Below, piece after piece: positions 1-64,000 of a stretch of DNA of 64,000 nt. Made by a program: the position numbers and the translations under genes. The notes under the pieces were generated by a model. The model saw only the letters and a program-made list of their open reading frames with translations. It searched no databases and had not been told where the DNA came from. The DNA comes from Treponema sp. (GTDB lineage: Bacteria > Spirochaetota > Spirochaetia > Treponematales > Treponemataceae): NCBI GenBank assembly GCA_016286365.1, contig JAEESN010000012.1, positions 1 through 64,000 on the forward strand, in the 5' to 3' direction. Each line of letters opens with the position of its first letter. The first letter of the stretch is position 1.

Positions 1-27
1 GCTTCATCCGAAGCGGTGTTTTTGTTT
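1..27 (+). terminator. Right half of a terminator hairpin, cut by the window edge
   Basis: The first 27 bases (GCTTCATCCGAAGCGG, then a T-rich tail) are identical to 4612-4638, where the complete hairpin can be seen. Only the loop and 3' arm lie in the window, so the gene it ends is unknown. It could also end the minus-strand lipoprotein gene that stops at 70. Confidence 0.6.
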
Positions 28-69
28 AAATGTTTATAATAAAATGTTTTTATATTTAGTAAAGGAAAC

Positions 70-1386
70 TTAATCAATACATAATGCTGGAACTACTTCT
101 ATAACTGTTGCTGTAACCCAATTTTCTGGATTAGAATATGCTGTTCCATTTTTCGCAACACAATTAATTACATAGTTTTTGTTAAAATCAGGGGAGCGTA
201 ACCACCAGGGCATTGCAAAATTAGGTTGATTTTTAGGTTGATACGGAATTCCATTATTATAATAGACAGAAAGATTATTTCTAATAGCAGGGGTGTGATC
301 TCCATTTTCTTGGAATCCTCCAAAAAAAGTCGTAAATTCATAATTACTTAATAAAAAAATCTTATCATTAAGATAACTATTATCAATATATGGATTATTT
401 CCTGAATTCCACCAACCATTTTGGACAGAACTGTCAAGACTAGTATAATTAACGGGTAAAAAACTTTGAATATTATTTATAACTTTTGTAGTTAATATCT
501 TTTTTTGTTCATCTTCTGAAAATGCGGTCTGTAGAAAACCTTTATACATAAATTCGTTATTCGCAGTTTGTTCAGAAGTATTTGAAAGTTTAATCACATA
601 TGAAATGCCATTTAAATATGCTCTGATTCTTGAATGTTGATAATTACTTGGATATATTGTTTCGTTACTTATTTTTCTATTTACTGATTCATAATCATAA
701 AACATACATGTATCTAAACCTATTTCCGCAAGTAATAGTTTTTTCCCAGTAGTAGAACTGTTATTATCATGGTCAAAATCAGAACAAAGAATCCTCCATC
801 GTATAGGTTCAACTTTTAAGTATGCATAGTTTGTACTGTAATCAATTAGCTTTTTCGAATACCATTCATTATCACTTCCTTTATAATATGTGTAAAATCC
901 AACATCAATAGATTCTTCTTCATCAATGAGAACTTGATCAGATTTAAGTGTTTGTGGCCATGAACCAAATGTTATATACCGAGAAAATGTTCCTGCTGTT
1001 CCATTAAATCCTTCTTGAAGATAATGAATTGGTGAAGAAGGGGGTAAATTAAATGTTGCGAATATAGTTACATCAGTTTTAGGCATGATAAAAGTTTTAG
1101 TATTTTTATTTCCGGTAAGAGTTAATGGTATATCGTCTATAGTTTTTACTTCTATTTTACCTAATTGTGCTTTTCCATATGGTGTAATAAAAATATTTAC
1201 TAACTCTCCGGAAGAAAAATTTGTTTTTGTCGTAGTAATAGTACCATTTGTGATTCCATTTAGTATTGTTACTGAATAGTATTTATTTTCAGGTATTTGA
1301 GTAGTAGTTTTTTTGTTTGAATCAGTTGAAGTAGAACAACTTATAAAAAGTATTAATCCACAAAATAATAAAATTATTTTTTTCAT
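70..1386 (-). CDS. Exported DUF6273-type lipoprotein with an N-terminal repeat domain
   Basis: 438 residues. A short lipoprotein signal ends in the lipobox FISC, with Cys17 the likely lipidated residue, so the mature protein should be anchored in a membrane facing the periplasm or surface. Residues of about 38-115 read like a bacterial InlB-type repeat domain (paired beta strands ending in a TIFATF-like motif). Residues of about 135-438 resemble DUF6273: an IRWRIL start, a KLLLAE strand, and the hallmark WWLRSP at 394-399. The biochemical role of DUF6273 is not known to me. A GGAGG Shine-Dalgarno sits 9 nt before the ATG. It is divergent from the XRE regulator, and the gap holds several palindromes, so repression by that regulator is likely. 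Family call moderate, lipoprotein call strong. Confidence 0.75.
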   Translation of the reverse strand: MKKIILLFCGLILFISCSTSTDSNKKTTTQIPENKYYSVTILNGITNGTITTTKTNFSSGELVNIFITPYGKAQLGKIEVKTIDDIPLTLTGNKNTKTFIMPKTDVTIFATFNLPPSSPIHYLQEGFNGTAGTFSRYITFGSWPQTLKSDQVLIDEEESIDVGFYTYYKGSDNEWYSKKLIDYSTNYAYLKVEPIRWRILCSDFDHDNNSSTTGKKLLLAEIGLDTCMFYDYESVNRKISNETIYPSNYQHSRIRAYLNGISYVIKLSNTSEQTANNEFMYKGFLQTAFSEDEQKKILTTKVINNIQSFLPVNYTSLDSSVQNGWWNSGNNPYIDNSYLNDKIFLLSNYEFTTFFGGFQENGDHTPAIRNNLSVYYNNGIPYQPKNQPNFAMPWWLRSPDFNKNYVINCVAKNGTAYSNPENWVTATVIEVVPALCID

Positions 1387-1416
1387 ATTTCTAATCCTCC
1401 AAATAATTATAAAACT

Positions 1417-1530
1417 AGTAATATTTTACTTAAGTGAATCCTATGTAGTATATAATACTAATTATATCTTAACTAGGTATATCTGTCTAATTTAAAAACT
1501 TATATAGTAAAAAATTACTATCATAGTAAT
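1417..1530. promoter_or_regulatory. Cluster of operator-like palindromes between divergent genes
   Basis: Four inverted repeats share TAGTA/TACTA half sites: 1417-1430 (AGTAA/TTACT), 1446-1460 (TAGTAT-ATA-ATACTA), 1503-1521 (ATAGTAA facing TTACTAT) and 1514-1530 (ATTACTATCATAGTAAT, perfect around C1522). The last ends 6 bases before the XRE start codon. The layout fits a regulator repressing itself and the divergent lipoprotein. Confidence 0.5.
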
Positions 1531-1535
1531 ATATT

Positions 1536-1889
1536 ATGAGTTTTAATGAAAATCTAAAAGAAGCAATGTATTGTAAAAATCTTACAACAATACAATTAGC
1601 AGCTTTAACGAATATAAATTCGGGTACAATTAGTAATTATTTGAAGACAAAAGGATCAATGCCACCAGCCGATAAAGCTTTGAAATTAGCTAAGGCGTTA
1701 GATGTAAGTGTAGATTTTCTTATTAACGGTTATGATACAAAAATTGAATCTTCAATCACACATAAAAGTCCATTTTCCATTGAAGTTTTTAAACTTGCTA
1801 CAAAAATGAATAATTTCGAAAAAAATGAATTAGCAATCATATCTAACATGATTGATCTAATTGTTAAGAATAAAGCTGGCACAGAATAA
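1536..1889 (+). CDS. XRE/Cro-C1 family transcriptional regulator
   Basis: 117 residues. Residues of about 6-64 form a Cro/C1 helix-turn-helix: TTIQLAALTNINSGTISNYL carries the two DNA-contact helices, and ALDVSVDFLING is the typical end of the domain. The C-terminal 50 residues are unlike any effector domain I know and may dimerise. There is no Shine-Dalgarno before the ATG; a TAATAT lies just upstream and a 17-bp palindrome covers the promoter region, so autoregulation is likely. Its place at the head of a lipoprotein and toxin-antitoxin island suggests a local regulator rather than a global one. Confidence 0.88.
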   Translation: MSFNENLKEAMYCKNLTTIQLAALTNINSGTISNYLKTKGSMPPADKALKLAKALDVSVDFLINGYDTKIESSITHKSPFSIEVFKLATKMNNFEKNELAIISNMIDLIVKNKAGTE

Positions 1890-1913
1890 TTGTCTTTTAG
1901 AATACATTATTTT

Positions 1914-2303
1914 TTAAATAGAAATCCCCAGTTTGGTACAAAGTGCTTCCTGCAATGTCTGGCTAAAGTTGATAGCTGCTTTTTCTGCTTTAGTATTTAA
2001 CCAGCTTGGAATTGTTAGGGTTTTCTTTACAGCTTTATTATCAACAAGTTTTCGCCATTCATCAGTGTCCGCTACAACAAGAGAAATTATTCCATCTGTT
2101 TTTATATCTTCAATCTTACTTGGTTTTGGAACTTCTTTATTTTCATCTTCATAGGTTGCGAGCATCATTGCAATGACATCTTGTGCCATATAAATTGCAT
2201 CAGCCATATCATCACCAAAAGTAAAAGTAGATGGAATATCCGGAACTGTAACACCGACTTTTCCATCATCATTTTCAAAAATTACAGGATATACATATTT
2301 CAT
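1914..2303 (-). CDS. hicB: HicB-family antitoxin
   Basis: 129 residues. The N-terminus (YPVIFENDDGKVGVTVPDIP, then TFGDDMADAIYMAQDVI) is the HicB partial RNase-H-like fold. The C-terminus (TIPSWLNTKAEKAAINFSQTLQEAL) looks like a ribbon-helix-helix DNA-binding tail. The gene follows hicA on the same strand with a 48-bp gap, in the usual toxin-first order. HicB neutralises HicA by binding it and represses the operon. A GGAGG Shine-Dalgarno precedes the ATG. Confidence 0.88.
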   Translation of the reverse strand: MKYVYPVIFENDDGKVGVTVPDIPSTFTFGDDMADAIYMAQDVIAMMLATYEDENKEVPKPSKIEDIKTDGIISLVVADTDEWRKLVDNKAVKKTLTIPSWLNTKAEKAAINFSQTLQEALCTKLGISI

Positions 2304-2351
2304 AAAAAAGCCTCCAAATAAAGGGCAGGCATTTCTGCCTACCCAAAACTC

Positions 2352-2528
2352 CTATTGCAGCTTAGCCTGCTTCAGAATTTTTTGAGCCGTACCCGTCGGT
2401 ATGTCTCCAGTATGGCGTGGAATAGGCACTTTTTGACCTGTTGGACTAACCGCTAGATCATGCGCCGCACCGTGAACGATCTTCCAGCCGGCTTTCTTGA
2501 ACTTTCGTTCAATTTCAAGCTTTGTCAT
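2352..2528 (-). CDS. hicA: HicA-family mRNA interferase toxin (short ORF)
   Basis: 58 codons, starting MTKLEIERKFKKAGWKIV. It has the small dsRBD-like HicA fold: a glycine-rich turn with the catalytic histidine (GAAHDLAV, His24), a PTGQKVPIPRH strand pair, and the closing GTAQKILKQAKL helix. HicA toxins cleave mRNA in the ribosome-linked or free pool until bound by HicB. The catalytic His is kept, so the toxin is probably active. GGAGG lies 6 nt before the ATG. The gene is easily missed because of its length. Confidence 0.87.
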   Translation of the reverse strand: MTKLEIERKFKKAGWKIVHGAAHDLAVSPTGQKVPIPRHTGDIPTGTAQKILKQAKLQ

Positions 2529-2548
2529 ATCGTTCCTCCATACTTATT

Positions 2549-2577
2549 AATATATACGTATATTATACGTATGTCAA
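2549..2577 (-). promoter_or_regulatory. hicAB promoter with embedded palindromic operators
   Basis: On the minus strand TTGACA (2577-2572) and TATATT (2554-2549) are 17 bp apart. Two palindromes lie within the core promoter, ATACGTAT (2565-2572) and ATATACGTATAT (2552-2563), with centres 11 bp apart, about one helical turn. This suits cooperative repression by HicB. Confidence 0.65.
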
Positions 2578-2596
2578 ATTCAAAATTAAAAATTCC

Positions 2597-2623
2597 TTGC
2601 GAATATATATATATATATATAAT
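2597..2623 (+). promoter_or_regulatory. Promoter with AT-dinucleotide spacer (candidate phase-variable)
   Basis: TTGCGA (2597-2602) and TATAAT (2618-2623) are separated by 15 bp made only of AT dinucleotides; the full tract is nine AT units (2603-2620). Slippage by one unit would change the spacer from 15 to 17 or 13 bp. It drives the lipoprotein gene at 2659, and the same layout recurs at 4003-4029. Confidence 0.6.
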
Positions 2624-2658
2624 GGAAGAAAGAAACCAAGTTTTTTAAGGAGCAAAAA

Positions 2659-3171
2659 ATGAGAAAATTGATTTTAAGTATTTTTGTGCTGGCTATGGTA
2701 TTTGGATTTACCGGATGTAAGAATGATGCACCAAATGGAAGTACAGGCTCTGATGAACCAGAATGGCATGCAGGAAATTGGTATAAGGGAGAACTTATTG
2801 TGGATAGTCTCAATAATCCCCATGTATATTTTTCTTGGGAAGAAGTTAGCGAGGCAAATGTTGATGAAGAAAGTTGTTATTATCGTGATTGTTTTTATCT
2901 GGATAATCCGAAGTTTTCAGAATGTGTAAAATTAGAAGCATATAATCTTGCGGATAATGAATTGATTCATTCTGAGGAAGCACATACAATGGGAAGAGAT
3001 GTTAACTCCTTGATGAATGAAGGCGGTGCAATTATAAGGAATAGGGCAATTATTGTACCTGTTACACCCTGGCAGGTTAGTCTGGTAAATGATAGGCCTA
3101 ATTATTATAATACAAAAGCAGTTTATTATTTTGATGATGGAACTACTTTGACATATTATTATGCCAGATAA
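2659..3171 (+). CDS. Small lipoprotein, paralogue A
   Basis: 170 residues. The signal peptide ends in lipobox FTGC (Cys20), followed by an acidic, serine- and glycine-rich linker. The mature part has no domain I recognise. It ends in a strand-rich AVYYFDDGTTLTYYY motif. The disrupted gene at 4063-4581 is a clear paralogue: it shares GCKND, EPEWH, LDNPKF and YFDDGTT in the same order. AAGGAG lies 7 nt before the ATG. The promoter spacer is an AT repeat, so expression may switch on and off. The opposite-strand PIN toxin gene ends only 5 bp downstream. Function unknown; a surface or periplasmic role is inferred. Confidence 0.8.
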   Translation: MRKLILSIFVLAMVFGFTGCKNDAPNGSTGSDEPEWHAGNWYKGELIVDSLNNPHVYFSWEEVSEANVDEESCYYRDCFYLDNPKFSECVKLEAYNLADNELIHSEEAHTMGRDVNSLMNEGGAIIRNRAIIVPVTPWQVSLVNDRPNYYNTKAVYYFDDGTTLTYYYAR

Positions 3172-3176
3172 CTGGA

Positions 3177-3584
3177 TTAAACTTCTACCACACAAGGCTC
3201 ATTGTAACCGCGGAAAAAAGGGTCATGGGTCAAAAAGGTAAAGCCTTCTGCCTTGGCCTGCGAAAGCATTATGCGGTCAAAAGGATCACTATGTGGAGGG
3301 GCTGCTTCATCGCGCTCTAAGCCGGCAAGCTCTTTTACATGTAAATCGTCTATTGGCAGCTTGTGATAACCGGATTCTTCGCAGTAATGCATAAATTCTA
3401 TTCCGGAAATCGGCAGTTTTTTTCTGTCGTATTTTATCTGTGTTTCCCACATTGAGGCGATGCTGTAATAGATAGAGCCGATGTTGGCTTTTATAATGTT
3501 TCTTGCTTTTTGGGATAATCTTTTGTCTCCTGCAATCATCCAGAGAATAATGTGAGTATCAAGTAAAAGTTCATTCCGTCGCAT
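3177..3584 (-). CDS. PIN-domain toxin (VapC-like RNase)
   Basis: 135 residues covering one PIN domain. The acidic metal-binding set is visible: Asp9 in LLLDTHIILW, Glu47 in SMWETQIK, the Asp pair in DPFDRIMLSQA, and the Asp in FLTHDPFF. PIN toxins of type II systems cut tRNA or mRNA using Mg2+ or Mn2+. It lies 21 bp after its antitoxin gene on the same strand, antitoxin first. The DTHIILW and SDPFDR motifs match the subgroup usually paired with Phd/YefM antitoxins, which fits here. The target RNA cannot be read from the sequence. Confidence 0.9.
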   Translation of the reverse strand: MRRNELLLDTHIILWMIAGDKRLSQKARNIIKANIGSIYYSIASMWETQIKYDRKKLPISGIEFMHYCEESGYHKLPIDDLHVKELAGLERDEAAPPHSDPFDRIMLSQAKAEGFTFLTHDPFFRGYNEPCVVEV

Positions 3585-3605
3585 ATATTTTCTCTCCCTT
3601 ACTGA

Positions 3606-3851
3606 TTAATCTATCATTCCAAACATTCGGGCAATTTCATCATCTGGTTCGTCAAAATCATCCGGTACTACAAATTTGCCTTCTGCAATTCCAAAAATTC
3701 TATCAAAGCTTTTTGGCTCTTCATAAAGCGTAATCTTTACAACAGGTTTTCCGGCTCTTGCAACTATTACTTCTTTTTCTTCTCTGCGTTCCAGCAATGC
3801 TATGATTTTTGAAAAATTTGTTTTGGCTTCTAAAACATTCATCTTACACAT
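3606..3851 (-). CDS. Phd/YefM-family antitoxin
   Basis: 81 residues from the start chosen here. The Phd N-terminal DNA-binding fold is plain: MNVLEAKTNFSKIIALLE, then VIVARAGKPVVKI. The C-terminal tail (DRIFGIAEGKF, FDEPDDEIARMFG) is acidic and should wrap the PIN toxin. An ATG at 3863 would add four residues, but GGAGG lies just after that ATG and 6 nt before the ATG at 3851, so the shorter form is preferred. Repeats upstream (3877-3906) suggest autoregulation. Confidence 0.88.
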   Translation of the reverse strand: MCKMNVLEAKTNFSKIIALLERREEKEVIVARAGKPVVKITLYEEPKSFDRIFGIAEGKFVVPDDFDEPDDEIARMFGMID

Positions 3852-3876
3852 ATTGACCTCCATGTGTTTACATGCT

Positions 3877-3906
3877 TAGTCAGGTTAGTCTTAGTCAATC
3901 TGACTA
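3877..3906. promoter_or_regulatory. Operator-like repeats upstream of the Phd/PIN pair
   Basis: An inverted repeat (TAGTCAG at 3877-3883, CTGACTA at 3900-3906) encloses two further TTAGTC copies. It lies 26 bp upstream of the antitoxin start, where Phd-type antitoxins bind their own operator. Confidence 0.45.
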
Positions 3907-4002
3907 GATTCTAAGGCATTAACTGTCATATGTCAATGTTTCTAAATACAAGTCTTGAATTATTATCAATAAGACAGCAGTTTTTCATCCCAAAAAAAAT
4001 TC

Positions 4003-4029
4003 TTGTGAATATATATATATATATATAAT
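4003..4029 (+). promoter_or_regulatory. Second AT-spacer promoter (candidate phase-variable)
   Basis: TTGTGA (4003-4008) and TATAAT (4024-4029) are separated by 15 bp of AT dinucleotides. The tract is again nine AT units and is followed by the same AATGGAAG as at 2621. It drives the broken lipoprotein paralogue. Confidence 0.6.
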
Positions 4030-4062
4030 GGAAGAGAGATAAACTTTTTCCTGGAGGAGAAT

Positions 4063-4581
4063 ATGAGAAAAGTAATTTTATGTTTGTTGTTTTCAATAGC
4101 AATGGTGTTTGGATTTATCGGATGTAAAAATGATGCGCAAAGCGGAGCAGGAGGCACTGAAGAACCGGAATGGCATGAAGGAAATTGAAGTACAACTACA
4201 TGTTATTATGATTTATATGGTCATTTTTATTTTACCAAAAATGAAATGCTTGCCGCTGGTTATACAGAAGAAGATGATGATATTTGTATCGTGAAATATG
4301 CTATTCTGGATAATCCTAAGTTTACAAAGATGATAAAAGCCGAAGCGTATACTCTTAGTGATGGACAACTTATTGCTACATACAATATGGTTAAGGTTAT
4401 TCCTACAGACATGGAAGGTTTTGGAAATACAAATTGGAGTTATGGTATTATAAATAATCGGGCATATGTGGATATTGGAGCTGGTTATTATCTCACCCGT
4501 AATTCAGATTCAAATTGTAAACAGATTTTTTATTTTGATGATGGGACAACACAAACTGTGTATTGTCATACAAATTTTTAA
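4063..4581 (+). pseudogene. Small lipoprotein, paralogue B, interrupted by an in-frame TGA
   Basis: The reading frame starts at ATG 4063 (GGAGGAG upstream), encodes a signal peptide with lipobox FIGC (Cys21), and reaches EPEWHEGN. It then meets TGA at 4186-4188, where paralogue A has TGG (Trp) after the same GN. Beyond the TGA the same frame stays open to 4581 and keeps the homology (LDNPKF, IINNRAYV, IFYFDDGTT). This is one point nonsense change, not a frameshift. The signal peptide and promoter are intact, so a 41-residue secreted lipopeptide could still be made. A restart at the ATG at 4246 would lack a signal peptide and has no good Shine-Dalgarno. Confidence 0.82.
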
Positions 4582-4605
4582 TTCTTTTGAACTTTGTTAA
4601 ATCGA

Positions 4606-4638
4606 AACACCGCTTCATCCGAAGCGGTGTTTTTGTTT
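4606..4638. terminator. Rho-independent terminator
   Basis: Perfect 11-bp stem (AACACCGCTTC, 4606-4616, with GAAGCGGTGTT, 4621-4631), loop ATCC, then a T-rich tail. It ends the paralogue B transcript. The reverse strand also has a short U run, so it could serve nagB, which ends at 4672. Confidence 0.9.
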
Positions 4639-4671
4639 TAAATCCTTATTTTATTTAAAACGGAGGATTTG

Positions 4672-5475
4672 TCAAATTTCATTATTAAAGTTCTTTTGTT
4701 CAATATCCTTAAAATATTTTACGGTTCCAACCCTAAGCTCGTCTGTTGCATCATCATCGCAGACAATAACTGCATTCGGGTGCATCTGGAGGGCGCTTAC
4801 GGTCCACATCTGGCTGATTCCTTCTTCTACAGCGTGCTTTAATGCAAGACCCTTGTTGTGGCCTGTAATCAGAATCATAACTTCGTCTGAGTCGCATACT
4901 GTTCCAACCCCAACTGTAAGGGCAGTCTTTGGGACCTTGTTTACATCGTGGTTAAAGAAGCGGCTGTTTACGATGATTGTGTCGTGTGTGAGTGTCATCT
5001 GTCTTGTACGGCTTTTGAGAGAAGAGCCCGGTTCATTGAATGCGATGTGGCCGTCAACTCCAACTCCTCCCATAAAAAGTCTGATTCCGCCTGCATCTTT
5101 GATTGCTTTTTCATAATCAGCACATTCTTTTTCTATATCCTTAGCGTTTCCATTAAGGATGTGAACATTTTCTTTTTTGATATTTATATGACTGAAAAAG
5201 TTATTCCACATAAAGCTGTGATAACTTTCCGGATGATCCTCGGGGATTCCTACATATTCATCCATGTTGAATGTAACAACATTTTCGAACGAAACTTTTC
5301 CGGCTTTGTAAAGATTTATAAGCTCTTTGTAAGTTCCCAGCGGGGTAGAGCCGGTTGGAAGTCCGATAACAAATGGTTTGTCTTTTGTAGGATTTGCTTC
5401 GTTGATTCTTGAAGCAATGTGATTTGCTGCCCATTTAGAGACAGTGTCATAATCAGGTCTGATGATTAATCTCAT
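4672..5475 (-). CDS. nagB: Glucosamine-6-phosphate deaminase
   Basis: 267 residues, the usual length. It converts glucosamine-6-phosphate to fructose-6-phosphate and ammonia in the cytoplasm, feeding amino sugars into glycolysis. Visible motifs: phosphate-binding GLPTGSTP (38-45), NMDEY with Asp72, and [14 protein letters not shown] with Asp141, His143 and Glu148. All match the catalytic residues and numbering of E. coli NagB. No nagA or amino sugar transporter is adjacent. AGGAG lies about 10 nt before the ATG, and small hairpins (for example CCGTA-TC-TACGG) sit in the leader. Confidence 0.97.
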
Positions 5476-5601
5476 TTTTTTATTTACTCCTAGCCGTAGA
5501 TACGGTTTTGCTTCATCCCCATAGGGAGAAACTCTTATACTAATTATAAAAAAAACTCTGATATCTGTAAATGATTTTTTTTGTTAAATGAGGAAATTGC
5601 C

Positions 5602-5670
5602 TTATTAAGGATAGAGATAAGACGTTATTATGCGGATAGAGATAATGTGATTTATTAAGGATAGACATAA
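5602..5670. repeat. Three spaced copies of a 19-21 bp repeat
   Basis: TTATTAAGGATAGAGATAA at 5602-5620, a variant at 5625-5645, and TTATTAAGGATAGACATAA at 5652-5670. Spacing is about 23-27 bp, and the array ends 14 bp upstream of the -35 of the HAD gene. This may be an array of regulator sites. Confidence 0.5.
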
Positions 5671-5684
5671 ATACCACAGCCCAA

Positions 5685-5712
5685 TTGACTCAAAACCATA
5701 ATCCGTTATTAT
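5685..5712 (+). promoter_or_regulatory. Promoter giving a predicted leaderless transcript
   Basis: TTGACT (5685-5690), 16-bp spacer, TATTAT (5707-5712). The ATG at 5719 is 7 nt past the -10, where transcription would begin, and no Shine-Dalgarno is present. Confidence 0.55.
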
Positions 5713-5718
5713 ATATTC

Positions 5719-6357
5719 ATGTTCGATTATTATTTATTTGACCTGGATGGGACGCTCACGGATCCGGCAGAAGGGATTACTAATTCATTTATTCATGCGC
5801 TCAAATCATTTGGGAAAGAAGTTCCTTCTTACGAAAAATTATGTACATTTATTGGTCCGCCGCTTCACGATACGTTTAAAAATCAGCTGGGGTTCCCGGA
5901 AGATAGTATAAAAGATGCCATTGTAAAATACCGGGAACATTTTTCGGTAAAAGGGCTTTTTGAAAATCAGGTTTATGATGGAATCGAACAGATGCTCAAA
6001 GAATTAAAAAATCGCGGTAAACATCTTTTAGTTGCAACCTCCAAGGCAGAAGAATTTTCTATCAGAATTCTGGAACATTTTAAGCTTGCCTCTTATTTTG
6101 ATTTTATCTGTGGCAGCAATATGAATTTGACCAGAAGTTCAAAAGAAGAAATCATTGCCTATGCTCTTGAGCGATGTGGTAATCCTGATAAAAAATCAGT
6201 TCTTATGATTGGTGACCGCCACTACGATATTGAAGGTGCTCATCAGAACGGGGTAAAAGCGTGCGGAGTTCTTTATGGTTATGGCACGAGGGAAGAACTG
6301 GAATCGGCAGGTGCTGATTATATTGCAGAAAAAGTCCTTGATATTTTAGATATATAA
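5719..6357 (+). CDS. HAD-superfamily phosphatase (phosphoglycolate phosphatase-like)
   Basis: 212 residues, HAD subfamily IA. Motif I is FDLDGTLTD, with nucleophile Asp8 and acid Asp10. An alpha-helical cap follows (about 15-80). Motif II is LLVATSK, with the motif III lysine nearby, and motif IV is MIGDRHYDIEGA. Such enzymes dephosphorylate small phosphorylated metabolites. The Gph-like layout suggests phosphoglycolate or a nucleotide, but substrate cannot be fixed by motif reading. The start is predicted leaderless. Confidence 0.88.
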   Translation: MFDYYLFDLDGTLTDPAEGITNSFIHALKSFGKEVPSYEKLCTFIGPPLHDTFKNQLGFPEDSIKDAIVKYREHFSVKGLFENQVYDGIEQMLKELKNRGKHLLVATSKAEEFSIRILEHFKLASYFDFICGSNMNLTRSSKEEIIAYALERCGNPDKKSVLMIGDRHYDIEGAHQNGVKACGVLYGYGTREELESAGADYIAEKVLDILDI

Positions 6358-6450
6358 AAACCGCGGAAGATTTTTGACGGAAAAATATGCGGGAGAATTG
6401 GTATGGAAATACATGCCGGAAAAATCCGCAGAAGAAAACTGGAGAATAAT

Positions 6451-7383
6451 ATGGCTTACGTAAAAGCTTCAACATTATATAAACGCGAACACAAAGCTGA
6501 TTACGGTCACGAAAAAATAGAAATCCTTTATCATGATGAATGGCTTGTTATAATAAATAAACCTTCGGGCCTTTTATCTGTCCCGTACCCCGGAAGCAAA
6601 AGCCGGACAGCACTGTCAGTTTTAGAGGATATATTACGAAAGCAGGGGAAAATCAATTCAAAGCATAAGCCGTATATTGTTCACCGCCTCGACCGTGATA
6701 CAAGCGGTGTGATGATGTTTGCCTTAACAGAAAATGCCTGCGATGTGATTATGAACAGCTGGCACACGATGGTAACAGAAAGACTTTACCATGCACTTGC
6801 AGAAAATCCACGCGATAATAAAAATTCTAAAGAGCTTTTGAGTGATGAAGGTTTGATTGATGATGAACTTGCACAGAATGCTCACAACGTTGGTTATGTT
6901 CCAAAAAAGGGTGCAAAAGATAAAAACGGGCACGAAATAAAAACCGTAAAGGCAAGGACCTTCTATAAGAAAATTGCCAAAGGGCCGACTCACACTCTTT
7001 TTGAACTTTCCCTCGATACAGGTAAAAAAAATCAGATTAGGGCACACCTTGCGGCACACGGATACCCTTTATGCGGAGACGAAGAACACCGTGCCCATAC
7101 AGATCCCTTCCACAGGTTATGCCTCCATGCGCGCACATTAGAATTCGACCATCCCTTTACTCACGAGCATCTTAAGTTCGAAGTACCTGAACCACCGGAA
7201 TGGCTTTCCTACGCTCTTAAAGGCGACCCTCATCCCGCCATTCCGGTCTGGGATAAAACTCCCCGCCACAATCACGAAGGAAAAAATCACCGCGAGGAAG
7301 AATCTTTCTCTGCAGAAAAACGACTGTCGCGTAAAGACAAAGTCCACATGGGCTACATCCAGGCCGGAAAGAAAAATCATTAA
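6451..7383 (+). CDS. RluA-family pseudouridine synthase
   Basis: 310 residues from the ATG at 6451 (GGAG 6 nt upstream). An ATG at 6403, also with GGGAG upstream, would add 16 residues that look non-conserved. The catalytic motif HRLDRDTSGVMMFA carries the nucleophilic Asp, preceded by INKPSGLLSVP and followed by KKNQIRAHLAAHGYPLCGD. The enzyme isomerises uridine in rRNA or tRNA. There is no N-terminal S4 domain, as in the RluA/TruC branch. The C-terminal 60 residues are basic and His-rich and may aid RNA binding. The exact RNA target is undecided. Confidence 0.92.
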   Translation: MAYVKASTLYKREHKADYGHEKIEILYHDEWLVIINKPSGLLSVPYPGSKSRTALSVLEDILRKQGKINSKHKPYIVHRLDRDTSGVMMFALTENACDVIMNSWHTMVTERLYHALAENPRDNKNSKELLSDEGLIDDELAQNAHNVGYVPKKGAKDKNGHEIKTVKARTFYKKIAKGPTHTLFELSLDTGKKNQIRAHLAAHGYPLCGDEEHRAHTDPFHRLCLHARTLEFDHPFTHEHLKFEVPEPPEWLSYALKGDPHPAIPVWDKTPRHNHEGKNHREEESFSAEKRLSRKDKVHMGYIQAGKKNH

Positions 7384-7406
7384 GGCTGACCCAGAATTAA
7401 GCGTTC

Positions 7407-7491
7407 ACACCCCATGTTGCAATGTACACCCCATGTTGCAATGTGCACCCATGTTGCAATGTGCACCCATGTTGCAATGTGCACCCATATT
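7407..7491. repeat. Tandem array of an 18-20 bp unit
   Basis: Unit CACCCATGTTGCAATGTG in four copies (7407-7425, 7426-7445, 7446-7463, 7464-7481) plus a partial fifth. The first two copies are longer, with an extra C. The array fills the gap between the pseudouridine synthase gene and the transporter promoter. There are no spacers, so it is not a CRISPR. Confidence 0.85.
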
Positions 7492-7505
7492 AAAATCACA
7501 GGTGT

Positions 7506-7534
7506 TTGATTTTAGTTTTACCAATCATTATAAT
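7506..7534 (+). promoter_or_regulatory. Transporter promoter, near-leaderless
   Basis: TTGATT (7506-7511), 17-bp spacer, TATAAT (7529-7534). The ATG at 7543 is 9 nt past the -10 and lacks a Shine-Dalgarno. Confidence 0.6.
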
Positions 7535-7542
7535 CTCATATT

Positions 7543-8895
7543 ATGTTAGTATCACAGATTATTGCTGTTTCATTATTTTTAGTAATGTTTATATTAATCA
7601 TTCTGGAAATATTCGAAAGGCATGTTATAACAATGGGTTGCGGTATCCTCACACTGCTTTTAGTCTTTGGACTTGGAATGCACAGCATGGATGCCGTTAT
7701 GAAAACCCTTAATGTAAAAAGTATTATTTCTATGGACTTCTGGATTGTTCAGCATGCGGCAGAAGAAAGCACCGGCGGTATAAACTGGGCTACAATCATC
7801 TTTATTGCCGGCATGATGATAATGGTAGAAGGTATGGCACGAGTTGGATTTTTCAGATGGCTTTGTATGAGGCTTGCAAAGGCAGTGCATTATAAAGTGC
7901 TTCCGGTTTTTGTAAGCTTTATGATTATGTCTTCCATTCTTGCAATGTTTATAGACAGCATCACAGTTATCCTCTTTCTTGCAACCGTTACGATTGAACT
8001 TTCCCAGCTTTTAAAGTTTAATCCTCTTCCAATGGTTTTGTCGGAAATCTTCTGCGCTAACCTTGGTGGTTCTGCTACAATGTGCGGCGACCCTCCAAAC
8101 ATCATCATCGGAACAAGTCTTGGATATTCTTTCTCTGATTTCTTCTTTAATACAGGTGCAATGGCAGGAATCTGTCTTGTAATCACGATTGTGTTCTTTT
8201 TCTTTTCCTATAAAAAAGATTTAAAGGTAAAAGAGCAGGTAGATACAAAACATTTCCCAAGCCCTGAATCTGCAATCACAGATAAAAGAGGATTTATCTT
8301 TAGTATAATAATCTTTTTGATTGCGGTTGTACTTTTAGTAACTCATTCAGAAACAGGACTTACAGTTGCAACCATCGGAACTTTTATAGCAGTGCTCACT
8401 CTTATAGCAGCTCCGCGACACATACCAGAAATTCTTAAAAAGGTTGATTATAAAACTCTTCTTTTCTTTACAGGGCTATTTATGGTAGTTGGAGGTCTTG
8501 AACAGACAGGAATACTCGAGATTGTTGCAGGATTTATTGGAAAAATCTCGGGAGGCAATGTATACTTAATGATAGCGATTATTATCTGTGTTTCTGCAAT
8601 TGCAAGTGCCTTTATAGATAATATTCCTTTTGCTGCTACGATGATTCCTGTCATCCAGTCACTCAGCGTAACTACAGGCGTAAGCCTTCCTACAATGACG
8701 TGGGCCTTATCCATGGGAACAGATATAGGGGGAAGTGCAACACCAATCGGTGCAAGCGCGAATGTAGTAGGAACCTCTGTTGCTGGTAAAGCCGGATATC
8801 CTGTGGGATGGAAAGAGTATTGTAGAAAGGCAGTCCCAGCTACAATTATTGTAATGGGAATTTGTACGCTTTATATCTTTGTAAGATATTTATAA
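7543..8895 (+). CDS. ArsB/NhaD (ion transporter superfamily) membrane permease
   Basis: 450 residues with about 11 hydrophobic segments. It carries the two signature re-entrant motifs of the ion transporter superfamily: NLGGSATMCGDPPNIIIG near residue 180 and GTDIGGSATPIGASANVVG near residue 400. These belong to ArsB/NhaD/P-protein-like anion or Na+/H+ transporters in the inner membrane. No ars genes or arsenic regulator are adjacent, so arsenite export is not supported; Na+/H+ exchange or organic anion transport is as likely. An 18-bp repeat array lies upstream and could be regulatory. Confidence 0.88.
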   Translation: MLVSQIIAVSLFLVMFILIILEIFERHVITMGCGILTLLLVFGLGMHSMDAVMKTLNVKSIISMDFWIVQHAAEESTGGINWATIIFIAGMMIMVEGMARVGFFRWLCMRLAKAVHYKVLPVFVSFMIMSSILAMFIDSITVILFLATVTIELSQLLKFNPLPMVLSEIFCANLGGSATMCGDPPNIIIGTSLGYSFSDFFFNTGAMAGICLVITIVFFFFSYKKDLKVKEQVDTKHFPSPESAITDKRGFIFSIIIFLIAVVLLVTHSETGLTVATIGTFIAVLTLIAAPRHIPEILKKVDYKTLLFFTGLFMVVGGLEQTGILEIVAGFIGKISGGNVYLMIAIIICVSAIASAFIDNIPFAATMIPVIQSLSVTTGVSLPTMTWALSMGTDIGGSATPIGASANVVGTSVAGKAGYPVGWKEYCRKAVPATIIVMGICTLYIFVRYL

Positions 8896-8923
8896 CAGTT
8901 ATTTAAATGATTTGTAGGTGATT

Positions 8924-9517
8924 ATGGATAAACAGATTATCATTTCGATTGGTCGTCAGTATGGAAGTGCAGGCCATGAAATAGGACAAAAGCTTGCAGA
9001 AAAACTCGATATTCCTCTGTATGACCGAAATCTTTTTGATGAAATTGGAAAAATAAAAAACATAGATACAAATAATCTTCAGAAATATGATGAAGTTCCA
9101 AGAAAGCGTTTTTTCAGCCGTAAGGTTAAAGGATATTCAAATTCTCCCGAAGAAAATGTAGCTGAACTTCAGTTCGGGCTTTTAAAATCTAAGGCAGCTG
9201 ATGGAGATTCTTTTGTTGTTGTTGGCCGCTGTTCCGATGAGCTTTTCCGCGGAATGGAAGGCTTTGTTTCAATCTTTATTCTGGCCGACATGGACGAAAA
9301 AATTAAACGAATCATGCAGGTAAGAAATATGGACGAAAAGAAAGCCCGCGCGGCAATCGAACGTCACGATAAAAAACGAAAAGCTTATCATGATTATTTT
9401 TGTAAGAGTAAGTGGGGCGAATCTAAAACATACGACATCTGCATAAACTCAAGCAGACTTGGAATAGAAGCAACCGTAGAGTTCCTTTACGAATACATTA
9501 AAAAGACACTGGCCTAG
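8924..9517 (+). CDS. Cytidylate kinase-like family protein
   Basis: 197 residues. An N-terminal P-loop-like IISIGRQYGSAGHEIGQKLA starts a kinase fold of the cytidylate_kin2 family, and the PLYDRNLFDEIGK segment is typical of that family. RAAIERHDKKRKAYHDYF resembles the mobile lid, and YDICINSSRLG is the usual C-terminal strand. Members are found in many anaerobes, and their phosphate acceptor is not established; this is not the canonical Cmk. ATG 8924 is preferred over GTG 8918 because AGG lies 5 nt upstream. It sits 28 bp after the transporter and may be cotranscribed. Confidence 0.85.
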   Translation: MDKQIIISIGRQYGSAGHEIGQKLAEKLDIPLYDRNLFDEIGKIKNIDTNNLQKYDEVPRKRFFSRKVKGYSNSPEENVAELQFGLLKSKAADGDSFVVVGRCSDELFRGMEGFVSIFILADMDEKIKRIMQVRNMDEKKARAAIERHDKKRKAYHDYFCKSKWGESKTYDICINSSRLGIEATVEFLYEYIKKTLA

Positions 9518-9567
9518 AGTGTCCAGATTAATAATCAGAGTAAAAATAAAATTTTAAGGAATAAAAT

Positions 9568-10314
9568 ATGCAGGGATACATTCATCAGTTAGAAAGTTTT
9601 GGTTGTGCGGACGGACCTGGAAGCCGTTTTATTATTTTCTTTTCGGGATGTCCTTTACGCTGTTTATACTGCCACAATCCAGACACATGGAAGATGACTG
9701 ATGGAAAACTCTACACCGTAGAAGAACTTTTACGCGAAGCAGAAAGCTGCCGTGCCTACTGGGGGAAAAAAGGCGGAATTACCGTAAGCGGTGGTGAACC
9801 ACTTTTCCAGCTTGATTTTCTTTTGGAATTATTTACTGAATGTAAAAAAAGAAACATCAACACCTGCATAGACACTTCGGGAGCTCCTTTTACAAAAGAG
9901 GGCGAATGGTTCGAAAAGTTTAAAAAGCTCATGGAAGTAACAGACATACTTTTAATGGATATAAAGCACATAAACGAAGAAGAACACATAAAGCTTACCG
10001 GTCAGTCTGGAAAAAATATCCGCGAAATGTTTGCTTATCTTGACGAAATTAAAAAGCCTATCTGGATCCGCCACGTACTTGTCCCGGGCATTACAGATAA
10101 CGATGAATATCTTACCCAGACACGCGATTTTATCCGTACGCTTAGTAATGTAGAAAGGGTAGAGGTGCTTCCTTATCACGGACTTGGAATCATAAAGTAT
10201 AAAGACCTTGGAATTGATTATCCTCTTAAAGACACAGAAAGTCCTACAAAAGAACGCGTGCTCAATGCCAGAAAAATCCTTGAGTGCGAAAAATATACCC
10301 GCTGGCAGGATTAA
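9568..10314 (+). CDS. pflA: Pyruvate formate-lyase-activating enzyme (radical SAM)
   Basis: 248 residues. The radical SAM cluster motif is CPLRCLYC (Cys28, Cys32, Cys35), one residue off E. coli PflA numbering. SGGEPLFQ is the SAM-binding GGE motif. The enzyme installs the glycyl radical on pyruvate formate-lyase, which turns pyruvate and CoA into formate and acetyl-CoA, so anaerobic mixed fermentation is implied. No pflB is in the window; a stand-alone activase could also serve another glycyl radical enzyme, though the length and lack of extra ferredoxin clusters favour PflA. AAGGA lies upstream of the ATG. Confidence 0.92.
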   Translation: MQGYIHQLESFGCADGPGSRFIIFFSGCPLRCLYCHNPDTWKMTDGKLYTVEELLREAESCRAYWGKKGGITVSGGEPLFQLDFLLELFTECKKRNINTCIDTSGAPFTKEGEWFEKFKKLMEVTDILLMDIKHINEEEHIKLTGQSGKNIREMFAYLDEIKKPIWIRHVLVPGITDNDEYLTQTRDFIRTLSNVERVEVLPYHGLGIIKYKDLGIDYPLKDTESPTKERVLNARKILECEKYTRWQD

Positions 10315-10371
10315 TAATATTTTTACAAAACTGATATTCCTCTTAGCCGTCTGATGAGCATCTTTTCTGCA

Positions 10372-10427
10372 TTTACTTAAAATCCTTTTTTTTGTATAAT
10401 GATTTATTATTAATTTTGTATACAAAA
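10372..10427 (+). promoter_or_regulatory. gatB promoter with a downstream palindrome
   Basis: TTTACT (10372-10377), 17-bp spacer, TATAAT (10395-10400). The short leader holds a perfect palindrome TTTTGTATACAAAA (10414-10427) just before the AGAGGA Shine-Dalgarno. Confidence 0.5.
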
Positions 10428-10439
10428 CAGAGGAATTTT

Positions 10440-11981
10440 ATGATAGACAAGTGGGAAATTGTAATCGGCTGCGAAATCCATACTCAGCTTTTAACTAAAA
10501 CAAAGGCTTTCTGTTCCTGCGAAAACCGCTATGGTGGAATGCCCGACACACGTGTCTGTCCTGTTTGTCTTGGACTTCCCGGAGCAATGCCTCGTATTTC
10601 TAAAGGCTATGTTTCTTTGGGAGCAGTTGCTGGTCAGGCTTTGAACTGTAACATCGCACGCTTTACAAAATTTGACCGTAAGCATTATTTTTATCCTGAC
10701 CTTGCAAAAGGCTATCAGATTACACAGTACGATATTCCTCTTTGTACAGACGGTTATGTTGATTTACCATTCAGAAGCTTTCCTAAAGATGAACAGCCGG
10801 GCGGAGAAAAATGCCGCGACAAGAACTTTAAAGGCGAAGACTGCATCATCGATAAGGATGGCGAAAAATACCGCCGTGTCCGCGTAGAAAGAATCCATCT
10901 TGAAGAGGACGTAGGAAAATCTCTTCACCTTCAGGGTGCACACTCATACATCGACTATAACCGCTGTGGAACTCCACTTATAGAAATCGTAACAAAACCG
11001 GATATGACTAGTCCCGAAGAAGCTGCTTTATTCATGCAGACTGTTCAGGAAATCCTTCGTTATGTAAAAGTTACAAACGGTAACCTCGAAGAAGGAAATA
11101 TGAGATGCGATGCGAACATCAACCTCAACGTTTGGGAAGACGGAAAGCTCTGGCACACACCAATTTCCGAAATTAAAAACTTAAACTCATTCAAGGCAAT
11201 CCGTGATGCATGTACTTACGAAGCTCAGCGCCAGCTTAAAGAATTCCAGGAAGACCGTCAGGAATTTAACCCTGGCTTTAAGGTAACAATGGGCTGGAAC
11301 GAAGCAGAAGGTCAGACAGTTGTTCAGCGTACAAAAAACTCATTTGTAGACTATCGCTTTACAACAGAACCGGACATCAAACCATTTACAGTAAGCGAAG
11401 AACTCATTGCAAATGCAAAAGAAGCTGTTGGTGAACTTCCTGAAGCAAAACGCCAGCGCTATAAGAAGATGTACGGTATGACAGACTTCGACGTAGAAAC
11501 AATCACTTCTACAAAAGACCTTGCAATGTTCTTCGAAGACGCTGCTCAAAAATCAAAGAATCCTAAAAAGGCAGTAAACCTCATCCTTGCAGAGCTTCTT
11601 GCAGTATTAAACGAAAAGAAAGAAACAATCAACGATATAAAAATCACACCGGCTCATATTGCAGAGCTTGCAGATGCACTCGAAGACGGAAAGATTACAT
11701 CAAAACAGGGAAAAGAAGTATTTGCCGAAATGCTCTCTACAAATAAAATGCCTTCCGATATCATCAAAGAAAAAGGAATGGAAGTTGTGAGCGACAGTGG
11801 TGCAATCGAAAAGATGGTACAGGATGTCATCGCCGCAAATCCAAAAGCAGTAGAAGATTATAAATCAGGAAAGACAAACGTAGTAGGCTGGCTCATGGGT
11901 CAGGTTATGAAAGTGTCAGGTGGAAAGGCAAACCCACGCCAGGCGACAGAGCTTTTGAATAAACAGTTGTCACAGCTCTAG
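10440..11981 (+). CDS. gatB: Aspartyl/glutamyl-tRNA(Asn/Gln) amidotransferase subunit B
   Basis: 513 residues from ATG 10440 (AGAGGA 6 nt upstream); an upstream ATG at 10392 lies inside the promoter and is rejected. GatB binds misacylated Glu-tRNA(Gln) or Asp-tRNA(Asn), phosphorylates the acyl group and amidates it using ammonia from GatA. Zinc ligands CSC (Cys25, Cys27) and CPVC (Cys40, Cys43) are visible, as are KFDRKHYFYPDLAKGYQITQ and the C-terminal YqeY-like tail ending in GGKANPRQATELL. gatC and gatA are not in the window, so the subunits are encoded apart. Confidence 0.97.
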   Translation: MIDKWEIVIGCEIHTQLLTKTKAFCSCENRYGGMPDTRVCPVCLGLPGAMPRISKGYVSLGAVAGQALNCNIARFTKFDRKHYFYPDLAKGYQITQYDIPLCTDGYVDLPFRSFPKDEQPGGEKCRDKNFKGEDCIIDKDGEKYRRVRVERIHLEEDVGKSLHLQGAHSYIDYNRCGTPLIEIVTKPDMTSPEEAALFMQTVQEILRYVKVTNGNLEEGNMRCDANINLNVWEDGKLWHTPISEIKNLNSFKAIRDACTYEAQRQLKEFQEDRQEFNPGFKVTMGWNEAEGQTVVQRTKNSFVDYRFTTEPDIKPFTVSEELIANAKEAVGELPEAKRQRYKKMYGMTDFDVETITSTKDLAMFFEDAAQKSKNPKKAVNLILAELLAVLNEKKETINDIKITPAHIAELADALEDGKITSKQGKEVFAEMLSTNKMPSDIIKEKGMEVVSDSGAIEKMVQDVIAANPKAVEDYKSGKTNVVGWLMGQVMKVSGGKANPRQATELLNKQLSQL

Positions 11982-12002
11982 GGCATGTTGATAATCCTAA
12001 AA

Positions 12003-12028
12003 AAGTGTCCCGACGGACACTTTTTTTT
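12003..12028. terminator. Bidirectional terminator between gatB and the EAL gene
   Basis: AAGTGTCC (12003-12010), loop CGAC, GGACACTT (12015-12022), then a run of T. A run of A precedes the stem, so it should work for both convergent genes. Confidence 0.93.
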
Positions 12029-12044
12029 AACGGATTTCCGATTT

Positions 12045-14303
12045 TCATGGCCGCTCGATAAAATCTATAAAGTCGCGTTCAGATAATGGTTTAGAGAAGA
12101 AGTAGCCCTGAACCTGGTCGCAGTCAATCGATTTAAGGAAATCAATCTGGGCCTGTGTTTCAACTCCTTCGAATATCGTCTGTTTCTTTAAGTTCTTACT
12201 CAATTCAATCAGCTTTTCTATAAAGTTTGCAGAAGTAGAATCGATTGTGCCCGACTGTGTTGTTGAAGAAACAAGGAAGGTTCTGTCGAATTTCAAAACA
12301 TCAACCGGAATCTGTGTGAGCATGTTGAGCGAAGATTCACCGCTACCAAAGTCATCCATTGCAACCGTAAATCCTTCTTTATGTAAAAGCTCGGTAAATT
12401 CGCGAAGGGTGTTTCCGTTCATAAATGAGCGCTCAAGAATTTCAACTTCTACGAGGGAAGGCTGGATGTTGTATTTTCTGAACAAAGTCATAAAGTCGTG
12501 CATAAATTTTTCAGGCTTACTGTGACTTCTGGACATATTTACAGAAATCGGGACAACAGTGCGGTTTTCATCAATCTGCTTTTGAAGGAAGGCGAATACC
12601 CTGTCGTAAACATAATAATCAAGCTTTTTAATAAATCCGTTGCGTTCAAAAAGCGGAATAAATTCATCGGGCATCACAATTCCAAGATTAGGGCTGTTCC
12701 ATCTTACAAGCGCTTCGGCACCAACGACCTTATCAGAAATCAGTTCAATCTTAGGCTGATACATCACAAAGAATTCGCCTTTTTCCAGAGCGGCTTCCAT
12801 ATTGTTTTCGATGAATCTTTCCTTGTTGATTTTTTCGAGCAGGCGCGAATTGTAGATAGAATACTGTGTGAGCATGTTGTCTTTAATCGTGCTCTTTGCA
12901 AAAGAAGCCTGACCGATGAGTTCCTGGATTGTAGTTGTCTGTTCCCTTCCTTTAGCGCTCAAAAATGCAATACCGAATTTTGGGAAGAATGGAATATCAT
13001 AAGCTTTGATTTCTTCGGAAAGCTTTTCGTTTTCGTTTTTAAATACGTTCATCGCATTGTGGATGGAACTTACCTTAATAAAGAAATAAAAGTGATCGGC
13101 AAATCCTCGTCCTACAAGCGCATTCATCCTGAAGGAAATACTCTGAAGCTGTTCTGCAAGATATTTTATCAGGTTATCTGCCGCTTCTTCCCCGTAATTC
13201 TGATTGATGAATTTAAATCCGCGGATATCACACTCTATAAGCATGAATTTAGAATTCTGATTATGTTTTAAAAGTTTTGTTGCTTCGTGTTCAAAATGCT
13301 GCCTTGTCCATAGCTTTGTTAAAGGATCGTAGAGGGTAGCGAGCATCTGTTTTTTCTGGAAGAAATTCATCACAGCCATTTCTATTCCAAGGAACAAAAT
13401 AATTGTTGCAAGTGCGATGACAATTATAAGGAAGAATTTATGCAAGTGCTTTTGATACAGCTTATCAAAATGATTCTGTGGAATTTTAAGTGTGAGCGTC
13501 CAGTCCAGAAGAGGTATCTTTTGTGTGATGAGAGAGATTTTTTCTTCGTTTACATCAATGCTTTCGATATATTCTGAGTCGCGTTTTGCAATGTGTTCTG
13601 TAGATAAAAGTGAGTATTCAGACTGTGGCGGAACGAATTTTTTAAACAGCCATACAGGATCTGTGTGAACGATAAAATATCCTTTGCTATCCAGAATGCA
13701 GAGGAACTGATCTTTTTCAAGTTTTATCTGATTTACAAGGTCATTAAGCTTTTCTAATTTGATGGTTCCGCCTAAAGCACCCTTTACATTTCCTTGTGAA
13801 TCTTTGACAGCCTTTGCAAAAATAAGTTCGCTTTCTTCAGGGGCTTCTTCGTTCTTTAGAGTTTCAGAAATGATTAAATCCTTATTTTCAAAAAAGAGGG
13901 GATTAAAAATATCAGTGTTTTCGAACTTATATTCATCGCCGTCTGCATCGTGATAGATAAAATCCCTGTTCACATAGAAGAAACGTTTAAAATCCGGATG
14001 AATCTGACCCCTTGTTTTAGTGAGATATGAATAAATCTGTGAGTCCGAAGCCTTTTCGAAGAAATCTTTTTCGTAAACTGATGAAAGGGAAGTGATATAT
14101 AATTCGGCTCTGTCTGATATCATCTGGCCGTATCCTTCCACAATTGTCTGCATATCGGAAATATATAATTTTTCAGTTTGTTTTTTGATTGAATTAATTA
14201 GAATTGTCGAAAGAAACATTACAATAATGATTACGACAATCAGTATTATAAAGGTGGAAACCAGCTTTGCTTTTTCAGGGTTGATAAGTCTTTTATTCTT
14301 CAT
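12045..14303 (-). CDS. Membrane dCache-GGDEF-EAL signalling protein (probable c-di-GMP phosphodiesterase)
   Basis: 752 residues. A membrane helix at about 15-38, a periplasmic double-Cache-like sensor (about 40-280), a second helix (about 285-310), then GGDEF and EAL domains. The GGDEF signature is degraded (GRGFADHF in place of GGDEF), so cyclase activity is unlikely. The EAL domain keeps EALVRW, VNMS, EILERS, MDDFGSG, LKFDRTF and EGVET, so it should cut c-di-GMP to pGpG. The start is uncertain: ATG 14303 is used, while GTG 14312 would add three residues. It should link an external small ligand to motility or surface behaviour. Confidence 0.9.
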   Translation of the reverse strand: MKNKRLINPEKAKLVSTFIILIVVIIIVMFLSTILINSIKKQTEKLYISDMQTIVEGYGQMISDRAELYITSLSSVYEKDFFEKASDSQIYSYLTKTRGQIHPDFKRFFYVNRDFIYHDADGDEYKFENTDIFNPLFFENKDLIISETLKNEEAPEESELIFAKAVKDSQGNVKGALGGTIKLEKLNDLVNQIKLEKDQFLCILDSKGYFIVHTDPVWLFKKFVPPQSEYSLLSTEHIAKRDSEYIESIDVNEEKISLITQKIPLLDWTLTLKIPQNHFDKLYQKHLHKFFLIIVIALATIILFLGIEMAVMNFFQKKQMLATLYDPLTKLWTRQHFEHEATKLLKHNQNSKFMLIECDIRGFKFINQNYGEEAADNLIKYLAEQLQSISFRMNALVGRGFADHFYFFIKVSSIHNAMNVFKNENEKLSEEIKAYDIPFFPKFGIAFLSAKGREQTTTIQELIGQASFAKSTIKDNMLTQYSIYNSRLLEKINKERFIENNMEAALEKGEFFVMYQPKIELISDKVVGAEALVRWNSPNLGIVMPDEFIPLFERNGFIKKLDYYVYDRVFAFLQKQIDENRTVVPISVNMSRSHSKPEKFMHDFMTLFRKYNIQPSLVEVEILERSFMNGNTLREFTELLHKEGFTVAMDDFGSGESSLNMLTQIPVDVLKFDRTFLVSSTTQSGTIDSTSANFIEKLIELSKNLKKQTIFEGVETQAQIDFLKSIDCDQVQGYFFSKPLSERDFIDFIERP

Positions 14304-14502
14304 CGGCAACACACTTTTTTTATTGTTATAATTTTATGATAGCACAGTTTTTTGGATTGTAAACTAAAAAAATGTTTCTATTGATGTGTATAGGGGATTT
14401 TCCGTATAGATTTGTACAATTATAAATTCGTTTTTTTCAATTGAAAATATGGATTTTCGTAATATAATTAATAAAATAAAAAAAATATAATTGAGGTTCA
14501 GG

Positions 14503-16929
14503 ATGAAATACGGTTATTTTGATGATGATAACGCTGAATATGTTATCACCCGCCCGGATACTCCAACAAGCTGGAGTAATTATTTAGGTTCAACAGTTTA
14601 CGGAGCAGTAATCACTAACAATGCAGGCGGTTACGGCTTTTATAAATCTGGTGCGCAGGGAAGATTTATGCGTCTCCGCTTTAATTCTATTCCTATGGAT
14701 CAGCCTGGACGTTATTTTTACCTCCGCGATATGGATGACGGTGATTTCTGGTCTGCATCATGGCAGCCGGTAGGAAAGCCATTGGATCAGTATAAGAGTG
14801 AATGCCGTCACGGTACAGCCTATACAACGATCACTTCTGAATACAAAGGAATTAAATCAGAAACAAAATATTATGTTCCGCTCGGACAGAATTTTGAATA
14901 CTGGAGATTTAAGGTAACAAACAACAGCGATAAAAAGCGCAAAATCCGCGTATTCTCTTATTGTGAATTTACAAACCAGTGGAATACAACTCAGGATCAG
15001 GTAAACCTTCAGTATTCCTTATTCATCGTAAAGGGTCAGAAAGTAGGCGATAATCTTTTACGCTATTCAATTCAGGACAATCTTTACATTCAGCATCCTG
15101 AATACGAGGTCGGCGGTGCTTACATGAGTCAGTGGGTTGCGCTTATCGGAACCCCGATGACCGGTTTTGATACAAGCCGCGAAGCATTTATTGGTACATA
15201 CGGAAGCTACGAACATCCAAAAGTAGTTATGGAAGGTGCATGTACTAATTCAGAAGCCTTCGGCGATAACTCTTGTGGTACTGTTCAGGGCGATCTTGAG
15301 CTTAATCCGGGGGAAACAAAAGAAATCATGCTCATGCTCGGAATTGATGATGCGCTTGCAGTAGGTCAGAAGATTGTAAATGAGTATGGAAACTTTAAGC
15401 GTGCAGACGAAGAATTCGAAAAGCTTGTAAAAGCATGGCATGCACGCCTTGGTTCATTCAAGGCAATCACTCCGGACGAAGACATCAACCACACAGTAAA
15501 CGTATGGGGACTTTATAACTGTCTTATTACTTTTGCATGGAGCCGTGCTGCTTCCCTTGTTTATAACGGAGAACGCGATGGTCTTGGTTACCGCGACTCA
15601 GTTCAGGATATTCTTGGTGTGTCTGCCGCAATCCCCGAAGAAGCAGAAGAACGCCTTATACGCATGATAAGCGGTCAGTGTCAGAACGGTGGAGCTGTTC
15701 CTGTTATTTCAAAAGACTTTAATGCAGGCCACGAAAAAGCACCAAAGCCTGAAGAATTCCGCTCAGATGACTGTGAATGGTTCTTTAATGCCGTTCCATG
15801 TTATGTTGCAGAATCAGGCAATTTTGATTTTTATAATAAGGTTGTTCCTTACGCAGACGGCGGAGAAGCAACTGTATACGGTCACTTAAAACGCGCCCTC
15901 GAATTCAATCTGGAGCGTATGGGTGTAGACGGTCTTCCTTGCGGACTTTTGGCAGACTGGAACGATTGTTTAAAACTTGGCTACCACGGTGAATCCCTCT
16001 TTGTTGCCTTCCAGCTCCGCCTTGGACTTACAACTTATGCAGACATTTCTGAACGCCTTGGTAAAAAAGACGAAGCTGCATGGGCATTAAAACAGCGCGA
16101 TACCCTTGATGCAAACATCCAGAAAAAATGCTGGGACGGAAAATGGTTTGTATGGGCAATCGGCGAAGATGGTACAGTTTATGGAACAAAGACAATAGAA
16201 GAAGGTCAGATTTATCTTAATACTCAAGTATGGGCTGTTATGTCTAGTGCCGCAACACCGGAACAGGCAAAAATCTGTATGGAAAGCGTAAAGGAAAAAC
16301 TTGCAACTCCTTATGGACTTATGCTTTGTGCGCCACCATTTGTAAAGACAAGAAGCGACATCATGAGTTCTGTAGTATTCCTTCCTGGTATTAAGGAAAA
16401 TGCAGGTATCTTTAATCATACTCAAGGATGGGGTGTAATTGCAGAAGCAATGCTTGGAAACGGAGACCGCGCATACGAATATTGTAAGGCTTCCATTCCG
16501 GCTGCATATAACGATAAGGCAGAAATCCGCCAGAGCGAACCATATGTTGTAGGACAGACAACTTATTCAACATTCAGTAAGAGACCTGGAAATACAAGAA
16601 CATCATGGCTTTCGGGTGCCGGTACATGGAGTTATTATGCAATCACACAGTACATGCTTGGTATAAAACCTCAGTACGACGGAATGCTTTTTGATCCTTG
16701 TATCAATCACGAATGGGATGGCTTTACGGTTGAACGACGCTGGAGAAAGATGAATCTTCACATCGAAGTAAAAAATCCTGACCACGTTTGCCGCGGAGTA
16801 GAGTATGTGGAAGTTGATGGAAAGAAAATCGATTCTGCATACGTTCCTGTAGACCAGATTAAGGACGGTTCAAAAATCACAGTAGTGATGGGAAAGAACG
16901 CAAAGCCTGTCACAATCGAACGCGTGTAA
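14503..16929 (+). CDS. Cellobiose phosphorylase (glycoside hydrolase family 94)
   Basis: 808 residues, the usual size for the family. The N-terminus (MKYGYFDDDNAEYVITRPDTP) is characteristic. The catalytic motif ADWNDCLKLG places the likely acid Asp at 488, and the QGWGVIAEA and STFSKRPGNTRTSW regions are GH94 phosphate and glucose site segments. The enzyme splits cellobiose with phosphate into glucose-1-phosphate and glucose in the cytoplasm, saving ATP; it suggests growth on cellulose breakdown products. GAGG lies 6 nt before ATG 14503, and a TTG 12 nt upstream is rejected. No cellobiose transporter is adjacent. Confidence 0.95.
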   Translation: MKYGYFDDDNAEYVITRPDTPTSWSNYLGSTVYGAVITNNAGGYGFYKSGAQGRFMRLRFNSIPMDQPGRYFYLRDMDDGDFWSASWQPVGKPLDQYKSECRHGTAYTTITSEYKGIKSETKYYVPLGQNFEYWRFKVTNNSDKKRKIRVFSYCEFTNQWNTTQDQVNLQYSLFIVKGQKVGDNLLRYSIQDNLYIQHPEYEVGGAYMSQWVALIGTPMTGFDTSREAFIGTYGSYEHPKVVMEGACTNSEAFGDNSCGTVQGDLELNPGETKEIMLMLGIDDALAVGQKIVNEYGNFKRADEEFEKLVKAWHARLGSFKAITPDEDINHTVNVWGLYNCLITFAWSRAASLVYNGERDGLGYRDSVQDILGVSAAIPEEAEERLIRMISGQCQNGGAVPVISKDFNAGHEKAPKPEEFRSDDCEWFFNAVPCYVAESGNFDFYNKVVPYADGGEATVYGHLKRALEFNLERMGVDGLPCGLLADWNDCLKLGYHGESLFVAFQLRLGLTTYADISERLGKKDEAAWALKQRDTLDANIQKKCWDGKWFVWAIGEDGTVYGTKTIEEGQIYLNTQVWAVMSSAATPEQAKICMESVKEKLATPYGLMLCAPPFVKTRSDIMSSVVFLPGIKENAGIFNHTQGWGVIAEAMLGNGDRAYEYCKASIPAAYNDKAEIRQSEPYVVGQTTYSTFSKRPGNTRTSWLSGAGTWSYYAITQYMLGIKPQYDGMLFDPCINHEWDGFTVERRWRKMNLHIEVKNPDHVCRGVEYVEVDGKKIDSAYVPVDQIKDGSKITVVMGKNAKPVTIERV

Positions 16930-16935
16930 AAAAAT

Positions 16936-17583
16936 ATGAAAATAAAAGTTGATAACAAAAAGATTAAATCTATTTTAAGCTCAAAGGGTGCACATGTTTT
17001 TGTGTTGTGGGTTGTGATGGGGCTTTTACTGTTTTGCCTGCAGGAAATAAACGATAAACGAAAGGCAAAACAGAGGGCTGATGATAATGCCAGGGCAGAG
17101 TTTCATTTTCTGATGAAAGATTCAAAAGCTGATGATTATACTTTTTTAAAAACTGCAGAAGTCGAATTAAAAAGACTTAATGTTTTAATAAATGAATATG
17201 AGCAGAAGGAAGAGAAAGCCTATGTTTATTTTTCCATTTATCTGGGTTATCAGTATTCCACATTAGAATATGAATATGATGAAAAATCGCTCAAACTCTA
17301 TGAAAAACATTTTAAAATAAAACACCCTGCCGACTGGGATACATATACTTTATCTAAACGCCTTTCTTTTTATGAAAGTTATAAATCAGATCTCCAGAAA
17401 ATAATCAACGAAAAGGGTCAGATTCTTCCCAGCAAAACTGTGAATTATTTTATGGCATATAAAAATTATACACCAAGACAAGACTACATAGAATTATTTG
17501 AGCTCCTTGGAGTCCCCCTCGAAGAAAAAAAACAGCCCCCTGCCAAAAAACGAAATATTTTTATCGATAACCTTGCATCATAA
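16936..17583 (+). CDS. Unrecognised single-pass membrane protein
   Basis: 215 residues. One membrane helix at about 20-40 (AHVFVLWVVMGLLLFCL) follows a short basic cytoplasmic end. The rest is charged, largely helical, with Lys/Glu-rich heptad-like stretches, and ends in a basic, proline-containing tail. It starts 6 nt after the cellobiose phosphorylase stop with no clear Shine-Dalgarno, so translational coupling is possible. No domain recognised. It is the first of a run of lower-GC genes. Confidence 0.6.
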   Translation: MKIKVDNKKIKSILSSKGAHVFVLWVVMGLLLFCLQEINDKRKAKQRADDNARAEFHFLMKDSKADDYTFLKTAEVELKRLNVLINEYEQKEEKAYVYFSIYLGYQYSTLEYEYDEKSLKLYEKHFKIKHPADWDTYTLSKRLSFYESYKSDLQKIINEKGQILPSKTVNYFMAYKNYTPRQDYIELFELLGVPLEEKKQPPAKKRNIFIDNLAS

Positions 17584-17619
17584 TTTGGGCAATATGCAGA
17601 TTTAATAAAGGAGATTGTG

Positions 17620-17964
17620 ATGAAAAGAGAGTTAATTATTTTAGGCGTTATAGGTTTTCTTGCTTTTCTATTTTTGTGCATTTTTATTTCTGTAAGCAGT
17701 AACAGGGATTTTAAATCAGTATATAAAAAAGAAATCAAAGCCGGAAATGAACTTGTGCAGCGTATAGATGATTACAAGGTAAAAAACGGCTCACTCCCAG
17801 AAAGTCTTAAACTTATTTATTCAGAATCAGAAAAAGAAAAGTTCAAAAGTTATTGTTACGACATAGAAGCCTCCGATTATGTTTTATATTTTGGAACCAC
17901 CCTCGGCGAAGGCGTCTATTATTTTTCTGCCCATAAAGAGTGGTGTGATTATTTGAAATATTAG
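17620..17964 (+). CDS. Unrecognised membrane-anchored small protein, pilin-like layout
   Basis: 114 residues. The ATG at 17620 has AAGGAG 6 nt upstream. A single N-terminal hydrophobic helix (about 4-28) is followed by a helix and NGSLPESLKLI. The order of an N-terminal helix, a charged helix and an NG.LP.SL turn resembles pseudopilin-type proteins, but the prepilin peptidase site (Gly/Phe-Glu) is not clear. Two cysteines in the C-terminal part could pair. It lies 11 bp before the next gene. Function unknown. Confidence 0.6.
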   Translation: MKRELIILGVIGFLAFLFLCIFISVSSNRDFKSVYKKEIKAGNELVQRIDDYKVKNGSLPESLKLIYSESEKEKFKSYCYDIEASDYVLYFGTTLGEGVYYFSAHKEWCDYLKY

Positions 17965-17975
17965 GAATCAGTAAA

Positions 17976-19028
17976 ATGAGAAAAAACGTTTTTGTTGTTC
18001 TATTGTTTTCTCTTTTATATTTCTTTTTATTTGCTGTTGAACAGGAATTACCAGAGTTTCCAAAAAGATATGAATCCTGGATGAATATTATAAGGAAAGA
18101 ACATATAACTTTTCGTTTTGACATGTATAATTATGAGACATCTTTTTTGCCACATGTAGTTGGATTTGATTCCAAGGGTTATGGGTCCTTATATGCAAGG
18201 AGTAGTGTAGCAAAATATGTTGAGAAAAATCGAAATAATTTAGCAGATTCCGTTATTGTTTATTGTGATTTTCTTAAGTCGTGTGAAAAGTGGAAGTATA
18301 AAGATTTAAAGGGTTGTTTTTCTTCATTTAAAATTCACTATGATGAAAAAGAATTACAAATTAAAGAAATGTTTTGTAAAGATATTTCTACAGAGGATTA
18401 CAGTCTGGCCTCTGGTGACAAACGCTATAGTCTTTCTTTTTTGTTTTACATAGATAAAGAAACTTTTTTAAAAATCTCTAAATCAGAATCTTTTTATCTT
18501 ACATGTAATGTGAATAACAATGATTATCGTTTTGATCTTCAGATTCCAGCAGTTTATGATGATACGTTTAAGATTAACTCAGAGGAAGAATCCAATCTTA
18601 CAGAATGGAGAGATAATTTATTAAGAAACGGTTATATATATGGAATATCAGATGTAACAGAAATAAAAGATGAAATCGTTTTTTATGCAGATTTACCGTC
18701 GAATACAAGTAACAATAAGACATTGATAAAAACAGATTACAAGAGATTTGAATTTGGGATGATGTATGATTATAAAAATGCAGTATTAAAAAATTATACA
18801 GGCTCTTTCTTTGTTAAATTGATTAAATCTGATGGAACAGAATTTTCTTTTAGCGCAAACTTAGGTAAAAATTCGATTTATTTAGATGGCGATGATTATG
18901 AACTTTTTTATTTCCCCGAGAGTTTTTATGGAGAGCACGTTAAAGTTGTTATTACTGTATTAGAAAATGATTTTCCATCTTATATAGATAATGTATTTTT
19001 TTACCTGGCGTTTCCACGAAGTAAATAA
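17976..19028 (+). CDS. Unrecognised exported protein
   Basis: 350 residues. A Sec signal peptide covers about 1-21 (hydrophobic core LLFSLLYFFLFA), and the mature part starts near VEQELPEF. The mature protein is rich in aromatic residues and predicted strands, with no lipobox and no motif I recognise. The Shine-Dalgarno is weak. It lies in a same-strand run with its neighbours and is probably periplasmic or surface located. Confidence 0.65.
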   Translation: MRKNVFVVLLFSLLYFFLFAVEQELPEFPKRYESWMNIIRKEHITFRFDMYNYETSFLPHVVGFDSKGYGSLYARSSVAKYVEKNRNNLADSVIVYCDFLKSCEKWKYKDLKGCFSSFKIHYDEKELQIKEMFCKDISTEDYSLASGDKRYSLSFLFYIDKETFLKISKSESFYLTCNVNNNDYRFDLQIPAVYDDTFKINSEEESNLTEWRDNLLRNGYIYGISDVTEIKDEIVFYADLPSNTSNNKTLIKTDYKRFEFGMMYDYKNAVLKNYTGSFFVKLIKSDGTEFSFSANLGKNSIYLDGDDYELFYFPESFYGEHVKVVITVLENDFPSYIDNVFFYLAFPRSK

Positions 19029-19080
19029 TTTTATCAGATTTGATTGTGAGAAATTTAATGATTATTGGGAGATATAAAAA

Positions 19081-19491
19081 ATGTATATCCTTAAAAATGA
19101 AGATTTATTATGTATTGCTTATGAATTTCATAAAAGATTTGATTATGAAATTATTTCTAAAACTGATATACATGGAATGGGATGTGCTTATTATACCTTG
19201 CAGAGAAAAAAATATCCTACTATCAATTTTGTAATGGAAAAATGTTATCTGGCAATTTGTATTGACGATTTTGAATTAAGTGCAGTTTATAAATTTTTGC
19301 ATCCGGAAGAGATCATTAGAAGTCATTTTTTTTATCTTCGAAAGAAAAAAAATTTTGAGCGATATTTTATTGAAGATTATATGAAATATTTTGCAGAGTT
19401 TATAAAACATAAAAATGAATTTTCTCTCCAAGAATATTTAGATTTTTACAAAAAATATCCTTCAGAAGTATGGAAATGGATTGAAAAATAA
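19081..19491 (+). CDS. Unrecognised small cytoplasmic protein
   Basis: 136 residues without a signal peptide or membrane helix. GGGAG lies 8 nt before the ATG. It is rich in Phe, Tyr and Lys, with a helical C-terminal half (EYLDFYKKYPSEVWKWIEK). Its small size and place beside an exported protein are like immunity proteins, but there is no toxin domain nearby to support that. An overlapping frame from 19040 is judged a shadow. Confidence 0.5.
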   Translation: MYILKNEDLLCIAYEFHKRFDYEIISKTDIHGMGCAYYTLQRKKYPTINFVMEKCYLAICIDDFELSAVYKFLHPEEIIRSHFFYLRKKKNFERYFIEDYMKYFAEFIKHKNEFSLQEYLDFYKKYPSEVWKWIEK

Positions 19492-19665
19492 TTGTTTTTC
19501 GGCTCAAAAAAAAATTTTACGTAATAAGTAATTAAATATGACATTCTGGTTTTCGTGTAATATAATGGGAATAAGTTGATGAAAGAGGAACAAATGCCAG
19601 ACAATTTACTGTTTTAAAGATAATGTAACTGTGGTCAATTAAAGAAGTATGATAGGATGAAGTTT

Positions 19666-20904
19666 ATGAAAAAGTTTTATTTATTGGTTTTTCTTGTTTT
19701 CGCGGGGGTGATTCAGGGCTGTTCGGTTAATATGAATTCCAGGCTTTTAAAAATGGATGAAGGGCAGGAGTTTTGGATTACAGATATTATTCCTCAGGAT
19801 GAAGGGGAATTAATCATTTTACAAGGCGATTTATCTAAATCTAAATTTTATGAACATTGCAAAAAAATCAAATCCATACAAGCTTTTAATCACTGGGACA
19901 TTGCCCTGCTTGTAATCAATAAGTCCGGCACCGGAAATGTTTATATGATTTATCCCTATTACAATTCGCTTGATACTTTGAATCTGAAAATCAAAATCGA
20001 CCAGGGCACCAGATACGACATCAACTCCATCAGAATAAAACGAACAGAAGGAAATTATTTTGAAATTTACGAAGCGGGTAAAAATCAGATAGAGGTCATC
20101 ATAAATAATAATTCATCAAATCTGGTTTATCTTGATAAATGTAATTTTCGGGGACTTGCCTGTTCCTGTGCCTGCATAGACGAAGATAAAAAAATCAATG
20201 AATATCTTTTTTCACTTTCGCCGAATATGAGTGCAAATTTTTCTCATGCATATTATGATTTTACCTATCAGCTTGATCCAGGTGCGTCGGTTGTTTTTTA
20301 TTGTGATGAAGAAAAAATAAAAGATGATAATTGTTATAAGGTTTCGGAAGTAGATATTGATTATGATTCTTCCGACGAAAATACCGAAGTAATCCTGACG
20401 CTTGAAAAAACAAAATACATAAAAACAAAAATCGGAAAAGCAGCCGAATGCATTTACACTTATTATGTTTCATCAAAGCCATTGCCACAGGGAACAATAC
20501 CTGATTACACAGAAAATATAAAAAAATATGGGATCAAACTTTCCGGCACCTTTTCTTCCAATAAATTGATATTCGAGGTGAATGAAAAAATCACTGGAAA
20601 AGTCATAGAAAAAGGATATTATGGTCCTCCAAATTATGGCGAAACTCCTGAACTTGATGCAAAAGAAATTGAAACAATCATATGTTTTGATGAACCAAAA
20701 AATTTTTTTGTTGATGAAAAATTGGCCGTTATAAAAGAGATGCAGCTTGTTTTTTATAAATCTTTTTATAAAGACAGCGATTGCATTCCCGGAAAAAGAT
20801 ATTCCTTCACCGGCCGCGTCGTCCCAGCCGAAACCGGCCATCATCATACTGACTACATCCTTCTAGTGGATAATTATAATCTGGAGGAAAATCAAATTGA
20901 ATAA
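19666..20904 (+). CDS. Unrecognised lipoprotein
   Basis: 412 residues from ATG 19666 (AGGA 8 nt upstream; an ATG at 19657 is possible). The signal peptide ends in lipobox IQGC (Cys19). The mature part is beta-rich with a Cys pair (ACSCACIDED) and no recognised domain. The C-terminal 150 residues (LSGTFSSNKLIFEVNEKITG and SFTGRVVPAE) read like a small beta-barrel fold that might bind a ligand. A promoter-like TATAAT lies near 19560. The next gene overlaps its stop by 8 bp. Confidence 0.65.
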   Translation: MKKFYLLVFLVFAGVIQGCSVNMNSRLLKMDEGQEFWITDIIPQDEGELIILQGDLSKSKFYEHCKKIKSIQAFNHWDIALLVINKSGTGNVYMIYPYYNSLDTLNLKIKIDQGTRYDINSIRIKRTEGNYFEIYEAGKNQIEVIINNNSSNLVYLDKCNFRGLACSCACIDEDKKINEYLFSLSPNMSANFSHAYYDFTYQLDPGASVVFYCDEEKIKDDNCYKVSEVDIDYDSSDENTEVILTLEKTKYIKTKIGKAAECIYTYYVSSKPLPQGTIPDYTENIKKYGIKLSGTFSSNKLIFEVNEKITGKVIEKGYYGPPNYGETPELDAKEIETIICFDEPKNFFVDEKLAVIKEMQLVFYKSFYKDSDCIPGKRYSFTGRVVPAETGHHHTDYILLVDNYNLEENQIE

Positions 20905-21196
20905 GAAAAATAAATCAAAGAATAATAAATTATATAAAGTCTTTAAGGTATTGGACTATTTGGGAATAATATTATTGGTAATTGAATTTGTATTTTTAAT
21001 ATTGGATATAATTCCCGTTAAATATTATTTTTTGTTAATGTTCTTTAGTACGTTATTTTTATTACCTGATAGCATTATGTTTGTAATAGAAGAATATAAA
21101 TCAGATGCTCCATGGGGTTGTTATTATTCGACTAAATTATTCGGTTTGATTTTTGTATTAATAGTATCTTCTATTTTATTTTTCAAATTGGAATAA
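20897..21196 (+). CDS. Unrecognised integral membrane protein
   Basis: 99 residues, TTG start with GGAGG 9 nt upstream, overlapping the end of the lipoprotein gene by 8 bp, so translation is probably coupled. Three hydrophobic segments at about 20-40, 44-64 and 77-96, with a Lys/Asn-rich cytoplasmic N-terminus. No recognised domain. Confidence 0.6.
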   Translation: MNKKNKSKNNKLYKVFKVLDYLGIILLVIEFVFLILDIIPVKYYFLLMFFSTLFLLPDSIMFVIEEYKSDAPWGCYYSTKLFGLIFVLIVSSILFFKLE

Positions 21197-21220
21197 GAAG
21201 ATTATTTTTAAGGAGAAAAT

Positions 21221-21649
21221 ATGAAACGTCTAATAATATTGATTTTAACAGTATTTCTTATTATTTCGTCGATTTGTTTTTCTCAGACAAAAGGTTTTAT
21301 TACTGATATAAGTACAGAATATTTTTTAGACTATTGTAATGAATATCAGGATTCAATGGCGAATGATAATATAATTATTGAAATTGGAAAAATTGCTTTT
21401 CTTATTATTTTCATTTTACAATTAGTATTAATTAAGAAACGAATATCATTAGTTGAAATTATAATTTATTTACTCATATGTGTATTTCAAACATTTCTTA
21501 TCTTTGAGGTACAATCTGATGGATGTTCAATTACGAAAACAATTGCTTATACAAAAAATATATCATTATTAATATATATATCTGTGTTTATTTTATTTTT
21601 TGTTTATAATGTTGCATTATTGATTTGCAACTGTAGAGAAAAGATTTAA
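21221..21649 (+). CDS. Unrecognised membrane protein with a signal-like N-terminus
   Basis: 142 residues. AAGGAG lies 6 nt before the ATG. An N-terminal signal or anchor (about 1-21) is followed by a short exposed stretch and three membrane helices (about 46-66, 73-92 and 112-134). Very Ile-rich. It follows the previous membrane gene by 24 bp, and the two may form one unit with the upstream lipoprotein. Function unknown. Confidence 0.6.
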   Translation: MKRLIILILTVFLIISSICFSQTKGFITDISTEYFLDYCNEYQDSMANDNIIIEIGKIAFLIIFILQLVLIKKRISLVEIIIYLLICVFQTFLIFEVQSDGCSITKTIAYTKNISLLIYISVFILFFVYNVALLICNCREKI

Positions 21650-21888
21650 ATTCACAAATTTTAAAAATGCAGGTAGGCGAGGAAATACCATTAGCACAAT
21701 TTATACATAACTCTCTTGAAAATGTAATGATTGTTTCAAATAAAAATTGAGAAGAAATAATTATGGCAAACTGTAAGCAAGTAGATCATAAACAGGACTA
21801 TGAAAGTTTTGATTTTATTCTTCTATGTACAGATAAAACGTGAAACAGAGAAAGGGTTTATTATCTATTGTCATTAAATATACAAAAT
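21650..21888. other. Gene-poor gap with two tiny ORFs
   Basis: The plus strand holds two very short frames (about 27 codons from ATG 21668, about 26 codons from ATG 21763) separated by stops. They could be remnants of a decayed gene, but no homology is recognised. No terminator or RNA gene is seen. Confidence 0.3.
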
Positions 21889-21938
21889 AATAGTTGTAAC
21901 TATTTTTAGTTGCAAATCTAATCTTGTTAGTTTATAAT
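21889..21938 (+). promoter_or_regulatory. hicAB-2 operator and leaderless promoter
   Basis: Inverted repeat AATAGTTGTAACTATT (21889-21904), then TTGCAA (21910-21915), 17-bp spacer, TATAAT (21933-21938). The hicA ATG is 7 nt past the -10, so transcription should start at or next to the A of ATG. Confidence 0.65.
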
Positions 21939-21944
21939 GTATAT

Positions 21945-22199
21945 ATGGGGAAAAAAGAGAAACTGATAGAAAGGTTAAAATCAAAACCAAAAGATTTTAC
22001 CTTTGATGAAGCGGAAACTTTACTGGGATGTTTGTCATATACACGTTCCAATAAGGGAAAAACAAGCGGATCAAGGGTGATTTTTTGTTCGAAAGATCAT
22101 GCATCAATTTTATTGCATAAACCACATCCTAATAAGGAATTGAAGAACTATCAGATACAGCAGCTTATAGAAGTATTAACAGACGAGGATCTTATATGA
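21945..22199 (+). CDS. hicA: HicA-family toxin (second locus)
   Basis: 84 residues from ATG 21945. The HicA core is clear: FTFDEAETLLGCLSY, then GKTSGSRVIFCS, then ASILLHKPHP with the conserved His, and a C-terminal LKNYQIQQLIEVL helix. This is a different HicA subgroup (the HKPHP type) from the one at 2352. It should cleave mRNA when free. No Shine-Dalgarno; predicted leaderless. The stop overlaps the hicB start in an ATGA, coupling the two genes. Confidence 0.9.
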   Translation: MGKKEKLIERLKSKPKDFTFDEAETLLGCLSYTRSNKGKTSGSRVIFCSKDHASILLHKPHPNKELKNYQIQQLIEVLTDEDLI

Positions 22200-22537
22200 A
22201 AAATTTGATTGAATATAAAAATTATCTGGGAAGTATAGAATTTTCTGAAGAAGATAAAATCTTTTTTGGAAAAGTGCAGGGTATAAAAGATCTGATTTCT
22301 TATGAAGGTTCTAATGCCGTAGAATTAATAAATGACTTTCATGCAGCAGTTGATGATTATCTTGAATTATGTAAATCAGAAGGCAGAAAACCAGAACAGG
22401 CATATAAAGGCTCATTTAACGTTCGTGTCTCATCAAAAATTCATAAACAGGCAGTTATTTATACAATTGAACATGGAATGTCATTAAATAGTTTTGTAGA
22501 ACAATCCATGGCACACGAACTTGCCGTAAGAGGTTAA
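22196..22537 (+). CDS. hicB: HicB-family antitoxin (second locus)
   Basis: 113 residues. The N-terminal HicB fold (YLGSIEFSEEDKIFFGKVQGIKD, then AVELINDFHAAVDDYLELC) is followed by a ribbon-helix-helix tail (GSFNVRVSSKIHKQAVIYTI, then MSLNSFVEQSMAHEL) that should bind the operator at 21889. It neutralises the adjacent HicA and overlaps hicA by 4 bp. Confidence 0.92.
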   Translation: MKNLIEYKNYLGSIEFSEEDKIFFGKVQGIKDLISYEGSNAVELINDFHAAVDDYLELCKSEGRKPEQAYKGSFNVRVSSKIHKQAVIYTIEHGMSLNSFVEQSMAHELAVRG

Positions 22538-22551
22538 TAATATCTGCTTTC

Positions 22552-22615
22552 TTATATATATCCGTGTTATAAAACCGCTTTAAAAAAAACACTTTATATA
22601 TACGTGTTATAAAAA
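22552..22615. repeat. Pair of 22-23 bp AT-rich direct repeats
   Basis: TTATATATATCCGTGTTATAAA at 22552-22574 and its close copy with TATACGTGTTATAAAA at 22593-22615, about 41 bp apart, just before the 55-bp array. Confidence 0.55.
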
Positions 22616-22650
22616 CTCGGAGCAAAGGTTCACATTTTGCGGCGCGTGTT

Positions 22651-22920
22651 TTAGCAGAGCAAAATGTGGTTCTTTGCGTAAGAGTTTTTATAAGTACGAA
22701 TAGAACATGCAGAGCAAAACATGGTTCTTTGTGGAAGCATTTTTATAAGCACGAACAGAATATGCAAAATGTGGTTCTTTACGTAAGAGTTTTTATAAGT
22801 ACGAATAGAACATGCAGAGTAAAACATGGTTCTTTGTGGAAGCTTTTTTATAAATACGAATAGAACATGCAAAACAAAATGTGGTTCTCTACGGGAGCGA
22901 TTTTATAAGTACGAATAGAA
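22651..22920. repeat. Tandem array of about five 55-bp units
   Basis: Repeat landmarks AAAATGTGGTTC or AAAACATGGTTC begin at 22661, 22716, 22766, 22821 and 22876, giving periods of 55, 50, 55 and 55 bp. Two variants alternate. Each unit has GGTTCTTT, then ATTTTTATAAGTACGAATAGAAC, shown here as CGAATAGAACATGC at its end, and can fold through CATG-TTCT with AGAACATG. A related inverted copy (22623-22641) before the array can pair with the first unit. Open frames across it are repeat artefacts. Confidence 0.8.
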
Positions 22921-22981
22921 AACTGATGTATAAGAAAAACATGTATGCCCGTTTTATAATAACGATTTTTACGTGTTAATC

Positions 22982-23097
22982 TTGTATCTTGCCGATAATA
23001 AGAATATAATATCTTTATTATTTTACTACGCTGGTTATTGCCCCGTTAAGGTGCTCTCCTGGATATTCAGGGAAATTGCAGTATCTGGCAAAGGTGG
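22982..23097 (+). promoter_or_regulatory. thrA promoter and structured leader
   Basis: TTGTAT (22982-22987), 17-bp spacer, TATAAT (23005-23010). The leader of roughly 85 nt has a small hairpin (CCTG 23058-23061 with CAGG 23068-23071). TTGCC (23038-23042) can pair with GGCAA (23087-23091) right beside the AAAGGTGG Shine-Dalgarno, so control of translation is conceivable. It matches no riboswitch that I recognise. Confidence 0.4.
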
Positions 23098-23103
23098 TAT
23101 ATT

Positions 23104-25605
23104 ATGATTACTCTCAAATTTGGCGGCACATCAATGGCTAATGCCCGCCGCATTTTGGCTTCTGCCGATATCATTATTAATCGTGCAAAAGAAGACCGTC
23201 TTAGTGTTGTTGTCAGCGCAGCAGCTGGCGTTTCTAACACCCTTCAGTCAGCAATCGAAGCAACTGTCTCAGGTATTTCCGGTGCAAATTATGTAACCGA
23301 TATCCGTAACACTCACAACGAAATCTGTCTTGAACTTCAGTCTAAGCAGGCCGGTTTTGATGCAGAAAAAGTTATGGCAAAGCTTGAGCCTAATTTTGTT
23401 GAACTTGAAAAGCTTCTTGCAGGCTGTGTTTCTTTTGGTGAATGTCCCGATACTGTTCACTGCCGCATCATGGGTATGGGTGAATTACTTTCGGCACCGA
23501 TTATGGAAGCGGTTCTTCTTGCAAAAAAGCAGAGCGTTATTTTACTCGATTCACGAAAATTTGTATTTACAACAGGCAATCAGAAAGAAGGTGAAGCTGA
23601 TTATGCTTTATGTAACGAAGCCTGTGCTCCTTTCCGTGATGGTGCAAGCCCGACACAGACAAAAATCCTTCTCTTCCCAGGCTTTATCTGCACATGGAAA
23701 GCTGGAACCGGTTCTAAACCTGTAATGGGACTTTTAGGACGCAATGGTTCTGATTTTTCTGCCGCAATTATCGGAGCATCTTTACGCGTAAAACGTGTTG
23801 AATTCTGGACAGATGTAGACGGTGTGTTTACTGCAGATCCACGCGTTGTTAAAGATGCAATCCTTGTTGATGATATGTCTTATGAAGAAGCAATGGAACT
23901 TTCATTCTTTGGTTCTAAGGTTCTTCATCCAAAAACAATTGCTCCTCTTCAGGCAAAAGGAATTGAAGCATGGAGTTTGAACTCACATAATCCTTCTGCA
24001 CGCGGAACACGTATTGCTAAAGGTCCGTTCGAAAGCCGTAAGAAACAGTCGGTATGCGGAATTTCTTCCCTAAAGCATGTGAGCATGATTTCCGTAGGCG
24101 GTTCTCTTATGCGCGGCCGTACTGGTATGGCAAGTAAGATTTTCTCTGCGGTATCTTCTGCAGGTTCATCAATTCTTTTGATTACTCAGTCTTCTTCTGA
24201 ATACACAATTTCTTTCTGTGTTCGTGATGATGAAGCTGCCCGTGTAAAGGATGCACTCGAAAAGAAGTTTGAACTCGAAATCCGCGAAAAACTGATTGAC
24301 CCTGTAGAAGTAACAGGTGACTGTGCAATCGTTTCTGTAGTAGGAGACGGTATGATTGCTAACCGTGGTGTTGCAGGAAAATTCTTAAATGCGCTTTCGA
24401 GCCAGGATATCAACATAAAGGCAATTGCCCAGGGCTCAAGCGAACGATGCATCTCTTCTGTAATTAGCGGAGAATTTGCAGACACAGCTGTACGCGCAAT
24501 CCATCAGTTCTTTTTCCACACTGCACAGACAATCGAAGTATTTGCATTCGGAGCCGGTACAATCGGTGGAACAATGATTGATCAGATTTATGAACAGAGG
24601 GAAAAGCTTTTAAAAGAAAATGTAGACATCAAGGTTCTTGCAATCACAACTATCGACGGAATGATTTTGAACGAAGATGGAATTGACCTTTCTAACTGGC
24701 GCGACCAGATGAAAAAGCCTGACTTCCCGTTTGGTCCTCAGAATGTTGATGATATCATCAAATTTGTAAAAGATAAAAAGCCTCTTAATCCTGTTTTTGT
24801 AGACTGTACTGCAAGCTACGATTTACCGGAGCGCTATCTTGATATTCTTAATGCCGGAATGAGTATTGCAACACCAAACAAACGCGCAAACTCAATGGAC
24901 ATCAATTTCTATCATGAGCTCCGTCGTACTGCAAACAAGATGCACCGCCGCTTCCTCTACGAAACAAACGTAGGTGCAGGTCTTCCAATCATCGATACTT
25001 TGCAGAATCTTTATAAATCTGGCGATAAACTGATGAGCTTTAACGGAATCATGTCGGGCTCTCTTTCTTACATCTTTGGTAAACTCGACGAAGGAGTTAA
25101 GTTCAGTCAGGCTGTAAAAGAAGCAAAAGAACTTCGCTACACAGAGCCGGATCCTCGCGACGACCTTGAAGGAAAGGATGTTGCACGTAAGGCTTTGATT
25201 ATTGCACGTGAATCAGGATATGACATTGAACTTACAGATATCGAAATGTTTAAAGTATTCCCGGATTCTTTTGACCCAAGCGGAACTGTAGAAGAATTTA
25301 TGGCTAAGCTTCCACAAGTTGATGATTACTTTGCTAAAAAGATGGCAGAACTCAAAAAGAAAAACATGGTTTTACGAATGGGTGCTACAATCAAAGACGG
25401 AAAGGCAAGCGTTGGTATGATGGAAGTTTCTACTGACGATCCATTGTATTCTGTTCGCGGTGGTGAAAACGCATTCGTATTCTACACAGAACGCTATCAG
25501 CCTATTCCATTAACTGTTCGCGGTTATGGTGCGGGTGCCGGTGTAACTGCTGCCGGAGTATTCGGTGATATTCTTAGAACTGTATCTTTTAATCCTGAGC
25601 GATAA
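23104..25605 (+). CDS. thrA: Bifunctional aspartate kinase / homoserine dehydrogenase
   Basis: 833 residues. The N-terminal kinase starts KFGGTSMANARR and includes FWTDVDGVFTADPR and SFFGSKVLHPKT; two ACT-type regulatory regions follow (about 315-465). The homoserine dehydrogenase part begins at about 475 with the NAD(P) loop FGAGTIGG and includes TPNKRANS, NVGAGLPII, NGIMSGSLSYIF and EPDPRDDLEGKDVARK. It catalyses the first and third steps from aspartate to threonine and methionine and is probably inhibited by threonine through the ACT domains. Shine-Dalgarno AAAGGTGG. The ilvN gene starts 23 bp downstream, a plausible amino acid operon. Confidence 0.95.
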   Translation: MITLKFGGTSMANARRILASADIIINRAKEDRLSVVVSAAAGVSNTLQSAIEATVSGISGANYVTDIRNTHNEICLELQSKQAGFDAEKVMAKLEPNFVELEKLLAGCVSFGECPDTVHCRIMGMGELLSAPIMEAVLLAKKQSVILLDSRKFVFTTGNQKEGEADYALCNEACAPFRDGASPTQTKILLFPGFICTWKAGTGSKPVMGLLGRNGSDFSAAIIGASLRVKRVEFWTDVDGVFTADPRVVKDAILVDDMSYEEAMELSFFGSKVLHPKTIAPLQAKGIEAWSLNSHNPSARGTRIAKGPFESRKKQSVCGISSLKHVSMISVGGSLMRGRTGMASKIFSAVSSAGSSILLITQSSSEYTISFCVRDDEAARVKDALEKKFELEIREKLIDPVEVTGDCAIVSVVGDGMIANRGVAGKFLNALSSQDINIKAIAQGSSERCISSVISGEFADTAVRAIHQFFFHTAQTIEVFAFGAGTIGGTMIDQIYEQREKLLKENVDIKVLAITTIDGMILNEDGIDLSNWRDQMKKPDFPFGPQNVDDIIKFVKDKKPLNPVFVDCTASYDLPERYLDILNAGMSIATPNKRANSMDINFYHELRRTANKMHRRFLYETNVGAGLPIIDTLQNLYKSGDKLMSFNGIMSGSLSYIFGKLDEGVKFSQAVKEAKELRYTEPDPRDDLEGKDVARKALIIARESGYDIELTDIEMFKVFPDSFDPSGTVEEFMAKLPQVDDYFAKKMAELKKKNMVLRMGATIKDGKASVGMMEVSTDDPLYSVRGGENAFVFYTERYQPIPLTVRGYGAGAGVTAAGVFGDILRTVSFNPER

Positions 25606-25628
25606 GATAAATAAAAAGAGGTTTCATT

Positions 25629-26120
25629 TTGGATAAGTTTGTATTAAGTGTTTTAGTAAAAAATAAGGCCGGTGTATTAAGCCGTGTATCTGGATTATTC
25701 AGCCGCCGCGGTTACAATATTGATTCTCTTACTGTGTGCGAAACAAGTAATCCTGAACATTCAAGAATGACAATCGTTGTAAAAGGCGATGAATATATTC
25801 TTGAGCAGATTAAAAAGCAGCTTGCAAAACTCGAAGAAGTAATTTCAATCAACAAGTGCGAAAGCATGTCTTCGGTTGAACGCGAGATGGCATTAATCAA
25901 GGTTAAGGCCGAAGCAAACAACAGGAGTACAATCATCGAAACCTGCGACATCTATAAGGCGAGAATTGTTGATGTTTCTTTAACTTCTGTAATTATCGAA
26001 ATTACAGGAAGCGAAGAAAAAATTGAAAGTCTTATCCGTCTTTTAGAGCCATATGGAATCTTAGAATATGTAAAGACAGGACTTACTGCACTCGAAAGAG
26101 GCGCCGAAGTTATGAATTAA
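25629..26120 (+). CDS. ilvN: Acetolactate synthase small (regulatory) subunit
   Basis: 163 residues, TTG start with AGAGG upstream. An N-terminal ACT domain (VLVKNKAGVLSRVSGLFSRRGYNIDSL) and the C-terminal ACT-like domain (EITGSEEKIESLIRLLEPYGI) are both present. This subunit stimulates the catalytic subunit in branched-chain amino acid synthesis and confers valine feedback. The large subunit gene is not in the window. The last 4 bp overlap the convergent gene at 26117. Confidence 0.95.
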   Translation: MDKFVLSVLVKNKAGVLSRVSGLFSRRGYNIDSLTVCETSNPEHSRMTIVVKGDEYILEQIKKQLAKLEEVISINKCESMSSVEREMALIKVKAEANNRSTIIETCDIYKARIVDVSLTSVIIEITGSEEKIESLIRLLEPYGILEYVKTGLTALERGAEVMN

Positions 26121-26602
26121 TTTTTAAAAGCTGACCACACAAAATCTTTTATGCTGTATAAAAATCCTTTTTTGGAAAACTGATTTACAGCCGAAAGACC
26201 AATGCGGAAAGTTTTAATATCCATCGGAAAACCTGATGACCATGCGTTGTCTTTTTCCGGTGGATTTTTTTTACCCTTATATTTTTTTAGGATGAGGAGG
26301 GTAGAAGTGAGTTCTTTGTTGTCTGCTGTGAAAAATGTGACAGTGTTGTAAAAAGATTTTTTCTGGGCGTTATAAAAAGGTTTTTCGATTCTTAGTGATT
26401 TTATTTTTTTTGTGATGATTTTTAATTCTTCTTTTGAAAGCTCCCCCGATAAATCTTTGTCTTTCCCAAGAATATCCGCATCAATCCACAGGGGGTAATT
26501 TTGTATATAAACTTCGCCATCGCAATTCAGTTCTTTAATCATCATCTTCTGGATTTGAACCAGGCGGAGAATATCGTTATTGTGCAGAAGGATTTGCAGC
26601 AT
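26117..26602 (-). CDS. Unrecognised protein
   Basis: 161 residues. No signal peptide or membrane helix. A DKDLSGELSKEEL stretch resembles an EF-hand-like loop (D-K-D-x-S-G-E), but one such loop is weak evidence. The C-terminus (TFRIGLSAVNQFSKKGFLYSI) looks folded. Convergent with ilvN by a 4-bp overlap and divergent from the metallopeptidase-like gene 44 bp away. No clear Shine-Dalgarno. The even length and lack of an alternative gene here support it as coding. Confidence 0.6.
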   Translation of the reverse strand: MLQILLHNNDILRLVQIQKMMIKELNCDGEVYIQNYPLWIDADILGKDKDLSGELSKEELKIITKKIKSLRIEKPFYNAQKKSFYNTVTFFTADNKELTSTLLILKKYKGKKNPPEKDNAWSSGFPMDIKTFRIGLSAVNQFSKKGFLYSIKDFVWSAFKN

Positions 26603-26646
26603 GAAGGTAGTATAAACTTTTTAAAAAAAATGATATAGTGCAGGTT

Positions 26647-28461
26647 ATGAAATTCACAAAAAAACATATATACATAATCAGTTTTTTAGCAGTATTCATT
26701 CTTTTTGATCTTATTCTTGGTGTGATGCTTCATGCAAAAAAGGGAGTTTCAGATTTAAAACTTAATTTCCTCGATAAGTCAGAGACAAAACCTCTTGTTT
26801 CTTTAGATTCTAATTCTAAAAAAGCCTTTATAAAAGACAGAGAAAAGGCATCCTTTAATTTTACCCAGGAACAGAAGCTTTCTATAATCAAAGTTTTCGA
26901 AGATAACACAAATGCTTCTTTAGTTTTACGCCTTGAACTTTCACTGAATTCCCGCCAGAAAAAAAATTATTCTCCTTCTTCTGATTATGTTTTTGAATAT
27001 GGATTTTTGAACGAAGATGAAAAAAACAGCATTGTTGTAAAGGCAAACGAAGCAGAACTTCTTGCTCTTTCTAAAGATAAAAACGAAAAGCTTGTTTTTG
27101 ATGTTTCCCTTGCATTTGCAAAAAAGAACGACGGTTCAATTATTTTTCCCGAAGGTTTTTATATCTATTCCGACCTTCAGTGTAAGATCCTTTCTGCATA
27201 TATAACTCCTTCTTTAGTGGGATTTGATTTATCTACCGAAGTTCCGTTTTTTGCCTATTCGTCTAACGGTGGAATTATAAGCACCAATTTTTCTTCTTTT
27301 GATTTTACCGGTGCTTCCATGATTTTCCCGTCTCAGAATACAAAATCAGCTTATATGCCAGAATTCTTAATCAGATATAATACAAACCCTGAATGTTTTT
27401 CTACTCTAAGTGACCTTGTTTATGTAAAATTAAAGGTTGGAAGCGAAAACGTAAGGATTAAATGCGTGAATAAAATGGCAGAAAGCATACTTCCTTCTTC
27501 TGCTTTTGTTCAGCCTTTTTCAAGAATCGAAATTACAGAAAATCCAGTCTGCGTAAAATCGATCCTGCTCAGAAGTTTTTCGAATGTTCATAATTCAAAA
27601 ATTCAGAATCAGGGAAATGAATTTTATATTCCTATAAGAACAGACCCTGGCTTAATGCTTTACTGGAATCAGAATAACTGGCGCAGTGTTGATTTTGAAC
27701 TTTTTGAATGGGACCGTTTCCCCGGCATACTCTTTTTTGACACACGTAATTATACAGTTCAGGATAATTTTTTCCGCCGCATGGCATTTTTTGCAGAAAA
27801 AGAAGGTTATAAAGGAAGGCTTTTAACAAACGAAGAGCTTGGTACAATGCACGGCTTTAATGCCTTAGATTACCGCCCGGAAACAATTGCAGATTTCTTT
27901 AATCTTGCGGCCGACGAAAACTTTCCTTTGAATAAGGAAGAGAGGCTGTTTAAAAAAATCTGTATAGAAAACGGCCTTTTAATTCCTGATGGCGACAGGG
28001 TAAAACCGGGTTATGGTGCAATTGTTTCTATCTCCCGCGAATCTTACGACGGTCAGAGATATCAGCTTTTGAATCACGAAGCATGGCATTCACTTTATTT
28101 TATTGATGAAAATTTTAAAAACTTTGTTGCTGCCGTTTATTACACAACAGACCCAAATACACTTGGTTTCTTAATTGATTATTTTAAGTCTCAGGCACAT
28201 CTTGGTTACGACACAAACGACGACTTTTTAATGAAGAACGAATTTATGGCTTATATGATTCAGCAGAAGGTTGGTGCAACAGGTTCTTATTTTGTTACAA
28301 GAGCAACCTGGCCCGATGTTAAAAGTTTTTCACCAGCTTTAAGCGCTTATGTAATCGATACAAACGGACAGGGATTCGAAGAAGCAGCAAAGGCTTTAAA
28401 TGAGTTTGTATTTGATAATTACGGTCTTATTGCCGGAGATGTAACTTTAGTCGTTAAATAA
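26647..28461 (+). CDS. Membrane-anchored putative zinc metallopeptidase (HEAWH)
   Basis: 604 residues from ATG 26647; GTG 26638 would add three. An N-terminal hydrophobic anchor (about 6-25) should place the rest outside the cytoplasm. The C-terminal third has HEAWH (His477, Glu478, His481), an HExxH zinc motif, and about 50 residues later NEFMAYMIQQ with Glu532, a good third ligand in gluzincin style. I do not recognise a named peptidase family. The middle region is strand-rich. Its substrate may be a surface or periplasmic protein. It overlaps the convergent MBL gene by 8 bp. Confidence 0.72.
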   Translation: MKFTKKHIYIISFLAVFILFDLILGVMLHAKKGVSDLKLNFLDKSETKPLVSLDSNSKKAFIKDREKASFNFTQEQKLSIIKVFEDNTNASLVLRLELSLNSRQKKNYSPSSDYVFEYGFLNEDEKNSIVVKANEAELLALSKDKNEKLVFDVSLAFAKKNDGSIIFPEGFYIYSDLQCKILSAYITPSLVGFDLSTEVPFFAYSSNGGIISTNFSSFDFTGASMIFPSQNTKSAYMPEFLIRYNTNPECFSTLSDLVYVKLKVGSENVRIKCVNKMAESILPSSAFVQPFSRIEITENPVCVKSILLRSFSNVHNSKIQNQGNEFYIPIRTDPGLMLYWNQNNWRSVDFELFEWDRFPGILFFDTRNYTVQDNFFRRMAFFAEKEGYKGRLLTNEELGTMHGFNALDYRPETIADFFNLAADENFPLNKEERLFKKICIENGLLIPDGDRVKPGYGAIVSISRESYDGQRYQLLNHEAWHSLYFIDENFKNFVAAVYYTTDPNTLGFLIDYFKSQAHLGYDTNDDFLMKNEFMAYMIQQKVGATGSYFVTRATWPDVKSFSPALSAYVIDTNGQGFEEAAKALNEFVFDNYGLIAGDVTLVVK

Positions 28462-29005
28462 GGAATGCTTTAGCCGCTGCAAGAGTTGTTGGAGGTCCGT
28501 GTCCCGGCATTAAAACAATTCCATCCTGCTGGCTGAAAATCTTTGTTTCTATATTTGATTTTAAAATAAATTCCGAATAACTTGAGTTTGTACTTCCCAT
28601 TGAACCTGCAAACAAAACATCACCTGTAAAAAGGATATTTCCTATTCCCCAGATTACAGAGTCAGCTGTGTGTCCCGGCGAAGCCATATAATGAATAATC
28701 ATTTTGGCAACCCTTATTTTTCCATCGCCTGTTACAACGTTTGTTTCGCTTCCTGCAACTTCCCAGTCGGCTGCATAAATCTTTGGAGAATAAATCTTCT
28801 GCAAAGTTTTGATACCGTTTACATGGCTTGCGTGATTATGTGTTACTAAAACAGCCGAAAGCTTTAAGTTATTGTCCTCTATCTGCGAGATTATTTCTTC
28901 TGAAATTTCACCCGGGTCGATTATTACCGCTTCGTTTGCTTCTTCGTTTACAACAAGGTAGCAGTTGGAAAATCCCGTGTAATTCATAAAAAAGTATACT
29001 TTCAT
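28454..29005 (-). CDS. MBL-fold hydrolase (glyoxalase II-like) with altered metal motif
   Basis: 183 residues. The metallo-beta-lactamase fold is clear: VIIDPG, LVTHNHASHVNG, SPGHTADSVIW, ILFTGDVLF and MPGHGPPTT. The canonical THxHxDH motif reads H56-N-H58-A-S60-H61, so the Asp that holds metal 2 and the nucleophilic water is Ser60. Other ligands (the His in PGHT, the Asp in TGD, the last His) remain. Glyoxalase II-like thioesterase activity is therefore doubtful; a one-metal or altered chemistry is possible. The start overlaps the upstream gene stop by one base (TAATG). Confidence 0.88.
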   Translation of the reverse strand: MKVYFFMNYTGFSNCYLVVNEEANEAVIIDPGEISEEIISQIEDNNLKLSAVLVTHNHASHVNGIKTLQKIYSPKIYAADWEVAGSETNVVTGDGKIRVAKMIIHYMASPGHTADSVIWGIGNILFTGDVLFAGSMGSTNSSYSEFILKSNIETKIFSQQDGIVLMPGHGPPTTLAAAKAFLI

Positions 29006-29685
29006 TAAGAATTCTCCTCCTGTTTTTTATCATCCGATTCTGCATTTGGCGAGGCTGTAACCGGGCTGTCGTTTTCGGAAAAGAGTGCTTCCCTTGTATT
29101 CGACATTTTAAACGAAACGTTTGTTCTGTTAGTTTCGTAAAACAAAGTCTTTTTAAGATTGCAGTTACGGAAAGATGTATCTACAAGTGTTGCAAGAATA
29201 AAGCGTGAATTAAATAAATCTGAATCATCAAACGAAGACTGATAGGCTTTTACGCCGTTAAAATTATTCTGAATTAAATCACTCGAAGTAAAAAGGGTAT
29301 GAGTAAAAGTGCATCCGGCAAATGAAGTAAAAAGAACATTGCTCTTAATCATGTTACAGTCGTTGAATACGGCAAAATCAAAAATGCACATGCGGAAAAG
29401 ACAGTTCTCTGAATGAATGTTGATAAATGTACAGTGATTAAAATTACAGCCGTAGAATTTTTTATTCGAAAAATCAAGGTCTTTAAGAATAAGACCACAG
29501 GCATTTAATCCTACGATTTTATCGTGAGTGGAAATATACTGATAAATTTCGTTTTTTGATTTTCCAGGATCTGGAGTATGGTCGAGGCAGTAATTTTTTT
29601 CTTCTGTAATGTTTCCGTCAAGGTCGAACGTAGAAAGCGCAAGGTTTCTGCAGTAAGGCACAAGACATTTATTTTCCGAGAACAC
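29005..29685 (-). CDS. Pentapeptide-repeat protein
   Basis: 226 residues from GTG 29685. A short N-terminal part with four Cys/His residues (NKCLVPYCRN and NYCLDHT) may bind zinc. Residues of about 75-200 hold irregular A(D/N)Lxx-type pentapeptides (CNFNHCTFINIHSEN, CTFTHTLFTSS, SSFDDSDLFNSRF) that form a right-handed quadrilateral helix. Such proteins are often structural or bind partners; no enzyme activity is expected. The GTG is 7 nt after a minus-strand TATAAT, so the transcript should be leaderless; a TTG at 29757 would add 24 doubtful residues. Cotranscribed with the MBL gene. Confidence 0.82.
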   Translation of the reverse strand: MFSENKCLVPYCRNLALSTFDLDGNITEEKNYCLDHTPDPGKSKNEIYQYISTHDKIVGLNACGLILKDLDFSNKKFYGCNFNHCTFINIHSENCLFRMCIFDFAVFNDCNMIKSNVLFTSFAGCTFTHTLFTSSDLIQNNFNGVKAYQSSFDDSDLFNSRFILATLVDTSFRNCNLKKTLFYETNRTNVSFKMSNTREALFSENDSPVTASPNAESDDKKQEENS

Positions 29686-29848
29686 GAATATATTATAATG
29701 ATAAATTTTAAAAAAAGATAGATATAAATGAATCCTGCAGCCCACCCCGGATGACAATATTTTCTGCAGGGTGATGATTTTATTATGAATTATCTTCCCC
29801 GGCCTTTCTCGTTTATTTTTTATGATAATTGGTGTATAATGATTTATT

Positions 29849-30133
29849 ATGATTTGTTGGAAATGTGGAAAAGAAATAGCTGTTGAATCAGTTTACAGAA
29901 ACACTGATTGTCCTTCCTGCCATGCCGATTTACATTCGTGCAGGGGCTGTAGTTTTTATTCTAAGGAAAGCCATTTTGAATGCAGGGAAACTGTTTCTGA
30001 GCCTGTTACCGATAAGGAACGTGCTAATTTTTGTGATTACTTTAGCGTAAATAAAAATCTTACACCGCCTTCATCTTCTTCTACAGATAAAGCTAAGGCT
30101 GCAAAAGATGCCTTTAATGCATTGTTCGGATAA
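29849..30133 (+). CDS. Small zinc-ribbon protein
   Basis: 94 residues. Cysteine pairs MICWKCGKE, CPSCHADLHSCRGC and HFEC suggest two zinc sites in the first 50 residues, with a low-complexity Ser/Pro hinge and an Ala/Lys tail after them. Such proteins occur in Treponema-like genomes without a known role. The ATG is 9 nt past a TATAAT (29835-29840) and lacks a Shine-Dalgarno. murI starts 6 nt after its stop, so the two form an operon. Confidence 0.75.
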   Translation: MICWKCGKEIAVESVYRNTDCPSCHADLHSCRGCSFYSKESHFECRETVSEPVTDKERANFCDYFSVNKNLTPPSSSSTDKAKAAKDAFNALFG

Positions 30134-30139
30134 TAACTT

Positions 30140-30934
30140 ATGATTGATTTTGTTTTTCTTGATTCAGGCACCGGCGGTCTTCCATATCTTTTATACATGA
30201 AGGAATTAAAACCTTCTTTCTCTTGCGCATACGTTGCAGATACAAAAAATTTCCCGTATGGACAGAAAACTCACGAAGAGATTGTTCAGGGTGTTTTAGA
30301 CATAACAAAAAAAATAGTCGAAAAGCTTTCTCCAAAGGTAATCGTAATTGCCTGTAACACGATGAGTGTAAATGCCCTTGATGTTGTACGCGAAGCTTAT
30401 CCCGAGATTAAATTCGTTGGAACAGTTCCTGCCATTAAAACTGCAGGCGACATTTCTAAGAAAAAATGTATAGGTCTTTTAGCAACCAACTCTACAATCA
30501 ATCATCCTTATAATCAGGATTTAAAAAATCATTTTGCTTCGGACTGTAAGATGGTTTTACGCGGCGATCCTGATTTAATCTCGTTTATAGAACACAAATC
30601 TTTTACTGCAACAGAAGAAGAAAAAATAAACGCCTGCCTTCCTGCGGTAAATTTTTTCCGTGATAACGGCTGCGATGTAATCATCCTTGGCTGTACACAT
30701 TTTCTAAACCTGCGTGACCAGATGCAGAAAGCCTCTATGCCTGATATTACGGTTGTTGATTCAAGGGAAGGTGTTGTAAACAGAGCGATTTCTGTTTTTG
30801 GAAAGGAAGAAGAAGAGAGCAGAAAAGAAGAAGCTTCCGCCCTCTATGTAACAGGATTTTCCGACCAGAAAGACCTTGCCGAATACGAAATAATCTGTAA
30901 AAACTACAATCTTATCTGGTCTGGAAAACTCTAG
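30140..30934 (+). CDS. murI: Glutamate racemase
   Basis: 264 residues. Makes D-glutamate for peptidoglycan in the cytoplasm. Visible motifs: FLDSGTGGLPYL with the first acidic residue, NFPYGQKT, ACNTMSVNA with the first catalytic Cys, and LGCTHFLNLRDQ with the second catalytic Cys. Both Cys residues are intact. No strong Shine-Dalgarno; it lies 6 nt after the zinc-ribbon gene and may be translated by coupling. It converges on icd. Confidence 0.95.
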   Translation: MIDFVFLDSGTGGLPYLLYMKELKPSFSCAYVADTKNFPYGQKTHEEIVQGVLDITKKIVEKLSPKVIVIACNTMSVNALDVVREAYPEIKFVGTVPAIKTAGDISKKKCIGLLATNSTINHPYNQDLKNHFASDCKMVLRGDPDLISFIEHKSFTATEEEKINACLPAVNFFRDNGCDVIILGCTHFLNLRDQMQKASMPDITVVDSREGVVNRAISVFGKEEEESRKEEASALYVTGFSDQKDLAEYEIICKNYNLIWSGKL

Positions 30935-30940
30935 GATATC

Positions 30941-32149
30941 TTAGAGCATCTTTTCAAGACGCTTTCTTATTTCTGCAATGTACTGCCAGCTGTCTAAAAT
31001 CTCTTTTGCCTTTGGCTCTGCAATGCGTGCAATATCACCTGTCATATAACCTTCTTCGATTGTATCAAGTGTTGCCTTTTCGAGTTTTTTGGCAAAATCT
31101 GTAAGTTCAGGAGTGCCATCCATTTCGCCTCTTTTTGCAAGAGCACCTGTCCATGCAAAGATTGTTGCAACAGGGTTTGTAGATGTCTTTTCTCCCTTAA
31201 GATAGCGGTAGTAATGTTTCTGAACTGTTCCGTGGCTTGCTTCGTATTCAAAGTTTCCATCCGGGCTTACGAGTACAGATGTCATCATGGCAAGACTTCC
31301 GCATGCAGAAGCAATCATGTCGCTCATAACGTCGCCGTCGTAGTTCTTTGTTGCCCACATGAATCCGCCTTCAGATCTCATAACGCGAGCTACAGCATCA
31401 TCAATCAAAGTGTAGAAATATTCAATTCCGGCTTTTTCGAATTTATCTTTAAATTCTTCGTCGTAAATGCGCTGGAAAATTGCTTTAAAGTTTCCGTCGT
31501 AGGTTTTAGAAATTGTATCTTTTGCTCCAAACCATACAGAAACTTTTCTGTCCAAAGCGTATGTAAGACAGCAGCGTGCAAAGCTTTCGATAGAATTGTC
31601 CAAATTGTGGATTCCCTGAATGATTCCAGGACCCGGCATATCTTTAATCAATTTACGGATTTCTTTTCCATCTTCGCTTGTAAAAACAAGTTCTGCTTTT
31701 CCGGCACATGGAGTTTTAATTTCTGTATTTTTGTAAATGTCACCATAGGCATGACGACCTAAAACAATAGGCTTTTTCCAGCAGCTTACAGTTCCGTGTA
31801 CGTTTTTAACAAAGATTGGCTCACGGAAAACAGTACCATCGAGTTCTGCACGGATAATTCCGTTTGGAGAAGGGGTAAGTTGTTTGAGTTTGTATTCTTC
31901 TACGCGGGCCTGGTTCGAAGTGATTGTTGCACACTTTACACCAACATGAAGACGTTTGATTGCCGCTGCAGCATCGTAAGTAACTTTATCATCAGAATCA
32001 TCACGGCTCTTAAGTCCAAGGTCGTAGTATTCAGTCTTTAAATCAACAAAAGGTAATAAAAGTTCATCTTTGATAACTTTCCATAAAACACGAGTCATTT
32101 CATCGCCATCGAGCTCTGCGATAGCATTTTTCATTTGAATTTTTGCCAT
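30941..32149 (-). CDS. icd: Isocitrate dehydrogenase (NADP type, eukaryotic-like subfamily)
   Basis: 402 residues. It oxidises isocitrate to 2-oxoglutarate. The sequence follows the mitochondrial and cytosolic NADP-IDH subfamily: [73 protein letters not shown] and [24 protein letters not shown]. This subfamily is also found in some bacteria, spirochaetes included. With the aconitase-family gene at 39783 it could supply 2-oxoglutarate for glutamate in a fermenter with a partial TCA cycle. There is no clear Shine-Dalgarno; a minus-strand TATAAT lies about 10 nt before the ATG. Confidence 0.95.
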
Positions 32150-32207
32150 AGTGGCTTAATTATATAAAAAACCGCCTCTTTCTGCAATTCATAGGAAAAA
32201 TATAAAT

Positions 32208-32894
32208 TTATTTTATATACGAATATTTGTTTAAAACCTTGCCGCTGTAGCGCACACCAATGTTTATATGGAACTGATAAGCTGCATCAAATGGCTGGAT
32301 TTTTTTATTTGCACCAAGGTTCGGGTTATCATAACTGAAGAAATTTGTTTCTACGATTGTCCACGATTTGGAAATAGGAAAATCAATTCCGATGCTTCCG
32401 CCAATTCCAAGATAATTCATGTGGTATTCATCTGTAAGCTGGTACATGTAATGCATTCCGAGTGTAAAATTCAAAATCACATATTCAAGCTTATCGTAAG
32501 TGATGATTGTTCCAAGATAAGTGTCTACGGCATAATTAAACATATTTTTTGCTTTCTGTTCCATCCCGTTGAAAGCCTGGTAGAAAGGATAATATGCGCT
32601 TAGAGTAAAAATCAAATCAAAAAAGCTCAGGTCGGAAGTTTCTACAGTACAGTAAGCACCGAGCATCATGTTTTCGCGTACAAAATTACTTCTGTTATCC
32701 ATAAGTTCTATGCGTGTAAGCTGTGCGTAAGAAATGCCTTCGTCAAAAATATATTCACATTCTGTAAAGCTTTTAAAAAATTGAGGTAATGAAGACTCTT
32801 TTTTTGTTTCTGTGCCGGAACTTTCTGTGTTGTCCTTTGCATATAAAAAAGTTGAGAATAAAAGAATGATTACAAAAAGTAGTATTTTTTTCAT
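32208..32894 (-). CDS. Unrecognised exported protein, outer-membrane-like
   Basis: 228 residues. Sec signal peptide (about 1-19, cut after LYA), then alternating strands rich in Tyr and Phe, such as YVILNFTLGMHYMYQL and YQFHINIGVRYSG, ending in a Tyr/Lys tail. It looks like a small beta-barrel, but this is by eye only. It is the last gene of the minus-strand FnIII operon, 27 bp after the 117-residue lipoprotein. Confidence 0.65.
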   Translation of the reverse strand: MKKILLFVIILLFSTFLYAKDNTESSGTETKKESSLPQFFKSFTECEYIFDEGISYAQLTRIELMDNRSNFVRENMMLGAYCTVETSDLSFFDLIFTLSAYYPFYQAFNGMEQKAKNMFNYAVDTYLGTIITYDKLEYVILNFTLGMHYMYQLTDEYHMNYLGIGGSIGIDFPISKSWTIVETNFFSYDNPNLGANKKIQPFDAAYQFHINIGVRYSGKVLNKYSYIK

Positions 32895-32921
32895 GTTTAA
32901 TCCTTTTCTGCCACGAGCCTT

Positions 32922-33275
32922 CTAACGCGCTATGTGATAGAGTTTTAAAGTCTTTGTAGAATTATTTACAGTCCATTCAATATATAAAAGTGCTCCGCGG
33001 ATATCCCATTCAGTGTTTCTTGTAGCAGAATTTGTTCCCTGAATATTAAGAATGAGTACGTTGTCTATTACAGTCCACGAACCTTCGTATAAGGTTGAAT
33101 TTTCATCCGAGCCTACGATTGTAGCAGAAAATAATCCGTCGTCCATAAAGATGATTTTATCTCCGTCGTTATCTGCCCAGGTTCCATAAAGTGGAGAAGG
33201 TGTATAGCAGGAAATAATTATTGAGGTAATGAGTGTGATAAAAAGTGTGATTAAAATTTTCTTAAGTGATTTCAT
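32922..33275 (-). CDS. Small lipoprotein
   Basis: 117 residues. Signal peptide with lipobox IISC (Cys23). The mature part (YGTWADNDGDKIIFMDDGLF, then EGSWTVIDNVLILNI) has the feel of a lipocalin-like small beta-barrel: GTW at the start, then repeated strands. Third gene of the FnIII operon, 14 bp after the gene upstream. Role unknown. Confidence 0.72.
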   Translation of the reverse strand: MKSLKKILITLFITLITSIIISCYTPSPLYGTWADNDGDKIIFMDDGLFSATIVGSDENSTLYEGSWTVIDNVLILNIQGTNSATRNTEWDIRGALLYIEWTVNNSTKTLKLYHIAR

Positions 33276-33289
33276 AATTCAATAGCTCC

Positions 33290-35539
33290 TTATTTTCTGT
33301 TTTCTTCACCAACAATCCAGTTAACCTGACCATTTGCGAAAATTATATTTCCATCAAGGTCTTTTGTTGTAACTCCATAGTATCCGCCGCCTGCAGCACC
33401 ACTCTTAATCTGAAGGTTTTCGTAGTCTGCAATACCAGGATACATTCCCGTGCTTGTTGTAGATTTATGCATTGTACCGTTTCCGCTCATATTTGCTTCG
33501 GTATCTGTGTTTCCGTTTATAAAGAAGTAATAGCCTTCCGAACTGTCGTTATTGATGTAGTAATCTGCATAATCTGTATACTTCATAACAATGGCAGCTC
33601 CAAGACCCTTAACCTGTGCGTTGTAATAAAGTGATCCGGAAAGGGTTCCATATACTGTTTCTGAACCAAGTTTATCCATATCGTTTGATTTATGCATGAG
33701 AGTTAATTTTCTCTGCGAATTCATGACAGTCTTATTGTATTCGCGGAACCATTCATCAACAGTAAGGGCTCCATAGCCGCGACAGTTATTCTGAGTATCG
33801 AGCGTTGGATCATTGCCTTTTTTACCGCTTCCAAGAACATTTACAGAAACAACCTTGTAATAATATACAGTTCCAGGCTGTGCAGTTTCGTTCTGGTCGA
33901 TGTAGTAATTTACTCCGATTAAAGGCTCGTCGTTCAAAAGTCGGAAAGAAGAATCTCTCTTAGTAGAACGGTAGATATTATATCCGTAAGGCACTTCTCC
34001 TACAGGATTATCCCAGGTGATTTTTACAGGATAAACATTTTTCTTGTTTGGAGAATAGTTTTCAAAGCCTTCGAATTTTTTAGTTTTTGTTGCATATACG
34101 TTCTGTGGTGCGTTTGGATCTGGAGCAACTGTAATACTCAAATCACTTTCCGTGCCGGCAGAGTTTACCGTAGAAATACGGAAGAAAGAATGTTTTCCAA
34201 GTTCTAAAGAATAATATCCGTCTGCATCTTTTGCTCCCGGTGTATAATTCTGATTCAAAACTACATAGCCGGAATTCTGTTCAGAAGAATAATAGATGTT
34301 GTACTTAAACGGAACACTCTGAGTTTCCCATCCAATCGGGTCTTTCCATTTAAGAGTAATAGAGTCGGATGTTGCTCCGTCTGTAATATCTATTGCACCA
34401 GGTGCACTGAGTAAAAATCCCATAGCCGGAGAAGATGAATCCGGACCAGTTTCCGAAAAAGAACTTTTTGTCTTTTCGTTATTTGCATCTGTAATTACAG
34501 ACTGAACATAGTAATAATATTTTATTCCAGGATTTACGTCGTTGTCGTTTATAGCAGTGCTGTTTTGCGCAATGTTTGATTTTACGAGTGTGTAAGAAGA
34601 ATCGATTGAGCTTGTCTTAAAAAGAGAGTAGGTTACTGTTCCTTTTCCGCTTGTAACCGGATCCCATTTTACCGTAAGACTTGTAGTACTTGTGCCGTAT
34701 CCGTTTTCTACACGCAAATTCGAAGGCGCCTGAGGAGCTCCGTCTTTTAAGGAATAACCTAAGGCAAAGGCGCCTGGAACAGATTCAGTTCCGTTAGAAA
34801 GGACTGCCTTTACCTGATAGTAGTATTCCTGTCCCTGATTTTTTTCGGGAATTGTGTCTGTGTATTCGTTTGAGCTTCCTTTTACACTTGCAATAAAATC
34901 TCCGGTTCTAAGGTTATCTTCGCCGCGGTATATTAAATATTTTGTTGCGTTTTCTACCTTGTCCCAGGTGATTTTAATCTTATCTAAAGATTTACCCTTC
35001 CATGCTTCTGTATTTTGTGGAGCGGGGAAGAGCCATCCGCAGGTGTCGTCTGTAACAGAAGAATATTCACTTGATTCATAATTTTTTATCAGGTTTTCCG
35101 CACTGATTTTATAATAATAGCGGTATGAATAAGCTTCGTTTGCGTATATGTTTTTTGATTCGGTTAAGTTACTTAAAATTGTATCTGTGTAGTTTGTCGT
35201 GTAAACATATTTATTTATTACTTTAAAATCGCCTTCTTCAGGCTGTGCATATTCACCGTTTGAATCTGGCTTAATGATTGCTCGTTCAATTCTGTAGGTA
35301 CGTGCATTTTCAACCTCTGTCCAGCTGATTTTGATTGAACCGCTGTATAAGCCCTGCGATACAAGTACCTGCTCGGGTGGATTAAGCGCAGTAATTCTTG
35401 AAGGCTCATACATCAAATCTTCAAGAGAGATGATTTTTGAATCTCCGCCCATAGGTGTTTTAGTCTCGAACCAGGTGTAGCATCCCGAAAAGAGAATTGC
35501 AGAAATTATAAAAGCTGATGTTCTTAAAAATCTTTTCAT
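33290..35539 (-). CDS. Fibronectin type III repeat surface lipoprotein
   Basis: 749 residues. Signal peptide with lipobox FSGC (Cys20). About five FnIII-like domains follow (near 55-160, 175-265, 270-375, 385-475 and 480-600), each with an early Pro, an IKISWTEVENARTYRIER-type strand pair, and a YYYKV or YYYQV end. The C-terminal 150 residues (HKSNDMDKLGSETVYGTLSG, then GAAGGGYYGVTTKDL) form a distinct domain not recognised. It is probably a surface adhesin or carbohydrate-contact protein. The gene follows the larger FnIII gene by 12 bp. Confidence 0.85.
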   Translation of the reverse strand: MKRFLRTSAFIISAILFSGCYTWFETKTPMGGDSKIISLEDLMYEPSRITALNPPEQVLVSQGLYSGSIKISWTEVENARTYRIERAIIKPDSNGEYAQPEEGDFKVINKYVYTTNYTDTILSNLTESKNIYANEAYSYRYYYKISAENLIKNYESSEYSSVTDDTCGWLFPAPQNTEAWKGKSLDKIKITWDKVENATKYLIYRGEDNLRTGDFIASVKGSSNEYTDTIPEKNQGQEYYYQVKAVLSNGTESVPGAFALGYSLKDGAPQAPSNLRVENGYGTSTTSLTVKWDPVTSGKGTVTYSLFKTSSIDSSYTLVKSNIAQNSTAINDNDVNPGIKYYYYVQSVITDANNEKTKSSFSETGPDSSSPAMGFLLSAPGAIDITDGATSDSITLKWKDPIGWETQSVPFKYNIYYSSEQNSGYVVLNQNYTPGAKDADGYYSLELGKHSFFRISTVNSAGTESDLSITVAPDPNAPQNVYATKTKKFEGFENYSPNKKNVYPVKITWDNPVGEVPYGYNIYRSTKRDSSFRLLNDEPLIGVNYYIDQNETAQPGTVYYYKVVSVNVLGSGKKGNDPTLDTQNNCRGYGALTVDEWFREYNKTVMNSQRKLTLMHKSNDMDKLGSETVYGTLSGSLYYNAQVKGLGAAIVMKYTDYADYYINNDSSEGYYFFINGNTDTEANMSGNGTMHKSTTSTGMYPGIADYENLQIKSGAAGGGYYGVTTKDLDGNIIFANGQVNWIVGEENRK

Positions 35540-35551
35540 CTTTGCACCTCC

Positions 35552-38500
35552 TTAGTTCCACCAGTAAAGGGAAGAATTTTTCATCAATGAATAATTACTG
35601 TCATTATCCATCTGTAATGGTAAGAATTTTCTTCTTACATCTGCACTTGATGTATCTATAACAGTTGATGTGTTTCCGTTTCTTGTTACAGTTATCTTAA
35701 GTTTAGAATTCGACGGAAGATTTACGCTGACTTTTCCGCTGTATAAAACTTCTGTCTGGTCGCTTTCGGAACAGCTGGCATTAAAGTCAAAGAATGCATT
35801 ATCATCTCTTAAAATTCTGTAAATATATGAATCAGAAAGTCCTTTTATACCTACAAGAGTTCTGTTCGATGTAATAGAAAGGAAGTCTGTAGATTTTCCA
35901 TCAGGTCCCAAAATAGAAGGAAGATAATTCTGGCATGTATAGGCAGTCTTGTATTTACCTACACCAAAATATTCTTCTATACCGCCTGCATATGAACGAC
36001 CTTCGAAAATCACAGAGCCTGAAAATCCTGGAAGAGTACCTTCGTTATTAAATGTAAATTTTGTACTTATATTTGAATAATCAGCATACCCACCGCTTTG
36101 TCTGTAGTAGGCATACGCAAACTCAAGCATAACAGCGCGTGCAAACTCTGTGTCGTTAATCTGTCTTATAGCGTATACAGGTTTTTCTGTTCCCGAAGAA
36201 GTCTGCTTTTTACTGATTGTTGTATATTCTGAATCAATTCCGTTTTTCTTTAATACAATTTTATAGTAGTGTTTGTAATCCCTGAGCACCATCAAAGGAC
36301 CGGAAGTTACCGGAACAGATGAATCAGCCATTGTTACAGGTTTAAGGGAAAGACTTGTGTCTGTTGTAGAAATACTTGTGTTTGTAAGGCTTTCTTTAGA
36401 AGAATACTTACAGTCTTTATCGAGAGTTGCAACTTTAATCCATGTGTCGTCTGCACAGGCACTTAAGTTAGAGTTATAGATATAAATTTCCGAGCCTTCA
36501 TCAGGGCCGATCGAACGGTTATCATAATCCCACGAGGCCCAGCTTACAAGTTCACTGTAGTAGTTTTCGTCGTTTACATAGTTTCCGCCCGGGCCAGGAG
36601 TTCCGCCGTAACATGCATCAAAATCAATAGACAAAAGATATCCCTTGTTTGCCTGCTCTGTTGCAACACCTGTGTAATCGTAGCGATCTTCTTTTTCAAG
36701 AGAAAGCTTTTCCACATAGCTTACGGGAACAGTCATGCTTGAATCTGTTTTATTGTAGATAATACAGTATTCGTAAGCATCTAATACCGATTTTGGCTTA
36801 AATGATGCAGTTGTTTTAGAAGAAGTAAGGTTTAGGGTGATTTTCTGCCATGCATTGTTTGTGCCGCTCAATCTTGTGTAAACTTGAGGAACAGATTCGT
36901 AATAAGGCTTTTGCCAGCTTACGTTTTGAGTAGATGAGTTTTCTGCCTTATCTGCCTGAATGTTTAAGCCGTATCCCCAGGTAGCAGATTTTACATCCTG
37001 TAATGTGCCTTCGTAAATAACTTTAGAATCACTTCCATCCTGAACTTTAAGATAATTAGAAGCTGAATTTCCAAATTTAAAATCATCTGCAGTTCCGTTA
37101 TTTTTTACAGGAAGAACAGTGTATCCGAACGGAAGACCCCACGAAAGCTCAGACTGATTTACTTCGTATGCGTTTGTTGAATCATCAGGTTCTTTATAAA
37201 TATCTGTCAGGATAAAATCATCACCCGAAACAGTAACCTTTGCCCTTGATGCGCTCACTTCGTCTCCGTTTATATAAATCTTCTGAGTCTTTGTGTCATA
37301 AAAATATTTATCTGCACGGTCGAATGCCCATGAGTTTCCGTCAGGTTTATATTTATTTCTGTTGATGATGTAGGCTCCTGCTCCGGTAATCTTTTTCCAG
37401 CTGATTCTTATACTCTGATCATAAACCGAATCATCCTTTCTAAGATTGATTTTTGAAGGTCCCAAAAGGCATGTGTTTATGGTAGCAGTCGTTGTATCAA
37501 GAGTCTGAGTATTTTTAGCAGTGATTGTTACAACAATTGTTTTTCCCGCATATGACGGATTATTGTATTTAGAAGGAGCTGTGATTACTGTTTCGTAAAC
37601 TTCTGTTGCTTCGTTGTAAGCAGTTGTACTTGTATTTATTGATGTTACAAGCTCAGTGCTTTCTCCTTCGTATTTTGCGCTGATTGTATAGTTTGTGTCT
37701 GCTTTCTGAACGCTTTCCCACGATACAGTAATTGTTTTGTAATCGATTGTTTCAAGATTAAAATATGGAATGGCAGTTCCAAGTGTTTTAGAAACAGTTT
37801 CGTAAGTTTTTGTGCTGGAAATTCCCTGCTGATTTTTTACTGTAAGAGTATAAAGCCTCTGATCTCCGGATTCGGCTGCATGAGTAAAGTTGATTTTTCC
37901 GCCACTTACAGAATAATCAGAAGAAGCTAATTCCTTAGAGCCGGTTTCTCCATACTGATTTTCCCAGGAGATGATGTAAGTTCCGTTTGTAATTGCGCTC
38001 CACGAAAGCTTAAACTTATCTTTAAATCCATCCTGAATTTCAAAATTATTGATTACAGGCTTTTGAGAAACATCTTCTACAACTGTTACGCTCTGATTTA
38101 ATTCAATGCAGTCGTAGTATTCAGTCGGAACAGAAGAAACCGGTAAATCAGTTGCCGGAGTGATGTAGAGTTTAAAGTAATAATATCCTTCCCATTTATC
38201 TGCGCCTTCTGCATCTTTAGTAAGAAGAGATTCTACAAGGCGGGTAGGGTTTCCGTTCATATTTGTGCAGCTTAAGAATTTTTCTGCGTCAAAGGTATTA
38301 GAGTTGAAGGATTTATGTTTTTTAGTAAGTACAAGATTATAAGGAATATTTTTGTCGTTAAAAGTGATGTTGAAACTTACGTTTACATTCTGAATTACGT
38401 TTTGTTCTTCGTTTATGATGTCTGTCGCATTTACTAAAATAGAAGGAACAGGTAAAGCCCATCCGTTCTGGGTAGCGCATGAAGAATCAGAAGTAAAGTT

Positions 38501-39640
38501 TTTGTCTGTGTCGTCTGTGTAAGACTGGACTTTATATGTGTAAGTTTTTGTTCTGTCTACGTTCACATCTTGGAAAGTGAGTTTACTCTGAGAAATATAA
38601 GAAGCGTACTCACCGGTCAATGCAGTTCCGTCGGCCTTTTGTATTGTGATGATTGAATTATCAGTAGTTTCTGTCTGGCAGTTAAAATGTATTTCTGCCT
38701 TAGAGTTTGAAAGCCCCTGTGCTCCTATTGTCTTAATCAGGATGTAATCGCTGTCTTCCTGAGATTCAAGCTTTCTGAATACCTTAAAGTAAACAGGATG
38801 CTTGTCGCTTGTGTTTGTAGAAGTATCGCTCTGGTAGTCTACAGGTTCGGGTAAAAGCCAGCTTAGAGTGATTTTATTTTTTGAAGTTCCTTTTTCGACC
38901 TCAAGATTAATCGGCTTTTGCGGAATGATTCTTTTTGCAGTCTGTTCCTTAGTTAAATCACTTTTTTCAAAATCATTCGTCTTTGTATTTTTTACGGTAA
39001 CCTGGAAGTAATAATCAGTTTTTGGGATGAGGTTTGTTACAGTAGCCTCGCGTGTTTTTGCATCAGTTGTGATTACGTCGATTCCAGGAGCTGGTATTTT
39101 TCCGTCTTTATCTGAATATGTGTTTACGGTGAATTCGATGTCGTTTTCGTAGGTCTTTGAATTACAGTTATCCATCCACCACTTAAGATTGATGCTTTCT
39201 CCTTCGTCGTTCGGAGTGATTTCGTAGATTGCAGGAATATCAAGAGTGGAACCCGAAACTTTCATGCTTTTTTTGGATTCAGTTCCATAATAATTCACGG
39301 CAGTTACACAGTACCATTCAGTAAGACCGCTTGGAGTTTCTTTTGCCTGAGAAGTGCTGAAGCTTGTTAAATTCGTTTCTCCGATTGATTCAAAAACTTC
39401 GAACGGGGTAGGGGCAGAATAGATTTTATACTGAACCGCATTTTCTACCTTTTCCCATGTGAGTGTAACATCCTTACTTAATCCATGGCTTGCGCTTATG
39501 CTCGAAGGGGGAAGAATATAATCATCATAATCGGAAGGATTTTTATTTAATTTTCCGAAAGATGAAGGAGAATCAACCAGATCATACTGGCATGAAATAA
39601 AACTGAATAAAACCAATAAAAAAACTAAAAATTTCTTCAT
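35552..39640 (-). CDS. Very large fibronectin type III repeat surface lipoprotein
   Basis: 1362 residues. Signal peptide with lipobox FISC (Cys17). At least six FnIII-like repeats can be read, for example VTLTWEKVENAVQYKIY near 58, NKITLSWLLPEPVDY near 250, KFKLSWSAITNGTYIISW near 540, TITVSWESVQKADTNY near 640, and SIRISWKKITGAGAYIINR near 745. The last 400 residues are distinct. First gene of a minus-strand operon of four surface proteins. It is probably an adhesive or matrix-contact protein. It is divergent from the aconitase-family gene. Confidence 0.85.
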   Translation of the reverse strand: MKKFLVFLLVLFSFISCQYDLVDSPSSFGKLNKNPSDYDDYILPPSSISASHGLSKDVTLTWEKVENAVQYKIYSAPTPFEVFESIGETNLTSFSTSQAKETPSGLTEWYCVTAVNYYGTESKKSMKVSGSTLDIPAIYEITPNDEGESINLKWWMDNCNSKTYENDIEFTVNTYSDKDGKIPAPGIDVITTDAKTREATVTNLIPKTDYYFQVTVKNTKTNDFEKSDLTKEQTAKRIIPQKPINLEVEKGTSKNKITLSWLLPEPVDYQSDTSTNTSDKHPVYFKVFRKLESQEDSDYILIKTIGAQGLSNSKAEIHFNCQTETTDNSIITIQKADGTALTGEYASYISQSKLTFQDVNVDRTKTYTYKVQSYTDDTDKNFTSDSSCATQNGWALPVPSILVNATDIINEEQNVIQNVNVSFNITFNDKNIPYNLVLTKKHKSFNSNTFDAEKFLSCTNMNGNPTRLVESLLTKDAEGADKWEGYYYFKLYITPATDLPVSSVPTEYYDCIELNQSVTVVEDVSQKPVINNFEIQDGFKDKFKLSWSAITNGTYIISWENQYGETGSKELASSDYSVSGGKINFTHAAESGDQRLYTLTVKNQQGISSTKTYETVSKTLGTAIPYFNLETIDYKTITVSWESVQKADTNYTISAKYEGESTELVTSINTSTTAYNEATEVYETVITAPSKYNNPSYAGKTIVVTITAKNTQTLDTTTATINTCLLGPSKINLRKDDSVYDQSIRISWKKITGAGAYIINRNKYKPDGNSWAFDRADKYFYDTKTQKIYINGDEVSASRAKVTVSGDDFILTDIYKEPDDSTNAYEVNQSELSWGLPFGYTVLPVKNNGTADDFKFGNSASNYLKVQDGSDSKVIYEGTLQDVKSATWGYGLNIQADKAENSSTQNVSWQKPYYESVPQVYTRLSGTNNAWQKITLNLTSSKTTASFKPKSVLDAYEYCIIYNKTDSSMTVPVSYVEKLSLEKEDRYDYTGVATEQANKGYLLSIDFDACYGGTPGPGGNYVNDENYYSELVSWASWDYDNRSIGPDEGSEIYIYNSNLSACADDTWIKVATLDKDCKYSSKESLTNTSISTTDTSLSLKPVTMADSSVPVTSGPLMVLRDYKHYYKIVLKKNGIDSEYTTISKKQTSSGTEKPVYAIRQINDTEFARAVMLEFAYAYYRQSGGYADYSNISTKFTFNNEGTLPGFSGSVIFEGRSYAGGIEEYFGVGKYKTAYTCQNYLPSILGPDGKSTDFLSITSNRTLVGIKGLSDSYIYRILRDDNAFFDFNASCSESDQTEVLYSGKVSVNLPSNSKLKITVTRNGNTSTVIDTSSADVRRKFLPLQMDNDSNYSLMKNSSLYWWN

Positions 39641-39782
39641 ACGCGTATAATTCTCTTTGCCGCACTAATTTTACCCGATTTTTTAAGATTTATAAAGCAT
39701 ATAGATAATTCTTGTTGAAGACTTATTTTTTTAGTATAATCCTTCCTATATTATTTCTATTTATTTTATTTTGGGGTAAAAA

Positions 39783-42011
39783 ATGAAACTCTGGCAAAAC
39801 GGCGCTTACCTTGTAAACGGTAAACTTTCAGAAACTGGCTCGAATCCGGACGACGGACGAAAAAAGACAATGGCTTATTCAATCCTTCAGAAGCACAACA
39901 CTTCGGGGGACGATAAAAAATTAAAGATTAAATTCGATAAAATCACATCGCACGATATTACTTATGTAGGAATTATTCAGACAGCACGTGCATCTGGACT
40001 CGAAAAATTCCCTCTTCCTTATGTTTTAACAAACTGTCATAACTCACTCTGCGCCGTTGGCGGTACAATCAACGAAGATGACCACATGTTCGGTCTTACA
40101 TGTGCACAAAAATACGGTGGAATCTATGTTCCTCCACACCAGGCTGTAATTCATCAGTTTGCACGCGAAATGCTTGCAGAATGTGGTGCAATGATTTTAG
40201 GTTCAGACAGCCACACACGCTATGGTGCTCTTGGTACAATGGCAATCGGAGAAGGTGGCGGTGAACTTGCAAAGCAGCTTTTAAACAAAACTTATGATGT
40301 AGCATATCCTGGCGTAGTAGCAATCTATCTTACAGGAAGTCCTGTTCCGGGCGTTGGTCCTCAGGATGTGGCTCTTGCAATCATCAAGGCAGTTTTTGAT
40401 AACGGATATGTAAAAAACAAGGTAATGGAATTTACAGGCCCTGGAGTTGCAAATCTTTCTGCAGACTTCCGTATTGGCGTTGATGTAATGACAACAGAAA
40501 CAACATGTCTTTCTTCTATCTGGAGAACAGATTCAAAAATCGAAGAATGGTATGCAGTTCACGGTCGTCCTTCTGCTTATAAAGAATTAAACCCTGCTGA
40601 TGGTGCTTATTACGACGGAGCAATCGAAATTGATCTTGGCGAAATCCGCCCGATGATTGCAATGCCGTTCCATCCATCCTGTGCCTATACAATCGACGAA
40701 GTAAATAAAAACCTTATGGATATCCTTTCCGAAACAGAAAAACGTGCAAAGGTAAGCTTTGGAGATAAGGTTCAGTTCAGCCTTAAAAACAAAGTAATTA
40801 ATGGAAAACTTTATGTAGACCAGGGTGTAATTGCAGGTTGTGCCGGCGGTGGATACGAAAACATCTGTGCTGCGGCAGACATCTTAAAGGGTAAAGATTC
40901 CGGTAACGGAAAATTCTTACTCAACGTTTATCCTGCTTCTATGCCTGTATACAAGGCTCTTATGGAAAACGGCGCATTCAGTGCACTCGTAGACGCTGGT
41001 GCAATCATAAAGACTGCATTCTGTGGACCATGTTTTGGCGCAGGCGATACTCCTGCAAACGGAGCCTTCTCTATACGCCACTCCACAAGAAACTTCCCGA
41101 ACAGAGAAGGCTCAAAAATCCAGAACGGACAGCTTTCTTCTGTTGCCCTCATGGATGCACGTTCAATTGCAGCTACAGCCGCAAATAAAGGCTTCTTAAC
41201 ACCTGCAACAGAATACGATACAGAGTTCAGCGGTAAAAAATATTTCTTTGACAAAACTATTTACGAAAAACGCGTATACGATTCAAAAGGCGTTGCTCAT
41301 CCGGAAGTAGAAATCCAGTTTGGTCCAAACATCAAAGACTGGCCGGAACAGAAAGCATTGGGCGATAACCTTCTTGTTAAGATTGTTTCAGAAATTCACG
41401 ACCCTGTAACAACAACAGATGAACTCATTCCTTCGGGAGAAACTTCATCATTCCGTTCAAATCCACTTGGTCTTGCAGAATTTACATTAAGCCGTAAAGA
41501 TCCTGCATACGTAGGCCGTGCAAAAGCAGTTCGTGATCTTACAGACGAAATCAAGGCAGAAATTAAAACTGCAGTAGATACTCTTACTAAAAAAGATGCT
41601 GAACTTGGAAAACTTGCTTCTTCGGCACAGACAGGATCTTCTATCTTTGCAGTAAAACCAGGTGATGGATCGGCTCGTGAACAGGCTGCAAGCTGCCAGA
41701 GAGTTCTTGGAGCAAGCGCAAACATCGCAAACGAATATGCAACAAAACGCTACAGATCAAACCTCATCAACTGGGGTATGCTCCCATTCATCTACAAAGA
41801 CGGAGACAAAAATCTTCCGTTCGCAAATGATGATTACGTATTCATACCTGGCATTAAAAAGATGATCGAAGAAAAACTTCCGTCAATCAAAGCATACGCC
41901 GTAAAGAAAAACGGAACAGTAAACGAGTTCGAACTTTCTGTAGGCGACCTGACCGACGACGAAAGAAAAATCATCCTCTCCGGCTGTTTGATTAATTTTT
42001 ACAGGAATTAG
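39783..42011 (+). CDS. Aconitase-family hydratase
   Basis: 742 residues. Features of the aconitase superfamily: [39 protein letters not shown], and the three cluster cysteines in [11 protein letters not shown] and [12 protein letters not shown]. It probably isomerises citrate to isocitrate using a 4Fe-4S cluster, supplying the icd product. The sequence is not close to AcnA or AcnB by eye and looks more like the YbhJ-type putative hydratase, so another substrate cannot be excluded. GGGG lies 8 nt before the ATG, and a TATAAT is near 39733. Confidence 0.85.
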
Positions 42012-42078
42012 AAAATACCTTTCTAATTCCTGCAAGAATGAGTCAAGAGCTTGAACGAAGTGTCTCTTGACCATTCTT
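42004..42078. other. Two consecutive hairpins after the hydratase gene
   Basis: Hairpin 1: GGAATTAGAAA (42004-42014) with TTTCTAATTCC (42020-42030), 11 bp, perfect, spanning the hydratase stop codon. Hairpin 2: AAGAATG-A-GTCAAGAG (42034-42049) with CTCTTGACCATTCTT (42064-42078), 15 bp with one bulged A. Neither is followed by a T run. Confidence 0.7.
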
Positions 42079-42096
42079 ATCGTGGTTAGACACCCA

Positions 42097-43254
42097 ATGA
42101 AAAAATTTATTAGTATTTTATTTTTATCAGTTTTGGTTTCTCAAGGCTTTATTATGGCTTCCGAAAGAACGGACTTTGTTAAGAACTTAAATAAATACGG
42201 AAGATATTTTTATTCAGCTAAAAACGACCAGGTAATCGAATTTGAAACAAGCGGAAGTGATGAGATTATCAAAAGAGTTTATACAGTTTCTCTAAAAGAT
42301 AAATCACTCAATCTGGAAGAAGAAAAATCACTGGATGTAATTAATGTCCCTTTTAATGAGTTTGATGCAGTAAGAAAAAGCTTCAGTATATTTAATAAAA
42401 TAAGCGAGCGCCGGAATCCGGAAGCTTATTATGATTCAAAAAGGGAATATGTTATAAATTTTACTTATACGGAAGGAAAAATCATTTATTATTATGTACC
42501 GGGAAAGAATCTTACAGAAGTTTATAAGTATATAGAAAAATTTAAAAAATCAGGAATAAAAAATCAGAAGGTAACTCTTGAAGCAGTGAGTGAGTTTGAC
42601 TGGGACTATCGTGATTCAGTGCAGTATATTTACATAGATGAATATGGATATAAAAATGTTCAGGTTATAGATGGAGATTCATTTCTTCTTATTGACGGGC
42701 CTGAACCTAGTTCCATTACTTTTAAAAGAGATAAGAATGGTAAACTTGCAGAATCATATTTTCTTGAAAGACCTTCGCTTATAGGTTCTACACTTAAATT
42801 TACAGCATCCTCAACTTTAAAAGATAAAAATCATACATATTCTGCAGATAATCTTAATACTACGTTTGACAGAAGTGAGTTTCCCCGACAGATGTTAAAA
42901 AATCCTGTTCCTTGGGTAGAAGGTGTAAAAGGTCCTGGAATAGGTGAGACAATTGAATTTGATAATATTCCTTCAAGATATGGTTTTTATATTGTGATTC
43001 TAAATGGATATGTAGATCCGCTCAAACCCTATTTATTCCGCGAAAACAACAGAATTAAAAAGCTTAAAGTCGAAACAGATACAGGTTATTCGGAAGTTAT
43101 AGAATTTAATGATCAGGTTGAGTTTAAAATGGTTAAATATCCATACGAGGCTGCAAAAGTAAAGCTTACTATTCTGGAAGTTTATAAAGGAACAAAATAT
43201 GATGATACGTGCATCACTTCGATGTACCTTTTGAATACAGCCTGGGCTAAATAA
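42097..43254 (+). CDS. Exported protein with probable glycan-binding C-terminal domain
   Basis: 385 residues from ATG 42097, where a Sec signal peptide (about 1-23, cut near IMA-S) begins; a TTG at 42067 lies in a hairpin and is rejected. The C-terminal 130 residues (WVEGVKGPGIGETIEF, then NGYVDPLKPYLFRENNRIKKL, then YKGTKYDDTCITSMYLL) match the pattern of the NADase-type or discoidin-like glycan-binding domain of many secreted Treponema proteins. The N-terminal half is unrecognised. It probably acts in the periplasm or on the surface. Confidence 0.75.
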   Translation: MKKFISILFLSVLVSQGFIMASERTDFVKNLNKYGRYFYSAKNDQVIEFETSGSDEIIKRVYTVSLKDKSLNLEEEKSLDVINVPFNEFDAVRKSFSIFNKISERRNPEAYYDSKREYVINFTYTEGKIIYYYVPGKNLTEVYKYIEKFKKSGIKNQKVTLEAVSEFDWDYRDSVQYIYIDEYGYKNVQVIDGDSFLLIDGPEPSSITFKRDKNGKLAESYFLERPSLIGSTLKFTASSTLKDKNHTYSADNLNTTFDRSEFPRQMLKNPVPWVEGVKGPGIGETIEFDNIPSRYGFYIVILNGYVDPLKPYLFRENNRIKKLKVETDTGYSEVIEFNDQVEFKMVKYPYEAAKVKLTILEVYKGTKYDDTCITSMYLLNTAWAK

Positions 43255-43332
43255 AAAAAGGTTTTAGAATCACCAAACATAGTGTATAATTTTAAAATCG
43301 AGTGAGTTCAAACAGGTTGGTACGGAGTAATT

Positions 43333-45225
43333 TTGGCAAAAAAGAAAATCGCAGTTTTATGTACAGGTCTGGCTCATAATACAATCCTTTCTATATTAAA
43401 TGGAATGAAGGAAGCTTCTCTTGAACGGGAAGTGGATTTATATATATTTAACTGCTATACATACACAGAATTTTCAGGATATCCGAACAGCACAGGTTTT
43501 TCTGTTTACCGCCTTATTCACTACGAAGATTTTGACGGCGTTATAATTCTTTCCGATTTAATCAATAATTTGAGGGTCCTGGAAAAAGAAAGACAGAGGA
43601 TTTTAGCTTCGGGTAAACCTGCTGTATCAATCAACTATAAGCTTGAAGGTCTTGGTTTTTTACGTGTAGATACTTATTCAGCCTTTTACGAAATTGTAGA
43701 ACATCTGATTAAAGAGCATGAGGTAAAAAATCTTGTATTCTTTTCGGGAAGGGAAAATACCTTTGAAAATACAGAAAGATATAAGGCCTTTAGAAAAGCA
43801 ATGCAGGATAATTCAATTCCTCTTTCACAGGAAAATATCTGGTCTATAAAAAACGGTTACTACAACTACGCATATGACTTTGCAATGGAAAAATTTTCTA
43901 CACTGGAGCAGATTCCTGATGCAATTGTATGTGCAAACGATTTTATTGCTCTTGGAGTTTTAAAAGCTGCAGAAGAAAAAAAAATACAGGTGCCCCAAAC
44001 TTTAAAAATAACCGGTTGTGATGATATTCATTATTCAAGTTCTGTAATTCCTTCCCTTACGACTGTAGACGGTTCATTAAAAAAACTCGGCTTTGAAGCA
44101 GTTAAATATGTTTTAAACGATAATCGCCAGGATGTAGAGCAGATTAAGGCTGAACCTATTTTCCGTGATTCATGCGGCTGCGTTACAGGAATCAATCTTA
44201 GCCAGAAACTTTCTTATCTTAAGGAACTTGATAACATCAGTCAGACAGAAGCGTTTACTTCGCAGGTAGATCATCTTGAAGATATTTTTACCGAAGCAAC
44301 CGATGTTTTTACACTTTTGACAAACCTTGAATTATTCTTAAATGCATCTCATAAATTCGAAGGCTCTGATTTCTGTATCTTTTTAAAATCAGACTGGACA
44401 TCTGTATTTGTAAATTCCGAAGAAAATCTTCCGCAGAATCTTAATTACGGGGAACAAGTCCAGTCAGTTATTTCCATCATGAATAACGAAAAATATCTTA
44501 GAGAGATGATTAATACAAGGCAGCTCATTCCTTCAAAAATGAAGTCAGAAAAACCAGCCTTATATCTTTTTATGCCGATTTATAATCACTCTTATGTTCA
44601 TGGTTATTATGTCTGTAAAGATTCCCTTTTGATGATGGAAAACCGTTTTGGCTATACCTGGACTCGTAAGTTTGGCTCAAGCATTGAATTATTCAGAAAG
44701 CGCAATATGTTTAAGCAGATGAGTAATCAGTTTTTACGCCTTTCTACAAACGACGGACTTTCGGGACTTTTGAATCGTGTCGGACTTGAAAAACTTGCTA
44801 AACCGTTCTTCGATAAAAACAAAAAGAACGGACTTACAAGCATTCTTTACTTTGTTGATATAAACTCCATGAAGACTATAAACGATAAATTCGGACATCT
44901 TCACGGCGACCTTGCGGTTAAGACGATTGCTTCTGTTATTTCTTCTGTCATCCCTAAAAATTGGCTTGCAATCCGTTATGGTGGTGATGAATTTTTAATT
45001 CTTGGCAATAACAGTAATTATAAAGGCGAAAAATACGAAGAGCTTATTGCTCAGTCAATAAAAAATAAAACTTCGATTATGCAGCTTCCATATAATCTTA
45101 GCGCAAGTATAGGAAATTACGTTGTTCCGCCAACTTCCGCAATGAGTCTTGAAGAAGCAATTAAGGCAGTTGATTCGATTATGTATGCTAAAAAACAGGC
45201 ATTCCATAACAGCGAAAAAAAATAA
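43333..45225 (+). CDS. LacI-type ligand-binding domain fused to a GGDEF diguanylate cyclase
   Basis: 630 residues, TTG start with GGAG 6 nt upstream. Residues of about 4-285 are a periplasmic-binding-protein-like fold of the LacI type (DFDGVIILSDL, AIVCANDFIALGVLKAA, KITGCDDI, PSLTTVD), but with no helix-turn-helix before it and no signal peptide or membrane helix, so the sensor is cytoplasmic. A GAF-like linker follows, then a GGDEF domain with intact GGDEF (550-554) and FVDINSMKTINDKFGHLHGD. No RxxD inhibition site is seen before it. It should make c-di-GMP in response to a sugar-like ligand. Confidence 0.9.
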   Translation: MAKKKIAVLCTGLAHNTILSILNGMKEASLEREVDLYIFNCYTYTEFSGYPNSTGFSVYRLIHYEDFDGVIILSDLINNLRVLEKERQRILASGKPAVSINYKLEGLGFLRVDTYSAFYEIVEHLIKEHEVKNLVFFSGRENTFENTERYKAFRKAMQDNSIPLSQENIWSIKNGYYNYAYDFAMEKFSTLEQIPDAIVCANDFIALGVLKAAEEKKIQVPQTLKITGCDDIHYSSSVIPSLTTVDGSLKKLGFEAVKYVLNDNRQDVEQIKAEPIFRDSCGCVTGINLSQKLSYLKELDNISQTEAFTSQVDHLEDIFTEATDVFTLLTNLELFLNASHKFEGSDFCIFLKSDWTSVFVNSEENLPQNLNYGEQVQSVISIMNNEKYLREMINTRQLIPSKMKSEKPALYLFMPIYNHSYVHGYYVCKDSLLMMENRFGYTWTRKFGSSIELFRKRNMFKQMSNQFLRLSTNDGLSGLLNRVGLEKLAKPFFDKNKKNGLTSILYFVDINSMKTINDKFGHLHGDLAVKTIASVISSVIPKNWLAIRYGGDEFLILGNNSNYKGEKYEELIAQSIKNKTSIMQLPYNLSASIGNYVVPPTSAMSLEEAIKAVDSIMYAKKQAFHNSEKK

Positions 45226-45260
45226 ATTGATATATAATAGAAAAATAAGGAGTAATCTTT

Positions 45261-46046
45261 ATGGTTGATTATACAGAAGGTTCTGGAAAACAGTATCACA
45301 CAGGAGTAGGCCCGGACGATATCGGTAAATATGTAATTATGCCGGGAGATCCAAAACGCTGTGCAAAAATTGCAGAACATTTTGAAAACGCAAAACTGAT
45401 TGCAGATGTCCGTGAATATGTAACATATACTGGAACACTCGATGGTGAAAAAGTTAGTGTAACTTCTACTGGAATCGGAGGTCCTTCTGCTTCCATTGCA
45501 ATTGATGAACTAGCCAAGTGCGGGGCTCATACATTTTTAAGAGTCGGAACCTGCGGCGGTATGCAGGAAGATGTTTTAGGCGGCGATATTGTAATTGCTA
45601 CAGGAGCCGTTCGTATGGAAGGAACAAGCCGTGAATTTGCTCCGATTGAATATCCTGCAGTTCCAAGCCTTGACTGTGTAAATGCTTTGGTTAGTGCCGC
45701 AGATAAACTGGGAGCCCGCCATCACGTGGGTGTCGTTCAGTGTAAGGATTCTTTTTTTGGCCAGCATGAACCCGAAGTTATGCCTGTAAGCTATGAACTT
45801 GAAAATAAATGGCAAGCCTGGCTTCGTATGGGATGTCTTGCAAGCGAGATGGAAAGTGCGGCTTTATTTATTGCGGGGCAGTTTTTACGCGTTAGGGTAG
45901 GAAGCTGTTTTCTGGTAGTTGCTAATCAGGAAAGGGCAAAAAAAGGATTACCTAACAAACAGGCTCACGACACTGAACTTGCAATCACTGTTACTGTAGA
46001 AGCTATGAGGCAGCTCATTCAGAAAGACAAAGCTTTAAAAAAGTAA
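45261..46046 (+). CDS. udp: Uridine phosphorylase
   Basis: 261 residues. Splits uridine with phosphate to uracil and ribose-1-phosphate, a nucleoside salvage step. PNP/UDP family motifs: [16 protein letters not shown] (phosphate site), [26 protein letters not shown], and the ribose-binding [18 protein letters not shown] precedes the ATG. The MoxR-like ATPase starts 15 bp downstream. Confidence 0.93.
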
Positions 46047-46061
46047 TATTATAAAACCGTT

Positions 46062-47129
46062 ATGACAGTCGATACAAAAGAGCTTATTTATATTCTCGAT
46101 AATACTCCCTCTGAGCAGAACATTATGCTCGTCGGAAAACACGGAATCGGAAAATCACGCATCCTCGAAGATTATTATTCATCAAAGGGACAGAAGGTGG
46201 TAACTCTCTTTTTAGGTCAGATGAGCGACCCCGGAGATTTGATCGGTCTTCCAAAAATAGATGAAAAAACAGGCAAAACTGATTTTATGCTTCCTTACTG
46301 GTTTCCGGTAGATAATAAACCTGTAGTTTTGTTTTTAGATGAATTAAACAGGGCAAGACCGGAAGTTTTACAGACTATAATGGATTTAACTTTAAACAGA
46401 AAGCTCGCAGGAAAATCTTTGCCGGAGGGAAGCCGGATAATAAGCGCTGTTAATAACGGAACTGAATATCAGCTTACCGATTTAGATCCGGCCTTAGTTT
46501 CACGCTTTAATATTTATGAATTTGTTCCGTCTGTAGAAGACTGGCTTACCTGGGCAGAAAAAGAAGGCCTTGACCCAAGGATTATTTCTTTTATTTCTGA
46601 AAATCCTGAATATCTTGACGAAGCTGAATCTTCCGGAAGCGAAGGAGATTTAGAAAAAACTCCGGACAGGCGTGCCTGGGAAAGGGTTTCTAAAATCATA
46701 AAAAACTTTACAGAGCTTACAGAAAAAGAAAAACCTATTGTTGGTGGAATTACAGGGGCAAGAACTGCTTCTATATTCTTCCGCTTTATAAATGAAAATA
46801 AAATCCCTTCTGCAAAAAAAATCCTTTGCGGGGATTTTAAAGACGTTTCCGGAGAGCTTAAAAAACTTTCGGCTGCAGAGTTTACACTTTTGAATAAATC
46901 TCTTTTCCATTTTACAGAGTCTTTAGGAAAAGATGGCACAGATTCTGCGCTCATAATGGAAAACTTAAAAAAATATTTTGATTTTTTGGGGGCAGCAGGC
47001 TTAAAGGAACTTCAGTCACATTTTGCATCTTTATGCAGTGCAGAAGTTTACCCCGTAACGCTGAACCTTATTACAACAAAGGCACCATCTTTATACGACG
47101 AAATAATGAATATGGTTTTAGATGTGTAA
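46062..47129 (+). CDS. MoxR-like AAA+ ATPase
   Basis: 355 residues. Walker A is VGKHGIGKS, Walker B is VVLFLDELNRA, then the sensor-1-like ISAVNNG and an arginine-containing DPALVSRF. The MSDPGDLIGLP and PYWFP segments are typical of the MoxR/AAA_5 group, which works as a chaperone for protein or metallo-complex activation, usually with a von Willebrand A protein. No VWA gene is adjacent: the next gene is convergent. The start has no Shine-Dalgarno and may depend on udp translation. Confidence 0.85.
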   Translation: MTVDTKELIYILDNTPSEQNIMLVGKHGIGKSRILEDYYSSKGQKVVTLFLGQMSDPGDLIGLPKIDEKTGKTDFMLPYWFPVDNKPVVLFLDELNRARPEVLQTIMDLTLNRKLAGKSLPEGSRIISAVNNGTEYQLTDLDPALVSRFNIYEFVPSVEDWLTWAEKEGLDPRIISFISENPEYLDEAESSGSEGDLEKTPDRRAWERVSKIIKNFTELTEKEKPIVGGITGARTASIFFRFINENKIPSAKKILCGDFKDVSGELKKLSAAEFTLLNKSLFHFTESLGKDGTDSALIMENLKKYFDFLGAAGLKELQSHFASLCSAEVYPVTLNLITTKAPSLYDEIMNMVLDV

Positions 47130-47173
47130 ATCTTTACCCGAATGCATCTGCATTTTTTTATGAGGGGCTGGGA

Positions 47174-47770
47174 TTATAAATCTATCTTTCCGTTAGAAAG
47201 GTCTTTGAGTTTTTTAGAAAAGTCATCATAAAGGCTTTCTTCTATCTGGCCGCTTATTTCGACTCCAGTTCCAAAGTCTTCTTTAAGATTATAAAGCGTG
47301 TAATTTTCCATAAACTTTTTTATGGTTTTATGAAGGCTGTAATCAACTGTAAAATTAAAATCTTTTTTCTGGATTAAAGGGGCAAAGGCTTTTTGGTCAT
47401 CTGCTTTTTTGATTACTTCTTTTGCTCCGCCCGAATACGCTTTTACAAGGCCGCCTGTTCCTAAAAGAGTTCCGCCAAACCATCTTGTTACTGTAAGAAG
47501 GGTGTTTGTACATCCGCGGCCTTTTAATACATCAAGGACCGGGCGTCCTGCAGTTCCCGAAGGCTCTCCGTCATCGCTCATCCCCATAATCTGACCGTCG
47601 CTTCCAAGAATAAACGCGTGTACAACATGTGTAGCATCCGCGTATTTCTGCTTCTGCGCTTTAATCAGTTCCCTTGCCTGGCTTTGTGTTTCGCACAAAA
47701 TCAGTTCCGACAGAAAGCGGGAGCCCTTAATCGTTTCTTCAAAGCTTACAGGTTTTTCTAAAACATCCAT
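47174..47770 (-). CDS. IMPACT/YigZ family protein
   Basis: 198 residues. The N-terminal IMPACT (UPF0029) domain shows KGSRFLSELILCETQSQA, DATHVVHAFILG, SDDGEPSGTAGRPVLDVL and LTVTRWFGGTLLGTGGLVKAYSGG, the family signature. A C-terminal ferredoxin-like domain (about 135-198) is typical of the bacterial form. Members are linked to translation factor or RNA binding; the molecular role is unclear. It starts 11 bp after parC, so they are likely cotranscribed. Confidence 0.92.
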   Translation of the reverse strand: MDVLEKPVSFEETIKGSRFLSELILCETQSQARELIKAQKQKYADATHVVHAFILGSDGQIMGMSDDGEPSGTAGRPVLDVLKGRGCTNTLLTVTRWFGGTLLGTGGLVKAYSGGAKEVIKKADDQKAFAPLIQKKDFNFTVDYSLHKTIKKFMENYTLYNLKEDFGTGVEISGQIEESLYDDFSKKLKDLSNGKIDL

Positions 47771-47781
47771 ATTATTGAGTT

Positions 47782-49734
47782 TTATTTTTCTTCTTTGAAT
47801 AATTCACCGCTTTCCGGTTTTGGAGCCTGAATTGTTACAGACTGAACTTCTTTTGCGGCAAGTCTTATACCCTTTGCTTTAAGAGATTTTTCTTCGTAAT
47901 CCGATGACTTAAACTTTTCTGTTAAGACCTTAAGTCTAGGCTTTTTTACGTAGTTTAAGGCAAATGCAAATTCTTTTCTTGTGTCTACGTGAAGAACTTC
48001 CATTCCATCAGGTGCAAAGAAGTAGTCTCTGTTCATGATGAAGGCCTGAACCTTACAGCGTTTGATGTATACAAACTGAGTTGCAGGGTCTCTGTATAAA
48101 ACAGTGAACAATACTTTAGAAAGGCTTTCTTTATCTGCAAAACCGCAGTAACGGAGTTCAGGGCCTACGAACAGTTTTTTAGGACATTCAGATACAGAGA
48201 AGATACCGCTCTTTCTTACGTATAAAACCTTGTCGTATGGAGTTACCTTGAACAATTCGCTTCCGCCAGGAACATCAATTCCAAGATATCCTGATCTTTC
48301 GTCGTATTTAAGCGGTGTATCTCGTTTTGTAACAGCCTTTACGTCTACAGTGCTGATGTTTGTAATCTGAGTTCTTCTCTGTGTAGATTCTTTGTCGAGT
48401 TTTGCTTCTATTCCGTTGAGCCAGCTGATTGCGTATTCAACAAGGTGTTTTAAAAGTCTGTTGATTTCCTTGATTCTGGCATTGATTGCTTCTACTTCCT
48501 GTTTGTTCTTGTTGATGTCGTAGAGGGAAATGCGTCTGATAGGAATCTTCAAAAGGTGATCAACATCGTCGTCTGTAACGGCACGGATGAGTTCAGCCTT
48601 AAATGGAATAAATCCATCTTTTACAGCCTTAAGAACGCCTTCTTCTGTTTTCTGCTGTTCAATCTTTTTATAGATTCTTTCTTCTACGAAAATTCGTTCA
48701 AGGGTGCGCAGGTGGAGCTTATCGATTAAATCAGCTTTTTCGAGTTCGAGTTCCTGTTTAAGGATTCCCACAAGCTGTTTTGAATGATGTTCGATAACCT
48801 GTGTACATGTCATCTGAACAGGCATATTGTCTTTGATTACAAGAAGATTACAGTAAATTGTCTGTTCACATTCAGTAAATGCGTAAAGTGCATCTACAAC
48901 GTCTTTTGTATAAACACCCCTCTGGAGTTTGATTTCGATATTTACTTTGTCCGAAGTATAATCCTGGATGGATGCGATTTTTACCTTTCCGTTTTTTGCA
49001 GCTTTTTCAACTGAATCACAAAGGCTTTCTGTTGTTGAACCGTATGGAAGTTCTGTGATGATGATTTTTTTATCATCGCTTGTATCCATCTTTGCGCGTG
49101 TAACAATCTTTCCAAGACCATCCTGATAGTCACTTACATCGATTAATCCGCCTGTAGGAAAATCAGGGTAGAGCTTGAACTTTTCGCCCATAAGGCATTT
49201 TCGTTCAGCATCAATTACTTCGTGGATATTGTGGCTTAAAATATATGTACTCATACCAACCGCAATACCTTCTGCACCAAGGATGAGCACTAAAGGAAGC
49301 TTTGCACTGAATGCAACAGGTTCAACATCGCGGCTGTCGTAGGTTTCTACATAAGGAGTGATTTTTGGATTAGTATTTAAAATATCTTTTGTTATCGGTT
49401 TAAGACGACATTCAATGTAACGGGGAGCAGAAGCACCGTCTCCAGTAAAGAGGTTACCAAAGTTTCCCTGTTTGTCTATGAATAATTCTTTGTTTGCAAG
49501 GTTTACTAAAGCAGTATAAATAGAAGCATCACCATGAGGATGATAAGCCATTACCTTACCGCAGACATTTGCAACCTTTGTAAAACGTCCGTCATCAGTT
49601 TTTATAAGAGTATGAATGATACGGCGCTGTACAGGTTTAAGACCATCGGTAATTTCCGGAATAGCGCGGTCTCTGATAACATAACTTGCATATTGAATAA
49701 AGTTTGAATCGAATAAATTTTTTACGTAAGCCAT
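47782..49734 (-). CDS. parC: DNA topoisomerase IV subunit A (type IIA breakage-reunion subunit)
   Basis: 650 residues from ATG 49734 (GGTGG 6 nt upstream; a TTG 12 nt earlier is rejected). It nicks and rejoins DNA to decatenate chromosomes. The active Tyr is in PRYIEC (Tyr106). The quinolone region reads YHPHGDASIYTALV, so Ala70 and Thr74 replace the usual Ser and Asp/Glu. A short C-terminal region follows the coiled-coil domain; at 650 residues it is shorter than GyrA, with no clear GyrA box, so ParC is preferred. parE is not in the window. Confidence 0.9.
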   Translation of the reverse strand: MAYVKNLFDSNFIQYASYVIRDRAIPEITDGLKPVQRRIIHTLIKTDDGRFTKVANVCGKVMAYHPHGDASIYTALVNLANKELFIDKQGNFGNLFTGDGASAPRYIECRLKPITKDILNTNPKITPYVETYDSRDVEPVAFSAKLPLVLILGAEGIAVGMSTYILSHNIHEVIDAERKCLMGEKFKLYPDFPTGGLIDVSDYQDGLGKIVTRAKMDTSDDKKIIITELPYGSTTESLCDSVEKAAKNGKVKIASIQDYTSDKVNIEIKLQRGVYTKDVVDALYAFTECEQTIYCNLLVIKDNMPVQMTCTQVIEHHSKQLVGILKQELELEKADLIDKLHLRTLERIFVEERIYKKIEQQKTEEGVLKAVKDGFIPFKAELIRAVTDDDVDHLLKIPIRRISLYDINKNKQEVEAINARIKEINRLLKHLVEYAISWLNGIEAKLDKESTQRRTQITNISTVDVKAVTKRDTPLKYDERSGYLGIDVPGGSELFKVTPYDKVLYVRKSGIFSVSECPKKLFVGPELRYCGFADKESLSKVLFTVLYRDPATQFVYIKRCKVQAFIMNRDYFFAPDGMEVLHVDTRKEFAFALNYVKKPRLKVLTEKFKSSDYEEKSLKAKGIRLAAKEVQSVTIQAPKPESGELFKEEK

Positions 49735-49807
49735 TTTTCCACCCAAGTTTAATTATAATAGAAGAAAAAAAAAATGTGAAGTTCATTCTTATTTAAGTCC
49801 CGCGATT

Positions 49808-51151
49808 TTAATAATTAAACGAGATTTTCCCCGTAAGATTAATGTATTTCCATGCAGCTTTACACGAAAGATAAAATTCTTTTTCGTCCTTTTTGTAAGA
49901 AAAATCCTTTTGAGTAAGTTTCAGGCTGAATCCTGAATTTAAATTAAAAGTCAGCTTGTTCTTTAAGTTCAGATTAAAAGAAAGAGAAATTTTTTCTGTC
50001 ATAAGTGAATCAAAAAAATCATAATTCACTGTGCCGCCAAAATTAATCTTAATCTTTCCTATAATAAATGAATCTTTAATACTCAAAGTAAGGCTCGATA
50101 GATCAAATTCATGTTTTTTGTCTTCTTCCATAATAAGGGTTGTGCTTATAACAAGATTATTTTTTTCGCCCGTAAAGCTTAGTCCTGAGCTTGCCTTTGC
50201 ATAATAAAAATCATCCTTTTTAAAATAAATATTTAATCCTGATTTAATCAAAGGTGGACTTACTTCACCTCGTTTTTTTATTCCTTTTAAAAAGCTGTAT
50301 TGAAACCCTGATTTAATCTGAAAGCCTTCCGAAATTTTTTTCTGAGAACTTGTGATTAAATCATATGGCACATAAAAAAGAGAGAGGTTTAAATTAAGGT
50401 GATTTATTAAAAAAGTGTTTTCAAAGCTGAAAGTAAAATCATCAGTTTGTAAAGGTGATTTATAATAGTTGATGGTCAAAAGTGAATTTAAATTTTTTAT
50501 CTTAAAGCGGTTTTGCATGCCCAGAGAAAACATTGTCCCAGGCCCGTAATATCTTTTTTCCATAAACCACGAATCTTCTTTATATCGTTCATAACCTGTA
50601 AGAGAGGATGTTAAAGATAAAGAATAACTGATTTTTTTATGCGAAGAATAATCAAAATAGGCCGAAGAACTTAAAATCTTATCATCAGGACTGTAAAAAA
50701 TATTTGTTTTAAAACTAAGGCTGTCTTTTTCTTTTTTTCTTTTTTTTGTTCTTCCCGGAACTATTTTTTCTATCTGCCTGATGTACGAGGCTTCCAGAAA
50801 ATAGCTTAAAGGTTTTGAAAAAGAAGAGGATGAAAAACTTATGCTTAAATTTTGGGCCTTTGTATCTGGAGAAGAAAATGGTGTAATGGAGGAGGAGAGG
50901 GATGGATTATTAAGCTTTGATGCAGAGCCCGAAAGAGAGAGGTTCCCACCGGCAGCACTAAAAGAGAAATTTTTAAAAAGATTTCCCGAGGACAAAAAGG
51001 CTCCAAAGCTCCATTTGTCCTTTGATTCATAAAACCCCAGAGTAAAATAATCAGTCTGGAGTTTTTCCGACGTAACAAAAGAAAAAGCTTCTTTTGTGTA
51101 AAGCACAAGGCTTAAGTTAAAGTAAAAAGCAATTAACCATATTTTTTTCAT
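49808..51151 (-). CDS. Unrecognised exported beta-rich protein, outer-membrane-like
   Basis: 447 residues. Sec signal peptide (about 1-20). The rest is Ser/Lys/Phe-rich with alternating strands (HLNLNLSLFYVPYDL, NNLVISTTLIMEED, KIKINFGGTVNYDFF, KLTFNLNSGFSLKL), ending in an aromatic-capped strand (INLTGKISFNY), typical of beta-barrels. No lipobox. The start codon lies in the loop of a 14-bp hairpin with no Shine-Dalgarno. It follows the SPOR gene at a distance of 78 bp. Confidence 0.68.
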   Translation of the reverse strand: MKKIWLIAFYFNLSLVLYTKEAFSFVTSEKLQTDYFTLGFYESKDKWSFGAFLSSGNLFKNFSFSAAGGNLSLSGSASKLNNPSLSSSITPFSSPDTKAQNLSISFSSSSFSKPLSYFLEASYIRQIEKIVPGRTKKRKKEKDSLSFKTNIFYSPDDKILSSSAYFDYSSHKKISYSLSLTSSLTGYERYKEDSWFMEKRYYGPGTMFSLGMQNRFKIKNLNSLLTINYYKSPLQTDDFTFSFENTFLINHLNLNLSLFYVPYDLITSSQKKISEGFQIKSGFQYSFLKGIKKRGEVSPPLIKSGLNIYFKKDDFYYAKASSGLSFTGEKNNLVISTTLIMEEDKKHEFDLSSLTLSIKDSFIIGKIKINFGGTVNYDFFDSLMTEKISLSFNLNLKNKLTFNLNSGFSLKLTQKDFSYKKDEKEFYLSCKAAWKYINLTGKISFNY

Positions 51152-51170
51152 ATATAGTTAATTGCTTTTT
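51124..51170. promoter_or_regulatory. Hairpin enclosing a start codon / possible terminator
   Basis: AAAAAGCAATTAAC (51124-51137) and GTTAATTGCTTTTT (51157-51170) form a perfect 14-bp stem around a 19-nt loop that holds the minus-strand ATG (51149-51151). On the minus strand the stem ends in a U-rich stretch, so it may also act as a terminator for the SPOR gene. Confidence 0.6.
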
Positions 51171-51229
51171 TATTCAAAAAAAGGAGTATTTTATAAAACT
51201 TTTTTTAAATTTTTTTATAAAATTCCAGA

Positions 51230-52111
51230 TTATTTATCAACAGTAGAAGTTACATAACTCTGGGCATTTGCAAAATCTTTTATCTGAAGTATCTTAGACA
51301 TCCAGTATTCTGCTTCGCTCTTAGTTGTGTATGGTCCGACTCTTACTCGGTAGAAAAGCTTGTTTGAACTGTCTTCGTAAGTAAAGATATCAGAAAGAAT
51401 CTTGTTGTCGTTCAAAACTGTGCGTGCATTTTCAGCAGTTTTCTTATTCTGATAAGATGCAACCTGTACCCAGTATCTTGTAACCGGAGTTGATTTAGAA
51501 GCTGTGTTTGTCTTTACACTAGCCGGTTTAGATGTTTTTGGTGCAGTAGTTGTCTTTGCTGTTGTTGCAGGTTTTGAAACAGTTGTAGAAGTTTTTTTAG
51601 TTTCTGTAGAAGTCTGTTTTACAGAATTAGCTTTTTCTTTTGTTTCTGCTTCGATTGGTTTACCTGTATAATATTCAACTGCTTCGTTGCTTTTTGCTGT
51701 GTTTTCTGGAACAGTTACTACAGTGTCTGGAGCTTTGCTTGTAACAACTGCATTAGGTGTAGAGTTTGAATCCTTATCAAGAGTAAAAAGATCGATTGTT
51801 GTGCCTTCAGAACCGCCGTTTAAATCTACAACTGTTGCGTTGTTAGCTACAACAAATAAATCGTTTGCTGTCTGGAAAGCAGGATTTAATGAATCAGCAC
51901 TCTGCTCAGGATTTTCTGCCGGTGTTTTAGAAACATCAGAAGGACTTGACCATCCGTTATCAAGATTGCGTTTTTCGCTTGGTGTGATTGATGTAGTTGT
52001 TCCTTCATATCTGTCGCCGGAATTATTTAAAAGAAGATATGCAGCACCAAATACTACAATTAAAAAAAGTCCTACGGCTGCGATTATCCATAAAGTTTTT
52101 TTCTGTTCCAT
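51230..52111 (-). CDS. SPOR-domain membrane protein
   Basis: 293 residues. One membrane helix near the N-terminus (LWIIAAVGLFLIVVFGAAYLLL), a long Thr/Lys/Ser-rich periplasmic linker (about 35-210), and a C-terminal SPOR domain (YWVQVASYQNKKTAENARTV, then LFYRVRVGPYTTKSEAEYW). SPOR domains bind denuded peptidoglycan at septa, so a role in cell division or wall remodelling is likely. AGAGG lies upstream of the ATG. The gene lies on the same strand as coaE and polA, 90 bp after coaE. Confidence 0.9.
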   Translation of the reverse strand: MEQKKTLWIIAAVGLFLIVVFGAAYLLLNNSGDRYEGTTTSITPSEKRNLDNGWSSPSDVSKTPAENPEQSADSLNPAFQTANDLFVVANNATVVDLNGGSEGTTIDLFTLDKDSNSTPNAVVTSKAPDTVVTVPENTAKSNEAVEYYTGKPIEAETKEKANSVKQTSTETKKTSTTVSKPATTAKTTTAPKTSKPASVKTNTASKSTPVTRYWVQVASYQNKKTAENARTVLNDNKILSDIFTYEDSSNKLFYRVRVGPYTTKSEAEYWMSKILQIKDFANAQSYVTSTVDK

Positions 52112-52201
52112 AATTTTCCTCTTTGCACCGGTAAATTTAGATTTGTACCGGCCACCTTATAAAAAATATCGGAATGTGAGAAAAAAAGTTTAGTAATAAA
52201 A

Positions 52202-52765
52202 TTAATTATTTATTGTTTCAATCGGGATGGAAAAACGGCTGTATTCTGTAAAAAGATGGCGCTGTGAATAAAATCTCTGCAAAATCTGCTTAAGTGGAAG
52301 CTTATCTCTTCTTTTTGCCCTTAAAAGACGCTTTAAAAAAGATGATTTTACATAGATGATTTTACTGCACATGTTTAATAGTTCCGGAGTTTTATAAAGA
52401 ACCGTAGCGTTGATTATTGTCTTTTCGTTTGATCTGATAAATTCTTTTGTAAGCTTTATTACTTCGGGGTAGATGATGTCTTCCTGCTTTTTTAATAAAA
52501 GCGGGTCCGAGAATAAAAGACTTCCGAGCGCCTTTCTGTTTATTACAGGATTTTTTTCATCACCTCTTAAAAGTATGTCTATATTTTTTTCTCGTGCAGG
52601 AGTTTTAAAAGTGTCGTAGATTTTTTTTGCCTGTTCGTTTATGACCTTGTGTACGAGGATATCTGCATCGATTGATTTCCAGCCTTCGCTTTCCATTTTA
52701 GAAGAGATGTAGTTTTTACCCGAAGCCATAGGGCCTGTTACAAGGATTACAGAAGGTTTTATCAA
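52202..52765 (-). CDS. coaE: Dephospho-CoA kinase
   Basis: 187 residues. Phosphorylates dephospho-CoA, the last step of CoA synthesis. P-loop VTGPMASGKNYIS, DADILVHKV (substrate aspartate), and a C-terminal RRDKLPLKQILQRFYSQRHL similar to the lid and closing helix. The conserved GSKS-type loop is written as ASGKN here. The start overlaps the polA stop by 4 bp (ATGA), as often seen in spirochaetes. Confidence 0.85.
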   Translation of the reverse strand: MIKPSVILVTGPMASGKNYISSKMESEGWKSIDADILVHKVINEQAKKIYDTFKTPAREKNIDILLRGDEKNPVINRKALGSLLFSDPLLLKKQEDIIYPEVIKLTKEFIRSNEKTIINATVLYKTPELLNMCSKIIYVKSSFLKRLLRAKRRDKLPLKQILQRFYSQRHLFTEYSRFSIPIETINN

Positions 52766-55713
52766 TGGAATTCTCCCCAGTTTTTACCGTATTCAATGCT
52801 TACGCGCAGTGGAACAGAAAGGGCAAAGGCATTTTCCATGTTTTCTTTTATAAGGCTGATTGTCTTTTCTATTTCTTCTTTGTTGTCCGGACATTCAAAG
52901 ATGAGTTCGTCGTGAACCTGGAGCAAAAGACGTGCATTGCTGTTCGAGTCTTTTAACGCCCTGGCAATCTTGAGCATAGCCATCTTAACTATATCTGCGG
53001 CACTTCCCTGAACCGGCGAGTTTACGGCAATCCTTTCGGCCGCAGATTTTTCGACCTTATTACGGCTGTTTATATTTAACACAGGGCGCCTTCTTCCAAG
53101 AATCGTCTGTATATAACCGGTTTTTTCAGCGTCGTGAATCGTTTTGTTAATAAACTCATCTACTTCTTTGTACATCTTAAAGTAGTTTTCTATGAACATG
53201 TTTGCCTGGGTTCTGGAAATTCCAAGATCCTGTGCAAGGCGGAAGCCGGACATTCCGTAAATAACACCAAAGTTGATTGTTTTTGCAGTACGCCTCATTT
53301 CGGCAGTTACATCTTCGGGTTTTACATTGTAAATCATTGCGGCGGTTGCTTTATGAACATCAGTTCCTTCTATAAATGATTTACACATATTCTTGTCGCC
53401 CGAAAGGTGTGCAAGTACTACAAGTTCAATCTGTGCATAGTCGGCAGAAATCAAAACTTTTCCTTTTGGGGCAGTGAATGCACTTCGGATTTTTCTTCCC
53501 GCTTCTGATCTTACAGGAATGTTCTGGAGGTTTGGCTCCCTGCACGAAAGTCGTCCTGTTGCAGTTCCAGTCTGAACAAAATCTGTATGGATTCTTCCGT
53601 TTTTATCTGTCATTTGGGGGAGTGTTTCTACATAAGTTGACTGAAGTTTTGCGTTTTCGCGGTATTCCAGAATCATTCTTGGAACTGGGTCTAAGAACGC
53701 AAGTTCTTCGAGTACGCTTGTGTCGGTAGAATATCCTGTCTTTGTTTTTTTGCCGGGTTTTAAGTGGCGCTCTTCGAATAAAACTGTCTGAAGCTGCTTT
53801 GGAGAAGCGATGTTGAATTCATGGCCGACTTCCTTATAAATGTTCTGGATTACGAGGGCAAGGTTTCGGCTGAGCTCTTCGTTATAAGTATGTAGGAATG
53901 ATGAATCAAGGTGGATTCCCGTGAGTTCCATGTTTATGAGAACCGGGAGAACCTGGTGTTCAAGTTCAATCAGTTTTTTATTCTGTGTAAACCATTCTTC
54001 TTTTTCTAAAAACCAGTTTCCAAGCTGGAGGGTAAAATCAGCATCTTCTGCGGCATATTTTACTGCAGTTTCGAGCGGGACATCTTCGAAGGTCTGACCT
54101 TTTTTTACAATTTCGTCAAATTCAATTCCCTTAAGACCAAGCTGAGTTTCACAAAGGTATTCAAGTCCATAGCCTTTTTTACCAAGTCTGTCCGGATTAT
54201 AAAGCCAGGCAAGAAGCATTGTGTCTAAAAGATTACAGTCAGTAAATATTTTTTCTATATTAAAGCCGTTATTCGAAAGAACTTTAAGGTCGTACTTCGC
54301 GTTATGCATGTAAACGTGAACATCTTTATTGTAGAAAATACGTTCAAGCTGTTTGAATGCTGCGTCAAGCGGAACATAATCACTCTGCCCGAAAAGGGAG
54401 TCCGAGTTATCCTGATTGAGCGGTACATAAACTGATTTTCCTTTTTCGTATGCAAGACTGAATCCAAGGATGCGCGCTTCGAAAGTATTGAATGATGTTG
54501 TTTCACTGTCGTATGCAATCGGAAGTTTTGATTTATCCTTTGCAGAAGAAAGCTTTGAAAGATATCCGTCTATAAAGTTTTTGAGTTCTTCTTCTGTTTT
54601 TAGGGCAGTGTAGCCGGATGTGTCGTTCTGTACGGCCTCGATATAGTTATCGTAAGCGGAATCAAAGCTTGAAGTGCTTTCGGTAGCGTTGTTTTCTGTT
54701 TTGTCCGATGCATTTTCACCGGTTCCCGCAGAGGCATTTCCGCCCCCCGCAGATGCATTCCCGGAAGTATTTATAAGATTATTTTCTTTTGCGTGTGTCT
54801 TTGCGTTGGAGCCTGCGTTTAGCGTGAGTTCCAGGTTTTCGTAGCTTTTTGCAACGTTTGGAACGCCATATTTTTCGAGGAGGATTGCGGCTCCTTCGTA
54901 GTTATATTTATATTTTTCACAGTTGATTGCTTTTTCTATATCTTCGCAGGGAACTGTGTCGCAGAGCTTTATGAGCTTTTGACTAAAGTATGCATCATCC
55001 TTTCCGTCTATGAGTTTTTGCTGCATAGCTCCTTTTATTTCGCCAACGTGTTCATAGATTCCATCAAGGTTTTCGTAATCTGTAAGAAGCTTTGCCGCAG
55101 TTTTTACACCAACTCCGTGAACACCCGGAACATTATCCGCAGTATCCCCATAAAGAGAAAGAAGGTCCAAAAGTTTTTCGGGAGGAACACCCCATTCAGC
55201 TTCTACGCCTTCTGGTCCCGTTACCTTCCATGTGCTTGCCCCCGATTCAGGTTTTAAAATCTGACAGCTCTGGGTAACAAGCTGCATAAGGTCCTTATCC
55301 CCGGAGAGGATGCGGCAGGTTCGCCCCTGTTCTGCGCATTTTTTTGCAACAGTAGCAATGATATCATCTGCTTCGTAACCATCACACTGCAAAACCGGTA
55401 CTCCAAGCTTCTCCAGAACTTCCGAAATCCATGGAATCTGTGCGTGTAAATCATCAGGAGTTTTATTTCTTGTTGCCTTGTATTCAGGATACATTTCGTG
55501 GCGGAAGGTTTTAGTTTTAGAATCCATTGCAGCCACAAGATATCCCGGCTTATAATGTTCTAAAATCCAGTGAAGGTTTCTGAAAAATCCAAAGAGGGCA
55601 GAAACATTGTCTCCGTTAGGATTTGTGAGCGGGCGTGAAATAAAAGCAAAATAGCAGCGGAAGATAAGTCCGTAGCTGTCGAGTATATATACGGTTTTGT
55701 CGTCAAAATTCAT
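52762..55713 (-). CDS. polA: DNA polymerase I
   Basis: 983 residues from ATG 55713. Three domains: 5'-3' exonuclease (about 1-295, with DSYGLIFRCYFAF, YPEYKATRNKTPDDL, GVHGVGVKTAAKLL), a low-complexity linker (about 310-350, Asn/Ala/Gly/Ser-rich), 3'-5' proofreading exonuclease (about 390-575, with AYDSETTSF, YMHNAKYDLKVL, YAAEDADF, so the catalytic acids are kept), and polymerase (about 600-983, with ISADYAQIELVVLAHLS, RRTAKTINFGVIYGMS and LQVHDELIFE). It fills gaps and removes RNA primers. The start is 7 nt past a TATACT, so predicted leaderless. Confidence 0.96.
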   Translation of the reverse strand: MNFDDKTVYILDSYGLIFRCYFAFISRPLTNPNGDNVSALFGFFRNLHWILEHYKPGYLVAAMDSKTKTFRHEMYPEYKATRNKTPDDLHAQIPWISEVLEKLGVPVLQCDGYEADDIIATVAKKCAEQGRTCRILSGDKDLMQLVTQSCQILKPESGASTWKVTGPEGVEAEWGVPPEKLLDLLSLYGDTADNVPGVHGVGVKTAAKLLTDYENLDGIYEHVGEIKGAMQQKLIDGKDDAYFSQKLIKLCDTVPCEDIEKAINCEKYKYNYEGAAILLEKYGVPNVAKSYENLELTLNAGSNAKTHAKENNLINTSGNASAGGGNASAGTGENASDKTENNATESTSSFDSAYDNYIEAVQNDTSGYTALKTEEELKNFIDGYLSKLSSAKDKSKLPIAYDSETTSFNTFEARILGFSLAYEKGKSVYVPLNQDNSDSLFGQSDYVPLDAAFKQLERIFYNKDVHVYMHNAKYDLKVLSNNGFNIEKIFTDCNLLDTMLLAWLYNPDRLGKKGYGLEYLCETQLGLKGIEFDEIVKKGQTFEDVPLETAVKYAAEDADFTLQLGNWFLEKEEWFTQNKKLIELEHQVLPVLINMELTGIHLDSSFLHTYNEELSRNLALVIQNIYKEVGHEFNIASPKQLQTVLFEERHLKPGKKTKTGYSTDTSVLEELAFLDPVPRMILEYRENAKLQSTYVETLPQMTDKNGRIHTDFVQTGTATGRLSCREPNLQNIPVRSEAGRKIRSAFTAPKGKVLISADYAQIELVVLAHLSGDKNMCKSFIEGTDVHKATAAMIYNVKPEDVTAEMRRTAKTINFGVIYGMSGFRLAQDLGISRTQANMFIENYFKMYKEVDEFINKTIHDAEKTGYIQTILGRRRPVLNINSRNKVEKSAAERIAVNSPVQGSAADIVKMAMLKIARALKDSNSNARLLLQVHDELIFECPDNKEEIEKTISLIKENMENAFALSVPLRVSIEYGKNWGEFH

Positions 55714-55769
55714 GATAAAAGTATAAAGCAAAAAAAGATAAGTTGAAAGTGATTATTTTTGATTGTCAA

Positions 55770-55798
55770 TTGAATACTAAGATATAATGCAATATAAT
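55770..55798 (+). promoter_or_regulatory. argH promoter giving a predicted leaderless transcript
   Basis: TTGAAT (55770-55775), 17-bp spacer, TATAAT (55793-55798). ATG 55805 is 7 nt past the -10 and there is no Shine-Dalgarno. A second TATAAT at 55783 has no suitable -35. Confidence 0.6.
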
Positions 55799-55804
55799 AA
55801 AATC

Positions 55805-57220
55805 ATGTCTAAACACGGAACAATTACAGAAGATAATCACGCAGCATTATGGCACGGAAGATTTCAGGAAGGCCCCGACGCAGAAGCAGTCGCTTTTGAA
55901 ACATCAATCAATGTTGACGAAAGAATGGCCTTTGACGATATTCAGGGAAGCATTGCACATGCAAAGATGCTTGGTCATGCAAAGATTATTTCTAAAGACG
56001 AAGCAGACCAGATTGTAAAAGGTCTTGAATCAATCAAATCAGATTTAGAAAGCGGAAAATTAGAAATTGATTATTCTGCAGAAGATATACACTCTTTTAT
56101 AGAAGCAACTTTAACAGACAGAATAGGCGAGCCTGGAAAAAAGGTTCACACAGGAAGAAGCCGTAACGATCAGATTGCACTCGACGAAAGGCTTTATCTT
56201 AAAAGATTTATCCCCGAGCTTCAGTCTTCTTTATTAACACTGATTAATACTCTTGCAGATATTGCAAAAGACAATAAAGAAACGCTCATCCCGGGTTTTA
56301 CACACATGCAGCATGCACAGCCTGTTTCCCTTGCTCATCATCTTTGTGCGTGGGCCTGGATGTTTGTCCGCGATAATGAACGCCTTTCTGATGCATTAAA
56401 AAGAATCAATCTTTCTCCAATAGGTTCCGGGGCTCTGGCTGGCAGTGGACTTCCTTTAGACAGAGAATACGAAGCAGATCTTTTAGGCTTTGCCGGTGTT
56501 ACAAGAAATTCGCTGGACAGTGTAAGCGACCGTGATTACTGCATCGAAGTAGCTTCCGATTTAAGTCTTATCCAGATGCATTTGAGCCGTGCCTGCGAAG
56601 AAATTGTCCTCTGGTCAACAACAGAATTTGCATTTATAGATTTAAGCGAAAAGTGGTCAACAGGTTCTTCAATCATGCCGCAGAAAAAAAATCCTGATTT
56701 TGCAGAACTAATCCGCGGAAGAACAGGAAAAGTTTACGGAGATTTATTTGCTCTTTTAACAATGATGAAGGCTCTTCCTCTGGCTTATGACCGCGATATG
56801 CAGGAAGATAAGGAAAGCTTATTCGATGCCTGCGATACAGTTTTATCATGCATCCGTGTATTTACATATATGATTTCTACAGCAAAGTGGAATAAAGAAA
56901 AAATGGCCGATGCCTGCCGCGGAGGATACCTTAACGCTACAGACGTTGCTGATTATCTTGTTAAAAAAGGACTTCCATTCAGAACTGCACACGGAGTAAG
57001 CGCAAAGGCTGTAAGAATTGCAATCGAAAAAAATTGTGAACTCGAAGAGCTTTCAATGGATGTATGGAAAAGCTGTTCAGATTTAATCGAAGATGATATT
57101 TATTCTGTAATCACACCACAAGCCTGTATGGCTGCAAGAAAAACAACAGGTGGTCCTGCGGCAGAAAGTGTTCAGAAACAGATAGACGAATTACAGAAGA
57201 TTTCTTCATTAAAACGTTAG
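55805..57220 (+). CDS. argH: Argininosuccinate lyase
   Basis: 471 residues from ATG 55805; an ATG at 55787 overlaps a -10-like TATAAT and is rejected. It cleaves argininosuccinate to arginine and fumarate. Typical motifs: LWHGRFQEGPD, HTGRSRNDQIALD, GFTHMQHAQPVSLAHH, SPIGSGALAGSGLPLDRE, and the catalytic loop GSSIMPQKKNPD. The likely catalytic Ser lies in GSSIM. argG is not in the window. Two bases separate it from the solute-binding gene's nearest upstream ATG, so cotranscription is likely. Confidence 0.95.
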   Translation: MSKHGTITEDNHAALWHGRFQEGPDAEAVAFETSINVDERMAFDDIQGSIAHAKMLGHAKIISKDEADQIVKGLESIKSDLESGKLEIDYSAEDIHSFIEATLTDRIGEPGKKVHTGRSRNDQIALDERLYLKRFIPELQSSLLTLINTLADIAKDNKETLIPGFTHMQHAQPVSLAHHLCAWAWMFVRDNERLSDALKRINLSPIGSGALAGSGLPLDREYEADLLGFAGVTRNSLDSVSDRDYCIEVASDLSLIQMHLSRACEEIVLWSTTEFAFIDLSEKWSTGSSIMPQKKNPDFAELIRGRTGKVYGDLFALLTMMKALPLAYDRDMQEDKESLFDACDTVLSCIRVFTYMISTAKWNKEKMADACRGGYLNATDVADYLVKKGLPFRTAHGVSAKAVRIAIEKNCELEELSMDVWKSCSDLIEDDIYSVITPQACMAARKTTGGPAAESVQKQIDELQKISSLKR

Positions 57221-57236
57221 AATGGAGCATGAATTT

Positions 57237-58007
57237 ATGAAAAAATCAGCAAAAATTATTTTAAGCGCATTATTAATCTTAATTTCTTTAGCAGGATGTA
57301 AAAAGCCAAGAACAAAATTTGTAATCGGTCTTGATGCAAATTTCCCTCCTATGGGATTTTATGATGGCGATAAGCTTACAGGATATGATGTAGAACTTGC
57401 ACAAGAAGTTGCAAAAAGACTCAATCTTGAATTCGAAGCAAAGCCAATCAACTGGCAGGATAAAGATAAAGAGATTCAGAGCGGAAATATAGACTGCATC
57501 TGGAGCGGATTTACAATCCTCGAAGAAAGACAGAAGCAGTATATTTTTACAAAACCTTATCTTTCTAACGAACAGGTTTTAGTTTTAAATAACGACACAA
57601 AGGTAAAAAGCCTTGCAGATGTTAAGAATTTTGTAATCGGCTGTCAATCATACTCAAGTGCCGAAGATGCAATCAACGCAAATCCTACTTTTTATTCTTC
57701 ACTCAAGAGCATCATTTATTCGGAAGATTATCTTAAAGCCCTTGATGATTTAAAAAACAGAAAGGTTGATGGAATTGTAATGGATTCCATTGTTGCACAG
57801 TATTTAATCGCAGTTTCTGATGAACCTTTAGTAATTCTTGATGAACCTTTAGCTTACGAAGATTACGGTATCGGATTTAAAAAGGATAAGGATGGCGAAG
57901 AACTTTGTAAGCTTGTGTGGGAAACACTACGCGGAATGCAGGCTGACGGTACAGTTTCTGCAATCAGCCGGAAATACTTTGGAACAGATATTTCTAAAAT
58001 ACAATAG
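57237..58007 (+). CDS. Amino acid ABC transporter solute-binding lipoprotein (SBP family 3)
   Basis: 256 residues from ATG 57237 (GGAG 9 nt upstream). Lipobox LAGC (Cys21). The SBP_bac_3 fold is clear: FVIGLDANFPPMGFYDGDKLTGYDVELAQEVAKRL, here cited in parts, with IDCIWSGFTILEERQ, FTKPYLSNEQVLV, and the C-terminal GIGFKKDKDGEEL. It binds a polar or basic amino acid, possibly arginine given argH upstream (inference only). No permease or ATPase gene is adjacent, so partners are elsewhere. Confidence 0.92.
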   Translation: MKKSAKIILSALLILISLAGCKKPRTKFVIGLDANFPPMGFYDGDKLTGYDVELAQEVAKRLNLEFEAKPINWQDKDKEIQSGNIDCIWSGFTILEERQKQYIFTKPYLSNEQVLVLNNDTKVKSLADVKNFVIGCQSYSSAEDAINANPTFYSSLKSIIYSEDYLKALDDLKNRKVDGIVMDSIVAQYLIAVSDEPLVILDEPLAYEDYGIGFKKDKDGEELCKLVWETLRGMQADGTVSAISRKYFGTDISKIQ

Positions 58008-58048
58008 AATAAAAGACAATAGTATTTTGAATAACGCCTTCTTATATA

Positions 58049-58152
58049 TTGAATAAAACTCTTTTTTCCTATATGATATTATTTCATTATGCACAATTGG
58101 AATAATTGTGTTTAAATCGTATTTAAATAGAAAAATTGGGGTTCGAAAGAAC
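58049..58152 (+). promoter_or_regulatory. rpsP operon promoter and hairpin-rich leader
   Basis: TTGAAT (58049-58054), 17-bp spacer, TATGAT (58072-58077). The leader holds CACAATT-GGAAT-AATTGTG (58092-58110), TTTAAAT-CGT-ATTTAAA (58111-58127) and GTTC-GAAA-GAAC (58141-58152), the last a GNRA tetraloop just before the GGAGG Shine-Dalgarno. Confidence 0.6.
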
Positions 58153-58168
58153 TCTTTGGAGGATATAA

Positions 58169-58420
58169 ATGGTCAAAATCAGACTTAAGAGATTTGGTAC
58201 TCAGAAACGTCCATGCTACCGTGTAGTTGTTCAGGACTCACAGAAGCCTCGTGACGGTGTTTGTATCGAAGAAATCGGAACTTTCCAGCCAATCGCTAAG
58301 GAAGATGCTCAGGTTTCTATTGATATGGACCGCGCTAAGTATTGGATCAGTGTTGGAGCTCAGCCAACAGACATCGTTAAGAAATTAATGAATGTTCAGT
58401 CTGCTAAAGCAGGAAAGTAA
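58169..58420 (+). CDS. rpsP: 30S ribosomal protein S16
   Basis: 83 residues. Starts [30 protein letters not shown], cited here only in part ([17 protein letters not shown]), with IEEIGTFQP and [19 protein letters not shown]. It is an assembly and structural protein of the small subunit, first gene of the conserved rpsP-khpA-rimM-trmD-rplS operon. GGAGG lies 8 nt before the ATG. Confidence 0.98.
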
Positions 58421-58440
58421 TTTACGAAAGAGGCTAGAAA

Positions 58441-58677
58441 ATGGAAAAAGACCTGATTGAATTCATTGCAAAATCATTGGTCGATGATCCGTCAGCTGTT
58501 TCGGTAAATGAAATCGAAGGCGAAAAGGGCATGGTGCTCCAGCTTAAAGTTGCAGATGGCGATATTGGCAAAGTGATCGGAAAATACGGTCGTATTGCTA
58601 AAGCAATGAGAACTGTTTTGAGTGCTTCATCGGTAAAAGACGGTAAACGCTACAGTCTTGATATTCTTGATAACTAA
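58441..58677 (+). CDS. khpA: KH-domain RNA-binding protein
   Basis: 78 residues with one KH domain. The GKVIGKYGRIAKAMRTVL loop is the GxxG RNA-binding loop. KhpA proteins bind RNA, often with KhpB, and in other bacteria act in small-RNA and division control. Its position between rpsP and rimM is conserved. Confidence 0.95.
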   Translation: MEKDLIEFIAKSLVDDPSAVSVNEIEGEKGMVLQLKVADGDIGKVIGKYGRIAKAMRTVLSASSVKDGKRYSLDILDN

Positions 58678-58691
58678 GTTACGGGATACTG

Positions 58692-59231
58692 ATGGAAAAA
58701 GCACAGCTTGTAGTCGGCTTCATTCGCGGCCCGCACGGGTACTCGGGTGAATGTAAGGTAGAAAGTACTTCTGGTGAGTATGAACACTTTGTGAATCTTA
58801 AGGAAGTTACTTTACAACATGGCGAACTGTCTAAGGAAGCAAAGGTTGAATCGGTTTCTTTGGGAAATGCAGTTGCTTATGTTAAATTTTATGGAATCGA
58901 TTCCGACGAGGAAATTAAAAAATTAAATCGCTGGGAAATACTGGTTCCAAGAAAGTACTGTAAGCCTTTGAAAAAAGACGAATGGTACATTGAGGATTTA
59001 CGAAATTGTACCCTTGTTTATAAGGGAGACGATCCGGCAGCGTTGGATGCGCCTACAAATGTAGGAACAATCACAGACGTTTTGGAAGGCGGAGGTGGTT
59101 ACTTGTTAGAAGTTTCGCTCTCCGAGAGTTGTGACCGAAAAGTTCTAGTCCCTTTCCGTAAAGAATTTATTGGTAAGGTAGACGTGAAGAATGGTACGGT
59201 GCAATTGATGCACCTCTGGATTCTGGAGTAA
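58692..59231 (+). CDS. rimM: Ribosome maturation factor RimM
   Basis: 179 residues. N-terminal RimM domain (VGFIRGPHGYSGECKV, the family start) and C-terminal PRC barrel (EWYIEDLRNCTLVY, then VGTITDVLEGGGGYLLEV, then VPFRKEFIGKVDV). It helps 16S rRNA 3' domain processing by binding S19. Gene order and 4-bp spacing to trmD support it. Confidence 0.95.
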   Translation: MEKAQLVVGFIRGPHGYSGECKVESTSGEYEHFVNLKEVTLQHGELSKEAKVESVSLGNAVAYVKFYGIDSDEEIKKLNRWEILVPRKYCKPLKKDEWYIEDLRNCTLVYKGDDPAALDAPTNVGTITDVLEGGGGYLLEVSLSESCDRKVLVPFRKEFIGKVDVKNGTVQLMHLWILE

Positions 59232-59235
59232 TTCC

Positions 59236-60000
59236 ATGAAATTTACTGTGCTGACCTTATTTCCAGATATTGTTAAGGCTTTTTTTGAAAACTCAATCAT
59301 GGCCAAGGCAGTAGAAAAGGAAATTATTGCTTACGATCTGGTGAACATCAGGGATTTTGCGACTGATAAACACCATACCTGTGATGACGGAACGTATGGA
59401 GGTGGAGCAGGGCAGTTGATGCTTGCTGAACCACTTTCTAAAGCGCTTGATAGTGTTAAAGCTGGTAAAAAGTATGTTATCTATGTAACGCCCAGCGGAA
59501 AACCACTTACTCAAGACGTGGCAGAAAAATTGAGTCACAAAGACGAACTTGTTTTTATCTGTGGTCGCTACGAAGGTATAGACCAAAGAATAATCGATTC
59601 TTATGTTGACGCAGAAATCTCCATTGGGGATTATGTAATGTCATCTGGAGAAGTTGCTGCAACAGTTGTTATAGACACTGTTTACCGCCTTGTAGACGGA
59701 GTGATTTCTCATGAATCGCTGGAAGAAGAAAGTTATTGTGACGGACTTCTTGAATATCCACAGTATACTCATCCGGAAGTATGGAAGGGTATGAGGGTGC
59801 CGCCTATTTTATTGAGCGGAAATCACGAGGAAATCAGGAAGTGGCGGCTTAAGAAGCGGCTGGAAAAAACTCTTGCGAACAGACCTGATTTAATCAGCCT
59901 TGCAAGAATTAAAGGACAGCTTTCCGAAGAAGCCGAAAAGATGATTGAGGAAATTACATGCGTAAATGGAAAAAGCGTTAAAAAAAAGTCACGAAAGTGA
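59236..60000 (+). CDS. trmD: tRNA (guanine-N1)-methyltransferase
   Basis: 254 residues. Makes m1G37 in tRNA to prevent frameshifting. Motifs: TLFPDIVKAFFENSIMAKA, DDGTYGGGAGQLM, FICGRYEGIDQRII, SIGDYVMSSGEVAATVVID and PEVWKGMRVPPILLSGNHEEI. These form the trefoil-knot SAM site and the C-terminal tRNA-binding helix. GGAG lies 8 nt before the ATG. Confidence 0.97.
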   Translation: MKFTVLTLFPDIVKAFFENSIMAKAVEKEIIAYDLVNIRDFATDKHHTCDDGTYGGGAGQLMLAEPLSKALDSVKAGKKYVIYVTPSGKPLTQDVAEKLSHKDELVFICGRYEGIDQRIIDSYVDAEISIGDYVMSSGEVAATVVIDTVYRLVDGVISHESLEEESYCDGLLEYPQYTHPEVWKGMRVPPILLSGNHEEIRKWRLKKRLEKTLANRPDLISLARIKGQLSEEAEKMIEEITCVNGKSVKKKSRK

Positions 60001-60076
60001 GTTTTTTAGCTTTTACCTTGAAAACGCACAGAGCAAGCTATGCTTGCGACTTATTGTAGATTAAAAGGAGATCATC

Positions 60077-60538
60077 ATGGATCTTATTAAAACTATCGAA
60101 GAAACACAGAAACGCCCTGGAGCACAGGGATTCAATGTAGGGGATACAGTAAAAGTTTACTTCAAAATCGTTGAAGGTAAAACAGAACGTATCCAGGTTT
60201 ACGAAGGTGTAGTTATCTGTAAAAAGAATGAAGGTGCACGCCAGACTTTCACAGTACGTAAGATTTCTTACGGTGTAGGTGTAGAACGTGTATTCCCTTA
60301 TAACAGCCCTCGTATTGTAAAGGTTGATATCGTTCGTCCTGGTAAAGTACGCCGTGCTAAACTCTACTACTTACGCGATAAGATCGGTAAGGATGCTAAA
60401 GTTAAGACTTTGGTTGGTGGAAAGATTGCAGAAGAAATCGCTGCAAGAAACGCTCGTGCAGAAGCTAACGCAGCCGCTACAGAAGCTAAAATCAAAGAAG
60501 AAAGAGCAGAAGCAGCAGCAGCTAAACAGGCTGAATAA
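60077..60538 (+). CDS. rplS: 50S ribosomal protein L19 with extended C-terminus
   Basis: 153 residues. The L19 core (about 1-115): [70 protein letters not shown]. Beyond it lies an Ala/Glu/Lys-rich tail of about 35 residues that most L19 proteins lack and that should be an exposed helix. AAGGAG lies upstream of the ATG. Confidence 0.97.
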
Positions 60539-60574
60539 TTACTGATTGACAATAAATAATTGACAATTAATAAT

Positions 60575-60605
60575 AAAGGTGTCTGATTTTCAGGCACCTT
60601 TTTTT
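60575..60605 (+). terminator. Terminator after rplS, abutting the next start codon
   Basis: AAAGGTG (60575-60581) with CACCTTT (60595-60601), inner CTGA/TCAG pairs, one U.G wobble and a 3-nt loop, followed by a T run to 60605. The next gene's ATG begins at 60606. Confidence 0.85.
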
Positions 60606-61766
60606 ATGGCAAATAATGTAAGTAATGTAATTGTCCAGAATGCTCAGCTTTTACGTGCAGGAATGAACCGTCAGATTCTTAAAGATGGCTCCCAGGTTGC
60701 CGTAAGAATTTTAAACGATAAAGGCGGCGGAAAATACGAAGGACTTGTTGCAGGGGCCAGGGTGAACATTACTTCAAATCAGGTCTTTTCTAAAGGCGAT
60801 ATTTTTACCGGAAATATCCGTGTTCGTGACGGACAGATTTTTATTACACCAAAGACAGAAAATCAGGCAGTACAGAATCAGGAAATAAAATTTACGCTTA
60901 TATCTGGTGGTATAAACAGCCAGAATCTTTTTGAACCTCTGACCGATTCCTCTCTTTTTTCTTTTGTTCAAAACCTGGGGCTTATTCCGGATAACCTTTC
61001 CTATAACATCATCTTAAATTTTAAGCAGCTTGGAATGAAGTTTATCCCCGAGCTCATGAATAAGATTTACGATATGGCAAAAAAGTATCCGGGACGTGAA
61101 AAAAAAGCAATTGAATTAATCTCAAATCTTCTTTCTAAGGGAGTGAGTGTTACAGAAGAAGATATAGAATCCCTTTTGTTGAGTGTTTATGAAGGCGAGG
61201 AGTTCTCTTTAGAAGAGGGAAATAAGGATGCCCGGGTTATGGCCGGTGTTCAGGAGCTTTTTACATCAAAAGAAATCAAAGCATTTTTTGAATCAATTTT
61301 TAATGCGGGGGATGAAGATTCTTCAGATGGGGGAAATGATTCTACAGGATTTGATATTCTATCTATTTCCAATACGCTTGGCTCTCGAAAAGATATGAGC
61401 GGTTCCGGGAGCTGGATTTTATTTCCTTTTGAAGTTGTGCAGGCATCTGAGAAAACCGGGCGTGGTGTTTTTCGAATTTTATTGTCGAACGAAAAAAAAA
61501 TCATTAAATTCTGTGTAAACTGTGAACATAAAAAAAGTGAGTATAACTTCTGCCTTTTATTCCAAAATAATCAGTGTAATGCTCTTAAAGTGAATGTAGA
61601 AAAAGACGGAAAGGATATAAGCGACAGTGAAAGCTTTATTTATAATCTTAAAAAACAGCTTTTGGAAAAAAATCTCCCTGTGAATGTTGAATGGGAAGAA
61701 AAAGAAAAAATAGCAGAAAACGCATCCGGCCTTGAACAAATATTTTCTTTGGGAGGCACTGTATGA
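60606..61766 (+). CDS. FliK/YlqG-like flagellar hook-length-control-type protein
   Basis: 386 residues from ATG 60606, immediately after the rplS terminator's T run; a GTG at 60579 lies inside the terminator and is rejected. The N-terminal 80 residues are beta-rich; residues of about 270-375 (WILFPFEVVQASEKTGRGVFRILL, then KKIIKFCVNCEHKKSEYNFCL, then LKKQLLEKNLPVNVEW) resemble a FliK C-terminal fold. In Bacillus the corresponding spot after rplS holds ylqG-ylqH, a FliK-like and FlhB-like pair, and the same pair order is seen here. TTGACA motifs at 60546 and 60560 may give it its own promoter. Confidence 0.65.
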   Translation: MANNVSNVIVQNAQLLRAGMNRQILKDGSQVAVRILNDKGGGKYEGLVAGARVNITSNQVFSKGDIFTGNIRVRDGQIFITPKTENQAVQNQEIKFTLISGGINSQNLFEPLTDSSLFSFVQNLGLIPDNLSYNIILNFKQLGMKFIPELMNKIYDMAKKYPGREKKAIELISNLLSKGVSVTEEDIESLLLSVYEGEEFSLEEGNKDARVMAGVQELFTSKEIKAFFESIFNAGDEDSSDGGNDSTGFDILSISNTLGSRKDMSGSGSWILFPFEVVQASEKTGRGVFRILLSNEKKIIKFCVNCEHKKSEYNFCLLFQNNQCNALKVNVEKDGKDISDSESFIYNLKKQLLEKNLPVNVEWEEKEKIAENASGLEQIFSLGGTV

Positions 61767-62020
61767 GCATAATGAACGAGATAAAGACAGCTGTTGCCTT
61801 AAAATATCCAGAGGGTGCTCCTGCTCCGTTTATCACTGCAAAAGGAAGGGGAGAACTTGCCCAGAAGATAATCAGTGTGGCAGAGGAGAAAAATATCCGC
61901 CTAGAAGAAAACAAGGATATAATAAATATTCTTTCGGCGCAGGAAATAGGGCAGGCAGTTCCCGAAGAAACCTGGGAAGTTTTAGCAGTTATATTTTCTG
62001 CCATTTTAGAGAGGGAGTGA
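61763..62020 (+). CDS. FlhB C-terminal-domain-like (YlqH/FlhX-type) protein
   Basis: 85 residues, overlapping the upstream gene by 4 bp (ATGA). It matches the cytoplasmic C-terminal domain of FlhB: TAVALKYPEGAPAPFITAKG, then LAQKIISVAEEKNIRLEE, then IGQAVPEETWEVLAVIFSAIL. The self-cleavage motif NPTH is absent: IKTAVALKY follows EIKT directly. It may act as an export-apparatus modulator or as the soluble half of split FlhB. Confidence 0.85.
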   Translation: MSIMNEIKTAVALKYPEGAPAPFITAKGRGELAQKIISVAEEKNIRLEENKDIINILSAQEIGQAVPEETWEVLAVIFSAILERE

Positions 62021-62082
62021 TTGTTTTAAGAGCAGGATAATCAGTATTTTTTAATGATTATTTATATGGAGGGAAATGATTA

Positions 62083-62445
62083 TTGAACAAAAAGGAGACA
62101 GGAAACACGGGCGAAGACAGAGCCTGTGAGTATTTAAAATCGAAAGGATATTCAATTTTAAGTCGAAACTGGCGGACAAGGGACGGAGAAATTGATATAA
62201 TAGTAGAAAAAGCAGAAACTATAGTGTTTGTAGAGGTTAAAACCCTGCCAAATGGCACTATGGATATGCTAGAAAAGGAGTTAAATCACCAGAAACAGCA
62301 TAGAATTATAAAAACTTCTAAACGTTTTCTAATAAATCATCGACAATATATTAACAGTTACATCAGATACGATGTGATTTTGATTGATATGCCCGGGAAA
62401 CCTCCGGTGTATCATATTGAAAATGCCTTTACGGAGCTACTATGA
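62083..62445 (+). CDS. YraN/UPF0102 family nuclease-like protein
   Basis: 120 residues, TTG start with GGAGGG about 8 nt upstream. YraN family motifs: GNTGEDRACEYLKSKGYSIL, RTRDGEIDIIVEK (metal acid), and VFVEVKTL, making a PD-(D/E)xK-like nuclease core. The biological role is not settled. It overlaps the FlgM-like gene by 4 bp. Confidence 0.92.
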   Translation: MNKKETGNTGEDRACEYLKSKGYSILSRNWRTRDGEIDIIVEKAETIVFVEVKTLPNGTMDMLEKELNHQKQHRIIKTSKRFLINHRQYINSYIRYDVILIDMPGKPPVYHIENAFTELL

Positions 62446-62654
62446 ATTCGGGTGGAACTTCTACACGCTCAGCTACACTTGTTCTGGAAAAAACAGAAGA
62501 TCTGGAGCTGTCGCCTCGCATTTTGGAATTGCGAAAAAAAATACACAGTGAGGAATATCTCGACAATGCTATTCAACGAATTGCTCAGGTTATAAGTGGA
62601 AAACTTATTGAGAATCCGGAAGAGTTAAAGTTGCAGAATGTCCTTGCACAGTAG
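62442..62654 (+). CDS. FlgM-like anti-sigma factor
   Basis: 70 residues. The C-terminal half (LSPRILELRKKIHSEEYLDN, then AIQRIAQVISGKLI) matches the sigma-28-binding FlgM pattern: a RxxELKxxIxxGxY helix followed by IAxxLL. It would hold back FliA until the hook is done. The C-terminal extension (PEELKLQNVLAQ) is extra. It sits beside FliK-like and FlhB-like genes, supporting a flagellar role. No fliA is in the window. Confidence 0.65.
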   Translation: MNSGGTSTRSATLVLEKTEDLELSPRILELRKKIHSEEYLDNAIQRIAQVISGKLIENPEELKLQNVLAQ

Positions 62655-62663
62655 GGAAAGAAA

Positions 62664-63134
62664 ATGAACAGAAATCGCCGCAATAAACAGCATTCAAACT
62701 ATCATAATCAGAATAACGGGCAAAAGAATAATCCTTCACAGAAAAAAAATGAATATTCAAAACCTTCTGCCGGATATGAAGATGAAGCTGCTCTTAAAGA
62801 AAAACAGAAAGCCATTGAAGAATTAAAAAATAAACAGGTAATCTGTGCAAAATGCGGCCAGGTAATTACAGAAGTAACAAGCGCACTTAGTGATAAATCA
62901 AGCGGAAAACCAATCCATTTTGAATGCGCTTTAAGTGAAGTAGAAAAAAACGAAAGCCTTGAGCCTAACGAAAAAATTGCATATATCGGTCAGGGAAGAT
63001 TCGGCGTACTCAATTATGAAAATCCAAGAGATCAGCGCCATTTTACAATTAAAAAAATAATTGAATGGGAAGATAGAGATTCACAGTCTGAATGGAGAAA
63101 AGAGATTAGTGAATTATACAGTAAAGTAAACTGA
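62664..63134 (+). CDS. Unrecognised zinc-ribbon-like protein
   Basis: 156 residues. The first 45 residues are Asn/Gln/Lys-rich and disordered; a CAKCGQVI pair with a later HFEC could bind zinc. The last part (RFGVLNYENPRDQRHFTIKKIIEWEDR) is folded and may bind nucleic acid, though that is a guess. Follows the FlgM-like gene by 9 bp and precedes earP by 1 bp. Confidence 0.75.
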   Translation: MNRNRRNKQHSNYHNQNNGQKNNPSQKKNEYSKPSAGYEDEAALKEKQKAIEELKNKQVICAKCGQVITEVTSALSDKSSGKPIHFECALSEVEKNESLEPNEKIAYIGQGRFGVLNYENPRDQRHFTIKKIIEWEDRDSQSEWRKEISELYSKVN

Positions 63135-63135
63135 T

Positions 63136-64000
63136 ATGCAGATTACTGTTCTTTGTAAAGTAGTAGATAATTTTGGTGATATTGGAGTTGTTTACAGATT
63201 GTGTAAACAACTTCTTTTTATTCAAACCGATTTAATTATCAACCTTGTTATTGATGACCTTTCTTCTTTTAATAAAATAAACAGTCTTATAAATCCTTCG
63301 CTCAGCTTTCAGAAAATTGACCGTCTTTTAATCTATTCCTGGAATGATGATAAACTCTGCCACAAAGATTTTTCTAGTGATGACGGAGAAAAGCTTTCTG
63401 TAATTTTAGAATGCTTTCAATGTGGGCGCCCTGACTGGATGGAAAAAATCTTATTTGAAGAAAAATTAAACCGCATCTGCCACATCGTGATGATTGATTA
63501 TCTTACGGCCGAAAAATATGCAGAAGATTTTCACTGTTTAAAATCCCTCACAAGAAGTGCTAAAGTTCAGAAAGTAAACTTTATGCCAGGCTTTACGGAC
63601 AAAACAGGCGGATTAATAATCGATGAACTTTGGAAAAAAACTGATTATAATCCGGATGGCCCTTATCTTATTTTTACATACGAAAAAAACTGGGATGGGT
63701 TTGTAAAGGCACTGGGAGAAAAGATATTAAATGATGATGTTACAGGAAATGATGAATCTAGGGACGCTAAAAAAATCCTTCTTGCACCCGGAAGAGGGAA
63801 AAAGAGTTTTTTAGAGGCATATACCAGGTTTATAAAATCTCATCCCGAACTTTCTGACCTTCTCACCGAGCTCGACTTTATGAATCAGGAAGACTGGGAT
63901 AAAATGATGAAAACCTGCTCTGTTTTATTTATTCGCGGGGAAGAAACCTTGAGCCGTGCCTGTCTTTCCGGTATTCCTTTTGTGTGGCATGCATACCCTC
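63136..64000 (+). CDS. earP: EF-P arginine rhamnosyltransferase EarP, truncated by the window end
   Basis: 288 codons visible, frame open at the window end. EarP (formerly DUF2331) rhamnosylates Arg32 of elongation factor P with dTDP-L-rhamnose, rescuing ribosomes on proline runs. Motifs: CKVVDNFGDIGVVYRLCKQL at the N-terminus (with the donor Asp), VMIDYLTAEKYAEDFH, FMPGFTDKTGG, and the C-terminal IRGEETLSRACLSGIPFVWHAYP that resembles the RGED-type signature. efp is not in the window. Confidence 0.9.
   Translation, partial: MQITVLCKVVDNFGDIGVVYRLCKQLLFIQTDLIINLVIDDLSSFNKINSLINPSLSFQKIDRLLIYSWNDDKLCHKDFSSDDGEKLSVILECFQCGRPDWMEKILFEEKLNRICHIVMIDYLTAEKYAEDFHCLKSLTRSAKVQKVNFMPGFTDKTGGLIIDELWKKTDYNPDGPYLIFTYEKNWDGFVKALGEKILNDDVTGNDESRDAKKILLAPGRGKKSFLEAYTRFIKSHPELSDLLTELDFMNQEDWDKMMKTCSVLFIRGEETLSRACLSGIPFVWHAYP

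Follow-up and report, generated by a model that had tools for sequence, protein, structure and literature searches.

A putative ligand-gated diguanylate cyclase with a LacI-type sensor in Treponema, and the [S/T]CGC joint it shares with other HTH-less LacI receptors

We analyzed a 64,000-nucleotide stretch of a Treponema sp. genome (contig JAEESN010000012.1; hereafter the window) and found a gene whose product is probably a soluble, ligand-gated cytoplasmic diguanylate cyclase (Table 1). A LacI-type ligand-binding domain is followed by a conserved middle domain, a connecting helix and a GGDEF domain. The LacI-type domain exits through an SCGC motif and, on sequence grounds, an [S/T]CGC joint at this position marks a cross-phylum class of HTH-less LacI receptors, with exceptions.

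Domain layout and conservation

Table 1 Features of the focal gene and its neighbor (window coordinates).
Feature	Position	Strand	Basis
Whole gene, 630 aa, TTG start	43333-45225	+	ORF analysis
GGAG ribosome-binding site	43324-43327	+	Sequence
LacI-type ligand-binding domain, residues 3-283, HTH-less	43339-44181	+	Pfam, PDB sequence matches, model match
SCGC motif, residues 280-283, LacI-domain exit	44170-44181	+	Sequence, alignments
Conserved middle domain without family name, residues 290-464	44200-44724	+	Alignment, low-confidence models (GAF-like)
Connecting helix region, residues 452-472	44686-44748	+	Model, 81% mean pairwise identity in 28 orthologs
GGDEF domain, residues 473-626	44749-45210	+	Pfam
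PKNW where RxxD I-site would fall	44953-44964	+	Alignment
GGDEF active-site motif, residues 550-554	44980-44994	+	Alignment
Uridine phosphorylase gene udp, neighbor, not generally conserved there	45261-46046	+	TIGR01718

Pfam searches of the focal protein returned Peripla_BP_3 at residues 122-281 (E=4.8e-21; 76 bits, cut-off 26.5), Peripla_BP_1 at 6-262 (E=3.3e-9) and GGDEF at 473-626 (E=2e-26), and an NCBIfam GGDEF domain model also matched; no NCBIfam equivalog exceeded its cut-off among the 25 of 37 matches listed. The PDB sequence matches of the LacI part included a LacI ancestor, CcpA and PurR, and its predicted model aligned to known structures with a best Z of 17.9 over 240 residues (rmsd 8.4). 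No LacI HTH was found by Pfam, and the reading frame is open for just 9 codons 5' of the start; the start position and hydropathy (best 19-residue window 1.36) revealed neither a signal peptide nor a membrane segment. These results uphold an earlier note on this DNA, which had described a cytoplasmic LacI-type sensor joined to a GGDEF domain, with no signal peptide; the GGDEF domain looks intact, and membrane location, which the note had named as a refuter, was not seen. The proposal of the note that the protein turns sugar status into c-di-GMP, free of product inhibition, is a putative one. Its statement that the LacI domain had lost its DNA-binding domain stands as to the absent HTH but is too simple, since the fused relatives scanned with Pfam also lack a LacI HTH. 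Two features escaped the note, namely the SCGC motif at residues 280-283 and the conserved domain at 290-464.

We searched 146 genomes of the genus (at most 8 candidates scored per genome for most genomes) and grouped matches by identity to the focal protein: group A (47-100%, at least 28 full-length), A-truncated (about 52%, at least 4 members), group B (34-41%, at least 9 members) and group C (30-32%, 9 fetched of at least 10). Group D comprises distant paralogs of the same architecture, four from the source genome and one from G145. The counts leave out G071 (group A, contig end) and G008:C215 (group C); the alignment leaves out L031 and L034 (the same as records L002 and L010), the GGDEF-only matches L051, L052 and L054, and the second L090 frame. 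The nearest named relative, from a yak-rumen Treponema MAG (L031), is 83% identical, and dN/dS against it (0.076-0.117 per domain) indicates purifying selection.

The LacI-GGDEF architecture occurs in five proteins of the source genome, where half of the LacI-type places (5 of 10) carry a GGDEF fusion. Among the matches listed, the fused places numbered at least 6 of 17 in G015, 8 of 14 in G077, 7 of 13 in G105 and 5 of 10 in G145, giving at least 31 of 64 LacI-type domains in the five genomes with the gene (source included), and 0 of 30 in G001, G018, G042 and G120, which had no group A-C match; these eight other genomes were picked by presence or absence of the gene, and the fraction is no genus average. 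Contig, strand, spacing and frame length were matched by hand for these counts.

Further observations were made nearby and in the source genome. A second GGDEF match lies in the window at 12885-13334 (minus strand), inside a 762-codon frame; elsewhere, L064 (G000:C11:32500-39500) contains neighboring frames of 640 and 635 codons, each with a weak GGDEF match. The frame 5' of the focal gene (42067-43254, plus strand) encodes an NADase-type glycan-binding / F5/8 C domain with, by eye, a likely export signal. In a long ORF at 35552-39640 (minus strand), the start looks lipoprotein-like by eye and a single fibronectin III match falls short of the cut-off.

The catalytic domain is strongly conserved. 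YGGDEF, D509, N517 and GD525-526 are present in 28/28 full-length orthologs, and GGDEF together with the metal and substrate positions is invariant in 46/46 aligned full-length group A-C members; we assume the residue roles (metal Asp, substrate Asn/Asp) by analogy with PleD. The earlier note was also right that the focal protein lacks an RxxD I-site. This site is absent from all 46 aligned full-length group A-C members, whereas all five group D paralogs carry it, and its loss is therefore a trait of the subfamily. One C-terminal position is His in the focal protein, where PleD has Arg, a point against the cyclase reading.

In the LacI-type domain, R149 is kept in 28/28 full-length orthologs, Y177 in 26/28, N202 in 25/28 and D230 in 27/28; we take these to be pocket-type residues with roles as in LacI and PurR. 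D230 aligns with a conserved Asp of the repressors in the PDB sequence alignment, to which we likewise ascribe a ligand role. The ligand is most likely a small cytoplasmic molecule, a sugar or sugar-like metabolite.

Gene context was considered as a guide to the ligand and rejected, the neighbors being udp, xylan, uronate, chemoreceptor-type and unrelated genes with no common theme. The earlier note had pointed to udp: its identity as uridine phosphorylase (TIGR01718, 320.1 bits against a cut-off of 280.3) and its adjacency, 35 bases 3' of the focal gene on the same strand, were confirmed, but the link is weak, udp adjoining the gene in just 11/28 full-length orthologs (flanks up to 1.5 kb, some ending at contig ends), with one extra case, L065, in which it lies two frames off. 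No aconitase-like or MoxR-like neighbor accompanied udp in 8 of the 9 udp loci examined. A GH39-cluster gene stands beside 3/28 orthologs (L069, L073, L083; Pfam on one), two of them with a SASA-cluster gene near, a chemoreceptor cluster beside 6/28 (Pfam on one, L065), and glucuronate isomerase beside 1/28 (L084). In L084 (2318-5680, minus strand) the ortholog frame directly follows the isomerase frame on the same strand.

Mean pairwise identity in the 28 orthologs rose from 54% in the LacI part to 64% over residues 290-452 and 81% in the connecting helix, and was 77% in GGDEF. The middle domain had no match among PDB sequences (best E=0.56), and a Pfam search with 50 members yielded no convincing family: 18 were listed, each in one or two members and none of them GAF, the best being DUF2490 (E=2.6e-4) in one member. 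In two AlphaFold models of low confidence (mean pLDDT 59 and 56), helices and strands follow one another as in GAF domains. The top Foldseek match of the low-confidence model was a GAF protein (E=0.11), with PDB 5w10 (Lcd1) also among the matches, and the top structural rows were GAF domains (best Z 6.7, all below Z 8). We tentatively describe the modeled domain as GAF-like.

The SCGC joint and its distribution

The LacI exit reads RxSCGC in 25/28 and RxTCGC in 3/28 group A members, and SCGC is found in 4/4 A-truncated, 9/9 group B, 8/9 group C and 2/5 group D proteins; of the three group D proteins without the cysteine pair, two have SCGY and one has no cysteine. The source genome also encodes a LacI-type histidine kinase (L103, G000:C15:5500-10500, 1180-3255, minus strand). 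A middle-domain profile run on 149 Spirochaetota genomes gave matches in 6, five of them weakly, and all of the weak-match frames read (seven of eight, G248:C12 left out) proved to be LacI fusions. Their outputs were SpoIIE in one and LuxR-type HTH with PAS-like matches in two; of two related frames, the one scanned showed a weak, truncated AraC-type HTH match. The other two had no recognized output (one at a contig end, one without the N-terminal lobe in frame). SCGC is present in 8/8 distant fusions, namely these seven frames and L103, a HisKA_3/HATPase protein. It was found in 0/20 repressor-size LacI-type proteins (4 from the source genome, 10 from G015, 5 from G077, 1 from G120), whose N-termini were, by eye, HTH-type in 19 and that of a lipoprotein-like binding protein in one (L138).

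Because profile-based sampling risked circularity, we also searched with the motif alone. In 120 Spirochaetota genomes this gave 10 matches against 3 in the reversed control, four in frames of 15-52 aa and six in frames of 746-819 aa. All six long frames (L163 and L128 being the same locus) encode LacI receptors that lack an N-terminal HTH and carry the motif at the LacI exit; their outputs are GGDEF in two, HD_5 (HD-GYP type) in one, PAS with LuxR-type HTH in two and a histidine-kinase type (HisKA below cut-off) in one. The HD_5 receptor (L160, 19-2457, minus strand) would probably place c-di-GMP breakdown under the same type of sensor. In 40 genomes of the family of L041 (Lachnospiraceae), six matches against one in the control were obtained, three of them in frames of 23-127 aa. 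The other three lie in long frames that without exception encode LacI receptors, of which two are histidine kinases and the third is a LacI-GGDEF protein of 637 aa like the focal one. The scans undercount, as they accepted Ser as TCN only and only Glu at x; the source genome, where joints read RDSCGC and others, gave 0. The focal protein has each feature of the proposed grouping: a LacI core, no HTH, [S/T]CGC at the exit and further C-terminal domains.

Cyclase-less sensors, mechanism and rival explanations

Four group A relatives from four species (G004, G024, G053, G063) retain the sensor and the middle domain but run only into the first part of the connecting helix before a stop. They form one clade inside group A with support of 100/100, in which pairwise dN/dS (NG86) ranged over 0.04-0.09 in the LacI part and 0.03-0.07 in the middle domain, at dS of 0.8-2.5, near saturation. 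A relocated cyclase was not found in these genomes (assemblies 83-94% complete), the best-scoring GGDEF matches being 33-34% identical, with a maximum of 37% over a partial match. The sensor is thus kept under purifying selection without a cyclase and so has at least one use besides controlling its own cyclase, which counts against the ligand-gated cyclase reading. The D230 position is Gly in 4/4 of these proteins versus Asp in 27/28 full-length orthologs, and their ligand response has perhaps changed. A rubrerythrin-cluster gene lies directly 3' of the sensor in 4/4, with a Cys/Met PLP-enzyme cluster near (Pfam on one each); the records L079-L082 and L039 (the named isolate Treponema sp. C6A8) show this arrangement.

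In the mechanism we propose, the two LacI-type lobes would close on a small cytoplasmic molecule bound between them. The SCGC joint and then the GAF-like middle domain would relay this closure to the connecting helix, and the helix would set the GGDEF dimer geometry and with it the rate of c-di-GMP synthesis. What the sequence itself shows is the order of the domains, the cytoplasmic nature of the protein, its intact catalytic motif, the missing I-site, and the conservation of the pocket-type residues and of the connecting helix; such conservation is proof of neither binding nor activity. Ligand binding, dimerization, cyclase activity, the direction of the switch and weak or no product inhibition we infer.

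The conserved cysteines allow another reading, in our judgment unlikely: the SCGC joint would be a switch that responds to redox conditions or metal, this signal would be one input to the protein or its main one, and the LacI lobes would act as a modulator. This would fit the conservation of [S/T]CGC across fused LacI receptors with many outputs, its 0/20 count in repressor-size proteins, and the neighborhood of the four cyclase-less sensors, each followed at once by a rubrerythrin-cluster gene, with a Cys/Met PLP-enzyme cluster close by; however, the cysteine pair is missing in 3/5 group D and 1/9 group C proteins, the cysteines may be structural, and the rubrerythrin link is that of one lineage. 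A combined reading is doubtful but conceivable: SCGC would add a further gate that responds to redox or metal, and one protein would read metabolite and redox or metal state together and pass the result to interchangeable outputs. These might, just as tentatively, extend over c-di-GMP synthesis, HD-GYP breakdown, histidine kinase, SpoIIE phosphatase, LuxR- or AraC-type DNA binding and the stand-alone sensor. In the focal protein, the motif may be a second input.

CcpA binds HPr-Ser-P, a precedent for a LacI-type domain that binds a protein or serves dimerization with no small-molecule sensing. That CcpA is among the closest PDB matches of the LacI-type domain, and that D230 is replaced by Gly in the whole cyclase-less clade, would agree with such a role; the retention of the pocket-type residues in nearly all full-length orthologs speaks against it, and we regard it as improbable. 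Least probable, and only barely credible, is an inactive GGDEF domain with a partner- or GTP-binding role: the cyclase can indeed be lost while the sensor stays, but the GGDEF, metal and substrate positions do not vary in any of the aligned A-C members. The preferred reading thus remains the ligand-gated cyclase.

Relation to known systems and significance

The focal protein has the core fold and pocket-type residues of LacI/GalR repressors (LacI, PurR, RbsR, CcpA) but differs from them in its lack of an HTH, its enzyme output and its SCGC tail. In the part of a 2022 review consulted (PMC8846402), Peripla_BP-type domains are already listed in c-di-GMP enzymes, with possible binding of solutes including sugars and no validated role; the architecture is therefore not new. 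The Peripla_BP + GGDEF proteins in that part likewise join a LacI-family-like ligand domain to a c-di-GMP enzyme, although the PBP-clan domains are described there as periplasmic, whereas the focal one is cytoplasmic by sequence and adds a middle domain and the SCGC joint. The consulted part also covers RmcA of Pseudomonas aeruginosa (SBP_bac_3), again a binding-protein type sensor in a c-di-GMP protein, which differs in being a periplasmic, arginine-sensing phosphodiesterase, and Lcd1 of Leptospira interrogans (GAF-GGDEF, cAMP), also a spirochete cyclase, whose GAF fold is possibly common to the middle domain. The ligand of Lcd1 is a cyclic nucleotide, unlike that proposed for the focal protein. 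We know of no LacI domain in Lcd1. A second source (PMC12268683), in the part consulted, gives Peripla_BP_4 for LsrB and LuxP only.

Our searches of the open-licence PMC literature turned up no work on LacI-GGDEF fusions or on the SCGC motif, nor any mention, in the papers searched, of the middle domain, of an SCGC joint common to several outputs or of the natural loss of the cyclase. The wider group of SCGC LacI sensors is apparently unstudied.

The LacI-type domain is the textbook example of a transcriptional sugar switch. If active, the LacI-GGDEF fusions would tie c-di-GMP, and hence motility or attachment, directly to nutrient state. The SCGC joint, together with the cyclase-less sensors, offers a clean handle on how LacI domains signal to outputs other than DNA.
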